A program made the position numbers and the translations under genes. Positions 1 to 64,000 of a stretch of 64,000 bases of DNA are shown here, piece by piece. Below the pieces are notes generated by a model that did not search any database, was not told the DNA's origin, and saw nothing but the letters and a program-made list of their open reading frames with translations. How positions within the stretch are numbered: the stretch's first letter is position 1; each line of letters opens with the position of its first letter. This DNA comes from Methanomassiliicoccales archaeon PtaU1.Bin124 (GTDB lineage: Archaea > Thermoplasmatota > Thermoplasmata > Methanomassiliicoccales > UBA472). The stretch covers positions 62,001 through 126,000 of the forward strand of contig MVRC01000015.1 in assembly GCA_002067865.1 (NCBI GenBank). Reading direction: 5' to 3'.

Positions 1-287
1 CCTTTCCTGCATGGGCGGCATTCTCCGCAGGCGATCCCCGGCCATACCTGGACCAGATCGCCCACCTGATAGGCGTCGCTCTCGACCTCGGCGATACGGG
101 CCACGATCTCGTGTCCGATGATGCGCGGATATGAAAGGTCCTTGTGGCCATGCGCCAGCATCTTCGGGTCCGTGCCGCAGATGGCGCAGGCGACCAGGTC
201 CAGCAGCGCCCCGCCCTTCGGCCTCACTGGGTCTGAAACTTGCCTCAATGCCAGCTGACCCGGTCCGAGCATCAGCGCAGCTTTCAT
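1..287 (-). CDS. Zinc-dependent alcohol dehydrogenase, N-terminal part (cut by window edge)
   Basis: Translating the minus strand from an ATG at 287 gives about 95 residues of a medium-chain, GroES-fold dehydrogenase. Visible are the catalytic-zinc Cys in a CAICGTD motif, the GHE motif (second zinc ligand region) and the first cysteines of the structural-zinc loop (CGECRPC). The family oxidises alcohols or polyols with NAD(P), and the substrate cannot be told. The C-terminal Rossmann half lies outside the window. The TATA-like element at 311-320 is about 24-33 bases before the ATG, which suggests a leaderless mRNA. Two palindromes flank that element, so the gene is probably repressor-controlled. 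Confidence 0.85.
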   Translation of the reverse strand, partial: MKAALMLGPGQLALRQVSDPVRPKGGALLDLVACAICGTDPKMLAHGHKDLSYPRIIGHEIVARIAEVESDAYQVGDLVQVWPGIACGECRPCRK

Positions 288-293
288 AATGAG

Positions 294-336
294 TTGGATA
301 TAACATCCAATTATTTAAATTGGATATATCATCCAA
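294..336 (-). promoter_or_regulatory. Promoter with two near-identical palindromic operators around the TATA box
   Basis: Two 17-base near-perfect palindromes, TTGGATATAACATCCAA (294-310) and TTGGATATATCATCCAA (320-336), lie 26 bases apart. Between them is an AT-only ATTTAAAT core that fits an archaeal TATA box for the dehydrogenase reading leftward. The two sites differ at one base. Binding by a dimeric regulator such as an ArsR, MarR or TrmB type is inferred. No such regulator gene is adjacent within the window. Confidence 0.7.
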
Positions 337-364
337 CTGGAAAGAAAAAAATGAAGAAAATGGT

Positions 365-2074
365 TTACTGGCTCTTCGGCGCTTCAGTGGTCGGAGCCTT
401 CTGTTCCTTGCAGGCGGTGCGATACATCAGGCCTGCGACCAGCAGCATAATGCCCGCGATGACCATCAGCAGCGCTCCGATGCCTAGACCCCACTTCATA
501 TCCACCTGTCCATAGGACGGCACGGTCAAAGTGGTCGATCCGCCGATGGGATTCTTGGCGATCTCCTGCACTATCGCCACGGCCCCATCCCCGCCCTCTA
601 TCTGATGGAACATCGGCTCCAGGGCCGATATGCTCATGACCACCACCAGTATCATCACCAGGACGACGATGAGGGTGATGCCCTTGGAGATGTACCTCAT
701 CGGCATCTTCTTCCTCCTGGTCACGACGCTTCCGATGACCAGCAGCGCCATGGACAGGAAGATCAGCATGCCGAACGGAAGGGCGATCGCCGCCAGCTGA
801 TACGGCACCCCCTGGTCGTCCACGCCATTGACCATCAGCCCGTCCACGCCGCTGAACGAGAAGACGTCCACCCAGCCCGGCGTCTGGAACTGCCCGGTGG
901 TGATGTTGGCCGAGGCCGTGTAGTATGGCAGGAACGCGCCGATGATGGCAATGACCACCGCTGCGATGGCCAGGATGTTGGCGATGCCGATCCTTCCTTT
1001 GAACTCCAACATCGCACATATCGGCTTCAGGCTCTCCCCGTCCTTCTTGCGCTTCAGTATGCGCAATACCATGAATACGATGGCCAGCAGCAGGAAGCCG
1101 ATAACGATCCAGATGAAGTTGGTATACACCTGGTCCAGCAGCAGCATGTTGTTGTCCAGCACGACCAAGGAGGAGCTCCAGGCCACAGGGTCGTTCCACA
1201 TCTGGGCGTTCTGGCGATAGGCCGGTCCCAGCGGGCCGCGCTCGCCGCGATACTGTGCGCTGATCGAGCCGTAATCGCCCCAGTGGCCGCCGAACTTGAT
1301 CCAGGCTGTATTGGGGCTGGTGTTCGGGGTGCTCAGCTCTCCCATGTCCACCAGGTCATATTTGCTGGAGTCCAGCACCTTGCCATCGTTCCCTACAGAG
1401 TCCTGGGCCATGCCCGTCTTTCCCTGGTAAGGGCGGAAGTAGTTGGCATGGCTGCCCAGTGCCACGTAGACCTTTATGTTGTCCCCGGACCTCTCCACCA
1501 GGTCCCAGCCGGCCTCCATGCCGGATTCATGCTGGCTGAAGGAAGCGCTCACAGGAGCGTAGCTGGCGTCAAGGGTTACCTGGACCATCTCCCAGTCCCC
1601 CTCGTGGTTGTTGTACGTGGCCGGGTTGAACACATAGAACAGCCAGTACTGGATGACGATGCTGGAGGACGAGGCATAGATGTGATAGTAAACGGTATAC
1701 CCCAAGGATGCCTCTTGCTGCTGGTATGCCTTGATGATCCGGTCATCGTTGACCGATCCAAGGCGGTTGTCCAGGTAATAATCGGAGTACCCGCTTCCGG
1801 AATATGATGCCAGCTCGGATATCGTTGGAGAGCTGTCAACCAGGGTCGGGTTCCCTCCAACGCTGCGATTCAGGTTGCAGTTCTGGATGAAGTACTCCAC
1901 CTCGACCGGAAAGCATCTCTCCCCGTTCTTGAAATTCAAGATCGGAGCATATCGCGCTGCCAGCTCAGCGTCCGTCGGGGCTTGGGGCGTTCCTGCCCCT
2001 GCGTTCATCGGGATCATGCATGCCAGCATGCCGATCGCCATAAGCACGGCTGCCAATCTTACCATTCGACCCAT
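365..2074 (-). CDS. Secreted/membrane Vps62-like (DUF946-type) protein with C-terminal membrane segments
   Basis: The protein is about 569 aa. A signal-like hydrophobic N-terminus is followed by an extracytoplasmic domain with features of the Vps62/DUF946 family: an ARYAPIL start, an NHEGDWE motif, and GSHANYF. The last third has about four membrane spans separated by short loops, ending in a charged tail. I place the start at 2074 because GGAGG at 2084-2088 gives normal spacing to that ATG. The in-frame ATG at 2083 directly abuts it, and the reading frame extends further upstream without a ribosome site. Family members have no firmly established biochemical role, so only an envelope location is inferred. 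It stands alone between the dehydrogenase promoter and two flavodoxin-like genes. Confidence 0.65.
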   Translation of the reverse strand: MGRMVRLAAVLMAIGMLACMIPMNAGAGTPQAPTDAELAARYAPILNFKNGERCFPVEVEYFIQNCNLNRSVGGNPTLVDSSPTISELASYSGSGYSDYYLDNRLGSVNDDRIIKAYQQQEASLGYTVYYHIYASSSSIVIQYWLFYVFNPATYNNHEGDWEMVQVTLDASYAPVSASFSQHESGMEAGWDLVERSGDNIKVYVALGSHANYFRPYQGKTGMAQDSVGNDGKVLDSSKYDLVDMGELSTPNTSPNTAWIKFGGHWGDYGSISAQYRGERGPLGPAYRQNAQMWNDPVAWSSSLVVLDNNMLLLDQVYTNFIWIVIGFLLLAIVFMVLRILKRKKDGESLKPICAMLEFKGRIGIANILAIAAVVIAIIGAFLPYYTASANITTGQFQTPGWVDVFSFSGVDGLMVNGVDDQGVPYQLAAIALPFGMLIFLSMALLVIGSVVTRRKKMPMRYISKGITLIVVLVMILVVVMSISALEPMFHQIEGGDGAVAIVQEIAKNPIGGSTTLTVPSYGQVDMKWGLGIGALLMVIAGIMLLVAGLMYRTACKEQKAPTTEAPKSQ

Positions 2075-2151
2075 AACTCTCATCCTCCCTATTACTGGAA
2101 CAATACCTTCGTGTGGATTAGATAATACTTCATCCCAGGCGGGTCGATGGT

Positions 2152-2802
2152 TCAACGCATCAGCGGACGGTCCATCATCCTATCATGGGACCTGTTCCGT
2201 TTGGACCGCCTCTTCCAATATCGGTTGGCGAACATCAGGTAGGCAAAGGTGGTCTTTGCACGTCTGGAGAATCTCTTGCGGGCCGCTTCTGGTGTCGCTT
2301 CGCCCTTCATAACCGCCTCCAAGGCCATGTCGAGACCGGCCACCGTGTGCCTTGCCGCTCTCCTTCTCTCCAAAGGCCCTTTCTCCAGGACCAAGCCCAT
2401 CCCCATGCCCAGTCCCCCGGCCCAGCGCCATCCGATATGCCTGCAGAAATGTTCCAGGCATCTTATGGCCGGGTCGACCTCCGCAGGGGAAGGATGAGCT
2501 CCCTGCCCAACGGCCAGGAAAGCAGTCCCTTTGCCCATTCCCTCCCTCTGTGATGCGATCTCCATCCATTCGATGACATGCGAAGGCAAGGAACCCATGA
2601 ACACCGGGAACGAGAGGACGATCAGGTCGGCAGCTTCGCAACTATTAAGAAGGCCAGAAATATCCATTCTCATAGCTGCCAGCATGTTCAACTGAACAAC
2701 GGTCGCGCCCTTTTCCATAAGGTACGAGGCGGCATGGTCGGCCAGCGCGCTGCTTGCGCCACCGTCGCTGGGAGAACCGTTCAATACGAGCGCATTGGTC
2801 AT
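2152..2802 (-). CDS. Flavodoxin-fold/NADPH-dependent FMN reductase-like protein
   Basis: A 216-aa protein opens with a beta strand then LNGSPSDGG, the phosphate-binding loop typical of NADPH-dependent FMN reductases. It continues with SFPVFMGSLPSHV, resembling the second flavin-binding loop, and GQGAHPS near residue 100. The C-terminus is very basic (KRRSKRNRS). It overlaps the following upstream gene by four bases (ATGA type), so the two flavodoxin-like genes are translationally coupled. The partner substrate is unknown. The conserved cysteine cluster of iron-sulfur flavoproteins is absent here, unlike in its neighbour. Confidence 0.6.
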   Translation of the reverse strand: MTNALVLNGSPSDGGASSALADHAASYLMEKGATVVQLNMLAAMRMDISGLLNSCEAADLIVLSFPVFMGSLPSHVIEWMEIASQREGMGKGTAFLAVGQGAHPSPAEVDPAIRCLEHFCRHIGWRWAGGLGMGMGLVLEKGPLERRRAARHTVAGLDMALEAVMKGEATPEAARKRFSRRAKTTFAYLMFANRYWKRRSKRNRSHDRMMDRPLMR

Positions 2803-3434
2803 CTCCTCACCTTCATCCCCATCACGCTGGATTCGATGATCTCCCTGGTGGTCTCCTCCCTTTCCTCCGCGCAGACGATCTTCACCCTTGTGTGCAACGC
2901 CTTGAACGTCATGCCGTTCTGCGCCACGATGCGTTTGAACGTCTCATCCTCTTCCTGCGAATATTCGGAGCAGACCCCTATGGCCAGGATGCTGGGGTAC
3001 CTCTCATATCTAGGCATATGCACCACCCCCTCCTTCCCGCTGAGATAATACGGTAGCAGCAGCCCCGCCTGCCTATCCAGCGCCCTCTTCAGAAGGCTGG
3101 GATATCCGCCGAAGGTGATCCGGCCCAGAAGTATCACCAGATCGGACGACATCCAGGCGCCTCCGATCGTACGGCCATCATCCTCCTTGACGCAGATCCC
3201 TGGGGTCCTGTCCCAGCATGAGGTGCAGCCCGCACAAGGGTCGAGCGTCATGCCCCTCAGCTCCATCCACTCTAGCTGATGCCCGGACCGGATCAATAGC
3301 TCCTTGAGCGTTCCCGCCACGCCCAGCACCCCAGCGTCCTCGGCCGTCGAACCGTCCAGCACCAAGACCTTCATGACATCGTTCTCATAGGCCAAGGCCT
3401 GACATAAAGCCTCGCAGACCTGCCTCGGGCTCAT
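2799..3434 (-). CDS. Flavodoxin-family protein with Cys motif (iron-sulfur flavoprotein-like)
   Basis: A 211-aa protein. After a 20-residue leader comes MKVLVLDGSTAED, the FMN-phosphate loop, and at about residue 67 a CAGCTSCWDRTPGIC motif. That is the CxxCxxC...C arrangement of the flavodoxin-family/iron-sulfur flavoprotein group (domain start FMN, then cysteines). LGRITFGGYPSLLKRALDR matches the conserved loop before the flavin. The start may be the first ATG (3434, with an AT-rich promoter just upstream) or the ATG at 3374 where homology begins. It is coupled to the downstream flavodoxin-like gene. Likely a cytoplasmic electron-transfer or quinone/FMN reductase, with the substrate unknown. 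Confidence 0.65.
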   Translation of the reverse strand: MSPRQVCEALCQALAYENDVMKVLVLDGSTAEDAGVLGVAGTLKELLIRSGHQLEWMELRGMTLDPCAGCTSCWDRTPGICVKEDDGRTIGGAWMSSDLVILLGRITFGGYPSLLKRALDRQAGLLLPYYLSGKEGVVHMPRYERYPSILAIGVCSEYSQEEDETFKRIVAQNGMTFKALHTRVKIVCAEEREETTREIIESSVMGMKVRR

Positions 3435-3440
3435 CCAAAA

Positions 3441-3453
3441 AATTGATTTAATG
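3441..3453. promoter_or_regulatory. Short divergent promoter
   Basis: Only 38 bases separate two divergent genes. AATTGATTTAATG provides an AT-rich TATA-like element in both orientations. It is 20-30 bases from the GTG at 3473 on the plus strand and close to the ATG at 3434 on the minus strand. Leaderless or nearly leaderless transcription of the plus-strand protease is likely. Confidence 0.4.
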
Positions 3454-3472
3454 CCTTAATGCTGAGTCCATC

Positions 3473-5203
3473 GTGAACCCGGCTAGGTTGTTGGCCTCCC
3501 TCATGGGATTGCTGCTGCTCTGCACCCTGATCCCTATCGCATCGGAGGCATCGGTCACCGGTGGTCTTACCGTCACGGCCCATTTTGATTACGCATCGGA
3601 GGACGGCTCGGAACTACTGCCCTGCCAGGGAGCATACGTCCAACTGTGGATGGAGATGCGCCAGGGGGAGGCGGTGCAGGCGTATGGTCATACTAACGCA
3701 GACGGAGACATCACGTTCACAGGAATGGGCGAGGGCAACTACTACGCGGTCATATATGCCACGGATTACCAGCTGGTCTCGGTGATGAATGCCAGCCAGA
3801 TCGGCCAGCCCATCTATCAATGGCGCACCGAATGGCAGAACCTCACGACCTCCGCGGCATTCGCGCTCACCATCCTCTCCGACGACAGGGGCGCCTGGAA
3901 CGCATATGATGCGGTCAGGGCGGGGAGCGAATGGCTGAGCCAGAAGGTCAACTGGACCAGGTCGCTGGTGACAGTGTATTGGCCCATGGAGGATTGGCCC
4001 CACTCCCATGGCGACAGCATCGACATGCCCGAGAGCACCGCCGATTATGCAGCCATCTGGGACACAGATGTCCTGCTGCACGAGTACGGCCATTGCGTCA
4101 TGTACAACGCCAGGGGAGGATATTTTCCTGACATCGTGCCGGTAGACCCGCACTATCTCGATTCCGTGTCCAGCGCGACGTTCGCCTTCGTCGAGGGCTG
4201 GGCTGAGTTCTTCGCCTGCGCGGTGAGGAACTCATCCGCCGCCTCGGCCTTCACCAATCTGGAATCCACCGTATACGCCGACTCGCCGTTCGGCCACGGT
4301 ACCGTGGGCGATTGGGATGGCAGCATGGTGGAGGGAGCGGTGGCGAACGTCCTTTGGGACATCCTGGACGGCACCTCAGAGGCCGATAGGCCCTATTGGG
4401 CCACTGATGTCCTAGGGGACCAGGTGGACGACCGCTTCTCCATCTTCTGGTCCATTTTCATCCACGACGTTCCGGACACCATGGACGATGTCTGGTCATA
4501 TTGGGAGGACAAGGACCAGGCATTACTGGCCATCTTCCTCCATGCGCGGTTTGACAAGGACCTCAGCCTTCCGACGAACCCGGACTGGTATTGGTCCGAC
4601 CATGATGAGAACGAGACATCGCTCGACTCATCGATAACGATCGGATGGACCGGGGCGATCGACAACGACACCGGAATTGCCGGTTATTCCATCCTCTGGA
4701 CACCGGATCCCACCGCCATTCCGGATATGACCATCGATAGCTACGGTTCCTATATCACCCGACACCTGGGCCCCGGAACATGGTATCTCAAGGTGAGGGC
4801 GATCGATAACGCGGGCAACGCAGCAGAAGGAGCGGCCACCTTCGGTCCATTCATCATCGGCGAGGGGGCGATCGACATCGGACCGGACGGGACGACGGGT
4901 GGCACGGGCGAGGTCGATCCCATCCTGCAGGTGTTCCTCATCATCATGCTGGCCGGAGGGGCATTGCTGATGTTCGCCATCGTCCTCAAGATGGTAAGGA
5001 AGCCGAAACCGGAGGACGTCGAACCGGTGCCGCAGATGGTCTCCTATTACATGCCCCCAGCCTATTATTATCCGCCTGCGGATCAGACACAGGCCGAACC
5101 GCAGGCGGTGAAGCCGGCGGACCAGGTAAGGTATTGCCGCAACTGCGGCCGGGTCGAGATCGGGGATACCTTTTGCCCGTACTGCGGATACAAACTGAGG
5201 TAG
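3473..5203 (+). CDS. Membrane-anchored HExxH zinc metalloprotease with C-terminal cytoplasmic zinc ribbon
   Basis: A 576-aa protein starting at GTG. Residues 1-27 form a signal peptide. A carboxypeptidase-regulatory-like beta domain (about 30-110) follows. At about residue 204 is HEYGH, and about 40 residues later EGWAEFFA supplies a likely third zinc ligand (gluzincin pattern). A beta-rich domain, a single membrane span near 484-508 and a cytoplasmic tail rich in Pro/Tyr follow. The tail ends in a CxxC-x10-CxxC zinc ribbon (CRNC...CPYC). The protease domain would face outward and the ribbon inward. No substrate is evident. Its neighbour starts 6 bases after its TAG stop and may be co-transcribed. 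Confidence 0.7.
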   Translation: MNPARLLASLMGLLLLCTLIPIASEASVTGGLTVTAHFDYASEDGSELLPCQGAYVQLWMEMRQGEAVQAYGHTNADGDITFTGMGEGNYYAVIYATDYQLVSVMNASQIGQPIYQWRTEWQNLTTSAAFALTILSDDRGAWNAYDAVRAGSEWLSQKVNWTRSLVTVYWPMEDWPHSHGDSIDMPESTADYAAIWDTDVLLHEYGHCVMYNARGGYFPDIVPVDPHYLDSVSSATFAFVEGWAEFFACAVRNSSAASAFTNLESTVYADSPFGHGTVGDWDGSMVEGAVANVLWDILDGTSEADRPYWATDVLGDQVDDRFSIFWSIFIHDVPDTMDDVWSYWEDKDQALLAIFLHARFDKDLSLPTNPDWYWSDHDENETSLDSSITIGWTGAIDNDTGIAGYSILWTPDPTAIPDMTIDSYGSYITRHLGPGTWYLKVRAIDNAGNAAEGAATFGPFIIGEGAIDIGPDGTTGGTGEVDPILQVFLIIMLAGGALLMFAIVLKMVRKPKPEDVEPVPQMVSYYMPPAYYYPPADQTQAEPQAVKPADQVRYCRNCGRVEIGDTFCPYCGYKLR

Positions 5204-5208
5204 AGAAC

Positions 5209-5664
5209 ATGCGCCGGAACGAGAAGGAAGTGACGTCCAGGGAGGAGATCGACGGGTACATCGCCAAGGCCACCGTCTGCCGGGTCGGCCTGGTGGACGG
5301 AGATGAGGCGTACATCGTTCCCATGGACTTCGGATATGTGGACGGCTGCTTCTACTTCCACAGTGCCAAGGAGGGCAGGAAGGTCGGGATCATCGGGGAC
5401 GAAAGGAAGGCGTCGTTCGAGCTGGAGATCGATCACGGCCTCAGGATGGTCACCGACGCGTACAAATGCACCCACCATTTCGTCTGCGTGATGGGAACTG
5501 GCACCATCGGCGTGGTAAAGGACGAGGAGGAGCGGATGAAGGGTCTCCGCGCCCTCATGGACCATTACACCAAGGACATGTACGAGATGACCGGCAAGTG
5601 CACCCATAAGACTCTGGTGCTGAGGCTCAGGGTCGAGACCATCAGCTGCAAGCGGAACGGATGA
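5209..5664 (+). CDS. Pyridoxamine 5'-phosphate oxidase-family flavin-nucleotide-binding protein
   Basis: A 151-aa split-barrel protein. It starts RREEIDGYIAKA-like, then VCRVGLVDGDEAYIVPMDFGY and FHSAKEGRKVGII, the classic pattern of the Nim/PPOx-like flavin-nucleotide-binding family (binds FMN, F420 or heme). KCTHHF and KCTHK repeat the same short motif about 45 residues apart, suggesting metal or heme ligands. The start at 5209 is chosen over upstream in-frame codons because those overlap the metalloprotease gene. The function could be a flavin- or deazaflavin-dependent reductase or a resistance protein, and is not resolved. Confidence 0.75.
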   Translation: MRRNEKEVTSREEIDGYIAKATVCRVGLVDGDEAYIVPMDFGYVDGCFYFHSAKEGRKVGIIGDERKASFELEIDHGLRMVTDAYKCTHHFVCVMGTGTIGVVKDEEERMKGLRALMDHYTKDMYEMTGKCTHKTLVLRLRVETISCKRNG

Positions 5665-5680
5665 ACAAATAAAGGATCGG

Positions 5681-6007
5681 TCATTTGCTGGTCGAGAATA
5701 TCCCTACCAGCGCACCGACCGCAGCCGACCCGATGGCGATTAGGCCGTCGTTCGAATCCTTGCCCATGCCCAGCAGGACCATGGTCCCGACGACGACCAC
5801 CAGCACGATGATGGTCAGGTACATGATCAGGCGGCGGTAGAATTCCGTGTCGTTCTGATATGCCAGTATCTGCTCTGTCGCGACGTTCGCGGCCTTGTCC
5901 AATGACGCCTCATCGATGTCTGGGTTGCTCTTTCGAATTCCTTCCTTCGCTATCTGGTACTGGACCTGGTACTTTTCCGCCCTGTCGACCGTTCGACATC
6001 CCCCCAT
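5681..6007 (-). CDS. Small unknown protein with two C-terminal membrane helices
   Basis: A 108-aa protein. The first 55 residues are charged, helical and probably cytoplasmic (DRAEKYQVQYQIAKEGIRKSNP is representative of the style). Two hydrophobic segments at about 60-80 and 88-104 follow, joined by a short KDSND loop. I do not recognise a family. It is convergent with the flavin protein (16 bases apart) and 77 bases downstream of the ferredoxin-like gene on the same strand. Confidence 0.5.
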   Translation of the reverse strand: MGGCRTVDRAEKYQVQYQIAKEGIRKSNPDIDEASLDKAANVATEQILAYQNDTEFYRRLIMYLTIIVLVVVVGTMVLLGMGKDSNDGLIAIGSAAVGALVGIFSTSK

Positions 6008-6084
6008 TGATGTTCAAACAAGGAACGGGGCGATTATTAAAGGATTGTCAGAAATAAAAGAATAAAGAATTATAAATGAAAGGA

Positions 6085-6792
6085 TTAGGAGAGCTTCTTG
6101 ACCCTGCCCCCGTCCGCGTAGACCATGAACTCCTCCATGGGGATGGTCTTGCCAGACCGCTCGATGGCCATGTGCACCAGCTTCTTCGATACGCGGCAAC
6201 AGGGCACGTCCATGTGCAGCAAGATGACGTCCTTGATTTCATTCACCCGGAAGATCGTAGTCAGCTTGTCCACGAACTCCTGATTGTCATCTAGCTTGGG
6301 GCATCCGATCAGAACGACCCGGTCCTTGATGAAATCCCGCTGGATGAAACCGCAGGCGAAGGCGGTGCAATCGGCCGCGATGAGCAATCGGGCATTCCGC
6401 AGGTACGGCGCATTGGGAGGAACTAGGCGGATCTGGATGGGCCACGTGCTCAATTGAGAGCTGCCCCCTCCTGCCTCGCCCTTCGGACCGGAATGGAACT
6501 TGCGCGGGCCCGATCCCGGACAGGCCTGAATGGGAATATCATCGCACGATCTCCTGGCCAGATGTTCCTTGACATCCTCCTCGCTGAAGTCCTCCGCCTC
6601 CCTCTCCACTATCTTGAGCGCGCCGGCAGGACATTCCCCGATGCAGGCGCCCAGGCCGTCGCAGAAGCTTTCCTTCACGACCTTGGCCTTTCCGTCGCGG
6701 AGCTCCATGGCACCCTCAGCGCAGGCGGTGACGCAGTTGCCGCAACCAGTGCAGAGCGACTCGTCGATCTCAATGATCTTCCTCTTCACCAT
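6085..6792 (-). CDS. Ferredoxin-like 4Fe-4S protein with conserved C-terminal domain
   Basis: A 235-aa protein. Residues 8-60 form a two-cluster ferredoxin domain: CTGCGNCVTAC and CDGLGACIGEC, the latter with a modified spacing. The C-terminal domain carries further cysteines (ADCTAFACGF, IGCPKLDD, DVPCC) conserved in a family of archaeal and bacterial single-gene ferredoxin-like proteins whose role is not established. IIEIDESLCTGCG right after the ATG supports the start. Probably a cytoplasmic redox protein. No partner oxidoreductase gene is adjacent. Confidence 0.75.
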   Translation of the reverse strand: MVKRKIIEIDESLCTGCGNCVTACAEGAMELRDGKAKVVKESFCDGLGACIGECPAGALKIVEREAEDFSEEDVKEHLARRSCDDIPIQACPGSGPRKFHSGPKGEAGGGSSQLSTWPIQIRLVPPNAPYLRNARLLIAADCTAFACGFIQRDFIKDRVVLIGCPKLDDNQEFVDKLTTIFRVNEIKDVILLHMDVPCCRVSKKLVHMAIERSGKTIPMEEFMVYADGGRVKKLS

Positions 6793-6845
6793 GTTGGGAT
6801 TCCACGGTGCCAGGAGTATATAGGATTTTCAACCTTCATCATCGT

Positions 6846-7589
6846 TCAGGCGGCGAGGTATGCGTCGACCGTCGAGACCGATCGGATGTATATGGACGAG
6901 TTCTGGCGCAGCACATATTCGCTCAGGCCGATGTGCGAATCAGAGCCCCAATCATAGGTATAGCCCATGCGGGACCAGGGAAACGTCTTTGGGTAGTATG
7001 AGTAGACGATGTTCCCGTTGAACCACTTGACATATGCCGTGCTGGCATTCGAAGGCAACGTCATTCCGGCAGTGGCGTCGTCGATCTCGTTGTCGCCAGC
7101 CGGCCGGAACAGGTCCTTGGGCTGAACGAACGCCTCGACGAAGTAGCTGTTCTTGGAGTCCCACGGCAGGCCCAGCAGCTGCAATGTCCGCAGCGTCTTG
7201 TTCGTTCCGCTGGCCACATTGTCCTCGAAGAACGCCTTCAGGTCCGGCACCACGGTCACCCAGGTCTCTCCCCACCAGGTGGTGACATTGGAATTGACCG
7301 GATATGAGGAATTGAATCGGGTGAAGATCAGAACCAGTACGCCCTTGTCCGCGGCCGTGCTGTTCCAGATGAGAGAGGGATTGGTGTCGTTCACGGGGTT
7401 GAGCTTGTCATAGGTATAGGACCCCTGTCGCAGCATCGTCTCGTCGATCGCCTCCAGGTATCGTTCTTTCAGCGTCTTCTCCGCCTTTGCCGGGGCCAGC
7501 AGCGGAGCGGCGACGATTATCAAAACCATCCCGATGACGATCCCCACGGCCAACATGGCCAATCCCCAATTCCGCTTGCCCTTGTCCAT
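6846..7589 (-). CDS. Unknown membrane-anchored extracytoplasmic protein
   Basis: A 247-aa protein. Basic residues (KGKRN) precede one hydrophobic segment at about 9-30, a signal anchor. The rest is predicted extracytoplasmic: rich in Asn, Thr, Tyr and Trp, no cysteines, several N-x-S/T sites. I do not recognise the fold. It is transcribed away from the glycosyltransferase gene, and the 125-base gap to that gene holds both promoters. Confidence 0.5.
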   Translation of the reverse strand: MDKGKRNWGLAMLAVGIVIGMVLIIVAAPLLAPAKAEKTLKERYLEAIDETMLRQGSYTYDKLNPVNDTNPSLIWNSTAADKGVLVLIFTRFNSSYPVNSNVTTWWGETWVTVVPDLKAFFEDNVASGTNKTLRTLQLLGLPWDSKNSYFVEAFVQPKDLFRPAGDNEIDDATAGMTLPSNASTAYVKWFNGNIVYSYYPKTFPWSRMGYTYDWGSDSHIGLSEYVLRQNSSIYIRSVSTVDAYLAA

Positions 7590-7714
7590 GATCTCCCGGT
7601 CGTAAGTCCTGCTCGAGGAAAAAACGCTATGCCTCTGATTATCGAAATCGGCGATGGACGAAGAGGCAAAATAGTTATGCCGCCAGTTGATTCCTCGCCA
7701 TCGGAAGCAGTCAT

Positions 7715-8794
7715 ATGGCAGAGAGATTGCGCATCATCCAGGTGAACGCGTTCCATTATCCGTTCCGCGGTGGCATCGAGCACCGCATCCATCATGTCAG
7801 TAAACGCCTGGCCAAGAAACATGAGGTGATCGTGCTCACCAGCCAGCTTCCTAACTCTTCGCCGGAGGAGGAGATCGACGGTTACAGGGTGGTCCGCCTT
7901 CCTTCCAGGTACATCAACATCTACAACCCGCCCTACGTGACCACACATGGGATCCTCGATCGGTTGAAGGAACTGGACGGGGACGTGGTCGATTTCCACT
8001 ACCGCTGGGCACCGACCTACAACAAGGCGGCGCAACGCTATCCAGGCAAGAAGGCCTTCACCTTCCATAACACCTATGGCGAAGGGGTGGGGATCACCCG
8101 CATCCCTTCGGTCGTCAACGACATGGGCTGGAAGAGGCACCTGAACGATTTCGACCGAATCATCTGCGTGAGCGAGTTCGTGCGACACGATCTGGAGGAG
8201 CGGGGCGTGGACGCCTCGAAGCTGGTGGCCATTCCCAACGGCATCGAGAACCCGCCGGTCGAGCCAAGCTATCAGGAGGACGACTTCATCCTGTTCGTGG
8301 GCAGGCTGGTCAACACCAAGGGGCTAAAGTACCTGGTCCAGGCCATGACCAAGGTGCCGGCCCGGCTGGTCATCTGCGGGGGCGGCCCGGAGGAGAGGCG
8401 CCTGAGGCAGCAGATATCTAAACTGGGGCTGGAGGACAAGGTGGAACTGGCCGGGAAGGTCTCCGAAGAGCGAAAGACGCAGCTCATGTCCACCTGCAAG
8501 CTCTTCGTCATGCCGTCCATCTTTGAATCGTACGGCATCGCAGTGGCCGAGGCCATGTCCTATGGCAAGCCTATCGTGGCATCGAACGTTGGCGGACTGC
8601 CCGAGGTCGTGTGCGATGCAGGAAGCCTCTGCAGGCCCAAGGACCACGAGGACCTAGCTGAGAAGATCAACTCGCTGCTTCAGGACGAGGAGGGACGTAG
8701 GGAATGTGCCAGGAAGGCGGCGAAGCATGCCAGCGGTTACTCTTGGGACTCGATCGCCGACAGGATGGACGAGGAATATCGTCGGATAGCATGA
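7715..8794 (+). CDS. GT4-family glycosyltransferase
   Basis: A 359-aa two-Rossmann-domain transferase. The N-terminus has FRGGIEHRIHHVSKRLA, the acceptor-side loop of GT4 enzymes. Residue 190 onward gives FVGRLVNTKG, then GGGPEE, and the nucleotide-sugar site FESYGIAVAEAMSYGKPIV with the EX7E-type glutamates. It transfers a sugar from an activated donor to a lipid, glycan or protein. The precise substrate is not readable. The gene ends immediately next to the stop of the convergent STAND ATPase gene, with no intergenic bases. Confidence 0.85.
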   Translation: MAERLRIIQVNAFHYPFRGGIEHRIHHVSKRLAKKHEVIVLTSQLPNSSPEEEIDGYRVVRLPSRYINIYNPPYVTTHGILDRLKELDGDVVDFHYRWAPTYNKAAQRYPGKKAFTFHNTYGEGVGITRIPSVVNDMGWKRHLNDFDRIICVSEFVRHDLEERGVDASKLVAIPNGIENPPVEPSYQEDDFILFVGRLVNTKGLKYLVQAMTKVPARLVICGGGPEERRLRQQISKLGLEDKVELAGKVSEERKTQLMSTCKLFVMPSIFESYGIAVAEAMSYGKPIVASNVGGLPEVVCDAGSLCRPKDHEDLAEKINSLLQDEEGRRECARKAAKHASGYSWDSIADRMDEEYRRIA

Positions 8795-11236
8795 TCAGGT
8801 GGCCATCTGCTCCATCCCCCATCCGTGATCGAGCCCGAACATATGCGAGCCGACCCGGTCGGAATGGGTCTTATTCCCCAACCTCAGAAAGATGCCATAT
8901 GCCAGCTGGAATTGCTCCCGGGCCTTGTTCCTCTGCCCCCTCTCCATCAGCATCGAGCCGTGCCATTCCCTGCCCAGTCCCTGGAAGAACGAACCCAGGC
9001 GGGCGCCGGAGAGATTGAGCGCGCCCTGGCCGAAGGCGATATCGCCATAACTGTCCTGACCCAGGCGGTATTTCAATATCCCGTCCACCAGGTCGACGAA
9101 GCCGTCGGACATGTCCTGCGGGGGATAGGGGAGGGCCCTCCTCCTGCCCATCAATGCCGACATGCCCGTGGATGCCTCGTCCACATGCTCCAGCACCACG
9201 TTCAGCAGGACGCGAAGCGCCTTTGGTAATATCATCGCTTCATCGTTCCCGCTGAGCGAGGCCATCTCCTCGCATTCCTTGGCCATTTCCGAAGCTGCAC
9301 CGAACTCGGTCATGTCAAGGAGCATCATCGCCTGGCAGAATGCGCACCAGGAGCCCACCCGATACTCCCCCAGCATTCTTGCATCGCTCACGCATTCAGA
9401 GTATCGCCGGATGGCACATTCGTAATAACCTTCGGACATGAACAGGTCGCCGAACGCCACGTCCATGCGCAGCTTCATCCCCCTGTCCCTTTCCGGGTCG
9501 ATCAGCTCCTCCAGGTGCATCAGCTGGAAGTACGCCCTCTCCAGGTCGTCCAATCGCATGGCCAGGTCGATGTCCTCCAGCAGACCCCCCGCCAGTAGAT
9601 GCCAGTCCCCCGACGCCTCGAAATGATGGTTGGCCTGGTGGAAGGCCACCACGGCATGCTGCGGGTTCCCCCCGTCCCGGAGCAGCATCCCTTTTTCCAG
9701 CCAGATCCCTCCCAGGACCGTTTCATCGGACGGCGCGAGGGCAAATGCTCCGTCCACCACCTCCATCCTTTCCTTCCTCCCCAGCGCCGAAGGGGAGATG
9801 GCCCTGAGGCACTTCGCCTTCTTCAGAAGCAATCTGGACCTGCTCTGCTGGTCCTGTCCGTTGGCCAGGCATCTATCGTACCAAAGATTGGCCTGAGTGA
9901 ACGAACCCAGCCCCACGTTGCAGTCGCCCAGACGTTCACGGGCCCAGGCCATATCGTCCTTGTTCTCAGGAGCGATCCTCTCCATCATCGCCCCGAGGAA
10001 CTCCCTCTCGGTGTTGTACGCATCGAACGCATGGCACTTGATGACCGCATTTCGAATGTGCTTGATCACCGATGGGTTTTCATTGTCATGGGCCAGATGC
10101 CTTGCTACTGATTCCGGATATCCATCCCCGACCCCCCTGCTTACGAACAAAGTTCCGATGGCCTTATGCATCTCGTTCAGGCGAAGCGGGGATATTCCGT
10201 TCATGATGCCAATTTCGAACGCTGGGTGACGGAAGGCGAACCGCCTCTCGTTGATCAGGAACCCCTCTCCGTTGCCCATGCTTTTGAAGATCTCGATGGC
10301 CTTATCCAGGCGCACGTTCGTCACCTGCGCGATCGAATCAAGGTCGGAGTGAGGGCCCATGACCGCCCTGAACTCCATCAGGCGCTGCCCATCCCGCTCC
10401 AGCCTCTCCAGTCGCCGCTCCGCCAGCTCGACCACCCCCAAAGGGACGTCAAGGATGGAGGTCTTGTCCCGATGCAGGACCCCGTTCCGCTCGATGACGA
10501 CCTTCCTTTCCTTCATCAAGGCGATGGTCTCCAGCGTATGGAACGGTGAGCCTCTTCCCGCCTCCCAGATGTAGGCATGCAGGTCCTTGTCCACCGGCAT
10601 CCCCAGTCTGGCCTCGATGAGGCGGCGGGTCTCCTCCTGGTTCAGCTCTGACAGCCGGAGCTCGCTGCCAAGGCCCTCCTCCCGCATGGCCCCGAGCATA
10701 TGTTCGAAGGGTTCGTTCTTTTCATTACCATTGTCGTCGAATGAAGCGATGATCAAGACTCTGGCCATTCTGAACTCTCTTGCTATGCAATGGAGCGTTT
10801 CCAGACTGGCCTCATCGAACCGGTGCACATCGTTCATCAGTAGGACGACCGGACGGTTATGGACCAAGGACTCCAGGGCCAACGCTAGGTCAGTAGAGTT
10901 GACCCTCCTCCCATCGTGCCATCCATTCATTTCCTTCTTGAAACGCAGCAGATGCTCTTTTGTCGTGGAGAATGTCCGGTCCGTGGAAAGCATCTCATCA
11001 GCAATCTCGATCCACGGATGCATCAGTATACGGTCGGTCAATAGTCCGGTACCGTCGAAGTGGTAACAATCAAGGTTGGTGCACAGCCTGCGTATCTCAT
11101 CCAGAAGGCGGGTCTTACCTACGCCCATGGGCCCGGACAAAAGCACAGTTGCACCATTTCCGATCATAGCCTGGCCTAAGGCTGTTTGAAGTGATTCCAT
11201 CTCTGATTCTCGCCCGATGAGGTTGACAGCGGCCAT
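8795..11236 (-). CDS. STAND-type AAA_16 ATPase with C-terminal TPR repeats (copy 1)
   Basis: An 813-aa protein. GRESEMESL begins the AAA_16/Orc1-like module, with Walker A GPMGVGKT (about 35-42) and Walker B VVLLMNDVHRFDE (about 130). A winged-helix-like segment and then about 450 residues of helical repeats resembling TPRs follow. This is the architecture of MalT/LuxR-like STAND switches, but there is no C-terminal DNA-binding or obvious effector domain. It is tandem with, and similar in plan to, the next gene (75-base gap). Proposed role: ligand sensing with ATP-dependent oligomerisation, signalling to a partner. No ligand is known. Confidence 0.75.
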   Translation of the reverse strand: MAAVNLIGRESEMESLQTALGQAMIGNGATVLLSGPMGVGKTRLLDEIRRLCTNLDCYHFDGTGLLTDRILMHPWIEIADEMLSTDRTFSTTKEHLLRFKKEMNGWHDGRRVNSTDLALALESLVHNRPVVLLMNDVHRFDEASLETLHCIAREFRMARVLIIASFDDNGNEKNEPFEHMLGAMREEGLGSELRLSELNQEETRRLIEARLGMPVDKDLHAYIWEAGRGSPFHTLETIALMKERKVVIERNGVLHRDKTSILDVPLGVVELAERRLERLERDGQRLMEFRAVMGPHSDLDSIAQVTNVRLDKAIEIFKSMGNGEGFLINERRFAFRHPAFEIGIMNGISPLRLNEMHKAIGTLFVSRGVGDGYPESVARHLAHDNENPSVIKHIRNAVIKCHAFDAYNTEREFLGAMMERIAPENKDDMAWARERLGDCNVGLGSFTQANLWYDRCLANGQDQQSRSRLLLKKAKCLRAISPSALGRKERMEVVDGAFALAPSDETVLGGIWLEKGMLLRDGGNPQHAVVAFHQANHHFEASGDWHLLAGGLLEDIDLAMRLDDLERAYFQLMHLEELIDPERDRGMKLRMDVAFGDLFMSEGYYECAIRRYSECVSDARMLGEYRVGSWCAFCQAMMLLDMTEFGAASEMAKECEEMASLSGNDEAMILPKALRVLLNVVLEHVDEASTGMSALMGRRRALPYPPQDMSDGFVDLVDGILKYRLGQDSYGDIAFGQGALNLSGARLGSFFQGLGREWHGSMLMERGQRNKAREQFQLAYGIFLRLGNKTHSDRVGSHMFGLDHGWGMEQMAT

Positions 11237-11310
11237 TTTCTATCAGCGTTGATTCTATTGTCCGGGCCTAGTAATTAATTTAGTCGCTCAGAAATCGGAG
11301 AACGATGGGC

Positions 11311-13785
11311 TTAAAGGGCGTTCAATTCCCTATCTATCCTTTCCAGCTCGTATGGATTGTCGATGTTCTGGTATATGCCTCTGGCTTTCAGGAAATGCTC
11401 CCTGGCCTTTTCCGTTTTACCGATCATAGCCAACCGGGAGGCAAACCATTTCTCACCCAAGGCTCGATGCAGTAGTTCCATGTAACAGTTGGAGAATAGT
11501 TCGATGCCAGCTGAATATTCTTCGATCATCTTCTGACCGTTCCCCCTGTAGAACGACACCTCGCCCCTCACGATATGTGCCATTCCTGCGATGGGTGTGG
11601 TTTCAGAATAACTAGCTAGACCGATTACCGCATCGTCGATGAGCTTCTCCGCATCGGACAACCTTCCACTCCGGGCATAGCAATGGGCTAGGACCACGAA
11701 TGGGACGGCCATCAACGCCTGAGATTGGGTCTTCAATGCCTGGTCCCTGCCCTTCTCTGCGTAGAAAAGGGCTTCTTCCAGCTCGTTAAGATCATCCATC
11801 ATCAAGGCCAGGTAATAATTGGCCCAAGCCGCAGCTCCGTTCTCTCCCAGTTTTTCAGCGATCCTCGATGCGAGATTAAGATTCACATTGGCCTCATCGT
11901 ACACTCCTTGATGTATCAGGGTCTCGCCCAGGACGATCCTTACCTCCAGCTCGTTCCGTGGGTCCTCGTCCTTCAGTATATGGTCCACCGCATCGGAAAG
12001 ATATGCCAGCGCCTCCGATGTCTTGCCTATGGTCAGCAAAAGGTCAGAATAATGGGCGACCTCCATGGCCATCCGCCCCCATGCCTCGATCTCCGAGAAC
12101 TTGTCGATCGATAGCTGAAAGAATTCCGATGCTTGTCCATAGTGACCGAGATGGGTTTCCATTCCAGCCTTGTTGCTCAGGATCTCCGCAATTTCGAAGG
12201 GCTCGATCTCATCGATCTCGAGGGCTTCATTCAACAGCTCCTTGAATATTTCGAAGGAACCATTTTCCATCCTTCCTGGAATGCTGCATTCCGCCTTCTT
12301 CCTCAACCCTCTCGCGCGGACCTTTTCTTTGGGCTGAGAATTCAATAGTCGGTCATAGTAGACGATCGCCTCGGGGTATCTTTCCTGGACCATCAATGCA
12401 TCTGCAGCACCTTCCAACGAGGTGCACATCTGATCCTTTTGTAGATCCGGTGAATCGATCAGGTCTAGTGCTCTCTGATAGAATGGGAGCGCCTCGATCA
12501 TTTCCATTCTGGATGCAAAGTGTGTTCCTGCCCTAACAGAGTAATCTATGCACTCGTGGCTCATTCCAGCAAGAAGAAAATGGTCAGAGAGCCTTGCATA
12601 GTCATCTGGGCCAACCCCCATGGCCACCATGCAGTTCCCTACCTTCCCGTGCATCCTATGCTTTTCTTCTTCGGCGATCTCATCGTACACAACTCTTCTA
12701 AACCTCTCATGGACGAAACCGTATGAACAACCATCAAAATCAACGAACTGAGCCTTCTTTTCCAGTTCTTCAAGCTCTTCGACGATCTGAATCACTGGTC
12801 GTTCCAATGCTTTGGCCAGGAGCGAATAGGTGAATTTTTGGCCTATGACCGCTGCAAGATCGAGCAAGTCCCTCGATCCTCGATCGAGCTCCGTCAATCG
12901 GTTCGAAACCAATTCATAGATGGTCTTCGGAATGATCATGGCCAGAGATGTTTTTGCTTCCCACCGTCCACCCTCGGTCGGAACGATCTGTTCCGTTCTG
13001 GTAAGCCATTTAATCGATTCAATGATGAACAAAGGGTTTCCCTCCCCAAGCTCAACGAGCGGGTCCATAATATCCGCCCCGACCTGTCCCGGCAGTATCC
13101 CGGCCACAATCTCTCTGGTGACCAGATCCGGAAGCTGAGCCATCTTGATCTCCGTCACGGTATTATCGCCGAGAAGTGAACTGGCACATTCATTGAACGA
13201 AGTGTTGCCTTCAACCTGATCTGGCCTACCGGTATCTTCAGGTCTATAGGTACCTATCATGAGCGCTCTCGTACCCGCAATATTCCTTGCAATAAAGTGG
13301 AATAGATGAATAGAACCAGAGTCTGCCATATGCAGGTCCTCAACAAGGATGATGACCGGCCTTTTACTCGCCAGATATGAGATGTGGTCATAGAACCGGA
13401 ATAAGGTTGCTTCGAGAGCATGTGAGGGTTCATCGGCCAGACCGAAAATGTATTCGATGATATCATCCGTCCTCCTGTTCGCCTGGGCCGCACCACCGAA
13501 AAGGAACACGTCAGTATTGTTCTGGATCATTCTTCTGAAAGGGCCGAACGGGCTCATCAATGATCTATCACAGGCCCCCTGCAGAACGATTGGATTTATC
13601 GCCGAGATCATGCGCAGGAATTCGTTACACAATCTAGTTTTTCCGATCCCTGCCTCTCCTGATATCAGTATGGTATTGCCCTTCGACGTTAACGCCGAAG
13701 AAAAATGGTCCATAATGATCTGAACCTCGTTTTCGCGACCTATCATGGGAGATTTATTATTAATATTGAATATATTTTTCTCCAT
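11311..13785 (-). CDS. STAND-type AAA_16 ATPase with C-terminal TPR repeats (copy 2)
   Basis: An 824-aa protein from the ATG at 13785. The in-frame TTG at 13806 overlaps the only good ribosome site, so I prefer the ATG. MIGRENEVQII starts the ATPase, with Walker A GEAGIGKT and Walker B VIILVEDLHMAD. TPR-like helices run from about residue 430 to the end. It has the same layout as the previous gene but is clearly diverged. Its promoter faces, across about 143 AT-rich bases, the gene pair encoding an unknown protein and a papain-like protease, which suggests a functional unit. Confidence 0.75.
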   Translation of the reverse strand: MEKNIFNINNKSPMIGRENEVQIIMDHFSSALTSKGNTILISGEAGIGKTRLCNEFLRMISAINPIVLQGACDRSLMSPFGPFRRMIQNNTDVFLFGGAAQANRRTDDIIEYIFGLADEPSHALEATLFRFYDHISYLASKRPVIILVEDLHMADSGSIHLFHFIARNIAGTRALMIGTYRPEDTGRPDQVEGNTSFNECASSLLGDNTVTEIKMAQLPDLVTREIVAGILPGQVGADIMDPLVELGEGNPLFIIESIKWLTRTEQIVPTEGGRWEAKTSLAMIIPKTIYELVSNRLTELDRGSRDLLDLAAVIGQKFTYSLLAKALERPVIQIVEELEELEKKAQFVDFDGCSYGFVHERFRRVVYDEIAEEEKHRMHGKVGNCMVAMGVGPDDYARLSDHFLLAGMSHECIDYSVRAGTHFASRMEMIEALPFYQRALDLIDSPDLQKDQMCTSLEGAADALMVQERYPEAIVYYDRLLNSQPKEKVRARGLRKKAECSIPGRMENGSFEIFKELLNEALEIDEIEPFEIAEILSNKAGMETHLGHYGQASEFFQLSIDKFSEIEAWGRMAMEVAHYSDLLLTIGKTSEALAYLSDAVDHILKDEDPRNELEVRIVLGETLIHQGVYDEANVNLNLASRIAEKLGENGAAAWANYYLALMMDDLNELEEALFYAEKGRDQALKTQSQALMAVPFVVLAHCYARSGRLSDAEKLIDDAVIGLASYSETTPIAGMAHIVRGEVSFYRGNGQKMIEEYSAGIELFSNCYMELLHRALGEKWFASRLAMIGKTEKAREHFLKARGIYQNIDNPYELERIDRELNAL

Positions 13786-13914
13786 CAAGATAGTTCGACC
13801 CTCCAATAATTATATAAGAAAATCATGAATATAAATAATCGACGGGCGCTCGCTATTCATTAAATATTTCAATAATTAATCATAACAATATATTATCCTA
13901 AATTTCTTAAAATT

Positions 13915-13922
13915 GGGGGAGG
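13915..13922 (+). promoter_or_regulatory. Strong Shine-Dalgarno site in AT-rich divergent control region
   Basis: GGGGGAGG lies six bases before the ATG at 13929, a near-ideal ribosome site. It ends an AT-rich 13786-13914 stretch with several TATA-like tracts that must hold promoters for both the STAND ATPase (left) and the unknown/protease pair (right). Its base composition is clearly lower in GC than the flanking core genes. Confidence 0.6.
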
Positions 13923-13928
13923 AAAAAA

Positions 13929-14495
13929 ATGACAAGTGTAAGTTTGATTGAACTCAAGCAAGTATACTATATGAGCGAAAAGGGGGCTCAGATGATAGTG
14001 GATGCAGGGATAAACAAGGCTGAACTGTTGGTCAAAGAAACGACCTCTAAATGCATCACTTCTGCAGACGTGCAATTTCTTGGCTCCCTCTCAGCCGCCG
14101 ACCGCCAATTGTTCATTAATTCTATCATCTTTGCCCAGACGCACCTGCGCAGGAGATGGCCTGTGTCGAATTTGACCGCCTCGGTGGGCATCTACCTTCA
14201 AAAGAAGAGGGATCTTGTGGACAAGATCATGGGATTGCCCCTTTGCATCCAACGGAACATTGCCGAGATTATCGCATTTTCCAAGATCACATGGCCTAAC
14301 TTAACCTGCCCGCACGATCACATCCTCAGAGTGGAAGCTATCGAGGTCTTTGACAGGGTTGCATCCAGCCACATGATGGGGCCAGGCCAGGCGGAGTGCG
14401 TTTATTGTGCGATCTTGAAAATAATGGCATACCGTCAGGGAGCTGATCCGAACTATCCGCCCATCGGTATCCCGAACAGGACACCTCCCAACTGA
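13929..14495 (+). CDS. Unknown 188-aa protein encoded before the papain-like protease
   Basis: A soluble, helical-looking protein with no signal peptide. A run of conserved-looking residues near the end includes CPHDHIL, HMMGPGQAECVYC and a Pro-rich terminus (NYPPIGIPNRTPPN). The His/Cys set (C-x-HDH ... C-x2-C) could bind metal. I do not recognise a family. The gene sits 14 bases before the protease gene on the same strand and shares its promoter, so it may be an inhibitor, substrate or adaptor for the protease. That is inference only. Confidence 0.55.
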   Translation: MTSVSLIELKQVYYMSEKGAQMIVDAGINKAELLVKETTSKCITSADVQFLGSLSAADRQLFINSIIFAQTHLRRRWPVSNLTASVGIYLQKKRDLVDKIMGLPLCIQRNIAEIIAFSKITWPNLTCPHDHILRVEAIEVFDRVASSHMMGPGQAECVYCAILKIMAYRQGADPNYPPIGIPNRTPPN

Positions 14496-14509
14496 AGAGA
14501 TGATATGTT

Positions 14510-15565
14510 ATGGGTGAGCGGGACATCGATAGGATCAGGCGAAAGGTAGAGGCACAAAAATTGGGTTGGAAGGTCAGACCATCACCTTTCTCTAACCTTT
14601 CGAAGGAGGAGATCAGACGCAGGTATGGTAGCCCTCTTTCAGAGAGCATGAGGTTGCTCTATCTGGATTTCCATCAGCGTACTCAGGCATATATCCAGAC
14701 AGTAATGCCTTCGACTCCAATATTCACTGATCGAGACTGGAGAGACGTGGAAGGTAAGTCATATGTCACTCCATCAAAAAAAATGGGGGATATCGGGGCA
14801 TGTACCGCCTTCGCCCTTGCCGCCACATTGGAATCCAATCTAGCAATTAGAAAAAGGCAATCGGTCGACGACCTGACCCAGGACCTGTCGGAAACAGATC
14901 TATATTTTTGTCCCAGTAATCCCAATTGCGATCCAGATCAAGGTATGTTCATCGAAGATGCGTTTAGAAAAGTGAATGAACGAGGCATCTCCATGGAACA
15001 AATGGCTCGACCCTGGCCCACGGACCCACAGAATATCAAATGTATGGATCCTAGCAGTTGCACTTCCTGCGGAAATGATTCGAATAGGGCAACTTGTGAA
15101 AGGATCGTAGCATGGACGACGATTGATGACATCGGCAAGGCCAAAGAATGGATCTATAGGTGGGGGCCAGTAATCGCGGAGATGGTCGTCTTGACCGATT
15201 TTGTATACTACGATCCTACCGGTGGTCCCTACATTCCTACTGCTGGTGAGGATTTCGTTTGTCTCCATACCTTAAGCGTCATCGGGTTCGTGAACACACC
15301 GAATGAGCCGGCATATAGCGGTTATTGGATATGCAAGGACACTAAAGATGTCTTTATCGAAGGAATCGTGAAAATTGCATATGGTCAATGTGGGATGCTA
15401 TCGAAATACGTTCATCCGGTGGACGGAACGGAATTTGTCTTTCCCTTCTATGGCCTAGGACATCGTTTCAAGTTCCCGCAAGATAACCCGATGGCCCAAT
15501 GGGAATTTCCCCATCGTAGATGGCCGGAGAATTGGGATGAGCTATTGATGCAACCGAATAAGTGA
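14510..15565 (+). CDS. Cytoplasmic papain-like (C1-type) cysteine protease
   Basis: A 351-aa protein. VTPSKKMGDIGACTAFALAA (81-105) aligns with the papain active-site segment, placing the nucleophile at Cys98. LSETDLYFC and DQGMFIEDAF follow the family order. His253 in CLHTLSVIGF fits the catalytic His. GYWICKDT corresponds to YWIVKNSW, so the usual Asn is Asp277. KIAYGQCGM matches the C-terminal strand. There is no signal peptide or propeptide-like export signal, which is unusual for this family and suggests intracellular action. It pairs with the preceding unknown gene and lies opposite two STAND ATPases. Confidence 0.75.
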   Translation: MGERDIDRIRRKVEAQKLGWKVRPSPFSNLSKEEIRRRYGSPLSESMRLLYLDFHQRTQAYIQTVMPSTPIFTDRDWRDVEGKSYVTPSKKMGDIGACTAFALAATLESNLAIRKRQSVDDLTQDLSETDLYFCPSNPNCDPDQGMFIEDAFRKVNERGISMEQMARPWPTDPQNIKCMDPSSCTSCGNDSNRATCERIVAWTTIDDIGKAKEWIYRWGPVIAEMVVLTDFVYYDPTGGPYIPTAGEDFVCLHTLSVIGFVNTPNEPAYSGYWICKDTKDVFIEGIVKIAYGQCGMLSKYVHPVDGTEFVFPFYGLGHRFKFPQDNPMAQWEFPHRRWPENWDELLMQPNK

Positions 15566-15572
15566 TAGAAGT

Positions 15573-15648
15573 TGGTGGGTCTGTCCGGATTTGAACCGGA
15601 GTCACTAGCACCCCAAGCTAGAAGGATACCAAGCTACCCCACAGACCC
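15573..15648 (-). tRNA. tRNA-Pro (GGG anticodon), CCA encoded
   Basis: The minus strand folds as a complete cloverleaf: acceptor GGGTCTG/CAGACCC, anticodon stem CTAGC/GCTAG with loop TTGGGGT (anticodon GGG), T-arm with GGTTCAAATCC. Discriminator A, then CCA is encoded. No intron. It marks the right border of the STAND/protease block. Confidence 0.95.
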
Positions 15649-15675
15649 GATGATAAAGGGGTTAAGAAAAGGGGT

Positions 15676-15867
15676 TTAACCGAGAGGAATCAGTTCCTCA
15701 AGCAGGTCCGAGTGCGAGATGATCATGCGCCTGCAGCAATAGCGCTTCAGGCCCAGGTCGTCCAGCACTTCTTTCGGGTCCTCTCCCATCTGTACCCTCT
15801 TGACGAAGGTCTGATAGGAGCTCCCGACCACCTTGCCGCACGAGAAACATCTCACTGGTATTATCAT
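15676..15867 (-). CDS. rpoN: DNA-directed RNA polymerase subunit N (Rpo10)
   Basis: A 63-aa protein with the invariant start [13 protein letters not shown] and the second zinc half YCCRRM, giving the CxxC...CC zinc site of RpoN/RPB10. It is a small structural subunit that helps assemble the Rpo3/Rpo11 platform. It is last in the L18e-L13-S9-RpoN operon, six bases after S9, an order conserved across many archaea. Length and motif are standard. Confidence 0.97.
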
Positions 15868-15873
15868 TCCTGC

Positions 15874-16275
15874 TCACCTGTAGGACTTCTGCCTCTTCTT
15901 CCTGGCACCACGGCCCAGCGGCTTCTTCGGCAGCTTCCTCCTGACATCGGAGATAAGCATGGACCGATCGTACTGCTTCAGGGCCTTTTCCAGGGTCTCA
16001 TCGCCGTAATACTCGACGATGGCCTTAGCGATTGCGGTACGGGAGGCGTCAGCCTGGCCCATCACGCCGCCGCCGGAGACCTCGACGTCGATGTCGACCT
16101 TGGCGGCCTTCTCGGGCACCATGGTCAACGGCTCCATGATCTTCAGCTTGGCCAGCTCAGGCACCCATGCCTCCACCGGGATGGAGTTGATGCGCACCTT
16201 GCCGGTGCCTTCCTTGACCACGGCCCGGGCGACCGCAGTCTTCCTCTTGCCGCTAGTGTTGATGACATTTGCCAT
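15874..16275 (-). CDS. rps9: 30S ribosomal protein S9 (uS9)
   Basis: A 133-aa protein. It starts with NTSGKRKTAVARAVV, contains GGGVMGQADASRTAIAKA (the conserved glycine motif), and ends in the basic tail KKRQKSYR that reaches the P-site tRNA in the small subunit. Full length for an archaeal S9. It is four bases downstream of L13 and six upstream of rpoN. Confidence 0.97.
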   Translation of the reverse strand: MANVINTSGKRKTAVARAVVKEGTGKVRINSIPVEAWVPELAKLKIMEPLTMVPEKAAKVDIDVEVSGGGVMGQADASRTAIAKAIVEYYGDETLEKALKQYDRSMLISDVRRKLPKKPLGRGARKKRQKSYR

Positions 16276-16279
16276 GATC

Positions 16280-16696
16280 TCACTTCACCTTCGAACCTAG
16301 GAAGTTGGCGATCTCGCCGACGGTCACATACTTGCTGGTGGTGATCCTGGACGCGGCCTCGACCTTGACCTTCTCAGCGGCAGCGAACTCTTCCGGGACA
16401 CCCACGTACACCTTCAGGCGGTGGTAGGCATCGCGGCCGTTCGGGCGGTCATAGGGCAGCATGCCCCTGACGATGCGCTTCAGGATAAGATCGGCGCGCC
16501 TCGGGAAGAACGGACCGGAGTGTGCATAACCGCGGTCCCTCTTGGCCTTGAACTTCTCGAACACGTTGTCGCGGTCACCGGTGATGATGGCGCGCTCCGC
16601 GTTCACGATAACGATGGTCTCGCCCTGCTTCAGCTTGTGAGCGATCTCGGTGGCCATGCGGCCAGCGACCTGCTTCTCTGCGTCGTACACGATCAT
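16280..16696 (-). CDS. rpl13: 50S ribosomal protein L13 (uL13)
   Basis: Starting at the ATG at 16696, the 138-aa product begins MIVYDAEKQVAGRMA, as expected for archaeal L13, and contains RRADLILKRIVRGMLPYDRPNGR. A GAGGTGA ribosome site sits just before this ATG and overlaps the L18e stop. The in-frame GTG at 16705 is the longer alternative. Assembly protein of the large subunit, in the conserved ribosomal operon. Confidence 0.96.
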   Translation of the reverse strand: MIVYDAEKQVAGRMATEIAHKLKQGETIVIVNAERAIITGDRDNVFEKFKAKRDRGYAHSGPFFPRRADLILKRIVRGMLPYDRPNGRDAYHRLKVYVGVPEEFAAAEKVKVEAASRITTSKYVTVGEIANFLGSKVK

Positions 16697-16701
16697 CTCA
16701 T

Positions 16702-17061
16702 TCACCTCATGATCTTGACGCCGGCGCCATTGGGCTTCATCTTGATCAGTTCAGGAATGGTGACGCCCTTGCCGCCCGCCGCCGCGATGGCCTTCATCGC
16801 GGACTCGGAGAAATCGTAAGCAGCGACAGTGATCTTCTTGCTGATGCTGCCAGCTCCCAGCACCTTACCGGCAACGACGATGACATCGCCGTCGGTGGTG
16901 AATCGCTCCAGTTTGCTCAGGTTGACCTCAGCCCAGTTTCCCTTGGGCCTCTCCAGTCTCAGAGCAATGTCTCGCCAGATCTCCACACCGTTCTCCCTGC
17001 TGGACCTCTTCAGGTCATCGATCAGGGATACCAGGTTAGGATCAGTCTTCTTTGGTGTCAT
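16702..17061 (-). CDS. rpl18e: 50S ribosomal protein L18e (eL18)
   Basis: A 119-aa protein, first gene of the operon. Motifs include NLVSLIDDLKRSSRENGVEIWRDIA near the start, the VNLSKLERFTTDGDVIVVAGKVLGAG core, and GVTIPELIK. Length is normal for archaeal L18e (an L15-fold protein). The upstream 94 bases to the helicase stop hold the operon promoter (TATA-like element around 17096). Confidence 0.96.
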   Translation of the reverse strand: MTPKKTDPNLVSLIDDLKRSSRENGVEIWRDIALRLERPKGNWAEVNLSKLERFTTDGDVIVVAGKVLGAGSISKKITVAAYDFSESAMKAIAAAGGKGVTIPELIKMKPNGAGVKIMR

Positions 17062-17155
17062 TTTCTGACTCTCCCGACATTGGTAACCGGCACATATAGA
17101 GAGGTCTTTAATATACCTTTGCCAAGAGAACGGTCGGACGGCATCGTGGCCAGCA

Positions 17156-20100
17156 TCATTTAGGTTGGTTCGCCTCGACCTCTCCCTTGATGCGCTCCTC
17201 GATGAGCCGGAGCGTCCTGTCCCGGTCGAAGGCCCAGTCGCGCGACCACACCCTCATGGTATGCCACCCCAGACCGTTGAGGACGGACTCCCTGAGCACG
17301 TCCCGGTCCCGGGCGGTGCGGGCATCACGATAGGCAGGCCCATCGCACAGTATGCCAAGAACGTAACGGTCCCGGCCGGAGGGGTCCATCACGCCCACAT
17401 CGACCCTCACTCCCGATTTGCCTACCCGCCTGACGACCTTGTAACCCTTCTGGGTCAGAGCGGCCGCGATGGAATCCTCCACCTTCTCCTCCGATCCGAT
17501 GTCGGTGGCGGTGAGCGCCACCTTCTCCCCTCTGACATATGCATAATCGAGGTAGTCCCGCAGCAGCCTCACGCCGGCCGGGGTGGCATCATTCACGTTG
17601 ATGTCGGCGGAGGTGATCGACGATACGACCTTTACCGTGCGCTTGGCCCGGGTGATGGCCACGTTCAGCCGCCTCGCTCCGCCCTCCTGGTTCAGCGGGC
17701 CGAAGTTCAGCGCCATCATGCCCTTCTCATCACGGCCGTAGCCGACAGAGAAGATCATGACGTCCCGCTCGTCCCCTTGCACGTTCTCCAGGTTCTTCAC
17801 AAAGAACGGGTCCTGGCGGTCCTCGTCCATCAGGCCGTCCAGTTCCTGCTTGTCCCTCTCGGAGCGCTTCAACTTGTAGTCCAGGACGTCCAGGATCGCC
17901 TCCTGCTGGGCCTGGCTGAACGCCACCACCCCCAGGGACCTCTCCGGGTGCGCTAGGTACTGCTGGATGACAAGGTCCGCCACCACGCCCGCCTCGATGC
18001 GATTGTCCCTCTTCCCGCCTCGATCGTAGACGCCGTCCTTGCACAGGATGAGCTCGATGCCCTCGTCCCGCTTGCCAGGGTCGGCGCTGGGGAATGTGAC
18101 CAGTTTGTTGGCGTACAGATGATAGTTCGAGAACGCGATTAGCGACTCCTGCCTGGAACGGTAGTGGAACAGCAGCATGTGCTCCCTCAGCCCCATGGTC
18201 GATGCCTCATCGAGTATGCTCTCCAGGTCCTGCAGCTCCTCGTCCTCCGTGCCCTCCTGCACCTTGTCGAAGAAACGTGTCGGGGGCAGCTGGCGGTTAT
18301 CCCCTACGACCACCAGTTGCTTGCCGCGCATGATGCAGCAGACCGCGTCCTGCGGTACGACCTGGGACGCCTCATCGAATATGACCACGTCGAACATCGG
18401 TTCGTTGCCGGGCGAGGGAAGGAACTGGCTGACCGAGATGGGGGACATCATGAAGCACGGTTTCGCCTCGCGCAACACCGTCGGGCACTTTGCCAGCATC
18501 TCCCTGACGGGCGGCAGGCGCTTGGCCCCGCGCAGTCCGTTCAGATATCCGACCTCCGTGCGCCAGCGCTCATCGGTGCCGTTCGTCTTGGCCTTGACCC
18601 GCTGCCTCAGCCTGAGGCGCAGCCTCTCTCGATTTATCTGCAGCGAAGCCTTGTCCAGATCGGTGTAGCGTCGTATCTTGTCGTTCTGCTCCACGGAATT
18701 GAAACGGCTCAATGCACCGTCGGCATAGGCCCTCTGCAGCCATAACTGCCAGAACCGCTTGCTGAACATCTCCGGCAGGTCGGACATCTCAGGCTGCCGC
18801 TTGACCACTTCGTCGAACACCTGCCCCAGTCCTACCTGGCGCAGCGTCCTCTCGGTTGTCTGGAACTCGACCCACTCACCTAGCCGGTCCTTGGCCATGA
18901 GGTGGCGGTCGCAGAAGTCCTTCACCTTGGCGATGTCCGCCGCCCGGTCCGAGCCCATCCAGTTGTTGACGAACGATGGTCTGACAGAATCGACGGAGCG
19001 TTCCAGCTCGGTCACCTCGCCCTCCATTCTCGGTCCGATCCTGGCCGCTTCATCATAAAGGGTGGAGCCCTCGCACGCTACCGTCGCCCAACCGTCATGG
19101 TAACCGGGCAGGTTGACGAACTTCTCCGTCCAGCGGAGGGCGGAGAGCAGCACTTCGAAATCGGTGGCCGCCCCGACGAAGTAGCGGCCGAACCAACCCG
19201 GGCCATCGGTCTCGGAGCGCTGCACCAACGACTTGGCCTCCTGGGTGTTGCGCAATATGCGCAGATCGTCCCGGGCTTGTTGATAGCTGAGGTCCTTGGA
19301 CAATGAGAAGGAACGCAGCACCTCCATGTCCTTGCGGTAGGATGATTTCAGGAAACGCAGCGAGCCAGCATAATCGGTCTCGAACCTTGCCGCGTACGTT
19401 TTCGCGTCGAAGGTCATGATCTCCGGGCGGTACCTCTGCTTGAAGTATTCCTCACCGGAGGCGATCTCGTTCCTGGCGGTCTTCAGCCTGGTGGCCGTTT
19501 CGATCAGCCGGCCGACCTCATATCGGTCGAACCAGTTGCGTGGCGGCCTGGGGCTTTGCGCCGCGGTCGACAGCAGTGAGGCGAACTTCTTCAATGAATC
19601 CAATGTGGTGGGGGCGGGAAAGCCCGCCTTGGACCCGAACTCCGTCACGGCCGGCATTATTCTCCCATAATCATCGGAAACGTCCTGCAGACGCACGACC
19701 AGTTCGGCCTGCTGGGCCGGACCGAGGTCGATCAGGTTGCAGTCCGCCCAGGGGTGGCCGTCCCTCTGCACCAGCACGGACCGGAGCGAGACCAATCTCT
19801 GCACGGAAGCCTGCGCCTTGGCCAACGAATCTGGTGTCATGGCCAACGGGTCCGGAAGGTCGAACACCAGCTGCCCATGTTCCTGAAGCATCGCCAGCTC
19901 CCCATGACCGTCGTATGCGCTGCGGTTCAACCCACCCCGGGGCTGATGCAGCGCCTTGGCATAACCGTTAAGGTCGTCCCTCAAACCGCGCAGCTGACCC
20001 AGGCGGCCTTCGTCCGGGACCGTTTCGTTGTTCGCCTGCTGCAACGGCCTGGTGAGGCTTTCGAGCACCTCCTGCTTCACAGGCGAGGTGGAATGCAGCT

Positions 20101-21178
20101 CCAGGCAGTGGTCCCCCAGCCCGGCCGCGTCCAGACGGCGCTTGACGACCTCCAGGGCGGCCATCTTTTCGCTCACGAAGAGGACGGTCTTGCCTTCTGC
20201 CAGCTTGTTCGAGATCATGTTGGCGATGGTCTGGCTCTTGCCCGTGCCAGGCGGCCCGATGAGCACCATGCTCTCTCCCCTCCGCACCGCCTCTACCGCC
20301 TCCTGCTGGCTTGAGTCCGATTCCAGCACGTTGAAGCATTGCATCGGGTCGACGTCCACCTCCCCGTCCTTCAGGGCAGGGATACCGCTCCTATCGCCGC
20401 CCAGCGCCCTCAGCAACGGATGGCGCTTGATCGCCGCCTCGTTCGCCCTCATGTCCTGGTAGATGACCACCTTGGCGAAGGTGAAAAGGCCCAAGACCGG
20501 CGGACCGAACTGGGCGGTCCAGCCCTGCCTGCGCATGAAGATCTTGTTGAGCGATTCAATGTACGCGGCGATGTCGAACTTCTCCATATCGTCCGGCAAC
20601 GGCGGCAGGTCCACTCCCAGCTCCTTCTTCGCCAGAAGGACCAGCGCCGGATTGAGGACGGCATCCTCACCGATCACGTCCATGGTATGCGGAGCGATCG
20701 CCGCCCTCTTGGTCAGCTTCACCGGGACCAGGACCAGGGGGGCCTGGTATGGCTCGGCCTGCTTCGGGTCGTCCCTCCACTGCAGAATACCGAACGCCAC
20801 GTGCAGCGCGTCGACGCCGCGTTCCCGCTTGAACAGGCTGGACTTCAGGCGCAGCTGGGAAAGCATCTTCTCCGTGTTGGGGTTGAGCGTCGATGGCCCT
20901 TCCCGCGAGGCCGGAACATGGACATACGCATAAAGGTCGCAGTCCCGGGTGGGCGATGCCTCCTTGAAATCATCACGCATCTTGGGGCAGTAGACGCCCA
21001 GGGTGTGATGGTCGAGGATGAGCGAATCGAATATCTTCTTGGGCGTCGGGTCGGTGATGCGGATAGTGGCGGACTTGCACGTACCGTAGTTCAAAAGCTT
21101 GTTCCGCAGGCTGAGGTCGACCAGTTCGGATTCCCACTTGGCCACCCTCTGCTCCAACGATTCCACTGGCGCTGGCAT
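17156..21178 (-). CDS. DUF4011-SF1 helicase-Vsr-like nuclease fusion
   Basis: About 1340 aa. The N-terminus (WESELVDLSLRNKLLNY) is the DUF4011 signature. Walker A GPPGTGKSQT is near residue 305-315, motif II VIFDEASQ near 930, and helicase motifs LPPTRFF, VQGDERDV and NVAITRAK follow. The last 100 residues (VGVMDPSG...LCDGPAYRDA...RDRDVL...GWHTMRVWS) match the REase/Vsr-like DUF559-type nuclease domain seen at the end of this helicase family. Start 21178 is favoured by an AGAGGGG site, and an in-frame ATG at 21202 is the alternative. Related fusions occur in phage-defence gene neighbourhoods. Here the gene stands alone between core genes. Confidence 0.85.
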   Translation of the reverse strand: MPAPVESLEQRVAKWESELVDLSLRNKLLNYGTCKSATIRITDPTPKKIFDSLILDHHTLGVYCPKMRDDFKEASPTRDCDLYAYVHVPASREGPSTLNPNTEKMLSQLRLKSSLFKRERGVDALHVAFGILQWRDDPKQAEPYQAPLVLVPVKLTKRAAIAPHTMDVIGEDAVLNPALVLLAKKELGVDLPPLPDDMEKFDIAAYIESLNKIFMRRQGWTAQFGPPVLGLFTFAKVVIYQDMRANEAAIKRHPLLRALGGDRSGIPALKDGEVDVDPMQCFNVLESDSSQQEAVEAVRRGESMVLIGPPGTGKSQTIANMISNKLAEGKTVLFVSEKMAALEVVKRRLDAAGLGDHCLELHSTSPVKQEVLESLTRPLQQANNETVPDEGRLGQLRGLRDDLNGYAKALHQPRGGLNRSAYDGHGELAMLQEHGQLVFDLPDPLAMTPDSLAKAQASVQRLVSLRSVLVQRDGHPWADCNLIDLGPAQQAELVVRLQDVSDDYGRIMPAVTEFGSKAGFPAPTTLDSLKKFASLLSTAAQSPRPPRNWFDRYEVGRLIETATRLKTARNEIASGEEYFKQRYRPEIMTFDAKTYAARFETDYAGSLRFLKSSYRKDMEVLRSFSLSKDLSYQQARDDLRILRNTQEAKSLVQRSETDGPGWFGRYFVGAATDFEVLLSALRWTEKFVNLPGYHDGWATVACEGSTLYDEAARIGPRMEGEVTELERSVDSVRPSFVNNWMGSDRAADIAKVKDFCDRHLMAKDRLGEWVEFQTTERTLRQVGLGQVFDEVVKRQPEMSDLPEMFSKRFWQLWLQRAYADGALSRFNSVEQNDKIRRYTDLDKASLQINRERLRLRLRQRVKAKTNGTDERWRTEVGYLNGLRGAKRLPPVREMLAKCPTVLREAKPCFMMSPISVSQFLPSPGNEPMFDVVIFDEASQVVPQDAVCCIMRGKQLVVVGDNRQLPPTRFFDKVQEGTEDEELQDLESILDEASTMGLREHMLLFHYRSRQESLIAFSNYHLYANKLVTFPSADPGKRDEGIELILCKDGVYDRGGKRDNRIEAGVVADLVIQQYLAHPERSLGVVAFSQAQQEAILDVLDYKLKRSERDKQELDGLMDEDRQDPFFVKNLENVQGDERDVMIFSVGYGRDEKGMMALNFGPLNQEGGARRLNVAITRAKRTVKVVSSITSADINVNDATPAGVRLLRDYLDYAYVRGEKVALTATDIGSEEKVEDSIAAALTQKGYKVVRRVGKSGVRVDVGVMDPSGRDRYVLGILCDGPAYRDARTARDRDVLRESVLNGLGWHTMRVWSRDWAFDRDRTLRLIEERIKGEVEANQPK

Positions 21179-21389
21179 AGCATCCCCTCTGGAGAGCATC
21201 ATGGCCTCAAGCGATTAATAACCATTCGCCCTATTCCCTACTTGGAAAAATGTTCTTTGGGTGATTCCTTCTAAACAATCGATATGGCACTGTACTTTTT
21301 TTTATAAATGATTCTTTTAATAATCTATTTAAACCAAGAACGATAAATATCCCGTCTGCAATACGGAAAAGCTCATCGAGGGAAAGGCA

Positions 21390-22475
21390 TTGATTCGTTT
21401 TGGCCCAGCCGGTATACCTCTTTCATGTAAAGGAAGGACTTTAAAGGATGGAATAGAGGACGTGCACAATCTTGGCCTCAATGCCATGGAAGTGCAGATG
21501 GTCCGCGTCAACGTGGTGGAGCGTTCACCCGAGGACGAAGAGATCGGGTTGACGCCGATGGAGGTCGAGAGCGACCTCATCATCGAGATGGTGCGCCGCA
21601 AGAACAAGAAGGAGACGCTCATCACCGATGTCAACGAGAAGATCAAGGAGGACGACAACCTCATCACCCTCTCGTCCGGTCTGGTGCAGAACTTCAAGGA
21701 GCTGCGCGAACTGGGCACAATGGGCAGGGAGCTGGACGTGGAGCTCTCCATGCACACGCCTTACTACATGGACCTGACCTCCGGCAACGAGCTGACCCAG
21801 AAGAGCCTGGACAGCATCAGGTGGGCAGGACTTTTAACGAACCAGATGAACGGGGCCATCGTGGTCTCGCACATCGGTCTTTACGGCGACATGAGCCACA
21901 AGGATGCCACCAAGGTCATCACCGAGAATCTCTCCGGTATCGCTGACTGGTGGATGAAGAACAAGCTGAAATGCAAGCTGGGCTTCGAGACGTCCGGGCG
22001 CCAAGAGGTGTTCGGGTCGATGGAGGAGCTGCTCGAGCTGTGCGACGAGATCGACGGAATCGTGCCGGTCATGAATTTCGCCCACCTGCATGCCAGGCAG
22101 AACGGCACGCTGCGCGAACCGGCGGACTTCGGGGAGCTGTTCGACAAGGTACGGTCCTATGTGGGCAGCCACTATTACACTCATTTCTCCGGCGTGGAGC
22201 ACGACAGCGGCAACGAGAAGAGGGTCACCCCGATCAAGAAGGGGGACCTGAGGTTCGAGCCATTGGCAGAGTACCTTTCCGAAGAGAACCCGGAATGCAC
22301 CATCATATCTTCCTCGCCGCTGCTCGAGCACGATGCCATGTACATGAAGGTCATCTACGAGCGTGTTCTGACCAAGAAGGTCTCCAAGGACTCCAAGACC
22401 GTCTCCAAGAAGGATAAGAAGTCGGCCAAGGACGAGGACTACGAGTACGACGACGATGACAAGGAAGATGATTAG
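21390..22475 (+). CDS. Endonuclease IV-like TIM-barrel protein with acidic/basic tail
   Basis: A 361-aa protein starting at TTG, preceded by a GGGAAAGG ribosome site. It opens IRFGPAGIPLS, has SMHTPYYMDLT (first metal His), VVSHIGLYGD, LGFETSGRQ (Glu ligand), and NFAHLHAR and HYYTHFSG (further His), the metal-ligand order of the AP endonuclease 2/xylose isomerase-like barrel. Role: most likely apurinic-site endonuclease, but sugar-isomerase activity is not excluded. The last about 35 residues are a Lys/Asp-rich low-complexity tail. The hexuloisomerase start is two bases after its stop, implying an operon. Confidence 0.75.
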   Translation: MIRFGPAGIPLSCKGRTLKDGIEDVHNLGLNAMEVQMVRVNVVERSPEDEEIGLTPMEVESDLIIEMVRRKNKKETLITDVNEKIKEDDNLITLSSGLVQNFKELRELGTMGRELDVELSMHTPYYMDLTSGNELTQKSLDSIRWAGLLTNQMNGAIVVSHIGLYGDMSHKDATKVITENLSGIADWWMKNKLKCKLGFETSGRQEVFGSMEELLELCDEIDGIVPVMNFAHLHARQNGTLREPADFGELFDKVRSYVGSHYYTHFSGVEHDSGNEKRVTPIKKGDLRFEPLAEYLSEENPECTIISSSPLLEHDAMYMKVIYERVLTKKVSKDSKTVSKKDKKSAKDEDYEYDDDDKEDD

Positions 22476-22477
22476 GA

Positions 22478-23020
22478 TTGAAGGAAACATCGGCCTTCCT
22501 GCTAGCTGAGGTCAAGTGCGCCATCGAGAAGGTGGACGACAGCAAGGTGGAGGACATCGTCGAGTCCATCACGAAGGCCAAGAAGATCTTCATCTATGGT
22601 GTCGGCCGTTCCGGCCTGGTCGGGCAGAGCTTTGCCGTCAGGTTGGTCCAGATGGGCATGGACGTGCACTTCATCGGTGACATGACCACTCCCATCGTGG
22701 AGAGCGAGGACTTGGTCATCATCATCTCCAACACCGGCGAGACCATGTCGGCGGTGCAGACGGCGAACATCGTCGGCCGCATCGGCGCGAAGGTGGTCGT
22801 GGTAACGTCCAGGGCGCATTCCAAGCTGGGCCAGGCTGCAGATATTATTTTGGAGATCACCCCGCCCCGCAACGATGAGAAGCGGAGGCAGAACGCTCCG
22901 TTGGGAACGATCTTCGAGCTGGGCACTGCCATCATGCTCGATTCATTGGTGGCGGTGCTGATGCAGAAGCTGGGCCAGACCGAGGCGTCCCTGAGAAAGA
23001 GGCACGCGATCTGGGTCTAA
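22478..23020 (+). CDS. hxlB: 6-phospho-3-hexuloisomerase (PHI)
   Basis: A 180-aa SIS-domain protein. IFIYGVGRSGLVGQSFAVRLVQMG is the PHI phosphosugar loop, followed by SNTGETMS and the closing NAPLGTIFELGTAIMLDSL. It interconverts hexulose-6-phosphate and fructose-6-phosphate in the ribulose monophosphate pathway, used by many archaea to make pentose phosphates. The start is TTG at 22478, two bases after the upstream stop. The partner hexulose-6-phosphate synthase is not in the window. Confidence 0.9.
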   Translation: MKETSAFLLAEVKCAIEKVDDSKVEDIVESITKAKKIFIYGVGRSGLVGQSFAVRLVQMGMDVHFIGDMTTPIVESEDLVIIISNTGETMSAVQTANIVGRIGAKVVVVTSRAHSKLGQAADIILEITPPRNDEKRRQNAPLGTIFELGTAIMLDSLVAVLMQKLGQTEASLRKRHAIWV

Positions 23021-23052
23021 CCATTTATTATAAAAAATTGAATACTATATAA

Positions 23053-23511
23053 TTATTTTCCGATGGGTAATTTCTTACGTTTTCTGTTACTCTTATCAAA
23101 TTTTTTCAAGTACACCTTCTTGTTCCGCTCTTCGAACGTTATTCTGAATTCATCGAAAAAACCCTCACGCCCAAGCAGTGGCGGGGTTGTAGAATTTTCA
23201 ATCAATAGTACTTTAACAGGAACGGTCATTGAATAATGTTCATGACCTTTACCAATTGAGATCGTTACCTTCGATCTGACCGTCTCTATCTCTCCTCCAA
23301 CCCCAATGGCCTTCTCTCTCGGCCCAGAGAGGTCCATGTTCAGCGTTTCTGCGATCTCCTTTGTGAATGCTGTGAAATCTGCCCCTGAGTCCAACAGACC
23401 AATAATTTCAAACGCCTCACCATTATTACTCAAAGTAACCGGTATCATTGGGCGCTTCATTAAAAAATGCCCTGGAATCTTTACTTCCTTATAGTGATAT
23501 GTCAGGGACAT
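23053..23511 (-). CDS. Retropepsin-like (clan AA) aspartic protease
   Basis: A 152-aa protein. A beta-rich N-terminus leads to LLDSGADFTAF at about 39-50, the retropepsin active-site DSG motif (Asp41), followed by a glycine-rich strand pair (IGVGGEIETVR) and LLGREGFF. Single-domain proteins of this type act as dimers. The C-terminus is very basic. It lies four bases downstream of the DUF5678 gene and on the same strand as the ubiquitin-like locus, 330 bases beyond the JAMM gene. Eukaryotic Ddi1 also joins a retropepsin fold to ubiquitin biology, so a link is tempting but unproven. Confidence 0.75.
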   Translation of the reverse strand: MSLTYHYKEVKIPGHFLMKRPMIPVTLSNNGEAFEIIGLLDSGADFTAFTKEIAETLNMDLSGPREKAIGVGGEIETVRSKVTISIGKGHEHYSMTVPVKVLLIENSTTPPLLGREGFFDEFRITFEERNKKVYLKKFDKSNRKRKKLPIGK

Positions 23512-23515
23512 TCTA

Positions 23516-23710
23516 TCACAGGATCATTGTAACATCCTTTGGTACCAGAGCAATGAAGGGCTTTGAATGTCCACAGACCTTCTTTGCTTCGGCGTATGCC
23601 TCCTTAAATGAGTGAGAGTGCCCTACTACTTTCTTATCGCAGATGGCTATCCATTGTCCAATGTATGGACTAACATCCATCTGCATGAAATAATCATAGC
23701 TTTCACTCAT
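23516..23710 (-). CDS. DUF5678-type small protein
   Basis: About 64 aa from the ATG at 23710. In-frame ATGs and a GTG just upstream also serve, with a GGTGATG ribosome site. The sequence YIGQWIAICDKKVVGHSHSFKEAYAEAKK matches the short DUF5678 domain common in archaea, of unknown role. It looks like a small beta-alpha protein. Coupled to the retropepsin-like gene, it may be its partner or regulator. Confidence 0.65.
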   Translation of the reverse strand: MSESYDYFMQMDVSPYIGQWIAICDKKVVGHSHSFKEAYAEAKKVCGHSKPFIALVPKDVTMIL

Positions 23711-23842
23711 CATCATCACCGTTGATGGTTTTAGCCCTCCGAGGTATAAATATTTTTTATAATTATTTACTACAATGAAAATATATTCGAAGAATTAGAA
23801 ATCTGTGCTTTAGGTTGTGAAAGATGGTAACATTTTTTATTC

Positions 23843-24475
23843 CTATCGTTTTTTTCTGATTTTGACGCTCTCACCATAATACGGATTCTGGTACTGATCC
23901 CAATAAACGGCGAAAGGCCGTTCGGCAACTCTTCCATCCTTCAGGTAGAATGTCGCGATCTCGGAATTGACCGGATCGATGACGAGCGCGATGTGGAAGG
24001 GTTGATTGAACATACGCACCTGGGTATCGATATCCGTCTCCGAAAGGAAACATCTGTGTCCAGGATGGGAATGGTACCAGCCCACGACAACATAATGGAA
24101 GCAGCTGTCCTCCAGCTCCTGGAATAGCTTCTCCCATCCATCGCGTTCGAACTTCACGCTGACAGAGGACGCATCCAGATCGGTCGTGGCCACGTCCCTG
24201 ATAAGGACGAATTTCCGCCCATCTTCTTCATAGACCGACCCCAGCAACAGTCCCATAACTTCGAGGCGTTCGTTCAGTTTGGAAAGTGCATGGTTGCGGA
24301 TCCTCTCTTCAGCCAGTTTGCTGAGGAAAAGGTCGATCGAACCATTACTGCGATCGAACAACTGCCTTGATTCGGTCGTAAGCCACTTATGTGGGAGAGT
24401 TCGATCCTCAGGCGGCCTGGGCCTCACCTCGATCTTCATCTCTGCAGATGAGGTGATGACAGGTCTCTTTCTCAT
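23843..24475 (-). CDS. JAMM/MPN+ metalloprotease (Rpn11-like deubiquitinase) of the ubiquitin-like system
   Basis: A 210-aa protein. Glu72 in LEVMGLLLG and H125-S-H127-P-G ... S135-E-T-D138 form the complete JAMM motif (HxHx7SxxD). VVVGWYHSHPG and the following LSETDIDTQ are strikingly like eukaryotic Rpn11. Expected roles: trimming residues after the Gly-Gly of the ubiquitin-like protein, and removing it from targets. An AAGGTG site precedes its ATG, which overlaps the E2 stop by four bases. The first 30 residues look extended and basic. Confidence 0.92.
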   Translation of the reverse strand: MRKRPVITSSAEMKIEVRPRPPEDRTLPHKWLTTESRQLFDRSNGSIDLFLSKLAEERIRNHALSKLNERLEVMGLLLGSVYEEDGRKFVLIRDVATTDLDASSVSVKFERDGWEKLFQELEDSCFHYVVVGWYHSHPGHRCFLSETDIDTQVRMFNQPFHIALVIDPVNSEIATFYLKDGRVAERPFAVYWDQYQNPYYGESVKIRKKR

Positions 24476-24975
24476 CGGTGCACCTTCGGCTTGACCACCT
24501 TAGCGACAGGCGCAACCTTGTTACCCTGGGCATTGAAGTACTGGGCCGCTCTGGTGCAAGAGTCTGTTCCGAAAGGGCTGGTGCCGTTCGGTTCGATCAA
24601 AAGAGATTCGATCCCTTTGATGAAGCTCAGAAGGTTGGAATTGAAGTTCCAGTCGCTCAACAGGCGGGTGCAAAGATGCCCGCCATCCTCCGGTCCCATG
24701 ATATTGGGATGGAATATCTGGGTCTGCCAGATGATGAGGGGTTTCTCAAACGGATATTCCTTGCTTATGATCATCCGGAAGCGATGGTTGTACCTGTAAA
24801 CGATCTTGCTCCCCTCCATGACCGGGCCAGGGACCTGGAGCAAGGTCACGTCAAGATTGATCGGAAAGTTCGCCAGACCCTCGTCTGAGATGTCTAACTG
24901 CACCTTCAGGCTGCGCCGGCAGGCAGCGATCTCATTTTGCAGCCTAGAACGAAGTAGTTCTTCTGGTAAGCTCAT
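24472..24975 (-). CDS. E2 ubiquitin-conjugating-enzyme-like protein
   Basis: A 167-aa UBC fold. The strand-loop motif YPFEKPLIIW is followed by HPN (89-91), Cys102 in GGHLCTRLLSDW, and then LLSFIKGIESLLIEPNGTSPF, matching E2 order including the Trp after the catalytic Cys and the PN...P segment. It should accept the ubiquitin-like protein from the E1 by thioester. A C-terminal Lys/Val/Pro tail of about 20 residues extends the fold. It overlaps Ubl and JAMM genes by four bases on each side. No RING-type E3 is visible nearby. Confidence 0.92.
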   Translation of the reverse strand: MSLPEELLRSRLQNEIAACRRSLKVQLDISDEGLANFPINLDVTLLQVPGPVMEGSKIVYRYNHRFRMIISKEYPFEKPLIIWQTQIFHPNIMGPEDGGHLCTRLLSDWNFNSNLLSFIKGIESLLIEPNGTSPFGTDSCTRAAQYFNAQGNKVAPVAKVVKPKVHR

Positions 24976-25208
24976 GCCCCGCCCTCGGGGTCAGGGATGA
25001 GCTCCAGTTCGTCGGCATCAATTATACCGACCTCAGCGACGCTTTGCTGGCCACGGAGGAGCTTCTTTCCCTTTCTCAGAACATATGCGCCCTCGTCCTT
25101 GTTCCAGTACGAGCTGGCGCCTTCTATGATCTCCTGGACGGTGTGCTCTCCTTCCAGTTCCATGTCCACTGTTCCGCCTGTCTCTGAGTTACGAATCCTG
25201 ACATTCAT
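24972..25208 (-). CDS. Ubiquitin-like modifier ending Gly-Gly-Ala
   Basis: A 78-aa beta-grasp protein. The pattern VDMELEGEHTVQEIIEGA, then YVLRKGKKLLRGQQSVAEVGI and DELELIP, follows ubiquitin strand by strand (lysine-rich beta3/4, then the hydrophobic patch region). It ends PEGGA, so the conjugation-competent Gly77 is masked by one residue, expected to be removed by the linked JAMM protease. It is first in a three-gene overlapping unit Ubl-E2-JAMM. An ATG with weak ribosome site follows a GTTTAAAC TATA. Confidence 0.88.
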   Translation of the reverse strand: MNVRIRNSETGGTVDMELEGEHTVQEIIEGASSYWNKDEGAYVLRKGKKLLRGQQSVAEVGIIDADELELIPDPEGGA

Positions 25209-25240
25209 GAACTTCCCATCTAAGGAGACTTGGTGGAAGG

Positions 25241-25248
25241 GTTTAAAC
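25241..25248 (-). promoter_or_regulatory. TATA box for the Ubl-E2-JAMM unit
   Basis: GTTTAAAC, reading leftward, lies about 35 bases before the Ubl ATG (25208). This predicts initiation near 25220 and a leader of about 10 bases. It sits in the only real gap of the locus (25209-25299, between Ubl and E1), so Ubl-E2-JAMM may be transcribed separately from E1, or additionally. Confidence 0.5.
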
Positions 25249-25299
25249 GGTTTCGGCTAGAGTTAGCCTTTTGATAACAAGGATGTAACAAAACTCAGC

Positions 25300-26094
25300 T
25301 CAAGCCAGATGGTTTGGGCAATTCGGGTCGATGCTAAGCTCATAGGACTCGGAAGTACCCTGCAGGCCGTTGTAGAAATGGACATGCCTGATGCACTCCT
25401 CATCCCTTCCCGATAACAACTTCAGCCCCTCCCTGACCTGGAGCGCGGCGATAACGCTCGTGGTCGTGATCTCCGCCGCCATCTTCCGTTCATGGTACAC
25501 TACATCTGCCCCAGTGCAGCTGAACCGCTTCTGCATGACCTTGTAATGGCTTTGGTTCATGGCGCATTGCAGGCATGGCGTTCGTGGCGGAACGACCACC
25601 TGCACCTTACCAGAGAAGCCATCGGTCCCGCCATCGACATATGGTACCTTGGCGAAGTACGATTGAGCGTTCAGATGAAGACGGGCCGCGATGTTGTCCA
25701 GGCACCCAAAGACCACGTCAAATTCGGACATGGCCTTCCAGTCCATATCCTGTACCTTTCCGTTCACCGGTATGATCCTGGCCGCCGGCTCCAACTCCAT
25801 GGCACGCTTGGCCACGATGTCCGCCTTCATCCTTCTCTCGTCCGCATCCTCTTCCCTGAAGAACACGCACCTGTTGAGGTTGGACCGAACCACATGGTCC
25901 ATGTCCACAAGAGTGATGTTCTTGCATCCCGAGAGCACCAGGTCCTTCACGACCTCGTTGCCCAATGCCCCGGCACCTACGATGAGAACGTTCGACGCCT
26001 CGATGGCCGGTACGTTCAACCAGACGATGCGGCGCGACCGGTCCATCCGGTCCTCGTCCATCTGGTCCGGGGTGATCCTCTCCTGCTGCGACAT
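25300..26094 (-). CDS. E1-like (ThiF/UBA-type) activating enzyme
   Basis: 264 aa from the ATG at 26094 (GGTGAT ribosome site, also an in-frame TTG at 26100). GAGALG (about 40-45) binds the adenylate, and LVDMDHVVRSNLNRC contains the catalytic Asp and the Asn-x-x-Arg of E1s. CLDNIAAR is the conserved loop. Cys193 in KRFSCTG is the likely thioester Cys. Zinc ligands are Cys174/Cys177 with Cys259/His262 (CxxC...CxxH). It should activate the neighbouring ubiquitin-like protein. A MoeB/ThiF-like role is possible, but the E2 and JAMM context favours conjugation. Confidence 0.9.
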   Translation of the reverse strand: MSQQERITPDQMDEDRMDRSRRIVWLNVPAIEASNVLIVGAGALGNEVVKDLVLSGCKNITLVDMDHVVRSNLNRCVFFREEDADERRMKADIVAKRAMELEPAARIIPVNGKVQDMDWKAMSEFDVVFGCLDNIAARLHLNAQSYFAKVPYVDGGTDGFSGKVQVVVPPRTPCLQCAMNQSHYKVMQKRFSCTGADVVYHERKMAAEITTTSVIAALQVREGLKLLSGRDEECIRHVHFYNGLQGTSESYELSIDPNCPNHLA

Positions 26095-26100
26095 GGGCAA

Positions 26101-27201
26101 TCACCCTAACATCAGCACCAAGGCCATAAAGATGACATAGAACGCACCCCCCAGCATCAGCTGAGAGTACCTGATCTCTGCCACCTTGGAGCGCATGAAC
26201 AGGATAACCGCAGAAAGTAAAGCGAACTCAATGCAGATTGCCTGGAGCAGTTCGACGTTCACGCTCAGGTTCAGGGTCCATCCCGTCAGCAGCACTCCGA
26301 TCGTCACCGGAATGCAGGACTGGAACACCATCGCCCCGGTCAGGTTGCCCATCGCATAGGTGTCCTTTCCACTCCTCACCCAGATGACCGCATTGAACAT
26401 CTCCGGAAGTTCGGTGGCGATCGGGGCCACGATCAATGCCAGCAGCAGCGGGTTCAATCCAATGGAACCGGCCAACGCTTCGATCTGATCGACGAACATT
26501 GTTGCGCCCAGCAATATGCCAGTGAGACCCAGGGCGATCTGTACTATGATGAGCAGCAATCCAGGTTCCGATTTGTAGACAGCCTTCCGGAACGCCTCGC
26601 TCGCATCATCCTGGATCGTCTCCTCCTTGTTTGTTCCGTTCCCGTTCAGCCGTTTGAGCGTCTTGTGGAGAAGCAGCTCCTCCATCTCCTCATCTTCATC
26701 GCCCTCCTGCCCGCTGGAGCGGATGCAGATGGACATGTAATAGATGTAGATGGGGAACAGGCTGAACCCGATGAGCCATTTGACGATCTCCAGTTCCTTG
26801 GGGAGCAGCGCAGCCGTACCGGCCAGACCATAGGCCAGCAGGAAGAACTTGAGGTCGCGGCGGACCAGATGGCCCTCGATTGCCAGCGTATCCCTTTCTC
26901 TCTTCTTGCGGAACAGGAACACGGCCAGGCCGCACATGAACATGGCCAGGGTGGCGATCATAAAAGGAGAGCCCAATATCGCGCCAGCACCGATCTCCTC
27001 CCCCGCCTCCCCGCCGACCAGGACGATGGCTATGAGCGGCACGAGCGTCTCAGGCATCGCCGTTCCGACCGCCGCCAGCACCGAACCGACCGCCCCCTCC
27101 TCCAGATCGAACTTCTTCCCCAGCCATTCCACGCCGTTGGTGAAGAACTCGCAGCCGACCAGGATCAAGATGAAGCTGACCAGGAAGAGCAAAATGTCCA
27201 T
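26101..27201 (-). CDS. Ca2+/cation antiporter (CaCA family)
   Basis: About 366 aa from the ATG at 27201; an upstream in-frame codon at 27258 would run into the trpS promoter. The two inverted alpha repeats are clear: AAVGTAMPETLVPLIAI in the first half and PIATELPEMFNAVIW in the second, with the ion-binding Glu in each. About ten membrane helices flank an acidic cytoplasmic loop (EDEEMEELL). Exchanges Ca2+ for Na+ or H+ at the membrane. Its stop abuts the E1 gene, so both may be co-transcribed, possibly by chance. Confidence 0.88.
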   Translation of the reverse strand: MDILLFLVSFILILVGCEFFTNGVEWLGKKFDLEEGAVGSVLAAVGTAMPETLVPLIAIVLVGGEAGEEIGAGAILGSPFMIATLAMFMCGLAVFLFRKKRERDTLAIEGHLVRRDLKFFLLAYGLAGTAALLPKELEIVKWLIGFSLFPIYIYYMSICIRSSGQEGDEDEEMEELLLHKTLKRLNGNGTNKEETIQDDASEAFRKAVYKSEPGLLLIIVQIALGLTGILLGATMFVDQIEALAGSIGLNPLLLALIVAPIATELPEMFNAVIWVRSGKDTYAMGNLTGAMVFQSCIPVTIGVLLTGWTLNLSVNVELLQAICIEFALLSAVILFMRSKVAEIRYSQLMLGGAFYVIFMALVLMLG

Positions 27202-27297
27202 GAGATCAGGCGAATGAGGCGGGAAAACTATTTCAACAAATCGCCCGGTCGAAAGCATTTATTTAGCCCAGGCACGTTCTCCGCCCAACGGTATATC

Positions 27298-28416
27298 ATG
27301 AACGATTTCAAAGTGACCCCTTGGGAGGTGACCGGCGACATCGATTACGATGAGCTGATCGTCCGCTTCGGCACCAAGAAGATCGATGACGCACTGATGG
27401 AGAGGCTGGCCGGTTACGGTCCAGTCCACCTGTTATTGCGGCGCGGCATCGTTTATTCCCAGCGGGACATGGAATGGATCCTCAATGAATATGACAAAGG
27501 GAACAAGTTCTTCCTCTACACCGGACGAGGGCCGTCAGGCAACATCCACCTGGGTCACCTCATGCCCTGGATCTTCACCAAGTACATCCAGGACACATTC
27601 GGAGCGAATCTTTACTTCCAGATGACCGACGACGAGAAGTTCCTCTTCAACGACTCTCTGCAGCTGAAGGACACGAACAGGCTGGCGTACGAGAACGCCC
27701 TGGACGTCATCGCCTTGGGCTTCGACGTGAAGAAGACAAAGATCGTGGTCGACACAGAGTGCATCGATACCCTCTACCCTATGGCGCTGGAAGTGGCCAA
27801 GCGGGTCACCTTCTCCACCACCAAGGCCGTCTTCGGCTTCGAGAACTCCAACAACATCGGGGAGATATTCTACACCAGCATCCAAGCGGCACCAGCGTTC
27901 ATGGAGAAGATCCTCTACGACAAGGCGACCCCGTGCCTCATCCCCTGCGGCATCGATCAGGACCCCCACTTCCGCATCACCCGGGACGTCGCGGCGATGA
28001 TGGGACTGCCTAAGCCTGCTCTCTTGCACACCAAGATGTTCCCCGGCCTGACCGGCGGCGACAAGATGTCGTCGTCCGTGCCTGGCAGCACCATCTACAC
28101 CACCGACTCCCCCAAGGAGGTCAAGAAGAAGATCGGCAACGCCTTCACCGGCGGCGCGGTCACCGTGGAGGAGCAGCGCAAGAACGGCGGCAAGCCAGAG
28201 GTCTGCGCGGTGTACAAGTACAACTTCTTCCTGTTCGAATCGAACGATGAGGTACTGGCCGATCTGGCCGATCGTTGTCGCAAGGGTGAGGTTCTATGCG
28301 GCGAATGCAAGAAGGCGCTGACGGAGAAGCTCGTCAAGTTCCTGGAAGGGCATCAGGAAAGAAGGGAGAAGGCAAAGGACCAGATCCACGACTTCATGCT
28401 GCACGAGAACCTCTGA
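27298..28416 (+). CDS. trpS: Tryptophan-tRNA ligase
   Basis: A 372-aa class I enzyme. It begins NDFKVTPWEVTGDIDYDELI, as in archaeal/eukaryotic TrpRS. The HIGH-equivalent is GNIHLGH, the KMSKS-equivalent DKMSSS, and CGIDQDPHFRITRDVA is the Trp-binding region. Start at 27298 (ATG, TATA-like TTTATTTAGCC about 35 bases before) was chosen because the longer reading frame overlaps the divergent antiporter. It charges tRNA-Trp. Its TGA stop overlaps the apparent start of the TrmO-like gene. Confidence 0.95.
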   Translation: MNDFKVTPWEVTGDIDYDELIVRFGTKKIDDALMERLAGYGPVHLLLRRGIVYSQRDMEWILNEYDKGNKFFLYTGRGPSGNIHLGHLMPWIFTKYIQDTFGANLYFQMTDDEKFLFNDSLQLKDTNRLAYENALDVIALGFDVKKTKIVVDTECIDTLYPMALEVAKRVTFSTTKAVFGFENSNNIGEIFYTSIQAAPAFMEKILYDKATPCLIPCGIDQDPHFRITRDVAAMMGLPKPALLHTKMFPGLTGGDKMSSSVPGSTIYTTDSPKEVKKKIGNAFTGGAVTVEEQRKNGGKPEVCAVYKYNFFLFESNDEVLADLADRCRKGEVLCGECKKALTEKLVKFLEGHQERREKAKDQIHDFMLHENL

Positions 28417-28796
28417 TCTTCGTACCCATCGGTTACGTTCGCAACGGCGTGCATGAATCGAGGGACTTCTCCGAGGTCGTCTCAGAGATCGTCATCGATC
28501 CAGAGCTGACCGAAGGCCTCTATCATCTGGAGAAGCACGAGAAGATCGTGGTCGTCTTCGCCTTCGACCAGAACATCGGAAAGGGGTTCAAGCTGCATCT
28601 TCACCCGAAGGGGATCGAATCGAACCCTGAGGTCGGGGTGTTCGCTTCCCATTCGCCGTTCCGGCCGAATCCCATCGGCATCGATCCCGTGGCGCTGCTG
28701 AAGATCGAAGGCAATGTTCTGACGGTCAAGGGCCTGGAGGCCTTTGACGGCACCCCGTTGCTGGACATAAAGCCATACAATTGGCCATCCCGCTAA
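28413..28796 (+). CDS. trmO: TrmO/TsaA-like tRNA-modification methyltransferase, apparent CTG start
   Basis: About 127 aa. IFVPIGYVRNG at the very start, FRPNPIGIDPVALL (the family RPNxIG motif) and GTPLLDIKPYNW at the end fit the VirR/TsaA/TrmO fold, which methylates t6A37 in tRNA with SAM. Homology begins two codons after the TrpRS stop. No ATG, GTG or TTG lies in frame close to it, and the only near-cognate codon is CTG at 28413, overlapping the TGA. An ATG at 28296 would add an unlikely extension. The usual RSPxRPN is HSPFRPN. Confidence 0.78.
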   Translation: MIFVPIGYVRNGVHESRDFSEVVSEIVIDPELTEGLYHLEKHEKIVVVFAFDQNIGKGFKLHLHPKGIESNPEVGVFASHSPFRPNPIGIDPVALLKIEGNVLTVKGLEAFDGTPLLDIKPYNWPSR

Positions 28797-28833
28797 GAAA
28801 GTCAAATATATCGTAGAAAGTTTCCCCTGGTCC

Positions 28834-30354
28834 ATGAGCGCCTCGCAGTTGTTGGAAGGACTAAGCTACCCTGAGCGCAAGGTCCTGCTCACCCTGAACC
28901 AGTTGAACGGCTCCGCCAGTCCCGAGCGGATCTTCCAGGTGGGCGAGTTCCAGCAGCAGGTCGAGGTCATGAACGCCGCCTCCTGGCTGCAGTCCAAGGG
29001 GCTGATCGAGATCCAGGAGAGCGCCAAGAAATGGTACTCGCTCCGCTCCGCCGCCGTGCTGGACAACGGCCTGCCAGAGAGGAAGGCGCTGGACTTCATA
29101 GGGAAGCATGATAACAAGTCCACCATCGCCCAGCTGGAGGAGGGCATCGGCAAGGCCGATTCATCCCTGGCCATCGGTTGGTTGAAGCGCAAGGGGCTGG
29201 TCAACTTCGAAAAGTCCGGTCCGGTGCCAGTGCTGGTCCTGAACGAGAACGGCCTGAAGGCCGTCTCGGGGGACATGGCCGACGAGCAAGTATTGAAGTC
29301 CCTCGCCTCAGGCGACAGGCCCGAGACCGAGCTGGACATGACCGTCGTGCAACAGCTGAAGACCAGGCAGGAGCTGATCACCGAGAAGCTGGTCATCTCC
29401 CGCACCTTTGGCATCACCGACCTGGGCAAGGAGGTCGTCTCCCTCGGCATCGAGCTGAAGGAGGAGGTCGCCCAGCTCACCCCCGAGCTGATCCAGACCG
29501 GCAAGTGGAAGGAGGTCAGCCTGCGCCGCTACGACATCAAGACGTTCGCCCCGGCGCAGTACGCGGCCAAGAAGCACCCGCTGACCAGGATCGGCGACGA
29601 GATCAGGCGCATATTCGTGCAGATGGGCTTCACCGAGATCGAGGACGAGTTCGTGCAGCCGGCGTTCTGGAACATGGACGCCCTGTTCACTCCGCAGGAC
29701 CACCCTGCCAGGGACATGCAGGACACCTTCTACCTGGGATGGCCGAAGACAGTCCCTCTCGACGACGAGGGGGTAGTCAGCAAGGTCAAGGCGGTCCACG
29801 AGAACGGCGGTGACACCGGTTCGCTGGGATGGAGGTCCAAGTGGTCCAGGGACGAGGCCGAGAGGGCGTTGCTGCGGACCCACACCACCGTCAACACCAT
29901 CCGATACCTGTCAAAGCACCCTGACCCCCCGGCCAAGGTGTTCAGCATCGGCCGTATCTTCAGGAACGAGGCCATCGACGCCACCCACCTGCCTGAGTTC
30001 ATGCAGATCGAGGGCATCATCGTGGAGGAGGGCGCCAGCTTCGACATGTTGGTCGGCGTGCTGAAGGAGTTCTATCAGCGCATGGGCTTCGATATCATCC
30101 GTTTCAGGCCAGGCCCTTTCCCGTATACCGAGCCATCCCTGGAGATCGAGGTCTTCTACAACAACCGCTGGATGGAGCTGGGCGGGGCCGGCGTGTTCCG
30201 TCCCGAGGTGGCTTCGCCGCTGGGTCTAAAGTACCCGGTGCTGGCATGGGGTCTCGGCTTCGAGCGCCTGGCCATGCTCCGCTGGAACCTGAAGGACATC
30301 AGGGAGCTGTACGTCACAGATCTGGACCTGCTCCGGTCCAGCCCGATCTTTTGA
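28834..30354 (+). CDS. pheS: Phenylalanine-tRNA ligase alpha subunit
   Basis: A 506-aa protein. An archaeal-type N-terminal winged-helix region (about 1-220) precedes the class II catalytic core: HPLTRIGDEIRRIFVQMGF, DTFYLGWP, GSLGWRSKWSRDEAERALLRTHTTVNT (motif 2 region), and the closing GWGLGFERLAMLRW (motif 3). Catalyses Phe charging with the beta subunit, absent here. It overlaps the convergent TPR regulator gene by 41 bases at the 3' ends. ATG start with TATA-like AAATATATCG upstream. Confidence 0.95.
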   Translation: MSASQLLEGLSYPERKVLLTLNQLNGSASPERIFQVGEFQQQVEVMNAASWLQSKGLIEIQESAKKWYSLRSAAVLDNGLPERKALDFIGKHDNKSTIAQLEEGIGKADSSLAIGWLKRKGLVNFEKSGPVPVLVLNENGLKAVSGDMADEQVLKSLASGDRPETELDMTVVQQLKTRQELITEKLVISRTFGITDLGKEVVSLGIELKEEVAQLTPELIQTGKWKEVSLRRYDIKTFAPAQYAAKKHPLTRIGDEIRRIFVQMGFTEIEDEFVQPAFWNMDALFTPQDHPARDMQDTFYLGWPKTVPLDDEGVVSKVKAVHENGGDTGSLGWRSKWSRDEAERALLRTHTTVNTIRYLSKHPDPPAKVFSIGRIFRNEAIDATHLPEFMQIEGIIVEEGASFDMLVGVLKEFYQRMGFDIIRFRPGPFPYTEPSLEIEVFYNNRWMELGGAGVFRPEVASPLGLKYPVLAWGLGFERLAMLRWNLKDIRELYVTDLDLLRSSPIF

Positions 30355-31618
30355 TCCCTGCTAAAGTGGCATGTTCCTTCGCCTTTTCCTTCTGCCCTAG
30401 CTTGTCGTAAGCCAGGTACATCGTCTCATGGATACGCTTCTTGTCGCCAGGCCGGGCCAGTCCCAAGGCCTTGCTGAGATACTTGACCGCGTCGGCCGGG
30501 TTCCCCTCGGCCAAAAACACCTTGCCCATCTGGTGGTACAGCCTTTCCACCGCGTCCGGGTCCTTGCGCACCTGCTCCTTGCCCAGCAGGGCGTTCAGGC
30601 CGTCCCTGGCAGCTTTATGCTGTCCGGTCCTCGACAATGACTCGGCCGACAGGCATTCCATTTCCAGGTCGGTAACATCAGAAGGAACGCATGATCTGGC
30701 TTCATTCAGGACATCGAGCGCCTCCTTCGGGCGGTTCGTGCCAAGCAGGACGATCGCCTTGAGCTTGGCCCCGATCACTTTATCCTCTGTTGGTTCGGAG
30801 GAAATGAGCGAATCGGCCATCGCCAGGGCGGTCTTCGTATCCCCGATCGCCTGGGCCACCAGGCCAGTCGTGTTGATGATCCTCGGACCGTACTTCTCCG
30901 ATGCAGTGGGAACTAGGAGGAGATCGGCCAGCACGTCCTTATCGGCCAGCTCGATCAAGACCGGCCCCTTCGAGGCCACCATCATCTCCACTTCCTTCGT
31001 TCGCTTTGCCTTGAGGAGGTGGTACAGCCTTTCCTTGTAATCCCCTTCTTTGAGCCAGTAATCGGCCGCATGAGAGTGATATTGCCGGAGATCGTCCTCG
31101 AAGACCAGGGCGGGAACGGATTCCTTCAGGTCCTGAGGCATGTCGACCATACCGGTCTTGTCCTCAGGAAGCAAGGAGATCGTGGTCTCGGGAAGTATGG
31201 AACGGCGGAACGGCTTTCTGAAGACCGATGCCATGCCCAGGACGGGCCTCTGTTCCTCGTCGAGAGAATCCCACAGCTCGGGTCCCTTGCAGCGCTTCAG
31301 GTCCAGAAGGGGAGCGAGCTCGATACCTTGCTTCTCCACATAGTCCTTCAGGTTCTTCGCCCGCTTCTCTCCCGCCTCGGTGAGGAAGTAGACCTTCCTC
31401 TTGGTCGGCCCCTTCCTGATATGGGCGATCCTCTCCTCTACCTCGGCCACCTCCTTCAGTTTCTTCAGCTCGATGGCCGCATGGGCACGCGATATGCGCA
31501 AGGCCTCGGCGATGCCATCCTGGCTCACCTCTGCTGGGGCTTCGAAGTTCTGCTGGAATTTGGAATACTGGGCCAGATGGAGGATTATCCTCTCTCCGAT
31601 GGTGACGGCGCTGGGCAT
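30314..31618 (-). CDS. Winged-helix N-terminal protein with TPR-like repeats
   Basis: A 434-aa protein. Residues 1-100 form a winged helix (SQDGIAEALRISRAHAAIELKKL recognition helix, then KVYFLTEAGEKRA wing). The remaining residues carry helical TPR-like repeats (YHQMGKVFLAEGNPADAVKYLSKALGLARPGDKKR is one repeat and RETM follows). Typical of archaeal regulators in this lineage, with the ligand unknown. Its end overlaps pheS in opposite orientation. The next same-strand gene starts about 83 bases upstream with its own small cluster. Confidence 0.7.
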   Translation of the reverse strand: MPSAVTIGERIILHLAQYSKFQQNFEAPAEVSQDGIAEALRISRAHAAIELKKLKEVAEVEERIAHIRKGPTKRKVYFLTEAGEKRAKNLKDYVEKQGIELAPLLDLKRCKGPELWDSLDEEQRPVLGMASVFRKPFRRSILPETTISLLPEDKTGMVDMPQDLKESVPALVFEDDLRQYHSHAADYWLKEGDYKERLYHLLKAKRTKEVEMMVASKGPVLIELADKDVLADLLLVPTASEKYGPRIINTTGLVAQAIGDTKTALAMADSLISSEPTEDKVIGAKLKAIVLLGTNRPKEALDVLNEARSCVPSDVTDLEMECLSAESLSRTGQHKAARDGLNALLGKEQVRKDPDAVERLYHQMGKVFLAEGNPADAVKYLSKALGLARPGDKKRIHETMYLAYDKLGQKEKAKEHATLAGIKRSGWTGAGPDL

Positions 31619-31700
31619 GATATCGTCTCTAAACCGCCGAATAAAGATGACACGTAATCTATTACAATTAGCCTAACTTTCCAGAAAATGAGAATGACGT

Positions 31701-31982
31701 TCAGACATCCACACCGAAGATGCTTCCAAACTCCTCCATTATCTTGAATTCGGTCAGGTATCGCATCCCCTTCTCAGTTATCCTGATCTCGCCTTCCGAT
31801 CCCTGGTCCAGCGTTATCAATCCGTTCCTTTTCATCTGATCCAGGTATTGCATGAGGCGTTCGTAGGGAACGTTCGCATCATGAATGATATGGGTGACCC
31901 TGACATTGCCATCATTCAACGATCTCAAAATGTCCGCAAATATGCGGCATTTGGTCCTGTGAGAAGGTCTGGCATCAACCAT
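31701..31982 (-). CDS. Small winged-helix regulator (PF14947-like)
   Basis: About 93 aa from the ATG at 31982. RTKCRIFADILRSLNDG leads into a recognition helix region (VPYERLMQYLDQMKRNGLI) and a wing with ITEKGMRYL, the compact archaeal wHTH pattern. A likely DNA-binding regulator. It overlaps the end of a 39-aa membrane ORF upstream, which in turn overlaps another, suggesting a coupled set. Longer in-frame start at 32024 is less likely. Confidence 0.7.
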   Translation of the reverse strand: MVDARPSHRTKCRIFADILRSLNDGNVRVTHIIHDANVPYERLMQYLDQMKRNGLITLDQGSEGEIRITEKGMRYLTEFKIMEEFGSIFGVDV

Positions 31983-32094
31983 CGAAGAACCTCGCTCGGA
32001 CCATCGTGACGAGGAAGATGGCATATCCTATCATGCTTAGCGCCAACACAGTGGTCAATGCCCAACCTCCCGTGCTGGAATTAATTACGTTCAT
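31975..32094 (-). CDS. Small single-span membrane protein (39 aa)
   Basis: From the ATG at 32094, a 39-aa product with one hydrophobic helix (ALTTVLALSMIGYAIFLVTM) and a basic C-terminus (RARF). The ATG overlaps the stop of another small membrane ORF by four bases, and its own stop overlaps the wHTH gene. This coupling supports it as real despite its size. Function unknown. Confidence 0.45.
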   Translation of the reverse strand: MNVINSSTGGWALTTVLALSMIGYAIFLVTMVRARFFDG

Positions 32095-32279
32095 AGCACA
32101 TAATCGAAGCTGAGCATCGAATAGGCGACGTTGCACATTATGAGCATGAACCCGGTAATTCCTAGGAGGGTGCACCTTTCTGGCTGCCTCTCCGTTCGTC
32201 GCGTTGCTCGGTGCCATGGACCATGTAAGCCGATGGATGAAGAGAGATAGACCTCGAAAAGAAAGATAGCACAGCACAA
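32091..32279 (-). CDS. Possible small membrane protein, coupled to the next
   Basis: A 62-aa frame whose last 25 residues (LLGITGFMLIMCNVAYSML) form a membrane helix, preceded by a basic stretch (RATRRTERQPER). Stop and next ATG overlap by four bases. The start is uncertain, since no ribosome site is clear. It is opposite dtdA, 32 bases from it. It may be a true short protein or only a fortuitous frame. Confidence 0.3.
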   Translation of the reverse strand: MCCAIFLFEVYLSSSIGLHGPWHRATRRTERQPERCTLLGITGFMLIMCNVAYSMLSFDYVL

Positions 32280-32311
32280 AGTCTAATGTCATAATCAGCC
32301 ATGCAGAGATC

Positions 32312-33142
32312 ATGCGTCTGATGCTGGCCAGCGAAGAGGACGTGGCAGGGATCAACATCCGGGACCGTTTGCTCGAAGCGGCCAAATGGGAGGAGGTCGC
32401 CACCTTCGATGGGCGTCCGGTGCTGAAAACGAATGGCTTATTATTGGCCAGCATGGCGAAACCCCATCTCTTCGCTAATGACGTCGACAAGGAGTTCATG
32501 GCCGCCACCGGTCTGAAGATCGACGATATCATCTTCCTTTCCAGGCACAGGGCGGCATCTGGCATCCCCACCCTCACTGTCCATCCCATCGGCAACTATG
32601 GAAAGGCAGATTATGGCGGAAAGGAAGGACAACTGGTCCCTTTATCCCCGGCACTGATGACGGCTTTGCTGCGCCAATTGAAGATAGAATCAAACGGCCT
32701 TCCGTTCCAGGTTTCGTACGAGGTCACGCATCATGGCCCCTGGCTGGAGACGCCGACCCTGTTCATCGAGATCGGCAGCGACGAGAGGAACTGGGGCCAT
32801 AAAGGAGCGGCGGAGGCCATCGCGCGCAGTCTTCTGAACGCCGAACAGGATGATGCTCCCGTGGCCATCGGCATCGGGGGAGGTCATTATGCGCCCCGCT
32901 TTACCGAGGCTAGCCTGTCGCACCGCATCAGCTTTGGACACATGGTTCCAAATCATGCGCTGGAGGATATCGGTGTCGAGGTCATTACCGATCGGATCAC
33001 AAAGGCGATGAATGCCAGCAAGGCATCGATGGCCTACATCCACAAGAAGTCCATGTCAGGGGCGAAGGCCCGCGAGATGAGGGCCATCTGTGAAGCTCTG
33101 GGCCTGAAGGTGGTCGATTCGGCCTCGCTCCAGCCCAGATGA
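32312..33142 (+). CDS. dtdA: D-aminoacyl-tRNA deacylase
   Basis: A 276-aa GEK1/DtdA-family zinc enzyme. LSRHRAASGIPTLTVHPIGN, EVTHHGPWLETPTLFIEIGS, IGGGHYAPRFTE and SFGHMVPNHA are the conserved metal-ligand and substrate segments. It hydrolyses D-aminoacyl-tRNA to prevent misincorporation. Length is normal for archaea. Its gene ends one base before the convergent zinc-ribbon membrane protein gene. Confidence 0.95.
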   Translation: MRLMLASEEDVAGINIRDRLLEAAKWEEVATFDGRPVLKTNGLLLASMAKPHLFANDVDKEFMAATGLKIDDIIFLSRHRAASGIPTLTVHPIGNYGKADYGGKEGQLVPLSPALMTALLRQLKIESNGLPFQVSYEVTHHGPWLETPTLFIEIGSDERNWGHKGAAEAIARSLLNAEQDDAPVAIGIGGGHYAPRFTEASLSHRISFGHMVPNHALEDIGVEVITDRITKAMNASKASMAYIHKKSMSGAKAREMRAICEALGLKVVDSASLQPR

Positions 33143-33832
33143 TCATCTGACCTTTTCGATCTCGTCTTCATCGCCCAGATCGTCTATGTCCTCAATATCG
33201 CCGGAGCCGCCGACCAGCACCGCCCCGCAATGAGGGCATACGGCCATGTCGTCGCTGACGCCCTCCCCGCATCCGGGGCACTCGCTGTCATATCTGGCAT
33301 GCTTGGTCTGCTTCATCTGGGTGAACCCGGGACCCTTCTGCCTCTGCGTCTGTACCGCCCCAGGCTGCTTCGCGTTGATGTCAAGCAGGAAGACCAGTGC
33401 GCCGGAGACGCAGAACACCGTGCCGAAGATGGTGAAGAACGGGGCCGGGCCAAAGCTGTACGTCCCTGCCTGCATGTAGTCCATCTCCACGATTATGATG
33501 CCGATGGCCATGCAGGCCGCGATGATCAGACCGAGGGCGAGCAGAGGCACGGACCACACCTTCTTCCGCTCCGGTGGCCAGGAGGCGCTGCGCAGCATGG
33601 CTGCCGATAGACCGGCCTGGACCAGCCCCAACAGCTCTGCGATCAAGATGACGATCAGCAGGAACTTGGCGCTCATAAGGTCGAACACGTTCAGCTCGGT
33701 GGGGGACAGGACCACCCATGCCAGTGGAATTGAGATCGCTAAAAACGCCCCTCCCACGAGGCACATGCCTGCGCCGGTGACGGTAAAATCGTCCGCTCTC
33801 CTCCTACCGCTCGCCGCCGCCTTCCCACCCAT
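33143..33832 (-). CDS. Four-helix membrane protein with C-terminal zinc ribbon
   Basis: A 229-aa protein. Four hydrophobic segments (about 22-45, 55-75, 90-110, 130-155) are followed by a cytoplasmic tail with CPGCGEGVSDDMAVCPHCG, a zinc ribbon, and a terminal acidic run (DIEDIDDLGDEDE). I do not recognise the family. Zinc ribbons on small membrane proteins are common in this group but their job is unknown. It is tail-to-tail with dtdA. Confidence 0.6.
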   Translation of the reverse strand: MGGKAAASGRRRADDFTVTGAGMCLVGGAFLAISIPLAWVVLSPTELNVFDLMSAKFLLIVILIAELLGLVQAGLSAAMLRSASWPPERKKVWSVPLLALGLIIAACMAIGIIIVEMDYMQAGTYSFGPAPFFTIFGTVFCVSGALVFLLDINAKQPGAVQTQRQKGPGFTQMKQTKHARYDSECPGCGEGVSDDMAVCPHCGAVLVGGSGDIEDIDDLGDEDEIEKVR

Positions 33833-33872
33833 GGCCGCATGATATGCCTGGATGGAAATAATGCTATCGGGC

Positions 33873-34556
33873 TCAATCGCCGACGTAGGTCCCTTGGACT
33901 TCCTTGCCTTCGATGGCCAGACGAAGCTCCTTGAGGTTCCGCCCGTTGACGATATAGATCGGAATGCGGTTACTCATGGCGATGTCCGCGCCCAAACGGT
34001 CGAAGACATCTGATGGGCCGGCGCCATGCGCTCCCTTGTTCACCAGATCGTATAGCTCCTGGAACGAGATGTGCTTCAGCCTCTTCGCTTCAGGATGCTT
34101 CCTGGGATCGGCCGTGAAGGCTGCATCGACCGACGTGGCGTTCACGATGCGCGCGGCCTTCGTTTCTTCGGCCAACATGGCCGAGACAGCGTCGGTGGTG
34201 TGACCGGGAACGGTCCCGCCCATCACGACCACGTGTCCAGGCTTGGCCATCTTCTTGGCCTCCTGCGGGGTGGTCGGGATCCCCTCTATGGCCGCATCGC
34301 CCAGCGCCAACTGCAGCAGCCTGGCGTTGATTCGCGTTACCATGATGCCCATCTCATCCAGTTGCGGGACCGGCGCCCCCATCTCCCTTCCTTGGGTGAT
34401 GTAATAACGAGCGACCTTGCCCCCGCCGCAGACCAGGAAGACCTGCCTATCCTTGCACAGCGCCCTGACCTCTTTGGCAAGCGCCAGCAGATAATCGGAA
34501 TCATTCTCCCCGGGAATGAGAACAGAGCCACCCAGCGACACGACGACCGTTTCCAT
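33873..34556 (-). CDS. pyrH: UMP kinase (archaeal type)
   Basis: About 227 aa from the ATG at 34556, whose product begins METVVVSLGGSV, the UMP kinase start; the longer frame from 34568 adds four residues. VCGGGKVARYY, the central GHTTDAVSAMLAEETKA and NATSVDAAFTADPRKHPEA fit the amino acid kinase fold. Phosphorylates UMP to UDP in pyrimidine synthesis. The divergent prf1 promoter is 56 bases away. Confidence 0.94.
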   Translation of the reverse strand: METVVVSLGGSVLIPGENDSDYLLALAKEVRALCKDRQVFLVCGGGKVARYYITQGREMGAPVPQLDEMGIMVTRINARLLQLALGDAAIEGIPTTPQEAKKMAKPGHVVVMGGTVPGHTTDAVSAMLAEETKAARIVNATSVDAAFTADPRKHPEAKRLKHISFQELYDLVNKGAHGAGPSDVFDRLGADIAMSNRIPIYIVNGRNLKELRLAIEGKEVQGTYVGD

Positions 34557-34620
34557 CTGACTCACCAATAGATTTAATAGGGTAATCCATTCTCCCTAAA
34601 AAACCATAAGGTTGTCGGAA

Positions 34621-35865
34621 ATGCCAGAGAACAAATCGGGCGAGTCCCTTTCGGACCGCCAGAAATATGACTTCAAGAGGGACCTGGAAGAGCTGCAGAC
34701 CCTGCACGGCAGGGGCACCGAGCTCATCTCAGTCTACGTCCCGCCAGGGAAGCAGATCTCCGACGTCGCGAACTATCTGCGCGAGGAGTTCTCCCAGGCC
34801 TCCAACATCAAGTCGCAGGGCACGCGCAAGGCCGTCCAAGGTGCCATCCAGTCCATACTGGCCCGGCTGAAGTACTTCAAGGCCCCGCCCACCAACGGGG
34901 TCATCTTCTTCGTCGGCGAGATCCCCAAGGGCGGGGACCAGACCCGCATGGTGCAGTACACCCTGGTGCCGCCGGACCCGATCACCACCTTCCTCTACCG
35001 CTGCGATTCGGAGTTCTACCTCGAGCCGCTGCTGGACATGCTCCTGGACAAGAAGGTCTATGGCCTGATCGTCATCGACCGGTCCGAGGCCACGCTGGGA
35101 ATACTGCGGGGCAAGCGCATCTCAGTGGTGCGCAACTTCGATTCGCTGGTGCCGTCCAAGCACCGCATGGGTGGTCAGTCAGCACAGCGATTCGAGCGTC
35201 TGATCGAGATCGCCGCCAACGAGTTCTACAAGAAGGTCGCGGACCTGGCCACGGACGCCTTCCTCAACCTGCCGGGCCTTCAGGGCATACTGGTAGGCGG
35301 GCCGGGGCCGACCAAGAACTACTTCAACGATTCCAATTACCTGCACCACGAGCTGCAGAAGAAGGTCATCGACACCTACGATATCGGCTACACCGACGAG
35401 TATGGCCTGAAGGAACTGGTCACAGCGGCCAAAGAGTCGCTTATGGACCTGGACCTGATGAGGGAGAAGCGCTTGATCCTCAGGCTACTGGAGGAGATCC
35501 GCAAGAACGAGGGCAGCCTCGCCGCCTACGGCGAAGAGGAGGTCCGCCATGCCACCGAGATAGGGCAGGTGGACACATTGCTGCTGTCCGAAGGTGTAAG
35601 GAAGCACCGGGCCGAGATCGAATGCCCGTCGTGCGGGTTCAAGGGGAAGGTCACCATCGTCAAAGAGGACGACCTGGCCCGGTGCCCCAAGTGCGATTCG
35701 GTGGCCAACGTCACCAACACCGTCGACATGGTCGACGAGTTCTTCGAGCTGGCCGAGAGCATGGGAACGAAGGTGGAGCTCATCTCCACCGACTCCGAGG
35801 AAGGAGAGATGCTGCTGAAGGCGTTCGGCGGCATCGCAGCCATCCTCCGCTTTGCTACGAGCTGA
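34621..35865 (+). CDS. prf1: Peptide chain release factor aRF1
   Basis: About 414 aa. NIKS at about 62-65 reads stop codons, and GGQ (about 184-186, in HRMGGQSAQRF) triggers peptide release. A zinc-ribbon-like CPSC...CPKC pair lies near the C-terminus. Start is ATG at 34621; an in-frame TTG at 34612 gives three more residues. It acts in the ribosomal A site at UAA, UAG and UGA. It heads the prf1-argS-acetyltransferase operon, with argS five bases after its stop. Confidence 0.95.
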   Translation: MPENKSGESLSDRQKYDFKRDLEELQTLHGRGTELISVYVPPGKQISDVANYLREEFSQASNIKSQGTRKAVQGAIQSILARLKYFKAPPTNGVIFFVGEIPKGGDQTRMVQYTLVPPDPITTFLYRCDSEFYLEPLLDMLLDKKVYGLIVIDRSEATLGILRGKRISVVRNFDSLVPSKHRMGGQSAQRFERLIEIAANEFYKKVADLATDAFLNLPGLQGILVGGPGPTKNYFNDSNYLHHELQKKVIDTYDIGYTDEYGLKELVTAAKESLMDLDLMREKRLILRLLEEIRKNEGSLAAYGEEEVRHATEIGQVDTLLLSEGVRKHRAEIECPSCGFKGKVTIVKEDDLARCPKCDSVANVTNTVDMVDEFFELAESMGTKVELISTDSEEGEMLLKAFGGIAAILRFATS

Positions 35866-35870
35866 TAAAG

Positions 35871-37586
35871 ATGGACCCGATGCAGCCATTCCGCGATGAG
35901 GTCGTAAGACTGACGAGCGATGCAGTGCGAAAGCTTGGCGCCGATGTGCAGTTCGAGGTCGAGGTGCCCTCGCCGGAACTGGCAGACTTTGCCATCCCCT
36001 GCTTTCCTCTGGCTAAGAAGCTGCGCAAGGCCCCCGCGGCCATCGCCGACGAGCTGGCCAAGAACATCGCCTCTTCCGACAGGCTGACCAAGGTCTGGGC
36101 GGACAAGGGCTACCTGAACTTCCGTGTCAACGAGCAGATGCTCATCGACTCGACCCTCAAGGCCGTTCTGGCCGAGAAGGAGAACTATGGTCGGGGGGAG
36201 AAGAAGGACAAGAAGGTGCTGCTGGAGCACACCTCCGTCAACCCCACCGGGCCGATCCATGTGGGCCGTGCCAGGAACCCGCTCATCGGCGATACATTGG
36301 CAAGGATCCTGCGCCGCTGCGGTTACGATGTGACCACCGAGTACTACGTCAACGACGTGGGCAAGCAGGTGGTGCTGCTGACCTGGGGCATAAATAACGT
36401 CCCCGAGAGCGAGGTCAAGCCGGCCGACCGGGACAAGGCCGACCACCGCCTGGTCGGATACTATCAGAGGGCCAACGAGATGATGGAGTCCGACCCCGAG
36501 GTCGGCAGGCAGATCGCGGACATGCTGGTCCGTTTCGAGGCTGGCGACCCAGCGGTCATCGAGACCGTCGGGGAGACGGCCAAGCTCATGCTGCAGGGCA
36601 TCGGCTCCAGCCTGGAGAGCGTCGGCGTCAAGGTGGACCAGTTCACCTGGGAGTCCAAGTTCATTCTGAACGGTCAGGCCAAGGAGGTCGTGGCCAAGCT
36701 CAAAGCATCACCGAAGTGCATGCAGGAGGAAGGCGCCAGCTACCTCGATCTGGAGGAGCTCAGCACGCAGGGGAAGAGCACCAAGTTCTTCTTCACCCGT
36801 TCCGACGGCACCACCCTCTACACCACCAGGGACCTGGCCTATCACCTGGACAAGTTCAAGCGGGCCGATATGTGGATCAACGTGCTGGGCGAGGACCAGA
36901 AGCTGGGCATGACCCACCTGGCGGCAGCGCTGCGCATCATGGGGGTGGACAAGGTGCCGGAGTGCGTCTTCTATTCCTTCGTGGCGTTGCCAGAGGGCCG
37001 CATGTCCACCAGGAAGGGCCGAGTGGTCTATCTGGATGACCTCATCGAGGAGGCGCAGGACCGCGCCCTGGAAGAGGTCAAGAAGCGGCGCTTCGACATA
37101 TCCGAGGAAAGGATGTTCCGCATCGCCCAGCAGATAGGGGCAGGGTCCATCCGCTACAACATCATCCGCGTTCAGGCGGAGAAGCAGTTCGTCTTCCAAT
37201 GGGAGGAGGCGCTGAACTTCGAAGGGAACTCCGCACCGTTCCTGCAGTACGCCCACGCCCGCTGCTGCTCCATCCTGCGCAAGGCCCCGTCCTACGACAG
37301 GAACGCCAACTTCGCCCTCCTTTCGAACGAGGCGGAGAAAAAGTTAATCCGTGTGTTGTCACTATTTCCCAGCACTGTCAGAGAGGCCGGGGAGAAAAGG
37401 AAGATACACGTCATCCCGGCCTACGGACACGAGCTGGCGTCGGCCTTCAACCAGTTCTACGGCGTATCGCCGGTGTTGAACTCGGGCGAGGTGCAGGATG
37501 CGCGCCTCTGCCTGGTGGAAGCCACCATGTGGGCGCTGCGCGACGTGCTGGACACATTGGGCATAGCTGCCCCGGAGGAGATGTGA
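35871..37586 (+). CDS. argS: Arginine-tRNA ligase
   Basis: 571 aa from the ATG at 35871. The N-terminal Add-1 domain leads to HTSVNPTGPIHVGRARN, the HIGH motif (here HVGR), then VNDVGKQ and the KMSKS-like MSTRKG. A DALR-like anticodon-binding C-terminus follows (EKKLIRVLSLFPSTVREAGEKR start). Charges tRNA-Arg, here needing the tRNA for activation as usual. The variant Arg in HVGR is unusual against the common HVGH. Coupled with prf1 upstream and an acetyltransferase immediately downstream. Confidence 0.94.
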   Translation: MDPMQPFRDEVVRLTSDAVRKLGADVQFEVEVPSPELADFAIPCFPLAKKLRKAPAAIADELAKNIASSDRLTKVWADKGYLNFRVNEQMLIDSTLKAVLAEKENYGRGEKKDKKVLLEHTSVNPTGPIHVGRARNPLIGDTLARILRRCGYDVTTEYYVNDVGKQVVLLTWGINNVPESEVKPADRDKADHRLVGYYQRANEMMESDPEVGRQIADMLVRFEAGDPAVIETVGETAKLMLQGIGSSLESVGVKVDQFTWESKFILNGQAKEVVAKLKASPKCMQEEGASYLDLEELSTQGKSTKFFFTRSDGTTLYTTRDLAYHLDKFKRADMWINVLGEDQKLGMTHLAAALRIMGVDKVPECVFYSFVALPEGRMSTRKGRVVYLDDLIEEAQDRALEEVKKRRFDISEERMFRIAQQIGAGSIRYNIIRVQAEKQFVFQWEEALNFEGNSAPFLQYAHARCCSILRKAPSYDRNANFALLSNEAEKKLIRVLSLFPSTVREAGEKRKIHVIPAYGHELASAFNQFYGVSPVLNSGEVQDARLCLVEATMWALRDVLDTLGIAAPEEM

Positions 37587-38078
37587 ATGGTGGAGATCAG
37601 GGCATTAAAGGAAAGCGATCGCGGACATGTCAGGGCATTGGAGCTATTCTGCATCAGGGAGTACCTGGAGTCTTCCTTGAAGAAGAACTGGGACGACCTA
37701 CCGCAGGATCTGATCGACCAACTGGGCGCATCCTCGAAGGGCTCGTTCGACCACTACCTCGACAGCGGGCTCAGCTATGTCGCCCTGGAGGAAGGGCAGA
37801 TCATCGGATTCGTCTTCACCCAGATGATGGACTTCATCAACAACGTCCCGAAGGTGCTGTGGGTGGAGAGCGTGGCGGTGCACCCTGATCACCGCCGCAA
37901 GGGAGTGGGCTACAAGCTCCTGAAGAAGTGCGCCACCGACGGCAAGAAGAAGGGCGCGAAGGCCGTGCAGAGCATCATCATGCCGGACCTGGCCGCATCG
38001 GTCATGCTGCACAAGAAGCTGGGATTCTTCATGGACGGAAGGAAGGTCTCCTTCCTGGACCTGGAGACGTTCCAGTAA
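37587..38078 (+). CDS. GNAT-family N-acetyltransferase
   Basis: A 163-aa GNAT. VESVAVHPDHRRKGVGYKLL contains the acetyl-CoA pyrophosphate loop (RRKGVG), followed by KLGFFMDGRKVSF near the end. The enzyme transfers an acetyl group from acetyl-CoA, and similarity to RimI-like N-terminal acetyltransferases is plausible but not provable. The ATG starts right after the argS stop. Its end is adjacent to the convergent lipoate ligase gene. Confidence 0.85.
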   Translation: MVEIRALKESDRGHVRALELFCIREYLESSLKKNWDDLPQDLIDQLGASSKGSFDHYLDSGLSYVALEEGQIIGFVFTQMMDFINNVPKVLWVESVAVHPDHRRKGVGYKLLKKCATDGKKKGAKAVQSIIMPDLAASVMLHKKLGFFMDGRKVSFLDLETFQ

Positions 38079-38786
38079 TCACGAAGAAACGATTTCCCTT
38101 ATCCTTTCCTTTTCTTTATCCGTCAATCCCGCCAGCTTTGCTTTTCTATCGAGCGCCAGGCAAAAGCCTTTGATCAATGCGACCTTTACCTCATCCATGT
38201 CGACCGGGAGACCGAGCTCCCTCTCCATCGTGGTGAGGTCATTGGCGGTCCGGAGCTTCCCCTCTCTCGGGATGAGGAGGGAGGTCAGCAGCTCCAGGTC
38301 GGTCGATACCATGAGCGTCCCGTGCTGCAGCATCGCACCGTGCTTACGGGTCTGCGCGCTGCCAGAGATCTTGCGTCCGTTGACTAGCACATCGTTCAAT
38401 GGCTTCCATTCGGCCTGTATTCCCATCTCCCGCAGGGCGAATATCACGCCCCTGCAGATGTCCGGATATGTCTCCAAGGGATTCTCCGACACCTCATCGG
38501 CGCTGAATGCCACGGCATAGATCCATTGGCCCGGGTCTGTGAAGATCGTACTGCCGCCGCTGACCCGGCGCACTATCGTAATGCCCTTCTCTGTGGCCAG
38601 ATCGATGTCGACCGTATCCTCGGCCTTTTGAAAATAACCAAGGCTGACCGTAGGGGAATTGCGGCGGTAAAGGTGGAGGGTGTCGATGACCTCGCCCTTC
38701 CCCCTCGCCTCCAGAATGGCCTGGTCCGCCGCTGTGCAGTACAACGGATCGGCCAGACCCGTTTCGATGACGCGGAGCTTCTTCAT
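38079..38786 (-). CDS. lplA: Lipoate-protein ligase A-like enzyme
   Basis: A 235-aa BPL_LplA domain protein. VSLGYFQKAEDTVD, the lipoate pocket RRVSGGSTIFTDPGQW, and NDVLVNGRKISGSAQTRKHGAMLQHGTLM (catalytic Lys in GRKISG) are the family marks. Activates lipoate with ATP and attaches it to a carrier lysine. It could also be an octanoyltransferase-like or biotin enzyme. Stop lies between purP start-side and gene, four bases from purP stop; both on the minus strand and probably co-transcribed. Confidence 0.88.
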   Translation of the reverse strand: MKKLRVIETGLADPLYCTAADQAILEARGKGEVIDTLHLYRRNSPTVSLGYFQKAEDTVDIDLATEKGITIVRRVSGGSTIFTDPGQWIYAVAFSADEVSENPLETYPDICRGVIFALREMGIQAEWKPLNDVLVNGRKISGSAQTRKHGAMLQHGTLMVSTDLELLTSLLIPREGKLRTANDLTTMERELGLPVDMDEVKVALIKGFCLALDRKAKLAGLTDKEKERIREIVSS

Positions 38787-38790
38787 CGTC

Positions 38791-39948
38791 TCAGGTGACG
38801 ATCTCGTCCACGCGCTCCTCGATGATGGCCCGGCGGACCTCCATGGCCAGGCGCCTTCCGGTGCTCATGGTCCTGCGCCACAGGGAGTTGCCGTAGGCAT
38901 GGCCGACGGACATGTGCACGTTGGTGCCGCCGCCGATGCGCGGCGCGACGTCGTAGATGAAGAAGTTGAGGTCCTTGTCGACGCAGGTCTGCAAACAGAA
39001 CGGTCCGATGACGCCTGGTTTGAAGTGCGTCTCCGCGGCCTTAACATACTTCTCGGCCAGCTCGAAGGCGTTCTCCAGCAGCGATTCCCTCATAGTGGCG
39101 GAGTTGTGGCCGCAGACGGTGTACTCCGGCAGCCTCTGCTTATCGTTCAATGCAAGTTGCTGCTCGGCCGGCAGGCGCACGAACCCGTCCAGGGACGATT
39201 CGAACCTCCAGTCGATGCCCAGCAGCTCGATCCTGCTGCCCCTCTCCTCCAGGGGAGAGTAGAAGAAGTCCAGGTTGAAGACCGGCCCGATGATGTACTC
39301 CTCCATGCGGGCGTGCTTCAGGTCGGCCGCCTCGATGACGCCGTCCTTGACCAGCTTCTGCGACTTCTTCTCATACTCTTCATAGCTGGAAGCGGTGAAG
39401 AACCCCCTCTCCAGCTTCTTCTTGGCGTGGTGCAGCTTGACGATGGTGAGGCGGTCGATGTCCTCCGGCTTGGCCACCTTCTTCGGGGCTGGCATGCCTG
39501 CCTGCTCCAGCAACCAGTAGTAATCCTTCTCCCCGCCCCTGTCCTCACTGCGCAGCATGTTCCTGCTGCCCACGATCGGCACGGCGAAGTCGTTCTCCAC
39601 GGAATCGATGCCGCAATAGGAGGTGAAGGAACGGTTTGGAACGAAAAGAACGTTGTTCTGGACGAGCTGGCTCATGACCTCCGGAGCCGTCGCGTCCTTG
39701 AACTTCTTGACCATGATGACATCGTCGACGATGCCGCGGCGCACCTTCCCATCGGGGTTGCGTAGGGCCTTGAAGTATTTGGTGTAGGTCTTGTCCCTGC
39801 CCTCCTGGCATATGGCCAAGGTCTGGAAGCCCTCTTCGATGGCGCCATCGCAGGTGTCCAGAGCGGAATGGGATGCCAGCACCCCGATCTTGGCCTCGTG
39901 CAGGTCGTATCCTTCCAAACGGCTCAGAATCGTCTCGCGGTCGATCAT
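38791..39948 (-). CDS. purP: 5-formaminoimidazole-4-carboxamide ribonucleotide synthetase
   Basis: About 385 aa from the ATG at 39948. IGVLASHSALDTCDGA, SFTSYCGIDSVENDFAVPIVGSRN and DVAPRIGGGTNVHM are strong PurP matches in an ATP-grasp protein. It makes FAICAR from AICAR with formate and ATP, replacing the folate-dependent step of purine synthesis. Archaeal diagnostic gene; a few archaea carry two paralogs and I cannot say which this is. Confidence 0.9.
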   Translation of the reverse strand: MIDRETILSRLEGYDLHEAKIGVLASHSALDTCDGAIEEGFQTLAICQEGRDKTYTKYFKALRNPDGKVRRGIVDDVIMVKKFKDATAPEVMSQLVQNNVLFVPNRSFTSYCGIDSVENDFAVPIVGSRNMLRSEDRGGEKDYYWLLEQAGMPAPKKVAKPEDIDRLTIVKLHHAKKKLERGFFTASSYEEYEKKSQKLVKDGVIEAADLKHARMEEYIIGPVFNLDFFYSPLEERGSRIELLGIDWRFESSLDGFVRLPAEQQLALNDKQRLPEYTVCGHNSATMRESLLENAFELAEKYVKAAETHFKPGVIGPFCLQTCVDKDLNFFIYDVAPRIGGGTNVHMSVGHAYGNSLWRRTMSTGRRLAMEVRRAIIEERVDEIVT

Positions 39949-39993
39949 GGTCCTCACCTAGAGGAAGCCATCACCCGATAAAAAGAATACGCT

Positions 39994-41223
39994 TTATGCG
40001 AGCCCGAGTAACACCAGCCCGAGCATCAACGCCCCGGCTCCTACGAAGTCGATGGCCGAGGACGTGAATGGGATGGAATGATCGTCTGGGTCGAGGCGGA
40101 AGCGGAATGAGGTGACCGCCACGTAGTAGGAGATGATGTTCAGCACCGTCACGGTGATCAGGCCGGAGAACAGGCTGAGGGCCAACAGATCGAACAACGG
40201 CGGCGATGCTAGGCCGAGCAGTGTTCCCACCAGGTAGGCCGAGAGGCCGACCAGCGTGAAGACATAGATGCTGAAGATGTAGATGATGGCGAAGTTCTCC
40301 AAGGCCATGCGGCGCGGCAGCCTGTCCGGCTCCAGCGTACCCATGTGGAGCATGGAGGACAGCCTGGAGGTGAGGATGCCCCCCAGGGCGTTGGCGTCCT
40401 CCAGGAACGGGGGGATCATGACCAGGATGACCGGCAATGTGACAAGTGCGCCAAGCTGCTGCTCGATGGTAAGGCCGGCGAACACGTCGAGCACGATGCA
40501 GATGGCAAGGACCGGCAGCGAATGCATGATGATGCGCCGGGTCTCGCTCTTCTCCATGCGGTAGCTGCGATATGCCAGCGCCACAGAGAGGATGATCGAT
40601 ACGATCGCCACTCCCTCCACCGCCCACTCCGCCACCTTCCCTCCGTCCATGACGATGATGGCCGCCAGGAAGAGCATGGGCAGGGTGATGATATCGCCCG
40701 CCGCGGTGATGATCGGAGCGGAGATGTTGTCGATGTCCCACTGCCGGCGGAAGCCGATGTCAGCGACCACGATGTTGATGACCAGCAGTGCCAGCCCGGC
40801 CAGTACTCCCCCGAATACTGAGATGAAGATGAACTGTTCCACCGGGATGCTGGACACGCCGAACGCCTCGCAGATGATCTTGGCCAGTATCCCCATCAGC
40901 AGGGAGATGATCAGGGTGAGGACCAGCGAGGCCTCCATGTTGTTCCTCAGGATGCCTCCCTTTCTCAATGAAAGCTCGAACGTACCGACGTGCATAGACG
41001 TTCCCAGCCTGCTGCCCAGCGCACCGAAGATGTTGCCGCGCATGCCGATGGCTGGAGGTATGAGCACCATCAGCCCAGGCAGAAGCGCCAGTGTATCTGT
41101 CATATAACCCAGGGTGGCGCCGGCCACCAGGTCGCCGAGCGAGGATATCATGAGCGCCACGAAGCCGAGCGAGAACGTCGCCCGATGCCGGGAGATGAAT
41201 CCAAGGAACCCTCCGTCGCCCAT
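39994..41223 (-). CDS. MgtE-type divalent cation transporter (two MgtE membrane domains)
   Basis: A 409-aa membrane protein with two copies of the MgtE integral domain: PAIGMRGNIFGALGSRLGTSMH and DNISAPIITAAGDIITLPMLF in the first, and PPFLEDANALGGILTSRLSSMLHMG in the second. It lacks the cytoplasmic N and CBS domains of bacterial MgtE, as in the eukaryotic SLC41 form. Transports Mg2+ or similar. The divergent gene pair to its right encodes PhoU/RCK-C proteins, likely gating or control subunits. Confidence 0.85.
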   Translation of the reverse strand: MGDGGFLGFISRHRATFSLGFVALMISSLGDLVAGATLGYMTDTLALLPGLMVLIPPAIGMRGNIFGALGSRLGTSMHVGTFELSLRKGGILRNNMEASLVLTLIISLLMGILAKIICEAFGVSSIPVEQFIFISVFGGVLAGLALLVINIVVADIGFRRQWDIDNISAPIITAAGDIITLPMLFLAAIIVMDGGKVAEWAVEGVAIVSIILSVALAYRSYRMEKSETRRIIMHSLPVLAICIVLDVFAGLTIEQQLGALVTLPVILVMIPPFLEDANALGGILTSRLSSMLHMGTLEPDRLPRRMALENFAIIYIFSIYVFTLVGLSAYLVGTLLGLASPPLFDLLALSLFSGLITVTVLNIISYYVAVTSFRFRLDPDDHSIPFTSSAIDFVGAGALMLGLVLLGLA

Positions 41224-41341
41224 GTCCAGCCCTCAACTGACCAGGCAGGTGCAAGGTATATTTACATTGACCGGTGAAGATGCCTCAGGAACGGTAATAT
41301 AGGCGGGCATCGTTAGAAAAGACGCCAAGGGGAAACGAACC

Positions 41342-41986
41342 GTGGTATCCAACCCAGACCGGGAACATCACATCGATACAGAGAGCACCGCCAGAAAGTC
41401 AGTGCGGGAGATCCTAACGGATATGAAGGACATCTCCGAGCTGATGGTGGACCTCTCCTATGCCGCTATCATGTTCGACTCTAACGAGCTGGCAGGTGAG
41501 GTAAGGCACCTGGAGCAGCAGATCCAGCGTCTCAACTATGAGATACGCATCAAGGCCATGCTCTCCGCCCGCACGCACGATGATGCAGTGAAGCTCTCCG
41601 GCCTGTTGCAGGTCGCATCGGCCGCCGAGGCGATGTCGAACGCCGCGGTCAACATCGTCAATCTTTCTCAATGCCAGATCGACAAGCGACCGTTCCTCAC
41701 GTTCGTGCTGAGGGAGGCGGAGGAGAAGATCGGCCGCCTCACTCTAAACGAAAGGTCGGACATGGCGAACCGGACCCTGGCCGATATGAGCGTGGAATCG
41801 GAAACGGGCATGCGCATCATCGCCTTGAAGCGCGGAAAGCGCTGGATATACGACCCGGAGGGAAGCACCAGCCTGAAGGTGGGCGACGTGATGATCGTGC
41901 GCGGCACCGAGGATGGTTACGAATCGCTGCGCAAATATGTCATGGGCGAGGCCAAGTGGCCGGTCTATGAGGAGGCTGAGGAGTGA
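41342..41986 (+). CDS. PhoU-like helical domain plus RCK-C (TrkA-C) protein, first copy
   Basis: A 214-aa protein with GTG start. Residues 20-110 form a PhoU-like helical bundle (VREILTDMKDISELMVDLSYAAIMFDS). Residues 135-210 are a TrkA-C domain ending VGDVMIVRGTEDGYESLRKYV. Such PhoU/TrkA-C proteins bind ligands and regulate membrane transporters. Its last base overlaps the next gene, which is a paralog. It is divergent from the MgtE gene. Confidence 0.8.
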   Translation: MVSNPDREHHIDTESTARKSVREILTDMKDISELMVDLSYAAIMFDSNELAGEVRHLEQQIQRLNYEIRIKAMLSARTHDDAVKLSGLLQVASAAEAMSNAAVNIVNLSQCQIDKRPFLTFVLREAEEKIGRLTLNERSDMANRTLADMSVESETGMRIIALKRGKRWIYDPEGSTSLKVGDVMIVRGTEDGYESLRKYVMGEAKWPVYEEAEE

Positions 41987-42564
41987 TGGACGAGCTGGAG
42001 GACATGCTGTTGGAACTGAAGGACACCTCGGAGCTCATGATCGACCTCGCTTACTCCTCCCTGTTGTATAACAACAAGGAGATCGCCGAGGAGGTGCAGT
42101 TGATGGAGGAGACGCTCGACGACCTGGCCAACCGCATCCAGCGGGAGGCGATCGCCCGGGCGGTGAAGGACGGGGATGCGGACAAGGCGTTCATCCTGGT
42201 GAAGATGGCAGCTTCCGTGGAGGAGATCTCAGACGCGGCCATGCAGATCGCTGATGTGGTCCTGAGGGGCGTTGAGCCTCACCCTGTGATATCGCTCAGC
42301 ATCAGGGATGCTGACAGCAGCATCTCCAGGGCGCAGGTGCAGGACGGTTCGGACCTGGCCGGTCACACCCTGGGCGAACTGAAGCTCGCCAGCCAGACGG
42401 GCATGTGGGTGGTGGCGATCAAGAGGGACAGGAGATACATCTACGGTCCGGACGCTGACACGAAGCTGTTGCCTGGAGATCTGTTGATGGTGCGCGGACC
42501 GACGGATGGCGAAGAGTACTTCAAGGATGTGGCCAGCGGCACGGAAAAGCTCGTTCTAAATTAG
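41986..42564 (+). CDS. PhoU-like helical domain plus RCK-C (TrkA-C) protein, second copy
   Basis: About 192 aa from the ATG at 41986; a GTG one codon earlier is possible. Start and previous stop overlap (TGATG). The layout repeats the upstream gene: SELMIDLAYSSLLYNNKEIAEE, then a TrkA-C domain with LLPGDLLMVRGPTDGEEYF. The pair may form a heteromeric sensor for the adjacent divalent-cation transporter. The ligand is unknown. Confidence 0.8.
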   Translation: MDELEDMLLELKDTSELMIDLAYSSLLYNNKEIAEEVQLMEETLDDLANRIQREAIARAVKDGDADKAFILVKMAASVEEISDAAMQIADVVLRGVEPHPVISLSIRDADSSISRAQVQDGSDLAGHTLGELKLASQTGMWVVAIKRDRRYIYGPDADTKLLPGDLLMVRGPTDGEEYFKDVASGTEKLVLN

Positions 42565-42581
42565 GACCTGGAAGAAAGGAA

Positions 42582-42657
42582 TGGTAGCCCCGCTCAGATT
42601 CGAACTGAGGTCGCAGGATCCAGAGTCCCGCATGATTGACCGCTACACTACGGGGCT
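42582..42657 (-). tRNA. tRNA-Gln (CTG anticodon), CCA encoded
   Basis: The minus strand folds into a full cloverleaf: acceptor AGCCCCG/CGGGGCT, anticodon stem CGGGA/TCCTG with loop CTCTGGA (anticodon CTG), T-arm CTCAG TTCGAAT CTGAG. Discriminator A and an encoded CCA. No intron. Confidence 0.95.
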
Positions 42658-42719
42658 GTAGTGCTTCCCCCTAAAATGCTTCCTCTTTTTAACCCTTTCC
42701 GTTCCCAGATCGATATCGG

Positions 42720-44375
42720 TCACTTTTTGACAGGGGCCGGGCCACTATCTCTCCACCTTCCAGCGGGGATCGTGAGCTCGAACCGTGCCCCGGCTGTGCC
42801 GTTCTCGATGATGGTCATCCCGGTGTTCCTGGCGATCTCCCTGGTCAGGTAGAGCCCCATGCCAGTGTTGTCGCCATATCCCTTCTCGAAGACCAGTTCC
42901 TTCTTCTCGGTAGGAATTCCCTTCCCATCGTCCTCATAGGTGATGACGCAGCGATCGTTCTCCCGTCTGTAGGTCAAAGATATCCGCGTGAGCACCTTCC
43001 CATGTCTAACGGAATTTTCGGCCAGGTTGTAGAAGATACGTTCCAGGAGCTGTTCCGACGGGACCTCCAGGCCTTCTAGCTGCACATTTATGTTGAGCTT
43101 AGAGACGTCTAACTGGTTCAAGGCGTTCCAGGCGGCCTTCTGGGCTTCGACCCAAATTTTCTCTATCGGGACATCACCCTGCTGGTCCTTCAGTTGGTCG
43201 ATGCGCTCCGCCATGCGGGCCAGGACCTTCTTCGCCTGGAGAATGCGCGGGTCGCCCTTCTGGCCGTTCTGTCCCAGCAGTTCAAGGTATCCTCCTAGCG
43301 CCACAATGTCGTTGCGTAGGTCATGCCGGTTGACGCTCTGCAGTATCGCCAGCTTCTTGTTCACCTGCGTCAGGGCGTTCTCGTACTCTCTCATCTTGGT
43401 GATGTCGCTCAGTACGAGGACCGTCCCTGGGCTTTTCCCTACATCTGTGACAACAGAGGCCTTGACGCTCCAAAAGGTCTCCTTCCCATCCTTGGTGAGG
43501 ATCAGCTCGTATTCAGGTTGGTCCCGGAACCACGTCCCGATCGGCAGCATCGTTCCTTGATCGTCGACCAGTATCTTCCTGGCCGCGGCGTTCCAGTAGG
43601 CGACGCGTCCGTTCTCGTCGATCAGAACGGTCCCATCGTAGACGTTCTCCAGCAATTGAATGATGGTGAACGGGGGGGCATCGAGGATGTTGCGCCAGAA
43701 CACACCGTAGTAGACTATCAGGACCCCCCCGAACAGTCCCAATGCGAGAATGTCCAGCAGGGGATTGTCCTTGGAACTGAACCAGTATATGATGGTGGAG
43801 GCCGTGATGAAGAACAACGCCACGCTGACGATGGCGAAACCGCGCTTGTCATTCTTGGGGGCATGCAAGTAGGACGCCATGAGTATGAACTGACATATGG
43901 CGAGGATGCCGATGGCGAAGATCCCCCAGAGCGCCACCACGGTGCCGTAGGTGGGGTTGAAGATGTAGAATCCGTTGTGATAGGTCAGGCTCACCTTGGT
44001 GTAGAACAAATGATGCCATGAATTCGTGGCTAGCAACAACGGAGAGATGGCCCCCAGAACGAATAGGCCGAACATGAACTTCCTGTTGGCAAACCCGGGC
44101 GTCTCGGTATACTCCGTGACGAACTTCAACAGCAGTAAAAGCAAGGCTAGCTCCAGAACGTATTCCAAGATGCACAATGCGATGACGATGTCGATGTTGT
44201 CGACGACCTTCTCCCCTAACAGCACTAGTGCCAGCGGCGAGATCAGCCATATCATGAACGCGAAATATCTTCGATAAGGCTTCGAGCTGTCCCGCCAGGC
44301 AAGATAACCTATCTCAATGGAGAACGCCGCGACCAGAAGGTTCGGCACGATCGCTATGAGCCATTCCTCGTACAT
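42720..44375 (-). CDS. 7TM-PAS histidine kinase
   Basis: A 551-aa protein. Seven membrane helices (1-230) form the histidine-kinase 7TM sensor domain; then a PAS domain (about 235-345, VLIDENGRVAYWNAAARKIL). The phosphoacceptor box is NRHDLRNDIVALGGYLELL (His about 351). HATPase boxes follow: NLAENSVRHG (N), EDDGKGIPTEK (G1), and TGMGLYLTREIARNTG (G2). A cell-envelope sensor. No response regulator is adjacent. Confidence 0.9.
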   Translation of the reverse strand: MYEEWLIAIVPNLLVAAFSIEIGYLAWRDSSKPYRRYFAFMIWLISPLALVLLGEKVVDNIDIVIALCILEYVLELALLLLLLKFVTEYTETPGFANRKFMFGLFVLGAISPLLLATNSWHHLFYTKVSLTYHNGFYIFNPTYGTVVALWGIFAIGILAICQFILMASYLHAPKNDKRGFAIVSVALFFITASTIIYWFSSKDNPLLDILALGLFGGVLIVYYGVFWRNILDAPPFTIIQLLENVYDGTVLIDENGRVAYWNAAARKILVDDQGTMLPIGTWFRDQPEYELILTKDGKETFWSVKASVVTDVGKSPGTVLVLSDITKMREYENALTQVNKKLAILQSVNRHDLRNDIVALGGYLELLGQNGQKGDPRILQAKKVLARMAERIDQLKDQQGDVPIEKIWVEAQKAAWNALNQLDVSKLNINVQLEGLEVPSEQLLERIFYNLAENSVRHGKVLTRISLTYRRENDRCVITYEDDGKGIPTEKKELVFEKGYGDNTGMGLYLTREIARNTGMTIIENGTAGARFELTIPAGRWRDSGPAPVKK

Positions 44376-44480
44376 ATCCAGTGCCCATTCTAATTATTTG
44401 TATTTATGAATTATTATGGTCACAATTACAAAAATTGAGAAAAATGGCCCGTTGCCGGGTCATGGTTTGATCGGTCCCGG

Positions 44481-45113
44481 TCACTTCGCCTTGAGGACCT
44501 TGACGATGCGGTCGTAGACCTCGGAGATATCTCCCTCGCCGTCCACGGTCCGCAGGATGCCCTTCTGCTTGTAGTAGTTGGCCAAGGGGAGGGTCTTGTC
44601 GTTGTATGTCTTGAGCCTCTCACGCACGGTGGCCTCGGTGTCGTCGGAACGCTGGTACAGTTCGTTACCGCACTTGTCGCACTTGCCTTCAACCTTGGGC
44701 GGGGAGAACTCCAGGTGGTAGACGGCGCCGCAGTTCTTGCAGCTGCGCCTCAGGACGATCCTCTTCACCAGCTTCTCTTCGTTCACGCCGATGTCGATGG
44801 CCAGGTCGATCTTGGTCAGTTCGTCCAGGCGCCTCGCCTGCTCCAGGGAGCGGGGGAAGCCATCCAGAAGGACCGGCCCCTTTATATCGGCCAGCTTCTC
44901 TTTTATGAGGCCGATGACCAGCTCATCGGGCACCAGCTTCCCGGCGTCCATGAACTGCTTGGCCTGCTGCCCCAGCGGGGTGTTCAGGCGGACCGCCTCC
45001 CTGAGGAGGTCGCCAGTGGATATCTTGGTGAACTTAAGATTGGCGGTCAACCGCTCCGCCTGGGTGCCCTTGCCGCAGCCAGGTGGTCCGAGGAGAACGA
45101 TCTTCATGTCCAT
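44481..45113 (-). CDS. adk: Adenylate kinase (bacterial-type, Cys4 lid)
   Basis: A 210-aa protein. GPPGCGKGTQ is the P-loop, DGFPRSLEQA the AMP loop and LRRSCKNCG...CDKCG the zinc-binding lid (Cys4). This is the bacterial long-lid form rather than the small archaeal adenylate kinase, so transfer is plausible. A TATA-like GATATAAAC 25-30 bases before 45113 supports that start (an ATG two codons later also exists). Equilibrates ATP, ADP and AMP. Confidence 0.93.
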   Translation of the reverse strand: MDMKIVLLGPPGCGKGTQAERLTANLKFTKISTGDLLREAVRLNTPLGQQAKQFMDAGKLVPDELVIGLIKEKLADIKGPVLLDGFPRSLEQARRLDELTKIDLAIDIGVNEEKLVKRIVLRRSCKNCGAVYHLEFSPPKVEGKCDKCGNELYQRSDDTEATVRERLKTYNDKTLPLANYYKQKGILRTVDGEGDISEVYDRIVKVLKAK

Positions 45114-45292
45114 GCGTCGGCCAATGCGGTTTTCGTTTATATCGTTTTCATCGAGTATTTCTCCGTTCCTGATGGAAGGACAGTGAAGAATCCCATGTTC
45201 ATTGGTCAGATTCCAGTGCCTCCAGTCTTAACGATTATCATACCAAGAGCTTTTTTACTCCCTGTTCAAATGCCTGCGCAGAGTGTGACACC

Positions 45293-46723
45293 ATGCGCCC
45301 TGAGGTCCTGAACGAGCTGCGTGACATCGTCGGTTCGGAGAACGTTTCCACCAGCGCCGCCGATCTTTACACCTATGGTTTCGATTCCAGCATCCACCAT
45401 CACTCGCCCGAGGTCGTAATACGACCGGGCAGTACCGAGGAGGTCAGCATGGTGGTAAAAGTGGCAGCTAGAGATCACATAGCCATCACCACCAGGGGGG
45501 CGGGCACAGGGCTCTGCGGAGGGGCCGTTCCCTTGCACGGAGGCATTGTGCTCGATACCACCCGCATGAACAAGATCAGGGAGATCCGTGTCCAGGACCT
45601 CTATTGTGTGGTTGAGGCGGGGGTCGTCAACGATAAGCTGAACGAGGCCCTCGCCCCATTCAAATTCTTCTTCCCCACATCCCCTGGAAGCGGAGAGGCC
45701 TGCACCATCGGAGGGATGGTAGCGGCGAACGCCTCTGGAATGAGGGCCATCAAGTACGGTGCCACACGCGATTATGTCATGGGGCTCGTGGTCGTTCTGG
45801 CCGATGGCTCGATCGTCCACACTGGAACGAGGACGCTCAAGAACTCCTCAGGCTACCAGCTGGAGCGCCTCTTTGTTGGTTCGGAGGGGACTCTGGGCAT
45901 CATCACCGAGGTCACGATGCGCATCGCTCCCAAGCCGAAGAAGGTGGCCATGGTCATGGCCGCGTTCCCTACGCTGGAGGACGCTGGCAAATGCGTCTCC
46001 AAGCTTATCGCCACACCTTTGCTGCCATCTGCCTGCGAGCTGATGGACAAGACCTGCATCCAGGCCGTGAACAAGACCATCCAGGCCGGCCTGCCTGATT
46101 GCGAGGCGCTGTGCATGATCGAGGTGGACGGCGAGCCGGAGGTCGTCGAAAGGGACGCCCAGAAGGTGCAGGGGGTGGCCCGCGAAACGAACGCATTCAG
46201 CGTCGAACTGACCCATGATGCCAAGGTCATGGCGAAATGGACCAACGCCAGGAAGAGCGTAATGGCATCTCTCAGTCGCTTCGGCGAGAAGTTCGTCTCC
46301 GTCTCATTGGCCGATGATATGGCCGTCCCGATCTCCAAGATCCCCGACGCGGTGGTGGCGTTCCAGCAGATCGCCGCACGCAATAATGTCATCATCGGCA
46401 CCTATGGCCATGCGGCCGACGGAAATTTGCACACCAAGATGCTGGTCGACCCCATATCCGAGGTGTCATGGCGCAATGGGGAGAAGGCCGTGGGCGAGAT
46501 CTACGACATCGTCATCAAGCTGGGCGGGACAGTGACCGGCGAGCACGGCGTAGGCATCTCCAAGGCCCCGTTCATGCAGAAGGAAAGGCCCACCATGCTT
46601 ACCACCATGGCCGCGATAAAGAAGGCCATGGACCCGCAGGACATCCTCAATCCAGGAAAGATGCAGGAATGGCAGGGCGGGATAATCAAGCACCTGCGCT
46701 ATCCCTGCAAGGACCTGGACTGA
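45293..46723 (+). CDS. FAD-linked oxidase, GlcD/D-lactate dehydrogenase family
   Basis: A 476-aa PCMH-type flavoenzyme. RGAGTGLCGGAVPLHGGIV binds FAD and the central NASGMRAIKYGATRDYVMGL matches the family. The C-terminal half carries GTYGHAADGNLHTKML and TGEHGVGISKAPFM with the histidines of GlcD/lactate dehydrogenases. It oxidises a 2-hydroxy acid, with the acceptor unknown. No GlcE/GlcF partners are adjacent. Convergent with the site-2 protease gene. Confidence 0.88.
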   Translation: MRPEVLNELRDIVGSENVSTSAADLYTYGFDSSIHHHSPEVVIRPGSTEEVSMVVKVAARDHIAITTRGAGTGLCGGAVPLHGGIVLDTTRMNKIREIRVQDLYCVVEAGVVNDKLNEALAPFKFFFPTSPGSGEACTIGGMVAANASGMRAIKYGATRDYVMGLVVVLADGSIVHTGTRTLKNSSGYQLERLFVGSEGTLGIITEVTMRIAPKPKKVAMVMAAFPTLEDAGKCVSKLIATPLLPSACELMDKTCIQAVNKTIQAGLPDCEALCMIEVDGEPEVVERDAQKVQGVARETNAFSVELTHDAKVMAKWTNARKSVMASLSRFGEKFVSVSLADDMAVPISKIPDAVVAFQQIAARNNVIIGTYGHAADGNLHTKMLVDPISEVSWRNGEKAVGEIYDIVIKLGGTVTGEHGVGISKAPFMQKERPTMLTTMAAIKKAMDPQDILNPGKMQEWQGGIIKHLRYPCKDLD

Positions 46724-47425
46724 TCAGAAGAACCAGGCATAGGCCAGCAGACCGATCGCCGTCGCCATGGTTAGCACATAGACCGGCACGTTCCATCTCA
46801 ATATCTTCTCTCCGTCCAGGGGCGGGATGGGAATGAGATTGAACACCGCCAGGTACAGGTTCATCGTTGCCAGCAGGAACAAGGCGTAGGCCACCGGTCC
46901 AGAGCCGACGAGCAGCCATCCGATCAGGAATATCGACCCGATCGCAATGTTGGTGATCGGCCCGGCCAGGCTTATGAGCCCGTTCTGCTTCTTAGTGATG
47001 TTGCCTTGTATGTAAACTGCACCAGGCGCCACGAAGATGAACCCTATCATCGCCGTTACGAACCCGAGGATCAGTCCCATGGGGTACATGCGGAACTCCG
47101 CCCACGCGCCATAGCGCTGTGCCATGAACTTATGCCCCAGCTCATGCAGCAGGAAACCGAGGACCACGGCGCCGGCGGCGATGCCCAGGAGGAATAGCAG
47201 CTGGGTCCAGTAGTTGCTGAAATAGCTGTTACCCATCCCTCTGAACGCCAGTGCGAATATCGCGATCATGGCCAGCATCGAAATGAATATGTGCCTCAGC
47301 TCGACCTTGCTGAAGCTTACTTTGCCATAGTTATCGGGAACATAGATGACATTATATTGGGAGTAGTTCGGCGAGAACGATCCCCTGCCATTGTCCTGTT
47401 CAGACCATCTGATCTTTCTGCCCAT
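46724..47425 (-). CDS. Site-2 protease family (M50) membrane metalloprotease
   Basis: About 233 aa from the ATG at 47425 (a TTG in frame at 47488 is the longer option). HELGH in the third or fourth membrane helix supplies zinc ligands, and NLIPIPPLDG gives the Asp ligand of the last helix pair. Such enzymes cleave within membranes, e.g. releasing regulators; there is no substrate cue here. The divergent PAPS-reductase-like gene starts 127 bases to the right. Confidence 0.85.
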   Translation of the reverse strand: MGRKIRWSEQDNGRGSFSPNYSQYNVIYVPDNYGKVSFSKVELRHIFISMLAMIAIFALAFRGMGNSYFSNYWTQLLFLLGIAAGAVVLGFLLHELGHKFMAQRYGAWAEFRMYPMGLILGFVTAMIGFIFVAPGAVYIQGNITKKQNGLISLAGPITNIAIGSIFLIGWLLVGSGPVAYALFLLATMNLYLAVFNLIPIPPLDGEKILRWNVPVYVLTMATAIGLLAYAWFF

Positions 47426-47552
47426 GTTGAGGCCGGAAGCATCGAACTCTGCCGCCCGTACATAAATGTTCTTTCCCGACCGGACCAAGGGGGCGATACG
47501 TGGTACGGAATGGAGATATGTTTTAGTAGGTCGGCCCCGGATAGGCCGTCGG

Positions 47553-49448
47553 ATGAACGAACGCCTTCATGGCAAGACAATGCTTCACTGGTGCGACTTC
47601 TGCAATACCTTATTGCTTAGTTCCAGATGCACCGAGAGCCGGGCCGAGGGGCGTCCTTTCGAAGTTTCCCTTCCCGGAGACGTTCGTCCGGCGCTGCGCC
47701 GCAGCCAAGAGGTCGTCGAATCGCTTTTCCGCAGGCATTTCGGAACTTCTGCGTTCATGCATGGCAAACTGATCTTCCTGAACAAGGTGGCCGGGGAGGA
47801 CAGGGCGGACGAGATAATCGTCGATGGCCATGTGATCGGGGCCATGCGCTTCGACCTGCAGCGCAATGATTTCTTCCTTGAGCTGAGGGGAGAGGGCGCT
47901 GCCATGCTGCGCGAGACCGCCAACATCGGGATCGTGAAAGCAAGGAAGGTGGAAGGTCACCTAAAGGGCAAGAAGCTGGACGGTGCTGACATCATCGATG
48001 TCCAGGGCAAGTTCAAGGCCGGAGACCCGCTCCTCGTGTTCGTCGGGAACGGGGTCTGGGCGGGTGTGGCCAAGGCCAATAGCGATGTCGTCCGCAGCAC
48101 CGAGAAGTCCGTCCTCCTGAGGGAATCGGCCCCATCGAACATCCGAGCTTCGCGAAAGAGCAGCACCAGGGAGGAGTTCGTCTTGGCCAACCTGGAGCAT
48201 CTTCAGAAGATCGATTCGAAGGGCGTCAGCGACATCAAGTCGTTCATCGGCAACAAGAAGCTGCCAGTAACTATCTCGTTCAGCGGGGGCAAGGACTCCC
48301 TCGCCGCTTATGGCCTGCTGAAGCGGGCTCACAGCGATTTCAAGATGCTCTTCGTGGACACTGGCATCGAGTTCCCAGAGACCACCTCCTACACCATGAG
48401 CTTCTCCCAGAAGCGGAAGGAAACGCTTCTCGTCGCTAGGGCGGGCAATGCCTTCTGGGAGCAGGTGGACCAGTTCGGCCCCCCGGCCAAGGACTTCCGC
48501 TGGTGCTGCAAGGTGTGCAAGCTGGGGCCGGTCACAGAGCTGATCGAGTCCAAGTTCCCCCAGGGAACGATCACGGTGGAAGGTAACAGGGCGCTGGAGT
48601 CGTTCGCCCGTTCCCGCATTGGATTCGTAGAGACCAATCCCTTCGTTCCGAATCAGACGATCCTCAACCCCATCAAGGACTGGACCGCGTCCGATGTCTG
48701 GGCCTACATCTGGTGGCAGAAATTGGAGTTCAACCCCCTCTATGAGGAGGATTTCGAAAGGGTCGGCTGCTACCTCTGCGCCTCCTGTCTCGCTTCCGAA
48801 TCCAAGGAAACGGCCAGGCTACATCCGGAGATGCAGGCCAAGTGGGACAATTACCTGAAGCAGTGGTCGCTACGGATGGGAAGCACCGAAGAGTACGCTA
48901 AGTACGGCTTCTGGCGGTGGAAGGTGCTGCCCCCCAAGATGCAGCGGCTGGCCGAGGATATCAAGCTCAAGGCGCCGCAGCAGCGGGCCGACCGCATGGA
49001 GCTGAAGAGCACGAAGGGGCTCTCGCTCTGCCTTACCGGCGGTTACTCCATGGAAGGGGTGCTGAGCGTACCGCGGAAGAGGGACTTCGAAAGGGTCGCA
49101 GAAACGTTGAAGGCGGTGGGCAAGGTCAAGGCGTCCCCCGAGTTCGAGATCGCCCTGGTGAAGGACAAGGACTGCTCGCTGAAGGTGTTCGGTGGCGGTC
49201 AGATCGTGGCCACTGGACCGACGTCAGAGCGAACGCAGCGCTACTTCGAGCGCGGCGTCAAGGCATATCTGAAAGGCATGCTCTGCACCCGCTGCGGCAT
49301 CTGCGCCAAGCAGTGCCGGCAGAAGGCCATCCGCATCATGGACGGACCAGTGATCGACAGCGAGCGCTGCAACCACTGTGGCCGGTGCGATGAGGCGTGC
49401 GTCGTCGCCCACTATTACGACAAGCTCGTGTCCAAGCCCAAGGCCTAG
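47553..49448 (+). CDS. PUA-PAPS reductase family-4Fe4S ferredoxin fusion
   Basis: About 631 aa from the ATG at 47553; an ATG at 47580 is possible. An N-terminal WCDFC cysteine pair, then a PUA-like domain (LVFVGNGVWAGVAKANSD, about 160-210), the PAPS-reductase/ATP pyrophosphatase domain (TISFSGGKDSLAAYGLLKRA, then CYLCASC), and a C-terminal two-cluster ferredoxin (CTRCGICAKQC and CNHCGRCDEAC). Known in methanogens and relatives with no settled function. The PUA domain hints at RNA as a substrate, possibly tRNA thiolation. Confidence 0.85.
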   Translation: MNERLHGKTMLHWCDFCNTLLLSSRCTESRAEGRPFEVSLPGDVRPALRRSQEVVESLFRRHFGTSAFMHGKLIFLNKVAGEDRADEIIVDGHVIGAMRFDLQRNDFFLELRGEGAAMLRETANIGIVKARKVEGHLKGKKLDGADIIDVQGKFKAGDPLLVFVGNGVWAGVAKANSDVVRSTEKSVLLRESAPSNIRASRKSSTREEFVLANLEHLQKIDSKGVSDIKSFIGNKKLPVTISFSGGKDSLAAYGLLKRAHSDFKMLFVDTGIEFPETTSYTMSFSQKRKETLLVARAGNAFWEQVDQFGPPAKDFRWCCKVCKLGPVTELIESKFPQGTITVEGNRALESFARSRIGFVETNPFVPNQTILNPIKDWTASDVWAYIWWQKLEFNPLYEEDFERVGCYLCASCLASESKETARLHPEMQAKWDNYLKQWSLRMGSTEEYAKYGFWRWKVLPPKMQRLAEDIKLKAPQQRADRMELKSTKGLSLCLTGGYSMEGVLSVPRKRDFERVAETLKAVGKVKASPEFEIALVKDKDCSLKVFGGGQIVATGPTSERTQRYFERGVKAYLKGMLCTRCGICAKQCRQKAIRIMDGPVIDSERCNHCGRCDEACVVAHYYDKLVSKPKA

Positions 49449-49488
49449 GCGCATTTCTTAAATAGCGTCTTGCGCTCAGAGATGAGGA

Positions 49489-50214
49489 ATGGACTATCTG
49501 TCGCTGTTCGCAGGGATATTGGGTATCGGGCCTGCCATGCTGATCATGTTCTACACGCTCTCCCAGTACACCTATCCGAAGGTCGAGCTGCCCTTCTTCG
49601 ATGACCGTAAGGTGTTCATGCTCTTCACCGTCGGACTGGTGGTAGGGGTCGTCCTGGCGACGGTGCGGATATTCTTCGATATGGGAGATCCGCTGGTGAT
49701 CATCTTCTTCTCGCTGCTGGTGCTGCTGGTGCCGATGGTCATCTTATTGCTGAAGAGGTTCGCTGTCCGACTGGACACGGCCTTCTACGGCTGCGCACTC
49801 GGTCTGGGCATGGGAGCGACCATGGCCTTCCAGCTGAGCTACCGGGTCCTCAATGCGTATGTGAAGGTCGGCGAATCCATCCCGCCCGAGGCATATCTGA
49901 TCGTCGCGGTCTGGTCTTTGCAAATGGTGTTGATCACGACGGTCTGCGCCACATTGATCGGGATCGGAAGCGCGAGGGGAAGGCCCTGGTACTACTTCGG
50001 TCAGGCGCTGGCCTTATTGATCGTCTACAACCTCCTGCTGCTGCCGCTGTACCAGCTGGGCGATGACCCGTTCACATACGTGACCTTCACACTGGCGACC
50101 GTGTACACGATCATGTGCTACTGGTACATCCGCTCCAGGGCGCTGCCTGATCTGGTGCAGGAAGCGATCGACCGGATGGGCAAGAAAAAGAAGAAGCGCG
50201 AAACGACCTCTTGA
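49489..50214 (+). CDS. Seven-span membrane protein of unknown function
   Basis: A 241-aa protein with about seven hydrophobic helices, basic C-terminus (GKKKKKRETTS). I do not recognise the family, though short relatives of PrsW-like proteases have a similar helix count; the catalytic residues of those are not clearly present. Ends before a T-rich stretch and a perfect hairpin. Confidence 0.5.
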   Translation: MDYLSLFAGILGIGPAMLIMFYTLSQYTYPKVELPFFDDRKVFMLFTVGLVVGVVLATVRIFFDMGDPLVIIFFSLLVLLVPMVILLLKRFAVRLDTAFYGCALGLGMGATMAFQLSYRVLNAYVKVGESIPPEAYLIVAVWSLQMVLITTVCATLIGIGSARGRPWYYFGQALALLIVYNLLLLPLYQLGDDPFTYVTFTLATVYTIMCYWYIRSRALPDLVQEAIDRMGKKKKKRETTS

Positions 50215-50234
50215 TTTCTTTTTTTTAAAAATTC

Positions 50235-50255
50235 GACGGCCATTATGTGGCCGTC
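50235..50255. terminator. Perfect hairpin between convergent genes
   Basis: GACGGCCA / TGGCCGTC form an 8-bp perfect stem with loop TTATG. On the minus strand the hairpin is followed by TTTTT, and on the plus strand a long T run (50217-50226) precedes it. Fits a terminator for pdaD and possibly for both convergent genes. Confidence 0.6.
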
Positions 50256-50281
50256 TGGAAAAAATGGAATAAGGGTTTTGC

Positions 50282-50752
50282 TCAGTACTCGACGAACACA
50301 AGGGCGCCCAGGCAGGTGCCGTAGTGGTCCATGGGGATGGAGAGCTCCTCGATGGCGTAGTTGATCTTCTCCAGCTCGATGTCACGGAGGTGCGCCATCT
50401 CGTTCATCTTCCATTCCAAGACCTCTTTCAGCGCCTTCTTGGTGCCGTGCATGTGGCCCTCGGCCACATATCCGCCATGGCCGTCCTTCCGGTTAGCATA
50501 AGCGATACCGGCGGAGATCATCTCACCCTCTCCGCCCCTCATCTGGGCCAGCACGCAGTGCGTCACGGACCCCATGGGCAGTTCCCGAGGAGCGACCTTG
50601 CGGGCACCGACAGGCAGGACCGAGGACACGGAGACCAGGTTCAGCTCGCCGATCTTTGCCTTCATCAGAGCTTGGTCGAACGCGTTCAGGTCCGATACCT
50701 TGCTCACAGCGCATCCAGATGTGACAAAGTACTTCTTGGGGACTAGGTTCAT
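50282..50752 (-). CDS. pdaD: Pyruvoyl-dependent arginine decarboxylase
   Basis: 156 aa from the ATG at 50752. The pro-enzyme begins NLVPKKYFVTSGCAVSK; the self-cleavage site is the Ser-Ser of VSVSSVLP (about 43/44), giving beta and pyruvoyl-alpha chains. AGIAYANRKDGHGGYVAEGHMHG is a family signature. It makes agmatine for polyamine and archaeosine/agmatidine-related pathways. A TATA-like ACTTAAG 25-30 bases upstream fits leaderless transcription from this start; the 50794 start is less likely. Confidence 0.95.
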   Translation of the reverse strand: MNLVPKKYFVTSGCAVSKVSDLNAFDQALMKAKIGELNLVSVSSVLPVGARKVAPRELPMGSVTHCVLAQMRGGEGEMISAGIAYANRKDGHGGYVAEGHMHGTKKALKEVLEWKMNEMAHLRDIELEKINYAIEELSIPMDHYGTCLGALVFVEY

Positions 50753-50809
50753 AATTCGAAGTAATTTGGTACCTGCTCTTAAGTGTTTTCCCATTCCCCA
50801 GGGATGCGC

Positions 50810-51745
50810 TTAGACGTTGCGCAGCTCGCGTTCCAGCTGCTTGACTTCCTTCTGATTGAGGGCGTCCGGGCTGACCGGCAGGAGAAGCACACCGTCCGTG
50901 ATGGAGATGTTCTCGTTGAGCAGCTGCACGAACTTCAGCACCTTGACGAACGTGTTCTGGCTGATGAGGTACTCGATCCCGCTGAAGAGGACAATGGCCT
51001 TGGGCGTGGTGTCGAGGAAGTTCTTCACCTCGCTGTAGATGAGCGGGATGTTGGTCGGCTCGCGGGTGTACTTCCGGTCCCTTTCGAATGATAACCAGAG
51101 GAACGGGATATTGTCGATGCCGTAGCGCTTCTTGACCTTCTCAGGATACTCCCTGGCTATGATCATCCCTTTCCGCCCATGGGATACCTGCTCCAGGAAT
51201 ATCTCGTACGCCTCGGAGTTGTCGTCCATCTCCATGAGGTAGGCGTTGCCGTCGAGCAGGATGTGCTTGTTATCTGGACGGTAGGCGATCTTCGGCGCCT
51301 CATCGGAGAAATTGGCCGAGGGTGTCAGGACATGCACGCAGCGGTGTGACCCGTCGGAGATGCAGGAGACCTCCTTGCCCTCATAGCGCCTCTTCATCAG
51401 CGTGGAAACGATGCCGATGAGATATCCCTTGGTGAAATCACAGGAATAGCCGCTCTCCGCCTCGATGGAGTCTGCGAAGGTGATGACCATCTCGTTCTCT
51501 GTGATCAGGTCCACCTCCATGCGGCTCAGGCCGGTCTCCGACCAGATCTGCTTCAGCACATCGCGCAGATGATCGACCCCGGTGCATTCTATGGCCAGAG
51601 TTCGGACCAGGCCGACCCCACAGCGATAGCCATATCGTTCCATGGTCTCGGAGCCGTTGGCTCCCTCCAAAAGGTCGAGCTCCTCCCTCAGGTCTCGCAG
51701 GGCCGAACCGGGCATCACGAAGAACGGGCGGGTGTTCCTTTCCAT
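50810..51745 (-). CDS. V4R-DUF835 protein, partner of a Ras-like GTPase
   Basis: A 311-aa protein. Residues 30-165 form a V4R (4-vinyl reductase-like) domain with paired Cys (CDFTKGYLIGIVSTLMKRRY and SCISDGSHRCVHVL). Residues 205-310 match DUF835 (LWLSFERDRKY ... FSGIEYLISQNTFVKVLKFVQLLN). Both domains are ligand- or signal-binding in archaea. Its ATG overlaps the GTPase stop by one base (TGATG), indicating coupling. A sensor or effector of the GTPase is inferred. Confidence 0.8.
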   Translation of the reverse strand: MERNTRPFFVMPGSALRDLREELDLLEGANGSETMERYGYRCGVGLVRTLAIECTGVDHLRDVLKQIWSETGLSRMEVDLITENEMVITFADSIEAESGYSCDFTKGYLIGIVSTLMKRRYEGKEVSCISDGSHRCVHVLTPSANFSDEAPKIAYRPDNKHILLDGNAYLMEMDDNSEAYEIFLEQVSHGRKGMIIAREYPEKVKKRYGIDNIPFLWLSFERDRKYTREPTNIPLIYSEVKNFLDTTPKAIVLFSGIEYLISQNTFVKVLKFVQLLNENISITDGVLLLPVSPDALNQKEVKQLERELRNV

Positions 51746-52254
51746 CAGACCCCTCCCATCATCTTCAGTGATAGCTGCATGAACGCCTCATCGACCCCGG
51801 TGCCGTTCTTGGCGGAGGTGAACATCATGGTGGTGTTCAGCTGGGAGGATATCTGGTCCATGCGTTCCTGGGCGATCTCCTTGTGCAGGTCGGCCTTGTT
51901 CGCCACCAGTATGAACGGGATGTTGCCGGTCACTTTCTTAAGGTCGTCCAGCCAGCGCGGGATCGCCTCCAGGGTCTCCGGCCTGGTGAGATCGAAGACC
52001 AGCAATGCGCCGTTGCTGCCCGAGTAGTAAGTGGAATGAAGGGAGCTGTTGGATTTCTGGCCAAGGATGTCCCAGATCATCATGGTCAGTTCCACGGACT
52101 CCATCTCCAGCACCTTTTTGGTGACCTTTGCCCCGAAGGTCTGGATATAATCATCGGAGAAGACATCGAGCACATAACGACGGACCAGGCTGGTCTTGCC
52201 TACGGCCCCCTCCCCCAAGAGGGCCACCTTTTTGATGTACTTCCGCTTCTCCAT
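51745..52254 (-). CDS. Small Ras/Rab-like GTPase
   Basis: A 169-aa GTPase. G1 GEGAVGKTS (14-22), switch I region, G3 WDILGQ (with Gln66), G4 NKAD (119-122), G5 TSAK (146-149), almost the canonical Ras pattern; DILGQ replaces DTAGQ. No C-terminal lipidation Cys motif, as expected in prokaryotes. It hydrolyses GTP as a molecular switch. First gene of the GTPase-V4R/DUF835 pair, with a TATA-like TATATAA about 30 bases before its ATG. Confidence 0.9.
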   Translation of the reverse strand: MEKRKYIKKVALLGEGAVGKTSLVRRYVLDVFSDDYIQTFGAKVTKKVLEMESVELTMMIWDILGQKSNSSLHSTYYSGSNGALLVFDLTRPETLEAIPRWLDDLKKVTGNIPFILVANKADLHKEIAQERMDQISSQLNTTMMFTSAKNGTGVDEAFMQLSLKMMGGV

Positions 52255-52323
52255 GGGTCGTATATTATATTCGATGCATTCTATATAACGATTGGGGACT
52301 GGATATCAAAAAATCGGAAGGGT

Positions 52324-53106
52324 TTAGCCGTAGAGGAAGCTTTGGTCCGCCGGTTGCTTCTTCGGCTGCTTCATGGTCTGCATGGCGGCCTTCATGCCCT
52401 GCTCGATCTGTTCCGCCTCCTTCAGCAACGGTTCCGGGTCCAGCTTCAGCTCGGGAAGCATGCGTCCGATGATCTCCAGCAGGTTCGCCGCCCCCCTCGC
52501 GTCCGGGATGTCGGCCTTGGCCGGCCCCAGCAGACAAACGACGTCCAGCCCCATCCGCTCCCCCTCGGACAGTAGGATCGCGGACATGCCGGACACCATG
52601 CCGTCGGCCATCATGCCAATCTTGTACTTCATGATGATCTCCCTGGCCTTGTCGGTCGTCCCGACGGAGAGCGTGGAGGAGTTCTCCTCCTCGCCTACGT
52701 TCATGCCTTCCAGGGTGATTATGGAATGGACCCCCTTGTGCTTCGCCCAGTCCAGCATGAGATCGGCCATGGGCATGAGCAGCTCCGGTCTGGGCATGAA
52801 CTCGGCCAGTATAACGACGATCTGTTGACACGACTCTCCCGGCCCGCCCTCGCACGCCCTCTTCCCCGCGAAGATCCTCACTGGATGGGAGGGAAGTCCG
52901 TCCTGAACGATGGTATAGGGCGGAAAGTCCGGAGACACTATGGCCGCTATCCGATCCAGCTTCATGGTGCGGACGATGTAGTTGGCCGCGATGGAAGAGA
53001 TCAGCCCCACGCTTGGAAATCCGACCACTAAGATGCAATCGGTCAAATGCACGTCCTTGTACTCATGCAGATAGATGCCGTCATAATCCCCTGAACGAGC
53101 GTTCAT
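52324..53106 (-). CDS. PAC2-family proteasome assembly chaperone-like protein with HbYX-like tail
   Basis: A 260-aa PAC2 protein. LTDCILVVGFPSVGLISSIAANYIV opens the family, and GMNVGEEENSSTLSVGTTDKA and LSEGERMGLDVVCLLGPAKADIPDARGAANLLEII continue it. The final residues are F-L-Y-G, a hydrophobic-Tyr-X motif like those with which PAC2 chaperones and ATPase rings dock on 20S proteasomes. A TATA (GTATATAATG, 53138-53147) is about 32-41 bases before the ATG at 53106. Probably proteasome-associated. Confidence 0.88.
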   Translation of the reverse strand: MNARSGDYDGIYLHEYKDVHLTDCILVVGFPSVGLISSIAANYIVRTMKLDRIAAIVSPDFPPYTIVQDGLPSHPVRIFAGKRACEGGPGESCQQIVVILAEFMPRPELLMPMADLMLDWAKHKGVHSIITLEGMNVGEEENSSTLSVGTTDKAREIIMKYKIGMMADGMVSGMSAILLSEGERMGLDVVCLLGPAKADIPDARGAANLLEIIGRMLPELKLDPEPLLKEAEQIEQGMKAAMQTMKQPKKQPADQSFLYG

Positions 53107-53225
53107 ATCGTCCCCGGAAGAAAATACTGACCGAACCGTATATAATGTCGAGGGTGACGTGGTCGTTTCTTCCTCCTAGAGCACTGGTGGAAGATTGAAA
53201 TAATCCACGGGGCGATTCGCCCAGC

Positions 53226-54506
53226 ATGCCAACGCACGAGCAGGTGTCTCTGTACCATACCCCGGGAGGGATCCCGGTCATCATAGAGAAATTGCCCTAC
53301 TTCCGTTCGGTGGCATTATCAGTGAATGTCATGGTCGGCTCCCGCGACGAGGCGGCCGACAAGAGCGGCATCGCCCATCTGTTAGAGCATCTTATGTTCA
53401 AGGGCACGAAGGACCAGAGCGCCAAGCAGATTGCCGACATGATCGAAGGGGCGGGTGGGGAGCTGAACGGCTTCACCACCAAGGAGATGACCTCCTTCCA
53501 CGTGTTCTCGTTGGACGAGACCATCGAGACGGCGGAGAAGCTACTGTCCAGCATGATGGTGCATCCCCTCATAGACGACGACCACGTCCAGGTGGAGAAG
53601 GGCGTGGTGGCGCAGGAGATCAACATGTTGGAGGAGGAGCCCGAGAGCTACGCCCATGTGCTTTTGGACAGGTCCATCTGGCGCGGTCATCCGATGGCCA
53701 ACTCCGAATCGGGCGAGGTGGGGTGCGTGCGCCGCATATCCACCGAGGACCTGAGGAGCTTCTACGAGCGTAACTATCGCAAGCCGAAGCTCACCGTCGT
53801 GGCGTGCGGCAACCTCAATCCCAAGCAGGTGCTTAAGTGGGCCGCTGAGAACTTCGACGACATCGGCACGGCCAAGGGCGAGGTCAAACGCTCCACGCCC
53901 CGCTTCCGCTCATCCATCGATGTGTATCCGAAGGATGGCGACCAGGCGTACGTCGAACTGGGCGTCCCGGCCTTCGGGGCGAAGCAGCAGCAGCGGTTCG
54001 CCGCCTCTCTGGCCGCGGTCATCCTCGGCGCCGGCACAAGCTCCAGGCTGTACCAGCGCATCAGAGAGGAGGAGGGCCTGGTCTACACCATCTACATGTC
54101 ACCGGCGATCTACAGCGACTGCGGCGTCATCGAAGGATACTTCTCCTCCTCGGTGGAGAACGCCGAGAAGGTCATCCAGCTCTCCGCCGAGGAGATGCGC
54201 CGTTTCAAGAACGAAGGGCTGGAGAAGGGCGAGCTGGAAAGGGCCAAGCGGTGGGTCAAGGGGGTCTTCCTGCGCAAGCTGGAAAGCACCGAGAACCGCA
54301 TGTACTGGTTGGGGGAGAACCATATGCTCACCGGCAAGGTGAAGTCACTTCAGGAGATGGTGGAAGAGTTCGAATCGATCACCGAGGAGGACGTGGTCAA
54401 GACGGCCAACGAGGTGTTGAAGGTGAAGAAGCTCTGTATGGCCATCCACGCCCCGGAGAAGGAAGGAAAGGAATTGGCCAAGAACATCCGCGGCATCGAT
54501 TTCTGA
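53226..54506 (+). CDS. M16-family zinc peptidase
   Basis: A 426-aa protein. The inverted zinc motif HLLEH is at 51-55, and Glu131 in VVAQEINML is the third ligand. The second half has the inactive paired domain of M16 peptidases (ERAKRWVKGVFLRKLESTENRMYWL). Degrades peptides in the cytoplasm; substrates unknown. Adjacent to the convergent maturation protease gene with no gap. Confidence 0.9.
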   Translation: MPTHEQVSLYHTPGGIPVIIEKLPYFRSVALSVNVMVGSRDEAADKSGIAHLLEHLMFKGTKDQSAKQIADMIEGAGGELNGFTTKEMTSFHVFSLDETIETAEKLLSSMMVHPLIDDDHVQVEKGVVAQEINMLEEEPESYAHVLLDRSIWRGHPMANSESGEVGCVRRISTEDLRSFYERNYRKPKLTVVACGNLNPKQVLKWAAENFDDIGTAKGEVKRSTPRFRSSIDVYPKDGDQAYVELGVPAFGAKQQQRFAASLAAVILGAGTSSRLYQRIREEEGLVYTIYMSPAIYSDCGVIEGYFSSSVENAEKVIQLSAEEMRRFKNEGLEKGELERAKRWVKGVFLRKLESTENRMYWLGENHMLTGKVKSLQEMVEEFESITEEDVVKTANEVLKVKKLCMAIHAPEKEGKELAKNIRGIDF

Positions 54507-54977
54507 TCAGACCTCTCGGCCTTCGATCAGGTCGATGACCGTCTGCACTGCTTCGGGCAGGGACGCCTCGACCTCGGGGGTCATGCGGTCCGCGACGGTC
54601 CAAACATCGTTCACCTCGACCGCCACGAACGTGACCTCCTTGGGGAATCGCTCCGGTTCCAATTGCTTGCCGAGGGCGATGGTCGTGCCGATGTTGACCT
54701 CGTGCGGGTTGACGCCGTGGACGGTGGCCGTCAAGCTCTCCTCTCCCAGCACCATCACCTTGCCGGCAGGGAATGCACCGGTCAGAATGGCATCGACCAC
54801 GATGACCCTCTCATAATCGATCATGACCTCGATCAGGTCGAGCCCGCTCACGCTCGCCTCGTCCACATCCACGTCTGGCAGGTTCTTCTTCCTGATCTCG
54901 TCCGCCACGCGGAATCCGAGCGCGTCGTCGGTGATGAACGGGCTGCCAATGCCCAAGACCAAGGTACGGGCCTTCAT
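54507..54977 (-). CDS. Hydrogenase maturation protease family protein
   Basis: A 156-aa protein. VLGIGSPFITDDALGFRVADEI contains the nickel-contacting acidic residues of the HycI/FrhD fold, VIVVDAILTG the second and TVHGVNPHEV a His-containing loop. It would cleave the C-terminus of a [NiFe]-hydrogenase large subunit after nickel insertion. No hydrogenase gene lies in this window. A methanogen's F420-reducing or Mvh-type hydrogenase would be its substrate. Confidence 0.85.
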   Translation of the reverse strand: MKARTLVLGIGSPFITDDALGFRVADEIRKKNLPDVDVDEASVSGLDLIEVMIDYERVIVVDAILTGAFPAGKVMVLGEESLTATVHGVNPHEVNIGTTIALGKQLEPERFPKEVTFVAVEVNDVWTVADRMTPEVEASLPEAVQTVIDLIEGREV

Positions 54978-55056
54978 TGCTCAGGCCATCGGGCGGCGGT
55001 TAAAAAGCATTTCCCCCGAAGCATCGGGAAGGGACAAGCTTTTACCGTCGCATGCC

Positions 55057-55893
55057 ATGGGCCAGGGTGTGAAGCTGGAACCTTCCGTCTCCCTCCGGGT
55101 GAACGGCGTCGAGCTGACCCCCCACCAGCTGGAGGTCATCCTGGCCATTTACCAGACCGGCAGCCAGAAGGCCGCCGCGGCAAGGATGAAGGTGGCCACC
55201 CCGGTCCTCCACCGCTACCTCCATCAGATCGAGGCCAAATGCGGCCAGAGGCTGGCGGAGACCAAGGCCACCGGGACCGAGCTCAATGAGGAAGGGGAGG
55301 CGATCGCCAAGGAGTACCTGGCCTTGCAACGGCGCCTGGGGCGGGGAGAGAAGGTGGTGGTAGGCTGCACGCCGGTGACGGAAGAGCTGCTTTTCACCAC
55401 GCTCTCGGCCATCAACGACCCTTCCGCATTTCAACTGGTGATCTCCGACGATGAGAGGAACATGCAGGAGTTCCAGGCGAGGCTGATGGACCTGGTCGTG
55501 CTCGACGACCCATTGTACGCATACGAGATCGACGGTCTGCTATGGGACGAGGTGGCGGAGGACCGCCTGATCCATGTGGAGCGCAGCGCGGCATATGGCA
55601 AGTATCGATACGGGGCGCAGCGCATCGGTTTCAAATATCTCGATACCAGGGGGGATAGGTACCGCATCGAGCGGCTGGAGCATTCGCTCGCTTCCCTGAT
55701 CCGCTCCAACATGAGCTTCTTCGTGAACGAGAGCCTGGTGATGAGGAAAGGGCTTACATTGCGCAGCAGCACCGACCCGGACCAGCTGAAGCACAAGATC
55801 CTGGCGGTCTATTGGGAGGAAGGCCCGTCGGTGGACGTCCTCTTGAAGGAGATGAAGAAGCGCACGCTGGGCAATGCAGATTTACCTAAATAG
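55057..55893 (+). CDS. LysR/ModE-like HTH regulator with substrate-binding-like domain
   Basis: 278 aa from the ATG at 55057; the longer frame overlaps the neighbour. ELTPHQLEVILAIYQTGSQKAAAARM is the helix-turn-helix, and VVVGCTPVTEELLF onward matches a periplasmic-binding-like effector domain of LysR-type or archaeal ModE-like regulators. Ligand unknown. It lies 71 bases before hdrC on the same strand, and the HTH sits in a position consistent with regulating that operon, which is inference. Confidence 0.78.
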   Translation: MGQGVKLEPSVSLRVNGVELTPHQLEVILAIYQTGSQKAAAARMKVATPVLHRYLHQIEAKCGQRLAETKATGTELNEEGEAIAKEYLALQRRLGRGEKVVVGCTPVTEELLFTTLSAINDPSAFQLVISDDERNMQEFQARLMDLVVLDDPLYAYEIDGLLWDEVAEDRLIHVERSAAYGKYRYGAQRIGFKYLDTRGDRYRIERLEHSLASLIRSNMSFFVNESLVMRKGLTLRSSTDPDQLKHKILAVYWEEGPSVDVLLKEMKKRTLGNADLPK

Positions 55894-55918
55894 GTAATAC
55901 CGGTACGTTTTCCCGGCT

Positions 55919-55930
55919 AAATTTAAATAT
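55919..55930 (+). promoter_or_regulatory. TATA box of the hdrCB operon
   Basis: AAATTTAAATAT lies 35-45 bases before the TTG start of hdrC at 55965. GGTGA at 55955-55959 supplies the ribosome site five bases before the start. A GC-rich CCCCCCGGTCCCCCGGG stretch lies between and could pair with itself. Confidence 0.6.
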
Positions 55931-55964
55931 GAACCCCCCGGTCCCCCGGGTCAAGGTGAATTGA

Positions 55965-56474
55965 TTGTCTAACTACAAGGAACCTGACATGGCCTTCGCC
56001 GAGGCCGTCAAGAAGGCCGGCGGGGACACCCTCGACCTGTGCTACCAGTGCGGTACCTGCACCGCTTCCTGCCCATCCGGCAGGAGGACCTCCTTCAGGA
56101 CCCGCCAGATCATCCGCAAGGCCCAGCTGGGCTTGAAGGATGAGGTATTGAAGAGCGAGGAACTCTGGATGTGCACCACCTGCTACAGCTGCGTGGAGCG
56201 CTGCCCGCGTGAGGTCGAGATCGTCGACATCATCCTGCTCATGAGGAACATGTCCGTCCAGGCCGGCAACATGGCCGAGGCCCACAAGAAGATCGGGGCC
56301 AACCTGCTGAAGATCGGCGCCACGGTGCCGTTCGGCGAGGACATGAAGAAGCTCAGGTCCAACATGGGCCTGCCCGCCAACCCGCCGACCACCGTCGGCA
56401 ACCAGAAGGCCCAGGACGACCTGGTGAAGATCATGAAGAAGACTGGATTCGACAAGCTCATGGGAGGCAACTAA
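55965..56474 (+). CDS. hdrC: CoB-CoM heterodisulfide reductase subunit C
   Basis: A 169-aa protein with TTG start. Two 4Fe-4S clusters: CYQCGTCTASCPSG and CTTCYSCVERCPRE, in the HdrC spacing, and NMSVQAGNMAEAHKKIG continues the family. It passes electrons to HdrB in reduction of the CoM-S-S-CoB heterodisulfide, the terminal step of methanogenesis. Followed by hdrB after one base. Length is a little under that of some homologues but complete. Confidence 0.95.
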   Translation: MSNYKEPDMAFAEAVKKAGGDTLDLCYQCGTCTASCPSGRRTSFRTRQIIRKAQLGLKDEVLKSEELWMCTTCYSCVERCPREVEIVDIILLMRNMSVQAGNMAEAHKKIGANLLKIGATVPFGEDMKKLRSNMGLPANPPTTVGNQKAQDDLVKIMKKTGFDKLMGGN

Positions 56475-56475
56475 G

Positions 56476-57333
56476 ATGGAAGCAAAGTACGGATTCTTCC
56501 TCGGCTGCGTCGCCCCTCTCAGGTACCCCGGTATCGAGAAGGCCACCCGCACCGTGTTCAAGGAGCTCGGCGTCGAGCTGGTCGACCTGGAGGGTGCAGC
56601 GTGCTGCCCCGCCCCCGGTGTGGTCCGCTCCTTCGATGAGGCCACCTGGCTGGCCCTGGGCGCCCGCAACCTCGCCATCGCCGAGAAGCAGGGTGTCCAG
56701 ATCATGACCATCTGCAACGGCTGTTACGGCTCCCTGTTCGATGTGGCCCACATGCTGCACGAGCACCCGGAGAAGCTGAAGGCCGTCAACGAGATCCTCA
56801 AGGAGGTCGGCCTGCACTACTCTGGCAACACCCAGGTGCGCCACTTCGCCGAGGTACTCTACAATGAGATCGGCATCGAGAAGATCAAGTCCAAGGTGAA
56901 GAACCCGCTGCCAGCGATGAACGTCGCCGCCCACTACGGCTGCCACTTCCTCCGCCCCAGCAAGCTGAAGCACCTGGACGACCCCGAGAGGCCCCACATC
57001 CTGGACGAGCTGATCGAGTGGACCGGCGCCAAGAGCCTGAACTACAAGGACAAGCAGATGTGCTGCGGGTCCGGCGGTGGTGTGAGGAGCAGGAACTCTG
57101 CCCTGGCATCCGAGTTCACGGCCGAGAAGCTGAAGAACATGAAGGCGGCCGGAGCCCAGTACATCATCGATGTCTGTCCGTTCTGCCACCTGCAGTTCGA
57201 CAGGACCCAGCACGACACCGTGAAGGGCTACGACATCCCGGTGATCCACCTGGCGCAGCTCTACGGCCTCGCCTTCGGCATGCCGAAGAACGAGCTCGGA
57301 CTGGAAGCCCACGCCGTCAAGGTCAACCTGTAA
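56476..57333 (+). CDS. hdrB: CoB-CoM heterodisulfide reductase subunit B
   Basis: A 285-aa protein with two CCG domains: GCVAPLRYPG, GAACCPAPG and CNGCYGSLF in the first, HYGCHFLRP, CCGSGGG and VCPFCHLQFD in the second. These bind the noncubane 4Fe-4S clusters at which the heterodisulfide is split. It starts one base after hdrC and shares its promoter. HdrA is not in the window. Confidence 0.96.
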   Translation: MEAKYGFFLGCVAPLRYPGIEKATRTVFKELGVELVDLEGAACCPAPGVVRSFDEATWLALGARNLAIAEKQGVQIMTICNGCYGSLFDVAHMLHEHPEKLKAVNEILKEVGLHYSGNTQVRHFAEVLYNEIGIEKIKSKVKNPLPAMNVAAHYGCHFLRPSKLKHLDDPERPHILDELIEWTGAKSLNYKDKQMCCGSGGGVRSRNSALASEFTAEKLKNMKAAGAQYIIDVCPFCHLQFDRTQHDTVKGYDIPVIHLAQLYGLAFGMPKNELGLEAHAVKVNL

Positions 57334-57336
57334 GGG

Positions 57337-57624
57337 ATGTCCTTGTACAAGGCGCACTTGATCGGGGTGTACGAGCACGGCGAGATGCCGGAGGAACTGA
57401 TCGGCTTCGTGAAGTTCCAGGCGAACCGCCAGAAGTACGCTCCGCAAAAAGAGGACAAGGTGGCCGTGCTGCAGATAGTCGGCACCACCTCTTACTTTCC
57501 CATTTTTCTTAACACCGTCAAGGACATGAAGCAGATAGACGAAGGGCTGCGTGAGGTCGATGCGGAGCTAGACGAGGTATCTCGTCTCTCGCTGCAGCGC
57601 ATCCTGCAAGAAAAGCATAAATAG
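57337..57624 (+). CDS. Small unknown protein in the hdrCB operon
   Basis: A 95-aa soluble protein whose ATG is three bases after the hdrB stop. It starts SLYKAHLIGVYEHGEMPEEL and has a C-terminal acidic helix (DAELDEVSRLSLQRILQEK). No cysteines and no motif I recognise. Tight spacing suggests co-translation and a role tied to heterodisulfide reductase, for example assembly or regulation. Confidence 0.6.
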   Translation: MSLYKAHLIGVYEHGEMPEELIGFVKFQANRQKYAPQKEDKVAVLQIVGTTSYFPIFLNTVKDMKQIDEGLREVDAELDEVSRLSLQRILQEKHK

Positions 57625-57641
57625 AAGCGGTCCTTAAAAAC

Positions 57642-57658
57642 GCTGCGAATTTCGTAGC
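57642..57658. repeat. Inverted repeat after the hdrCB operon
   Basis: GCTGCGAA T TTCGTAGC is an inverted repeat with one mismatch (8-base arms). A CTTAAAAAC run lies just before it. It may be a hairpin ending the hdrCB transcript, or an operator for the S3Ae promoter downstream. Confidence 0.4.
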
Positions 57659-57767
57659 AAAAGTCTATCTGGCTTATTATTTCTTTTCTGTTATGAAATA
57701 ACCTCGTTTCACAAACCTATTAATAGGAACACTCGTTTCCCGAATTGCTTCGAGCAAGGTGATATCG

Positions 57768-58496
57768 ATGGCAACCGAACCAAAGAAATCCGCCAAGCCT
57801 GCCGCAAAGAAGGTCAAGGACAGGTGGAAGGCAAAGGAGTGGTACAAGATCTACGCTCCTAAGATGTTCAACCAGGTGCTGCTGGGAGAGACCCCGAGCT
57901 CCGATCCGGCCAACCTCATGGGCCGCATGGCCGAGGCCACCGTCCACGATCTCACCGGCGACTTCTCCAAGATGCATGTCAAGATGAAGTTCAAGGTCAC
58001 CGAGGTGCGCGGTTTCGACGCCCACACCGTCTTCGTCGGCCAGGACCTCACCAGCGATTACATCCGCCGCCTGACCCGCCGCAAGCGGACCAAGACGGAC
58101 CACGTCATCGATCTCCGCACCAAGGATGGATACCTCCTCCGCGTGAAGCCCATGAGCATCACCGAGAAGCGCATCCAGTCGTCCCAGGAGACCGCCTGCC
58201 GTACCCTCATGGACGAGGAGCTGGCGCGCATGGGTCAGGAGATGGCCCTCTCTGACGTTCTCAAGACCGTCATCACCGGCGAGATGGCCAAGAGGCTGTC
58301 CCAGGTGTGCAAGGTCATCGTCCCCATCAAGAGGATTGAGATCCGCAAGACCGAGGTCTTGGAGATGGGAGTTGGCGGACAGGACACCCCGATCGTGTCG
58401 CAGCCGGAAGCTGAGCCCGAGGCCGAGGAGACCGAAGCGGTCGAGTCCGAGGTCATCGAGGAGCAGCCCGCCCCCGCCGAAGAGAACAAAGAGTAA
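57768..58496 (+). CDS. rps3ae: 30S ribosomal protein S3Ae (eS1)
   Basis: 242 aa from the ATG at 57768, preceded by an AAGGTGAT site. A basic N-terminus (KKSAKPAAKKVKDRWKAKEWY), then VRGFDAHTVFVGQDLTSDYIRRLTRRKRTKTDHVIDLRTKDG and ending with an acidic tail (EAEPEAEETEAVESE). Small-subunit protein. TATA-like TATTAATAG about 42 bases upstream. An intron-containing tRNA-Met gene follows. Confidence 0.95.
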   Translation: MATEPKKSAKPAAKKVKDRWKAKEWYKIYAPKMFNQVLLGETPSSDPANLMGRMAEATVHDLTGDFSKMHVKMKFKVTEVRGFDAHTVFVGQDLTSDYIRRLTRRKRTKTDHVIDLRTKDGYLLRVKPMSITEKRIQSSQETACRTLMDEELARMGQEMALSDVLKTVITGEMAKRLSQVCKVIVPIKRIEIRKTEVLEMGVGGQDTPIVSQPEAEPEAEETEAVESEVIEEQPAPAEENKE

Positions 58497-58508
58497 AGAT
58501 AAACCCCT

Positions 58509-58617
58509 GCCGGGGTGGCTCAGCCTGGTGGAGCGTCGGACTCATAGGGAAAATAGAGGAACCAACCCTCGCTCCAAAGAAATCCGAAGGTCATGGGTTC
58601 GAACCCCATCCCCGGCA
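58509..58617 (+). tRNA. Elongator tRNA-Met (CAT anticodon) with a 35-base intron
   Basis: Exons 58509-58546 and 58582-58617 fold as a cloverleaf: acceptor GCCGGGG/CCCCGGC, D-stem GCTC/GAGC, anticodon stem TCGGA/TCCGA with loop CTCATAA (anticodon CAT), T-arm ATGGG TTCGAAC CCCAT, discriminator A. An intron sits at 37/38, the canonical archaeal position. The CCA is not encoded (CTT follows), unlike the tRNA-Pro and tRNA-Gln genes here. Confidence 0.92.
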
Positions 58618-58709
58618 CTTCCCTTTTCTTAATTTTTCATTGCCAGCATCTCATTATTTCAATCATCTTAAAGTACATCTTCGACTCTTGATGCCCTGAA
58701 GGTGCACGA

Positions 58710-59906
58710 TTGAGATTGATCATCTACACTGGCAAGGGCGGTGTGGGCAAGACCTCGGTGTCGGCCGCCACGGCCCTCAAGTGTGCCCGCCTGGGATATC
58801 GCACCATCGTCATGAGCACCGACTCGGCGCACTCCCTTGCAGACTCGTTGGACCTGGAGCTGTCCGGCGAGGTGCGCAAGATCGAGAAGAACCTCGACGC
58901 CATCGAGGTCGATGTGCTCTACGAGATGGAGCACCGCTGGAAGGAGATCGAGAAGTACTTCTCCGATTTCATGGAATCACAGGGCCTGGACCCCATCAGC
59001 GCCAAGGAGATGGCGGTGTTCCCCGGGATGGAGCTGATGTCCGCCTTGTTCTACGTCGAGGACTTCTACAAGGAAGGGAAGTACGACGTGGTGGTGATGG
59101 ACACCGCCCCCACGGCCGACACCATGCGCCTTCTATCCTTCCCAGAGGTGGGCGACTACTACTTTGACAAGTTCTATCGCATCATGCGGAACATGGTCAA
59201 GCTGGCCCGTGCCACGGTGGGCAAGTTCATGAGCACCCCGCTGCCCTCGAACGAGCTGATGGACGACCTAGAACACATCCGGGACAGGCTGAAGTTCGTG
59301 CGGGAGATACTGCAGAACCCCGAGACCACTTCCATCCGCCTGGTCATGAACCCCGAGCGGATGGTCATCAATGAGACGAAGAGGGCGTTCACCTACCTAT
59401 CGCTCTACAATCTAACGGTCGAAGCGATAGTCATCAACCGCCTCATCCCTGAGAACCTCTATTCCCGATATCCGAAGGAGAAGATCAGCGAGCAGGACCG
59501 GTACATGGACATGATCCATGAATCGTTCGGCGAGGTGAAGCAGCTGAAGGGGTACCTGTTTACCACCGAGGTGCTGGGGAAGGACTCCCTGACAGTGCTG
59601 GGGGACATGGTGTTCGGGAAGGACGACCCCAGCCAGATATACTCCACCGAGAAGTCGATGATCATCTACCGGGAGAAGGGCCAGGACATCATTTCCCTCA
59701 AGCTGCCCTATACAGAAAAATCCGAGGTAGAGTTATATAAATCGAACGACGTGTTAATCGTAAGGGTGGGCTGGTACAAGCGGTCGGTATCGCTGCCATA
59801 TGCCCTGGTGAAGAAGCAGACGTCAAAGGCCGAGTTCAAGAACGGGCGGCTGCTGGTCTATTTCGAGGAGGTCAAGGACGATGCCAAGAGCAAAAAAGCA
59901 GAATGA
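58710..59906 (+). CDS. ArsA/Get3-like ATPase
   Basis: A 398-aa protein with TTG start after a GGTG site. GKGGVGKTSVSAATA is the deviant Walker A of the ArsA/Get3 group; STDSAHSLADSLD and DTAPTADTMRLLSFPE follow. It has one ATPase half, unlike bacterial two-half ArsA. Roles in the family include tail-anchored protein targeting or metalloid handling; without a Cys-rich site, targeting or chaperone function is more likely. It overlaps the following small gene by 26 bases. Confidence 0.88.
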   Translation: MRLIIYTGKGGVGKTSVSAATALKCARLGYRTIVMSTDSAHSLADSLDLELSGEVRKIEKNLDAIEVDVLYEMEHRWKEIEKYFSDFMESQGLDPISAKEMAVFPGMELMSALFYVEDFYKEGKYDVVVMDTAPTADTMRLLSFPEVGDYYFDKFYRIMRNMVKLARATVGKFMSTPLPSNELMDDLEHIRDRLKFVREILQNPETTSIRLVMNPERMVINETKRAFTYLSLYNLTVEAIVINRLIPENLYSRYPKEKISEQDRYMDMIHESFGEVKQLKGYLFTTEVLGKDSLTVLGDMVFGKDDPSQIYSTEKSMIIYREKGQDIISLKLPYTEKSEVELYKSNDVLIVRVGWYKRSVSLPYALVKKQTSKAEFKNGRLLVYFEEVKDDAKSKKAE

Positions 59907-60210
59907 AGAGGAGAAGACTGCGGAAGAGGCCCAGGAGCCCCCAGAGATCGCTCCGCCCTTCGATGTCAGCAAGATGATCAACCCGGAGACGATGTCGCAC
60001 CTCATGAAGGCGGGCATGGAGCTGTTCCAGGCGATGGAGAAGGCCATGCCGAAGAAGTCAGTGCCGAAGGAGGTCAAGCTTCACGCCAAGAACATGGAGA
60101 AGGAATTCCTGCTCATGACCCGGGCCATGATCGACTGGAAGATCCAGGACATCAACGCCAAGCCGGTCAAGGAGCCGTCCCGGAAATTGAAGAAGATCGA
60201 GCTCGAGTGA
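59881..60210 (+). CDS. Small charged protein after the ArsA-like ATPase
   Basis: A 109-aa protein rich in Glu and Lys. An N-terminal acidic low-complexity run (QNEEEKTAEEAQEPPE) is followed by helices (TMSHLMKAGMELFQAMEKAM, VKLHAKNMEKEFLLMTRAMI) that look amphipathic. No family recognised. It overlaps the ATPase gene, so may be its partner subunit. Confidence 0.5.
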   Translation: MPRAKKQNEEEKTAEEAQEPPEIAPPFDVSKMINPETMSHLMKAGMELFQAMEKAMPKKSVPKEVKLHAKNMEKEFLLMTRAMIDWKIQDINAKPVKEPSRKLKKIELE

Positions 60211-60229
60211 GCCTGATCAAAAATCTTCC

Positions 60230-60784
60230 TTATTCTCCTTCAAGGCACTCCGCGCACAGCATCCGGCCTTCTGAATCCTTAAGCTCGATGGAGTAGGCCC
60301 CGCACAGCTCGCAGTAGCCGGAGAACGCCATCCCCGCTTTTTCCTTCTCCCCCTTGCCGAGCAGCTTCGACCATTCCCTGGTCAGCTCGATCAGTCCCGG
60401 GGACAGCTTCAGGATATCGTTCTCGGTCAGCATACCCACCAGTTTTCCATCCTCCACCACCGGCAGACGGCGGACCTTCATGCGCGCCATGAGCCTGGCC
60501 GCCTCCGTGACGTTCTCGTCCGGCGTGGTGGTGATGATCGGCGAGGACATGATGGACGTCACGGCGATCTTGGAAGGGGCCTTGTCCTCCGCCACGATCT
60601 TCGTGACCATGTCCCTTTCCGTCAAGATGCCGACCGGACGGCCATCCTCGAGGATGACCAAGCTGCCCACCTTGGCGGACCGCATGGTCCGGGCCGCCTG
60701 CTGCACGGTCATATCTGGCATGCCGACCTTTGGCTTCCTGCTCATGACCTCCCGCACCAGTATGTCCCTGACTTCCTCGCTCAT
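60230..60784 (-). CDS. Two-CBS domain protein with C-terminal Cys4 zinc motif
   Basis: 184 aa from the ATG at 60784. Two CBS domains (about 10-65, 75-130: GILTERDMVTKIV and GMLTENDILKL mark their ends), then a CELCGAYSIELKDSEGRMLCAEC zinc motif. CBS pairs bind adenosine nucleotides and regulate partners. Which partner is unknown. Divergent from the AMMECR1 gene. Confidence 0.85.
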   Translation of the reverse strand: MSEEVRDILVREVMSRKPKVGMPDMTVQQAARTMRSAKVGSLVILEDGRPVGILTERDMVTKIVAEDKAPSKIAVTSIMSSPIITTTPDENVTEAARLMARMKVRRLPVVEDGKLVGMLTENDILKLSPGLIELTREWSKLLGKGEKEKAGMAFSGYCELCGAYSIELKDSEGRMLCAECLEGE

Positions 60785-60886
60785 GATGATTAATAGGTCG
60801 ACCCTGCCCATTTATACCTTTTCCGCGACCCCTCGGCCCAATCCACAAGTCATATAAACCCTGGAGGAAAATGGTATCCCGCACAC

Positions 60887-61477
60887 ATGAACGACAAGGA
60901 AGGACAACTGGCGGTCCGCGCGGCCCGTCGCGCGGTGGAATCTGAGGTAAAAGGCGACAAGGGCGGAGATCTGGACCTGCCAGAGAGCTTCAGGGAGAAA
61001 AGGGGCGTTTTCGTCACCCTGGACACATATCCGGACCGGGAACTGCGCGGTTGCATCGGATATCCCGAACCCACCTACCCGTTGGGTGTGGCGCTGGTGA
61101 GGGCGGCCGAGGCGGCCTGCCACGACCCTCGCTTCCCTCCGTTGAGGGCGGATGAGCTGGACAAGACGGTCGTCGAGGTCAGCATACTCACGGTGCCGGA
61201 GGAGATCAAGTTGCGGGACAGGAGGCAATTGCCATCCCAGGTGCGGGTGGGAATGGACGGTCTCATCATGGAACGAGGCCCCTATCGTGGCCTGCTCCTG
61301 CCGCAGGTGCCGGTAGAGTGGTGCTGGGACTCCAACACCTTTTTGGAGCAGACGTGCATCAAGGCGGGCATGACGCCCGACCGATGGTTGGACACGAGCT
61401 GCCGAGTCTACCGCTTCCAGGCGGAGATATTCAGCGAGGAGGCCCCTGGCGGCCGGGTGGTCCGCAAGGAGCTGTAA
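60887..61477 (+). CDS. AMMECR1-family protein
   Basis: A 196-aa protein. LRGCIGYPEPTYPLGVALVRAAEAACHDPRFPPL is the conserved block, followed by VEVSILTVPEEI and GLIMERGPYRGLLLPQVPVEWCWD. AMMECR1 proteins are found in archaea and eukaryotes, with no settled biochemical role. The pyrC gene starts two bases after its stop. A TATA (TCATATAAACC) is about 30-35 bases upstream of the ATG. Confidence 0.9.
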   Translation: MNDKEGQLAVRAARRAVESEVKGDKGGDLDLPESFREKRGVFVTLDTYPDRELRGCIGYPEPTYPLGVALVRAAEAACHDPRFPPLRADELDKTVVEVSILTVPEEIKLRDRRQLPSQVRVGMDGLIMERGPYRGLLLPQVPVEWCWDSNTFLEQTCIKAGMTPDRWLDTSCRVYRFQAEIFSEEAPGGRVVRKEL

Positions 61478-61479
61478 GG

Positions 61480-62736
61480 ATGGATGTCGTCATCGAGGGC
61501 AGGGCCTGGTTCAACGGCCGTCTGGAGCAATGCTGCATCGGCATCAAGGACGGCAAGATCGCCGCGGTGAAGAGGACGCTGAACGGCGAGAAGGTCTACC
61601 ATTATCAGGACAAGATCATCTTGCCAGGCGCTATCGACCCGCACGTTCATCTCAGGGAGCCGGGCTTCACACATAAGGAGGACTTCGCCACTGGTACGCT
61701 GGCAGCAGCCTGCGGCGGGGTCACCTGCGTCTTCGATATGCCGAACACGCAGCCGGCCACGATAACATTGGATGCGCTCAGGGAGAAGAGGGAGATCGCC
61801 AGACGGAAGGCCTGCATCGACTTCGGTCTCTTCGCCGGGGTCACCCCCGATAACGATCTGGGCGCGATGGCTAAGGAGGCCGTTGGTCTGAAGATGTTCA
61901 TGGGCTCGTCCACGCAGAGCATATTGGTCTACGAGGATGCCGGTATCCTAAGGGCGCTGAAGGAGGCGGAGCGCCTGGGCAAGGTGCTGAGCGTCCACGC
62001 CGAGGACGAGAGGATGATGACGAAGGCACCGGAGCATTCACTTTCAGACCATGCCACCAACCGCCCTCCGAAGAGCGAGGTCCGGGCCATCGAACGCCTG
62101 GCAGCGCCCCAGTCGAAGGCCAAGGTCAACATCTGCCACATATCCAGCGCCGAAGGGCTGGAAGCGGTCCGAAAGACAGGTTTCACCAAGGAGGCCACCA
62201 TGCACCATATATTGCTGGACGCGTCCTCCGACCTGAAGGGCATGGGGAAGGTGAACCCTCCCCTACGTTCGAGGGAGGACCGCGAAGCAGTCTATTATGC
62301 GTTCATGCAGGGTAAGATCGACATGCTGGCCTCCGACCATGCGCCACACACCATGGACGAGAAGGGCCAGGAGTTCTCCGCGACCCCGTCCGGAGTGCCG
62401 GGCGTGGAAACCTCCGTACCCATGCTGTTGGCCCTGGTCAAGAAGGGAAAGCTGGACATGTCCGTGCTGGTCAGGTGCTGCTCTCAGAACGCGGCCGACC
62501 TGTTCGGGCTGAAGAAGGGACGCATCGCCGTCGGATATGACGCCGACCTCATGATGATCGACCCTGCCGATATGACCAAGATCAACGTCGACGAGCTGCA
62601 CAGCAAGTGCGGCTGGATCCCCTATGAAGGTCAGGACGCCCTATTCCCCGCCGCCGTCTTCCTGCGGGGCGAGGAGTTAATAAGGGATGCTCACATGGTA
62701 GGAGAACGCCAAGGACGTGACGTGATTGTCCATTAA
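61480..62736 (+). CDS. pyrC: Dihydroorotase
   Basis: 418 aa from the ATG at 61480, two bases after AMMECR1. DPHVHLREPG supplies two zinc His; GLKMFMGSST provides the lysine near the metal centre; HAED, CHISSAEG and SDHAPHTMDEK contain further His/Asp ligands. Interconverts carbamoyl aspartate and dihydroorotate in pyrimidine synthesis. Overlaps the next gene by 11 bases. Confidence 0.94.
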   Translation: MDVVIEGRAWFNGRLEQCCIGIKDGKIAAVKRTLNGEKVYHYQDKIILPGAIDPHVHLREPGFTHKEDFATGTLAAACGGVTCVFDMPNTQPATITLDALREKREIARRKACIDFGLFAGVTPDNDLGAMAKEAVGLKMFMGSSTQSILVYEDAGILRALKEAERLGKVLSVHAEDERMMTKAPEHSLSDHATNRPPKSEVRAIERLAAPQSKAKVNICHISSAEGLEAVRKTGFTKEATMHHILLDASSDLKGMGKVNPPLRSREDREAVYYAFMQGKIDMLASDHAPHTMDEKGQEFSATPSGVPGVETSVPMLLALVKKGKLDMSVLVRCCSQNAADLFGLKKGRIAVGYDADLMMIDPADMTKINVDELHSKCGWIPYEGQDALFPAAVFLRGEELIRDAHMVGERQGRDVIVH

Positions 62737-63856
62737 CAACTCATACCAGGTCGACCTCAGCGAGCTTGAGGGAAGGAAGCTGACCTGCATCGAGGGATGC
62801 GGGCTGTGCTGCCTCTGCCAGCCGGAATTGCTGGAGCAGGAGGTCCCCTATTTCCGCAAGAACTATCCCAACCGGATCGTGGCGAAGAGGCAGCCACACA
62901 AGCATTTCGCCCTGTCCATGAAGAAGAAGGTCGGTTCCTGCTCGTTCCTCAACGACCGCCGCTGTGACGTCTACAGCGTCAGGCCTCACTTCTGCCGCCA
63001 GTTCCCGTTCCACATCCACGTCGGCACGAGGGTGCAGGTGGAGCTGGACCTCTCCTGCCGCGGCGTATGGCTGGACAAGGGCGAGGACTGTGTCACTCTC
63101 GGCACACAGCTGGTGGCCGAGAACGACCGCGCGATCAAGCAGGTCTTCGCCCAGTCAGGCGACGTCTACCGCCAATACTACCGCAACTGCATGGACATGG
63201 AGTGCGACTGCCGCCCCCAGGAACTGAGGGACGAGATGGCCCCCCGCCTGGGCATGTTCAACGACCTCAACTTCATCGCCGCGCTGCTGGAGGCATCCGC
63301 CGAGGAGGAGGAGCTGGACCTGCAGACCCTGAAGGTCCCGGAGATGGACGCTCGCAAGCTCAAGGAGCTGGAGGATGCCGCCATCGAGGCCGCCAGGGAC
63401 TCATTGGGCACCGCCGACCCGTTCGACGCGCCTATCTACTGCGCCGAGGACAACGCATGGAACATATTCCGCTTCGAGGACGAGAGCATCGAAAGGTACG
63501 TGCTCACCGACGAAGGCGATCTGGACCACATCAGCAGCATCGAGCCTGAGGCCATCAAGCTGCAGGCGCCGGTCGACTCTGGGAAGAACATCATGGAGTC
63601 ATACATGGCCCTGCTAAACCGGAGGGACAGCCTGCTCGGCAACGCCTTCCACCTCATGGACGAGTATGCCTACGAGGACTACATGTCGAACATCTACTAC
63701 GGGGTCATGGCCACCTCCGCCCTGGACGTGCTGTGGCGGGCATCGCTGCTCTCGAACGTTTACGGCAACAGGCTGGATGGCAAAGGCATAAGAGAGGGGA
63801 TAATCTATTATGACATGGACCGGCTGGATGCCCCTACCATCGGCTCGTTCATCTGA
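62726..63856 (+). CDS. YkgJ-type cysteine-cluster protein
   Basis: A 376-aa protein with TTG start (overlapping the pyrC end). CIEGCGLCCLCQPEL, CSFLNDRRCDVYSVRPHFCRQFPF is the CxxxCxxCC...C cluster of the YkgJ family, which probably binds a metal (Zn or Fe-S). The C-terminal two-thirds is a long unknown region that is longer than typical for this family. Function unknown. Confidence 0.8.
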   Translation: MSINNSYQVDLSELEGRKLTCIEGCGLCCLCQPELLEQEVPYFRKNYPNRIVAKRQPHKHFALSMKKKVGSCSFLNDRRCDVYSVRPHFCRQFPFHIHVGTRVQVELDLSCRGVWLDKGEDCVTLGTQLVAENDRAIKQVFAQSGDVYRQYYRNCMDMECDCRPQELRDEMAPRLGMFNDLNFIAALLEASAEEEELDLQTLKVPEMDARKLKELEDAAIEAARDSLGTADPFDAPIYCAEDNAWNIFRFEDESIERYVLTDEGDLDHISSIEPEAIKLQAPVDSGKNIMESYMALLNRRDSLLGNAFHLMDEYAYEDYMSNIYYGVMATSALDVLWRASLLSNVYGNRLDGKGIREGIIYYDMDRLDAPTIGSFI

Positions 63857-63938
63857 GCCTGGCTATATACAGGAACGATGCCGAAAGATAATAAACTTAA
63901 AATAGTGAAGGTCTCATCGGGAAGGTTGGTGACTGAGC

Positions 63939-64000
63939 TTGCAGAAACCGTTGAACGTCCTCAATGCGGCGATCAATAAGCAGGTCATGGTGGAGCTCAA
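63939..64000 (+). CDS. Sm-like (LSm) archaeal protein, N-terminal fragment (cut by window edge)
   Basis: From TTG at 63939 (GGTGA ribosome site at 63928-63932) the product begins QKPLNVLNAAINKQVMVELK, matching the start of archaeal SmAP proteins (KPLxxLN...VxVELK). It forms heptameric RNA-binding rings. An AT-rich element (AAACTTAAAATAG) lies about 35-45 bases before the start. Continues beyond the window. Confidence 0.75.
   Translation, partial: MQKPLNVLNAAINKQVMVEL

Follow-up and report, generated by a model that had tools for sequence, protein, structure and literature searches.

A conserved ubiquitin-like conjugation operon in Thermoplasmatota, including methanogens, and a candidate RING ligase encoded at the proteasome psmA cluster

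The window considered here is a 64,000-nucleotide stretch of contig MVRC01000015.1 from Methanomassiliicoccales archaeon PtaU1.Bin124. On its minus strand are four genes that form one operon in the order E1-Ubl-E2-JAMM, encoding an E1-like activating enzyme, a ubiquitin-like modifier (Ubl), an E2-like conjugating enzyme and an Rpn11-like metalloprotease (Table 1). A complete locus of this kind, with the last three genes overlapping by four bases at each junction, had been proposed in the initial annotation, and both points are borne out by the coordinates: the full set is present in a Thermoplasmatota methanogen, 4-bp overlaps join Ubl to E2 and E2 to JAMM, and E1 is separated from Ubl by 91 bp. 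When the window proteins were compared with Pfam, the E1 matched ThiF (1.5e-50), the E2 UQ_con (8.8e-13) and the JAMM protein JAB (1.1e-13), while the Ubl gave only a sub-threshold match to YukD.

Table 1. Genes of the Ubl conjugation operon (positions within the window)
Product	Position	Strand	Length and features
E1-like Ubl-activating enzyme	25300-26100	(-)	266 aa from TTG; inner ATG at 26094
Ubl modifier	24972-25208	(-)	78 aa; C-terminus PDPEGG-A
E2-like Ubl-conjugating enzyme	24472-24975	(-)	167 aa; HPN 89-91, Cys102, Trp109
Rpn11-like JAMM/MPN+ metalloprotease	23843-24475	(-)	210 aa; E72, H135xH137...S145xxD148

The E1 consists of a single ThiF-type adenylation domain (Pfam, residues 32-262), an extent that leaves no space for either a sizeable inserted Cys domain or a UFD/UBL domain at the C-terminus, and neither was found within its 266 residues. 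R21, N74, R77, K92, D135 and C195 are invariant among 33 aligned homologues, as are the zinc ligands of the CxxC...CxxH motif recognized earlier (C176xxC179...C261xxH264). The candidate thioester cysteine, which sits in a short loop, had been designated Cys193; the choice of residue stands, as it is invariant in the same alignment, but its number becomes Cys195 when counted from the TTG start rather than from the inner ATG.

The affinities of the E1, E2 and JAMM proteins to known families were judged from profile and sequence scores. Searched alone against the PDB, the window E1 found SUMO-activating Uba2 (1.1e-27), Uba1 (5e-25) and Uba3 (3e-24) ahead of MoeB (6e-21) and ThiF (1e-17), and an E1 profile likewise placed Uba1 (8.6e-45) before MoeB (4.5e-34). 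Among NCBIfam family models, ThiF and MoeB ranked top for the single sequence, all far under their cut-offs. Together these results describe an enzyme of MoeB's short length that tends toward the canonical E1s in sequence, and a MoeB/ThiF-only reading was rejected as the best fit. At the threshold used, one other ThiF-family protein was detected in the window genome (C18:25507), so the operon E1 looks like a dedicated Ubl activator. The operon could still be imagined as a sulfur carrier or dual SAMP/Urm1-like system, in which the E1 would use persulfide chemistry for tRNA thiolation or cofactor synthesis and the E2-like protein would be an accessory. Such a role would suit the ThiF fold of the E1 and its ThiF/MoeB-like NCBIfam matches, but it is improbable given the separate ThiF-family protein, the score of only 76 bits against the equivalog model of the SAMP E1 UbaA (cut-off 450), and the pattern of conservation in the E2, which always retains Cys, HPN and Trp in the company of E1 and JAMM and lacks the Cys where these two have been lost.

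The modifier had been described as a beta-grasp protein with ubiquitin-like strand order, and its AlphaFold model (pLDDT 92.5) agrees, matching ubiquitin with a TM score of 0.86-0.88 and Caldiarchaeum ubiquitin (6fnn_C) with a TM score of 0.88 and an rmsd of 0.9 A; NEDD8 and SUMO structures were also matched. The PDPEGG sequence (P72 to G77) is invariant in an alignment of 34 homologues and is followed by 0-9 residues of no conserved sequence, a single alanine in the window Ubl. The 50 best fold matches of the E2 model (pLDDT 86) are UBC E2s, and the HPN motif, Cys102 and downstream Trp noted earlier are confirmed, since R11, H89, P90, N91, C102 and W109 are invariant across 35 homologues. In loop 7 of the E2, WNFNS or WSFNS takes the place of the canonical SPA motif used by eukaryotic RINGs. 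The initial annotation had set against its own proposal the case of a MoeB/ThiF-only E1 paired with a non-catalytic UBC-like protein; what was found is an E1 nearer to Uba2, Uba1 and Uba3 and an E2 of UBC fold that has its cysteine.

The predicted metalloprotease was correctly recognized as Rpn11-like from its HxHx7SxxD motif, and a JAMM profile gave yeast Rpn11 as its top PDB match (3.7e-28), followed by Caldiarchaeum Rpn11 (2.7e-24), CSN5 (7.6e-21) and then BRCC36 and AMSH, with only a weak match of the window protein to the desampylase model (29.9, cut-off 130). The active site (E72, H135, H137, S145, D148) is intact in 31 of the 32 homologues aligned, the exception being L058 from genus g9. 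In that genus, all three operon-bearing genomes keep E1, Ubl and E2 together with a JAMM protein devoid of HxH and SxxD, and their Ubls stop exactly at GG, so that no trimming would be needed in the genomes with a dead JAMM. Ubls ending at GG are also found alongside active JAMMs, which argues that trimming is not the sole job of the enzyme. It is highly probable that the JAMM protein is a maturase and deconjugase, which would both trim the residues after PDPEGG and take Ubl off substrates.

The E2 family is a core component of the group, UQ_con being found in all 22 genomes of the window's family (Methanomassiliicoccaceae) and in 98 of 300 genomes of the class, nearly always in single copy, with further relatives elsewhere in the phylum. 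A scan of GTDB genomes returned 260 relatives, and the 80 that were kept bear labels such as Methanomassiliicoccales, Thermoplasmata, Thermoplasmatota, 'Euryarchaeota archaeon' or, in one case, only 'archaeon'. The majority of 40 fetched regions carry E1-Ubl-E2-JAMM in that order, and genes for SIS, TrpRS, PheRS alpha, L18e and L13 are kept as operon neighbors among relatives. Conserved synteny had been named as a check on the locus; the four genes occur in identical order in over 30 genomes drawn from many families, which puts it far beyond chance. The Ubl conjugation gene set is thus inherited by the whole family as a housekeeping unit and is not sporadic, and the broader distribution of archaeal Ubl sets anticipated in the initial annotation is seen in these counts.

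The same data bear on a role in defense, left open in the initial annotation, under which the operon would belong with the antiphage conjugation systems of bacteria (Bil or type II CBASS kind) and target viral proteins. The four functions are the same in Bil-type operons, and the generic E1-E2, JAB and BilC/BilD models of PADLOC match the operon proteins weakly; however, PADLOC has no model that matches the E2 or the Ubl, there is no specific Bil assignment, and the E1 matches Uba2/Uba1 (1e-27) far better than it does bacterial BubCD (4e-7). A defense role is further argued against by the presence of the system in every family genome and in the majority of the order, almost always as a single copy and in a conserved housekeeping neighborhood, and by the IMG/VR search, in which no relatives in viral contigs were confirmed with the patterns used. 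A defense function is therefore very improbable.

Those genomes tested in which the E2 is missing or degenerate have neither the JAMM nor an operon-type E1 (about 400 bits) and contain only MoeB-level E1 matches (about 80-118 bits). Neither an operon-type E1 nor the JAMM was found in any of eight genomes searched from family f11, and the two members of that family inspected in sequence each encode a Ubl-E2 fusion without a di-Gly end and without Cys at the catalytic position. In G154 (genus g9), E1 and JAMM survive only as remnants. Judged by gene content, the operon genes are gained and lost together as a unit. Genes for the 20S proteasome are present, and the proteasome is kept by lineages that lost the Ubl system, indicating that the latter is not essential in all hosts.

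The absence of a visible E3, as first reported, needs correction. A gene outside the window (G000 C15:279517-280236), about 217 kb away from where the window starts, lies beside psmA and co-occurs with the operon; in its product a RING-like domain precedes zinc ribbons. The gene order is RING-ftsZ-pop5-psmA-SBDS, or RING-pop5-psmA-SBDS in family f2, and in one genome (G185) the RING-bearing psmA cluster lies about 5 kb from the Ubl operon; no RING gene was seen inside the operon itself. A RING-domain search gave weak matches, and in all of five operon genomes these lie at a distance of about 0.7-2.2 kb from the gene for the proteasome alpha subunit. The product has the zinc-ligand pattern of a RING cross-brace, with C-x-[ILMV]-C and C-P-x-C; C9, C12, C25, H32, C35, C42 and C45 are invariant in 25 orthologues and C27 nearly so. 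When a RING-only profile built from these orthologues was compared with the PDB, RNF165, Arkadia, RNF24, RNF4 and AMFR were the best matches (3.9e-7 onward), with PHD fingers behind. Two orthologues pass the Pfam cut-off (zf-RING_2 or zf-C3HC4), and the window genome's own copy falls below it. The surrounding cluster is one of translation and proteasome genes, and the RING gene could be there for another reason.

In a sample of the order, orthologues of the RING protein at E<1e-15 were detected in 40 of 42 E2-positive genomes and 1 of 23 E2-negative genomes. The two apparent RING-less E2-positives, G039 and G074 (the latter with an intact E2 reading frame), turned out to carry RING at psmA as well, which brings the comparison to 42/42 vs 1/23 (Fisher 1.9e-16, a p-value that overstates independence as the genomes are related). 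By synteny alone, RING is at psmA in 22 of 22 operon genomes of the order and in none of nine informative operon-less ones, a contig end making G226 uninformative and thus left out of the count; the exception is G279, which has RING while operon-type E1 and E2 are absent. RING without operon-type E1 or E2 also occurs in G081 and G142, both of which are incomplete MAGs. Families f13, f8 and f19 have members with RING at psmA, and none was found there in f11 or in the operon-less genomes of f14, f18, f22 and f27. Both states of RING and operon exist inside genus g9 and inside family f3, which implies that joint loss happened more than once. The five genes are co-inherited.

It is conceivable that the cascade is real and the RING-zinc-ribbon protein unrelated to it, with transfer being E3-independent and the conjugates serving a non-proteolytic role. 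The gene does lie outside the Ubl operon, the E2 loop 7 is without SPA, and G046, a good-quality E2-positive genome of family f23 outside the order, contains the operon and has no RING at psmA. Set against this, co-presence and co-loss within the order, with opposite states inside g9 and f3, and the rank of RING E3s as top PDB matches make an unrelated RING rather unlikely. The protein encoded at the psmA cluster is put forward here as a new and strong candidate E3, and it is likely, on its sequence and genomic pattern, that it acts as the E3 or as a direct partner of the cascade.

On the best explanation overall, which we consider probable with good confidence, these genes constitute a dedicated, vertically inherited Ubl conjugation system of Thermoplasmatota in which the RING protein is the likely E3. 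The E1, presumably acting as a homodimer, would adenylate the C-terminal Gly of Ubl and load it on Cys195, from which Ubl would pass to Cys102 of the E2 and on to lysines of cellular proteins. That E1, Ubl and E2 form a conjugation cascade with thioester transfer is the firmest of the functional predictions, and can be held with high confidence. The RING-zinc-ribbon protein, encoded upstream of pop5-psmA-SBDS, would assist as E3; its position and its co-loss suggest a coupling of the cascade to the proteasome, and with a RING E3 gene beside psmA at least part of the output would go to the proteasome. Whether proteasomal turnover would be a main output is evenly balanced on the present evidence. 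The chances seem similarly equal for the widest reading, that of an old, inherited ubiquitin-proteasome-like pathway of five parts (E1, Ubl, E2, Rpn11-like JAMM and psmA-cluster RING E3) in Thermoplasmatota including methanogens, and thus non-Asgard and non-TACK, in which the RING ligase and the proteasome would be genetically coupled.

The closest known counterpart is the ubiquitylation operon of Candidatus Caldiarchaeum subterraneum, encoding CsUb, E1, E2, the RING protein srfp and CsRpn11, a system that has been reconstituted (PMC5654768, PMC6043591). Both sets combine, in clustered genes, a ubiquitin fold with di-Gly and a C-terminal propeptide, an E1, a UBC E2 and an Rpn11-like JAMM, and CsUb ranks near the top among folds similar to the Ubl model, as does CsRpn11 among similar JAMMs. 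In contrast to Caldiarchaeum, the methanogen E1 (266 aa) is without the Cys-domain insert and C-terminal UBL domain reported there, the operon has no RING, a candidate being found in the psmA cluster instead, and the host belongs to another archaeal phylum, one with methanogens. Fuchs et al. (2018) described in their main text a JAMM-3 group and prokaryotic 'operons with Ub-, E1-, and E2-homologs' without E3 (PMC6043591). The gene content of these operons fits that of the methanogen operon and they may include these very sequences, although the main text names no Thermoplasmatota and gives no RING partner for such operons. In the main texts and a literature search for Thermoplasmatota or Methanomassiliicoccales with ubiquitin, neither the operon nor the psmA-linked RING was described. 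Within Euryarchaeota, Grau-Bove et al. reported UCH and RING genes from just one genome, a marine one (PMC4327156).

Bacterial BilABCD, like the methanogen system, has a single operon for the functions of Ubl, E2, JAMM and E1, but the methanogen sequences are not Bil-like, the E2 is a canonical HPN enzyme, and the genes are core and syntenic, not mobile. The haloarchaeal SAMP/UbaA/JAMM1 system is similar as an archaeal Ubl conjugation system with a JAMM desampylase; it differs in that SAMP conjugation works without an E2, a fixed part of the methanogen set, and in the weak desampylase match of the methanogen JAMM given above. Discussion of eukaryote-like ubiquitylation in archaea usually centers on Aigarchaeota and Asgard archaea, and a core system found across Thermoplasmatota alters the distribution behind arguments on the origin of the ubiquitin system. 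With a RING gene beside psmA that is co-lost with the operon, a pre-eukaryotic ubiquitin-like tagging for the archaeal proteasome becomes testable. The archaeal group in question has cultured methanogens that can be used for direct tests, and natural variants provide ready controls, namely the dead JAMM with pre-matured Ubl and the Cys-less Ubl-E2 fusion where E1 is gone.

Genes for a retroviral-type aspartyl protease (23053-23511) and a DUF5678 protein (23516-23719) adjoin the operon, and a Ddi1-like connection was considered and rejected, as relatives have no conserved cluster there. The PAC2 protein, pointed out earlier for its proteasome-docking tail, is real and is encoded at 52324-53175, with FLYG as its C-terminus.

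The Ubl operon co-occurs with a gene for a RING and zinc-ribbon protein, which in the window's own genome (G000) lies in the order RING-ftsZ-pop5-psmA-SBDS. In family f11, the genomes that encode a Ubl-E2 fusion lack both the operon-type E1 and the operon-type JAMM, and this fusion is possibly a UEV-like reader that remained once the cascade was lost.

Features inside and outside the window (L, fetched loci)
Feature	Location	Strand	Remark
RING and zinc-ribbon protein	G000 C15:279517-280236 = L188:7515-8237	minus	outside window
Ubl-E2 fusion without catalytic Cys	L071:7911-8594		family f11
Ubl-E2 fusion without catalytic Cys	L088:7951-8631		family f11
JAMM fused to long coiled-coil regions and zinc ribbon	L083:8420-11041		
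JAMM fused to long coiled-coil regions and zinc ribbon	L089:5259-7856		
JAMM fused to long coiled-coil regions	L084:8095-9981		
Retroviral-type aspartyl protease	window 23053-23511	minus	Asp_protease_2, 1.2e-6
DUF5678 protein	window 23516-23719	minus	
PAC2 family protein	window 52324-53175	minus	PAC2, 4.7e-39

The genes for the aspartyl protease and the DUF5678 protein lie immediately downstream of the window JAMM, a placement by the operon that was not seen to be conserved in the relatives' loci. Elsewhere in the window, the PAC2 protein ends in FLYG, a putative HbYX-like proteasome-docking tail.

Genomes G036 and G047 carry a second, more eukaryote-like gene set (L076, L079, and L080), with an E1 of >400 aa, an E2 with UQ_con matches reaching 1.3e-23 and an Rpn11-like JAMM bearing a zinc ribbon. 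In G047, where a window-type E1 is also present, a 699-aa ORF with a RING adjoins the second-set E2. The coiled-coil JAMM fusions are 629-874 aa in length and are followed by the E1, which is located 3′ of JAMM and not 5′ of Ubl; in addition, the reading frame of the L084 Ubl continues far upstream.
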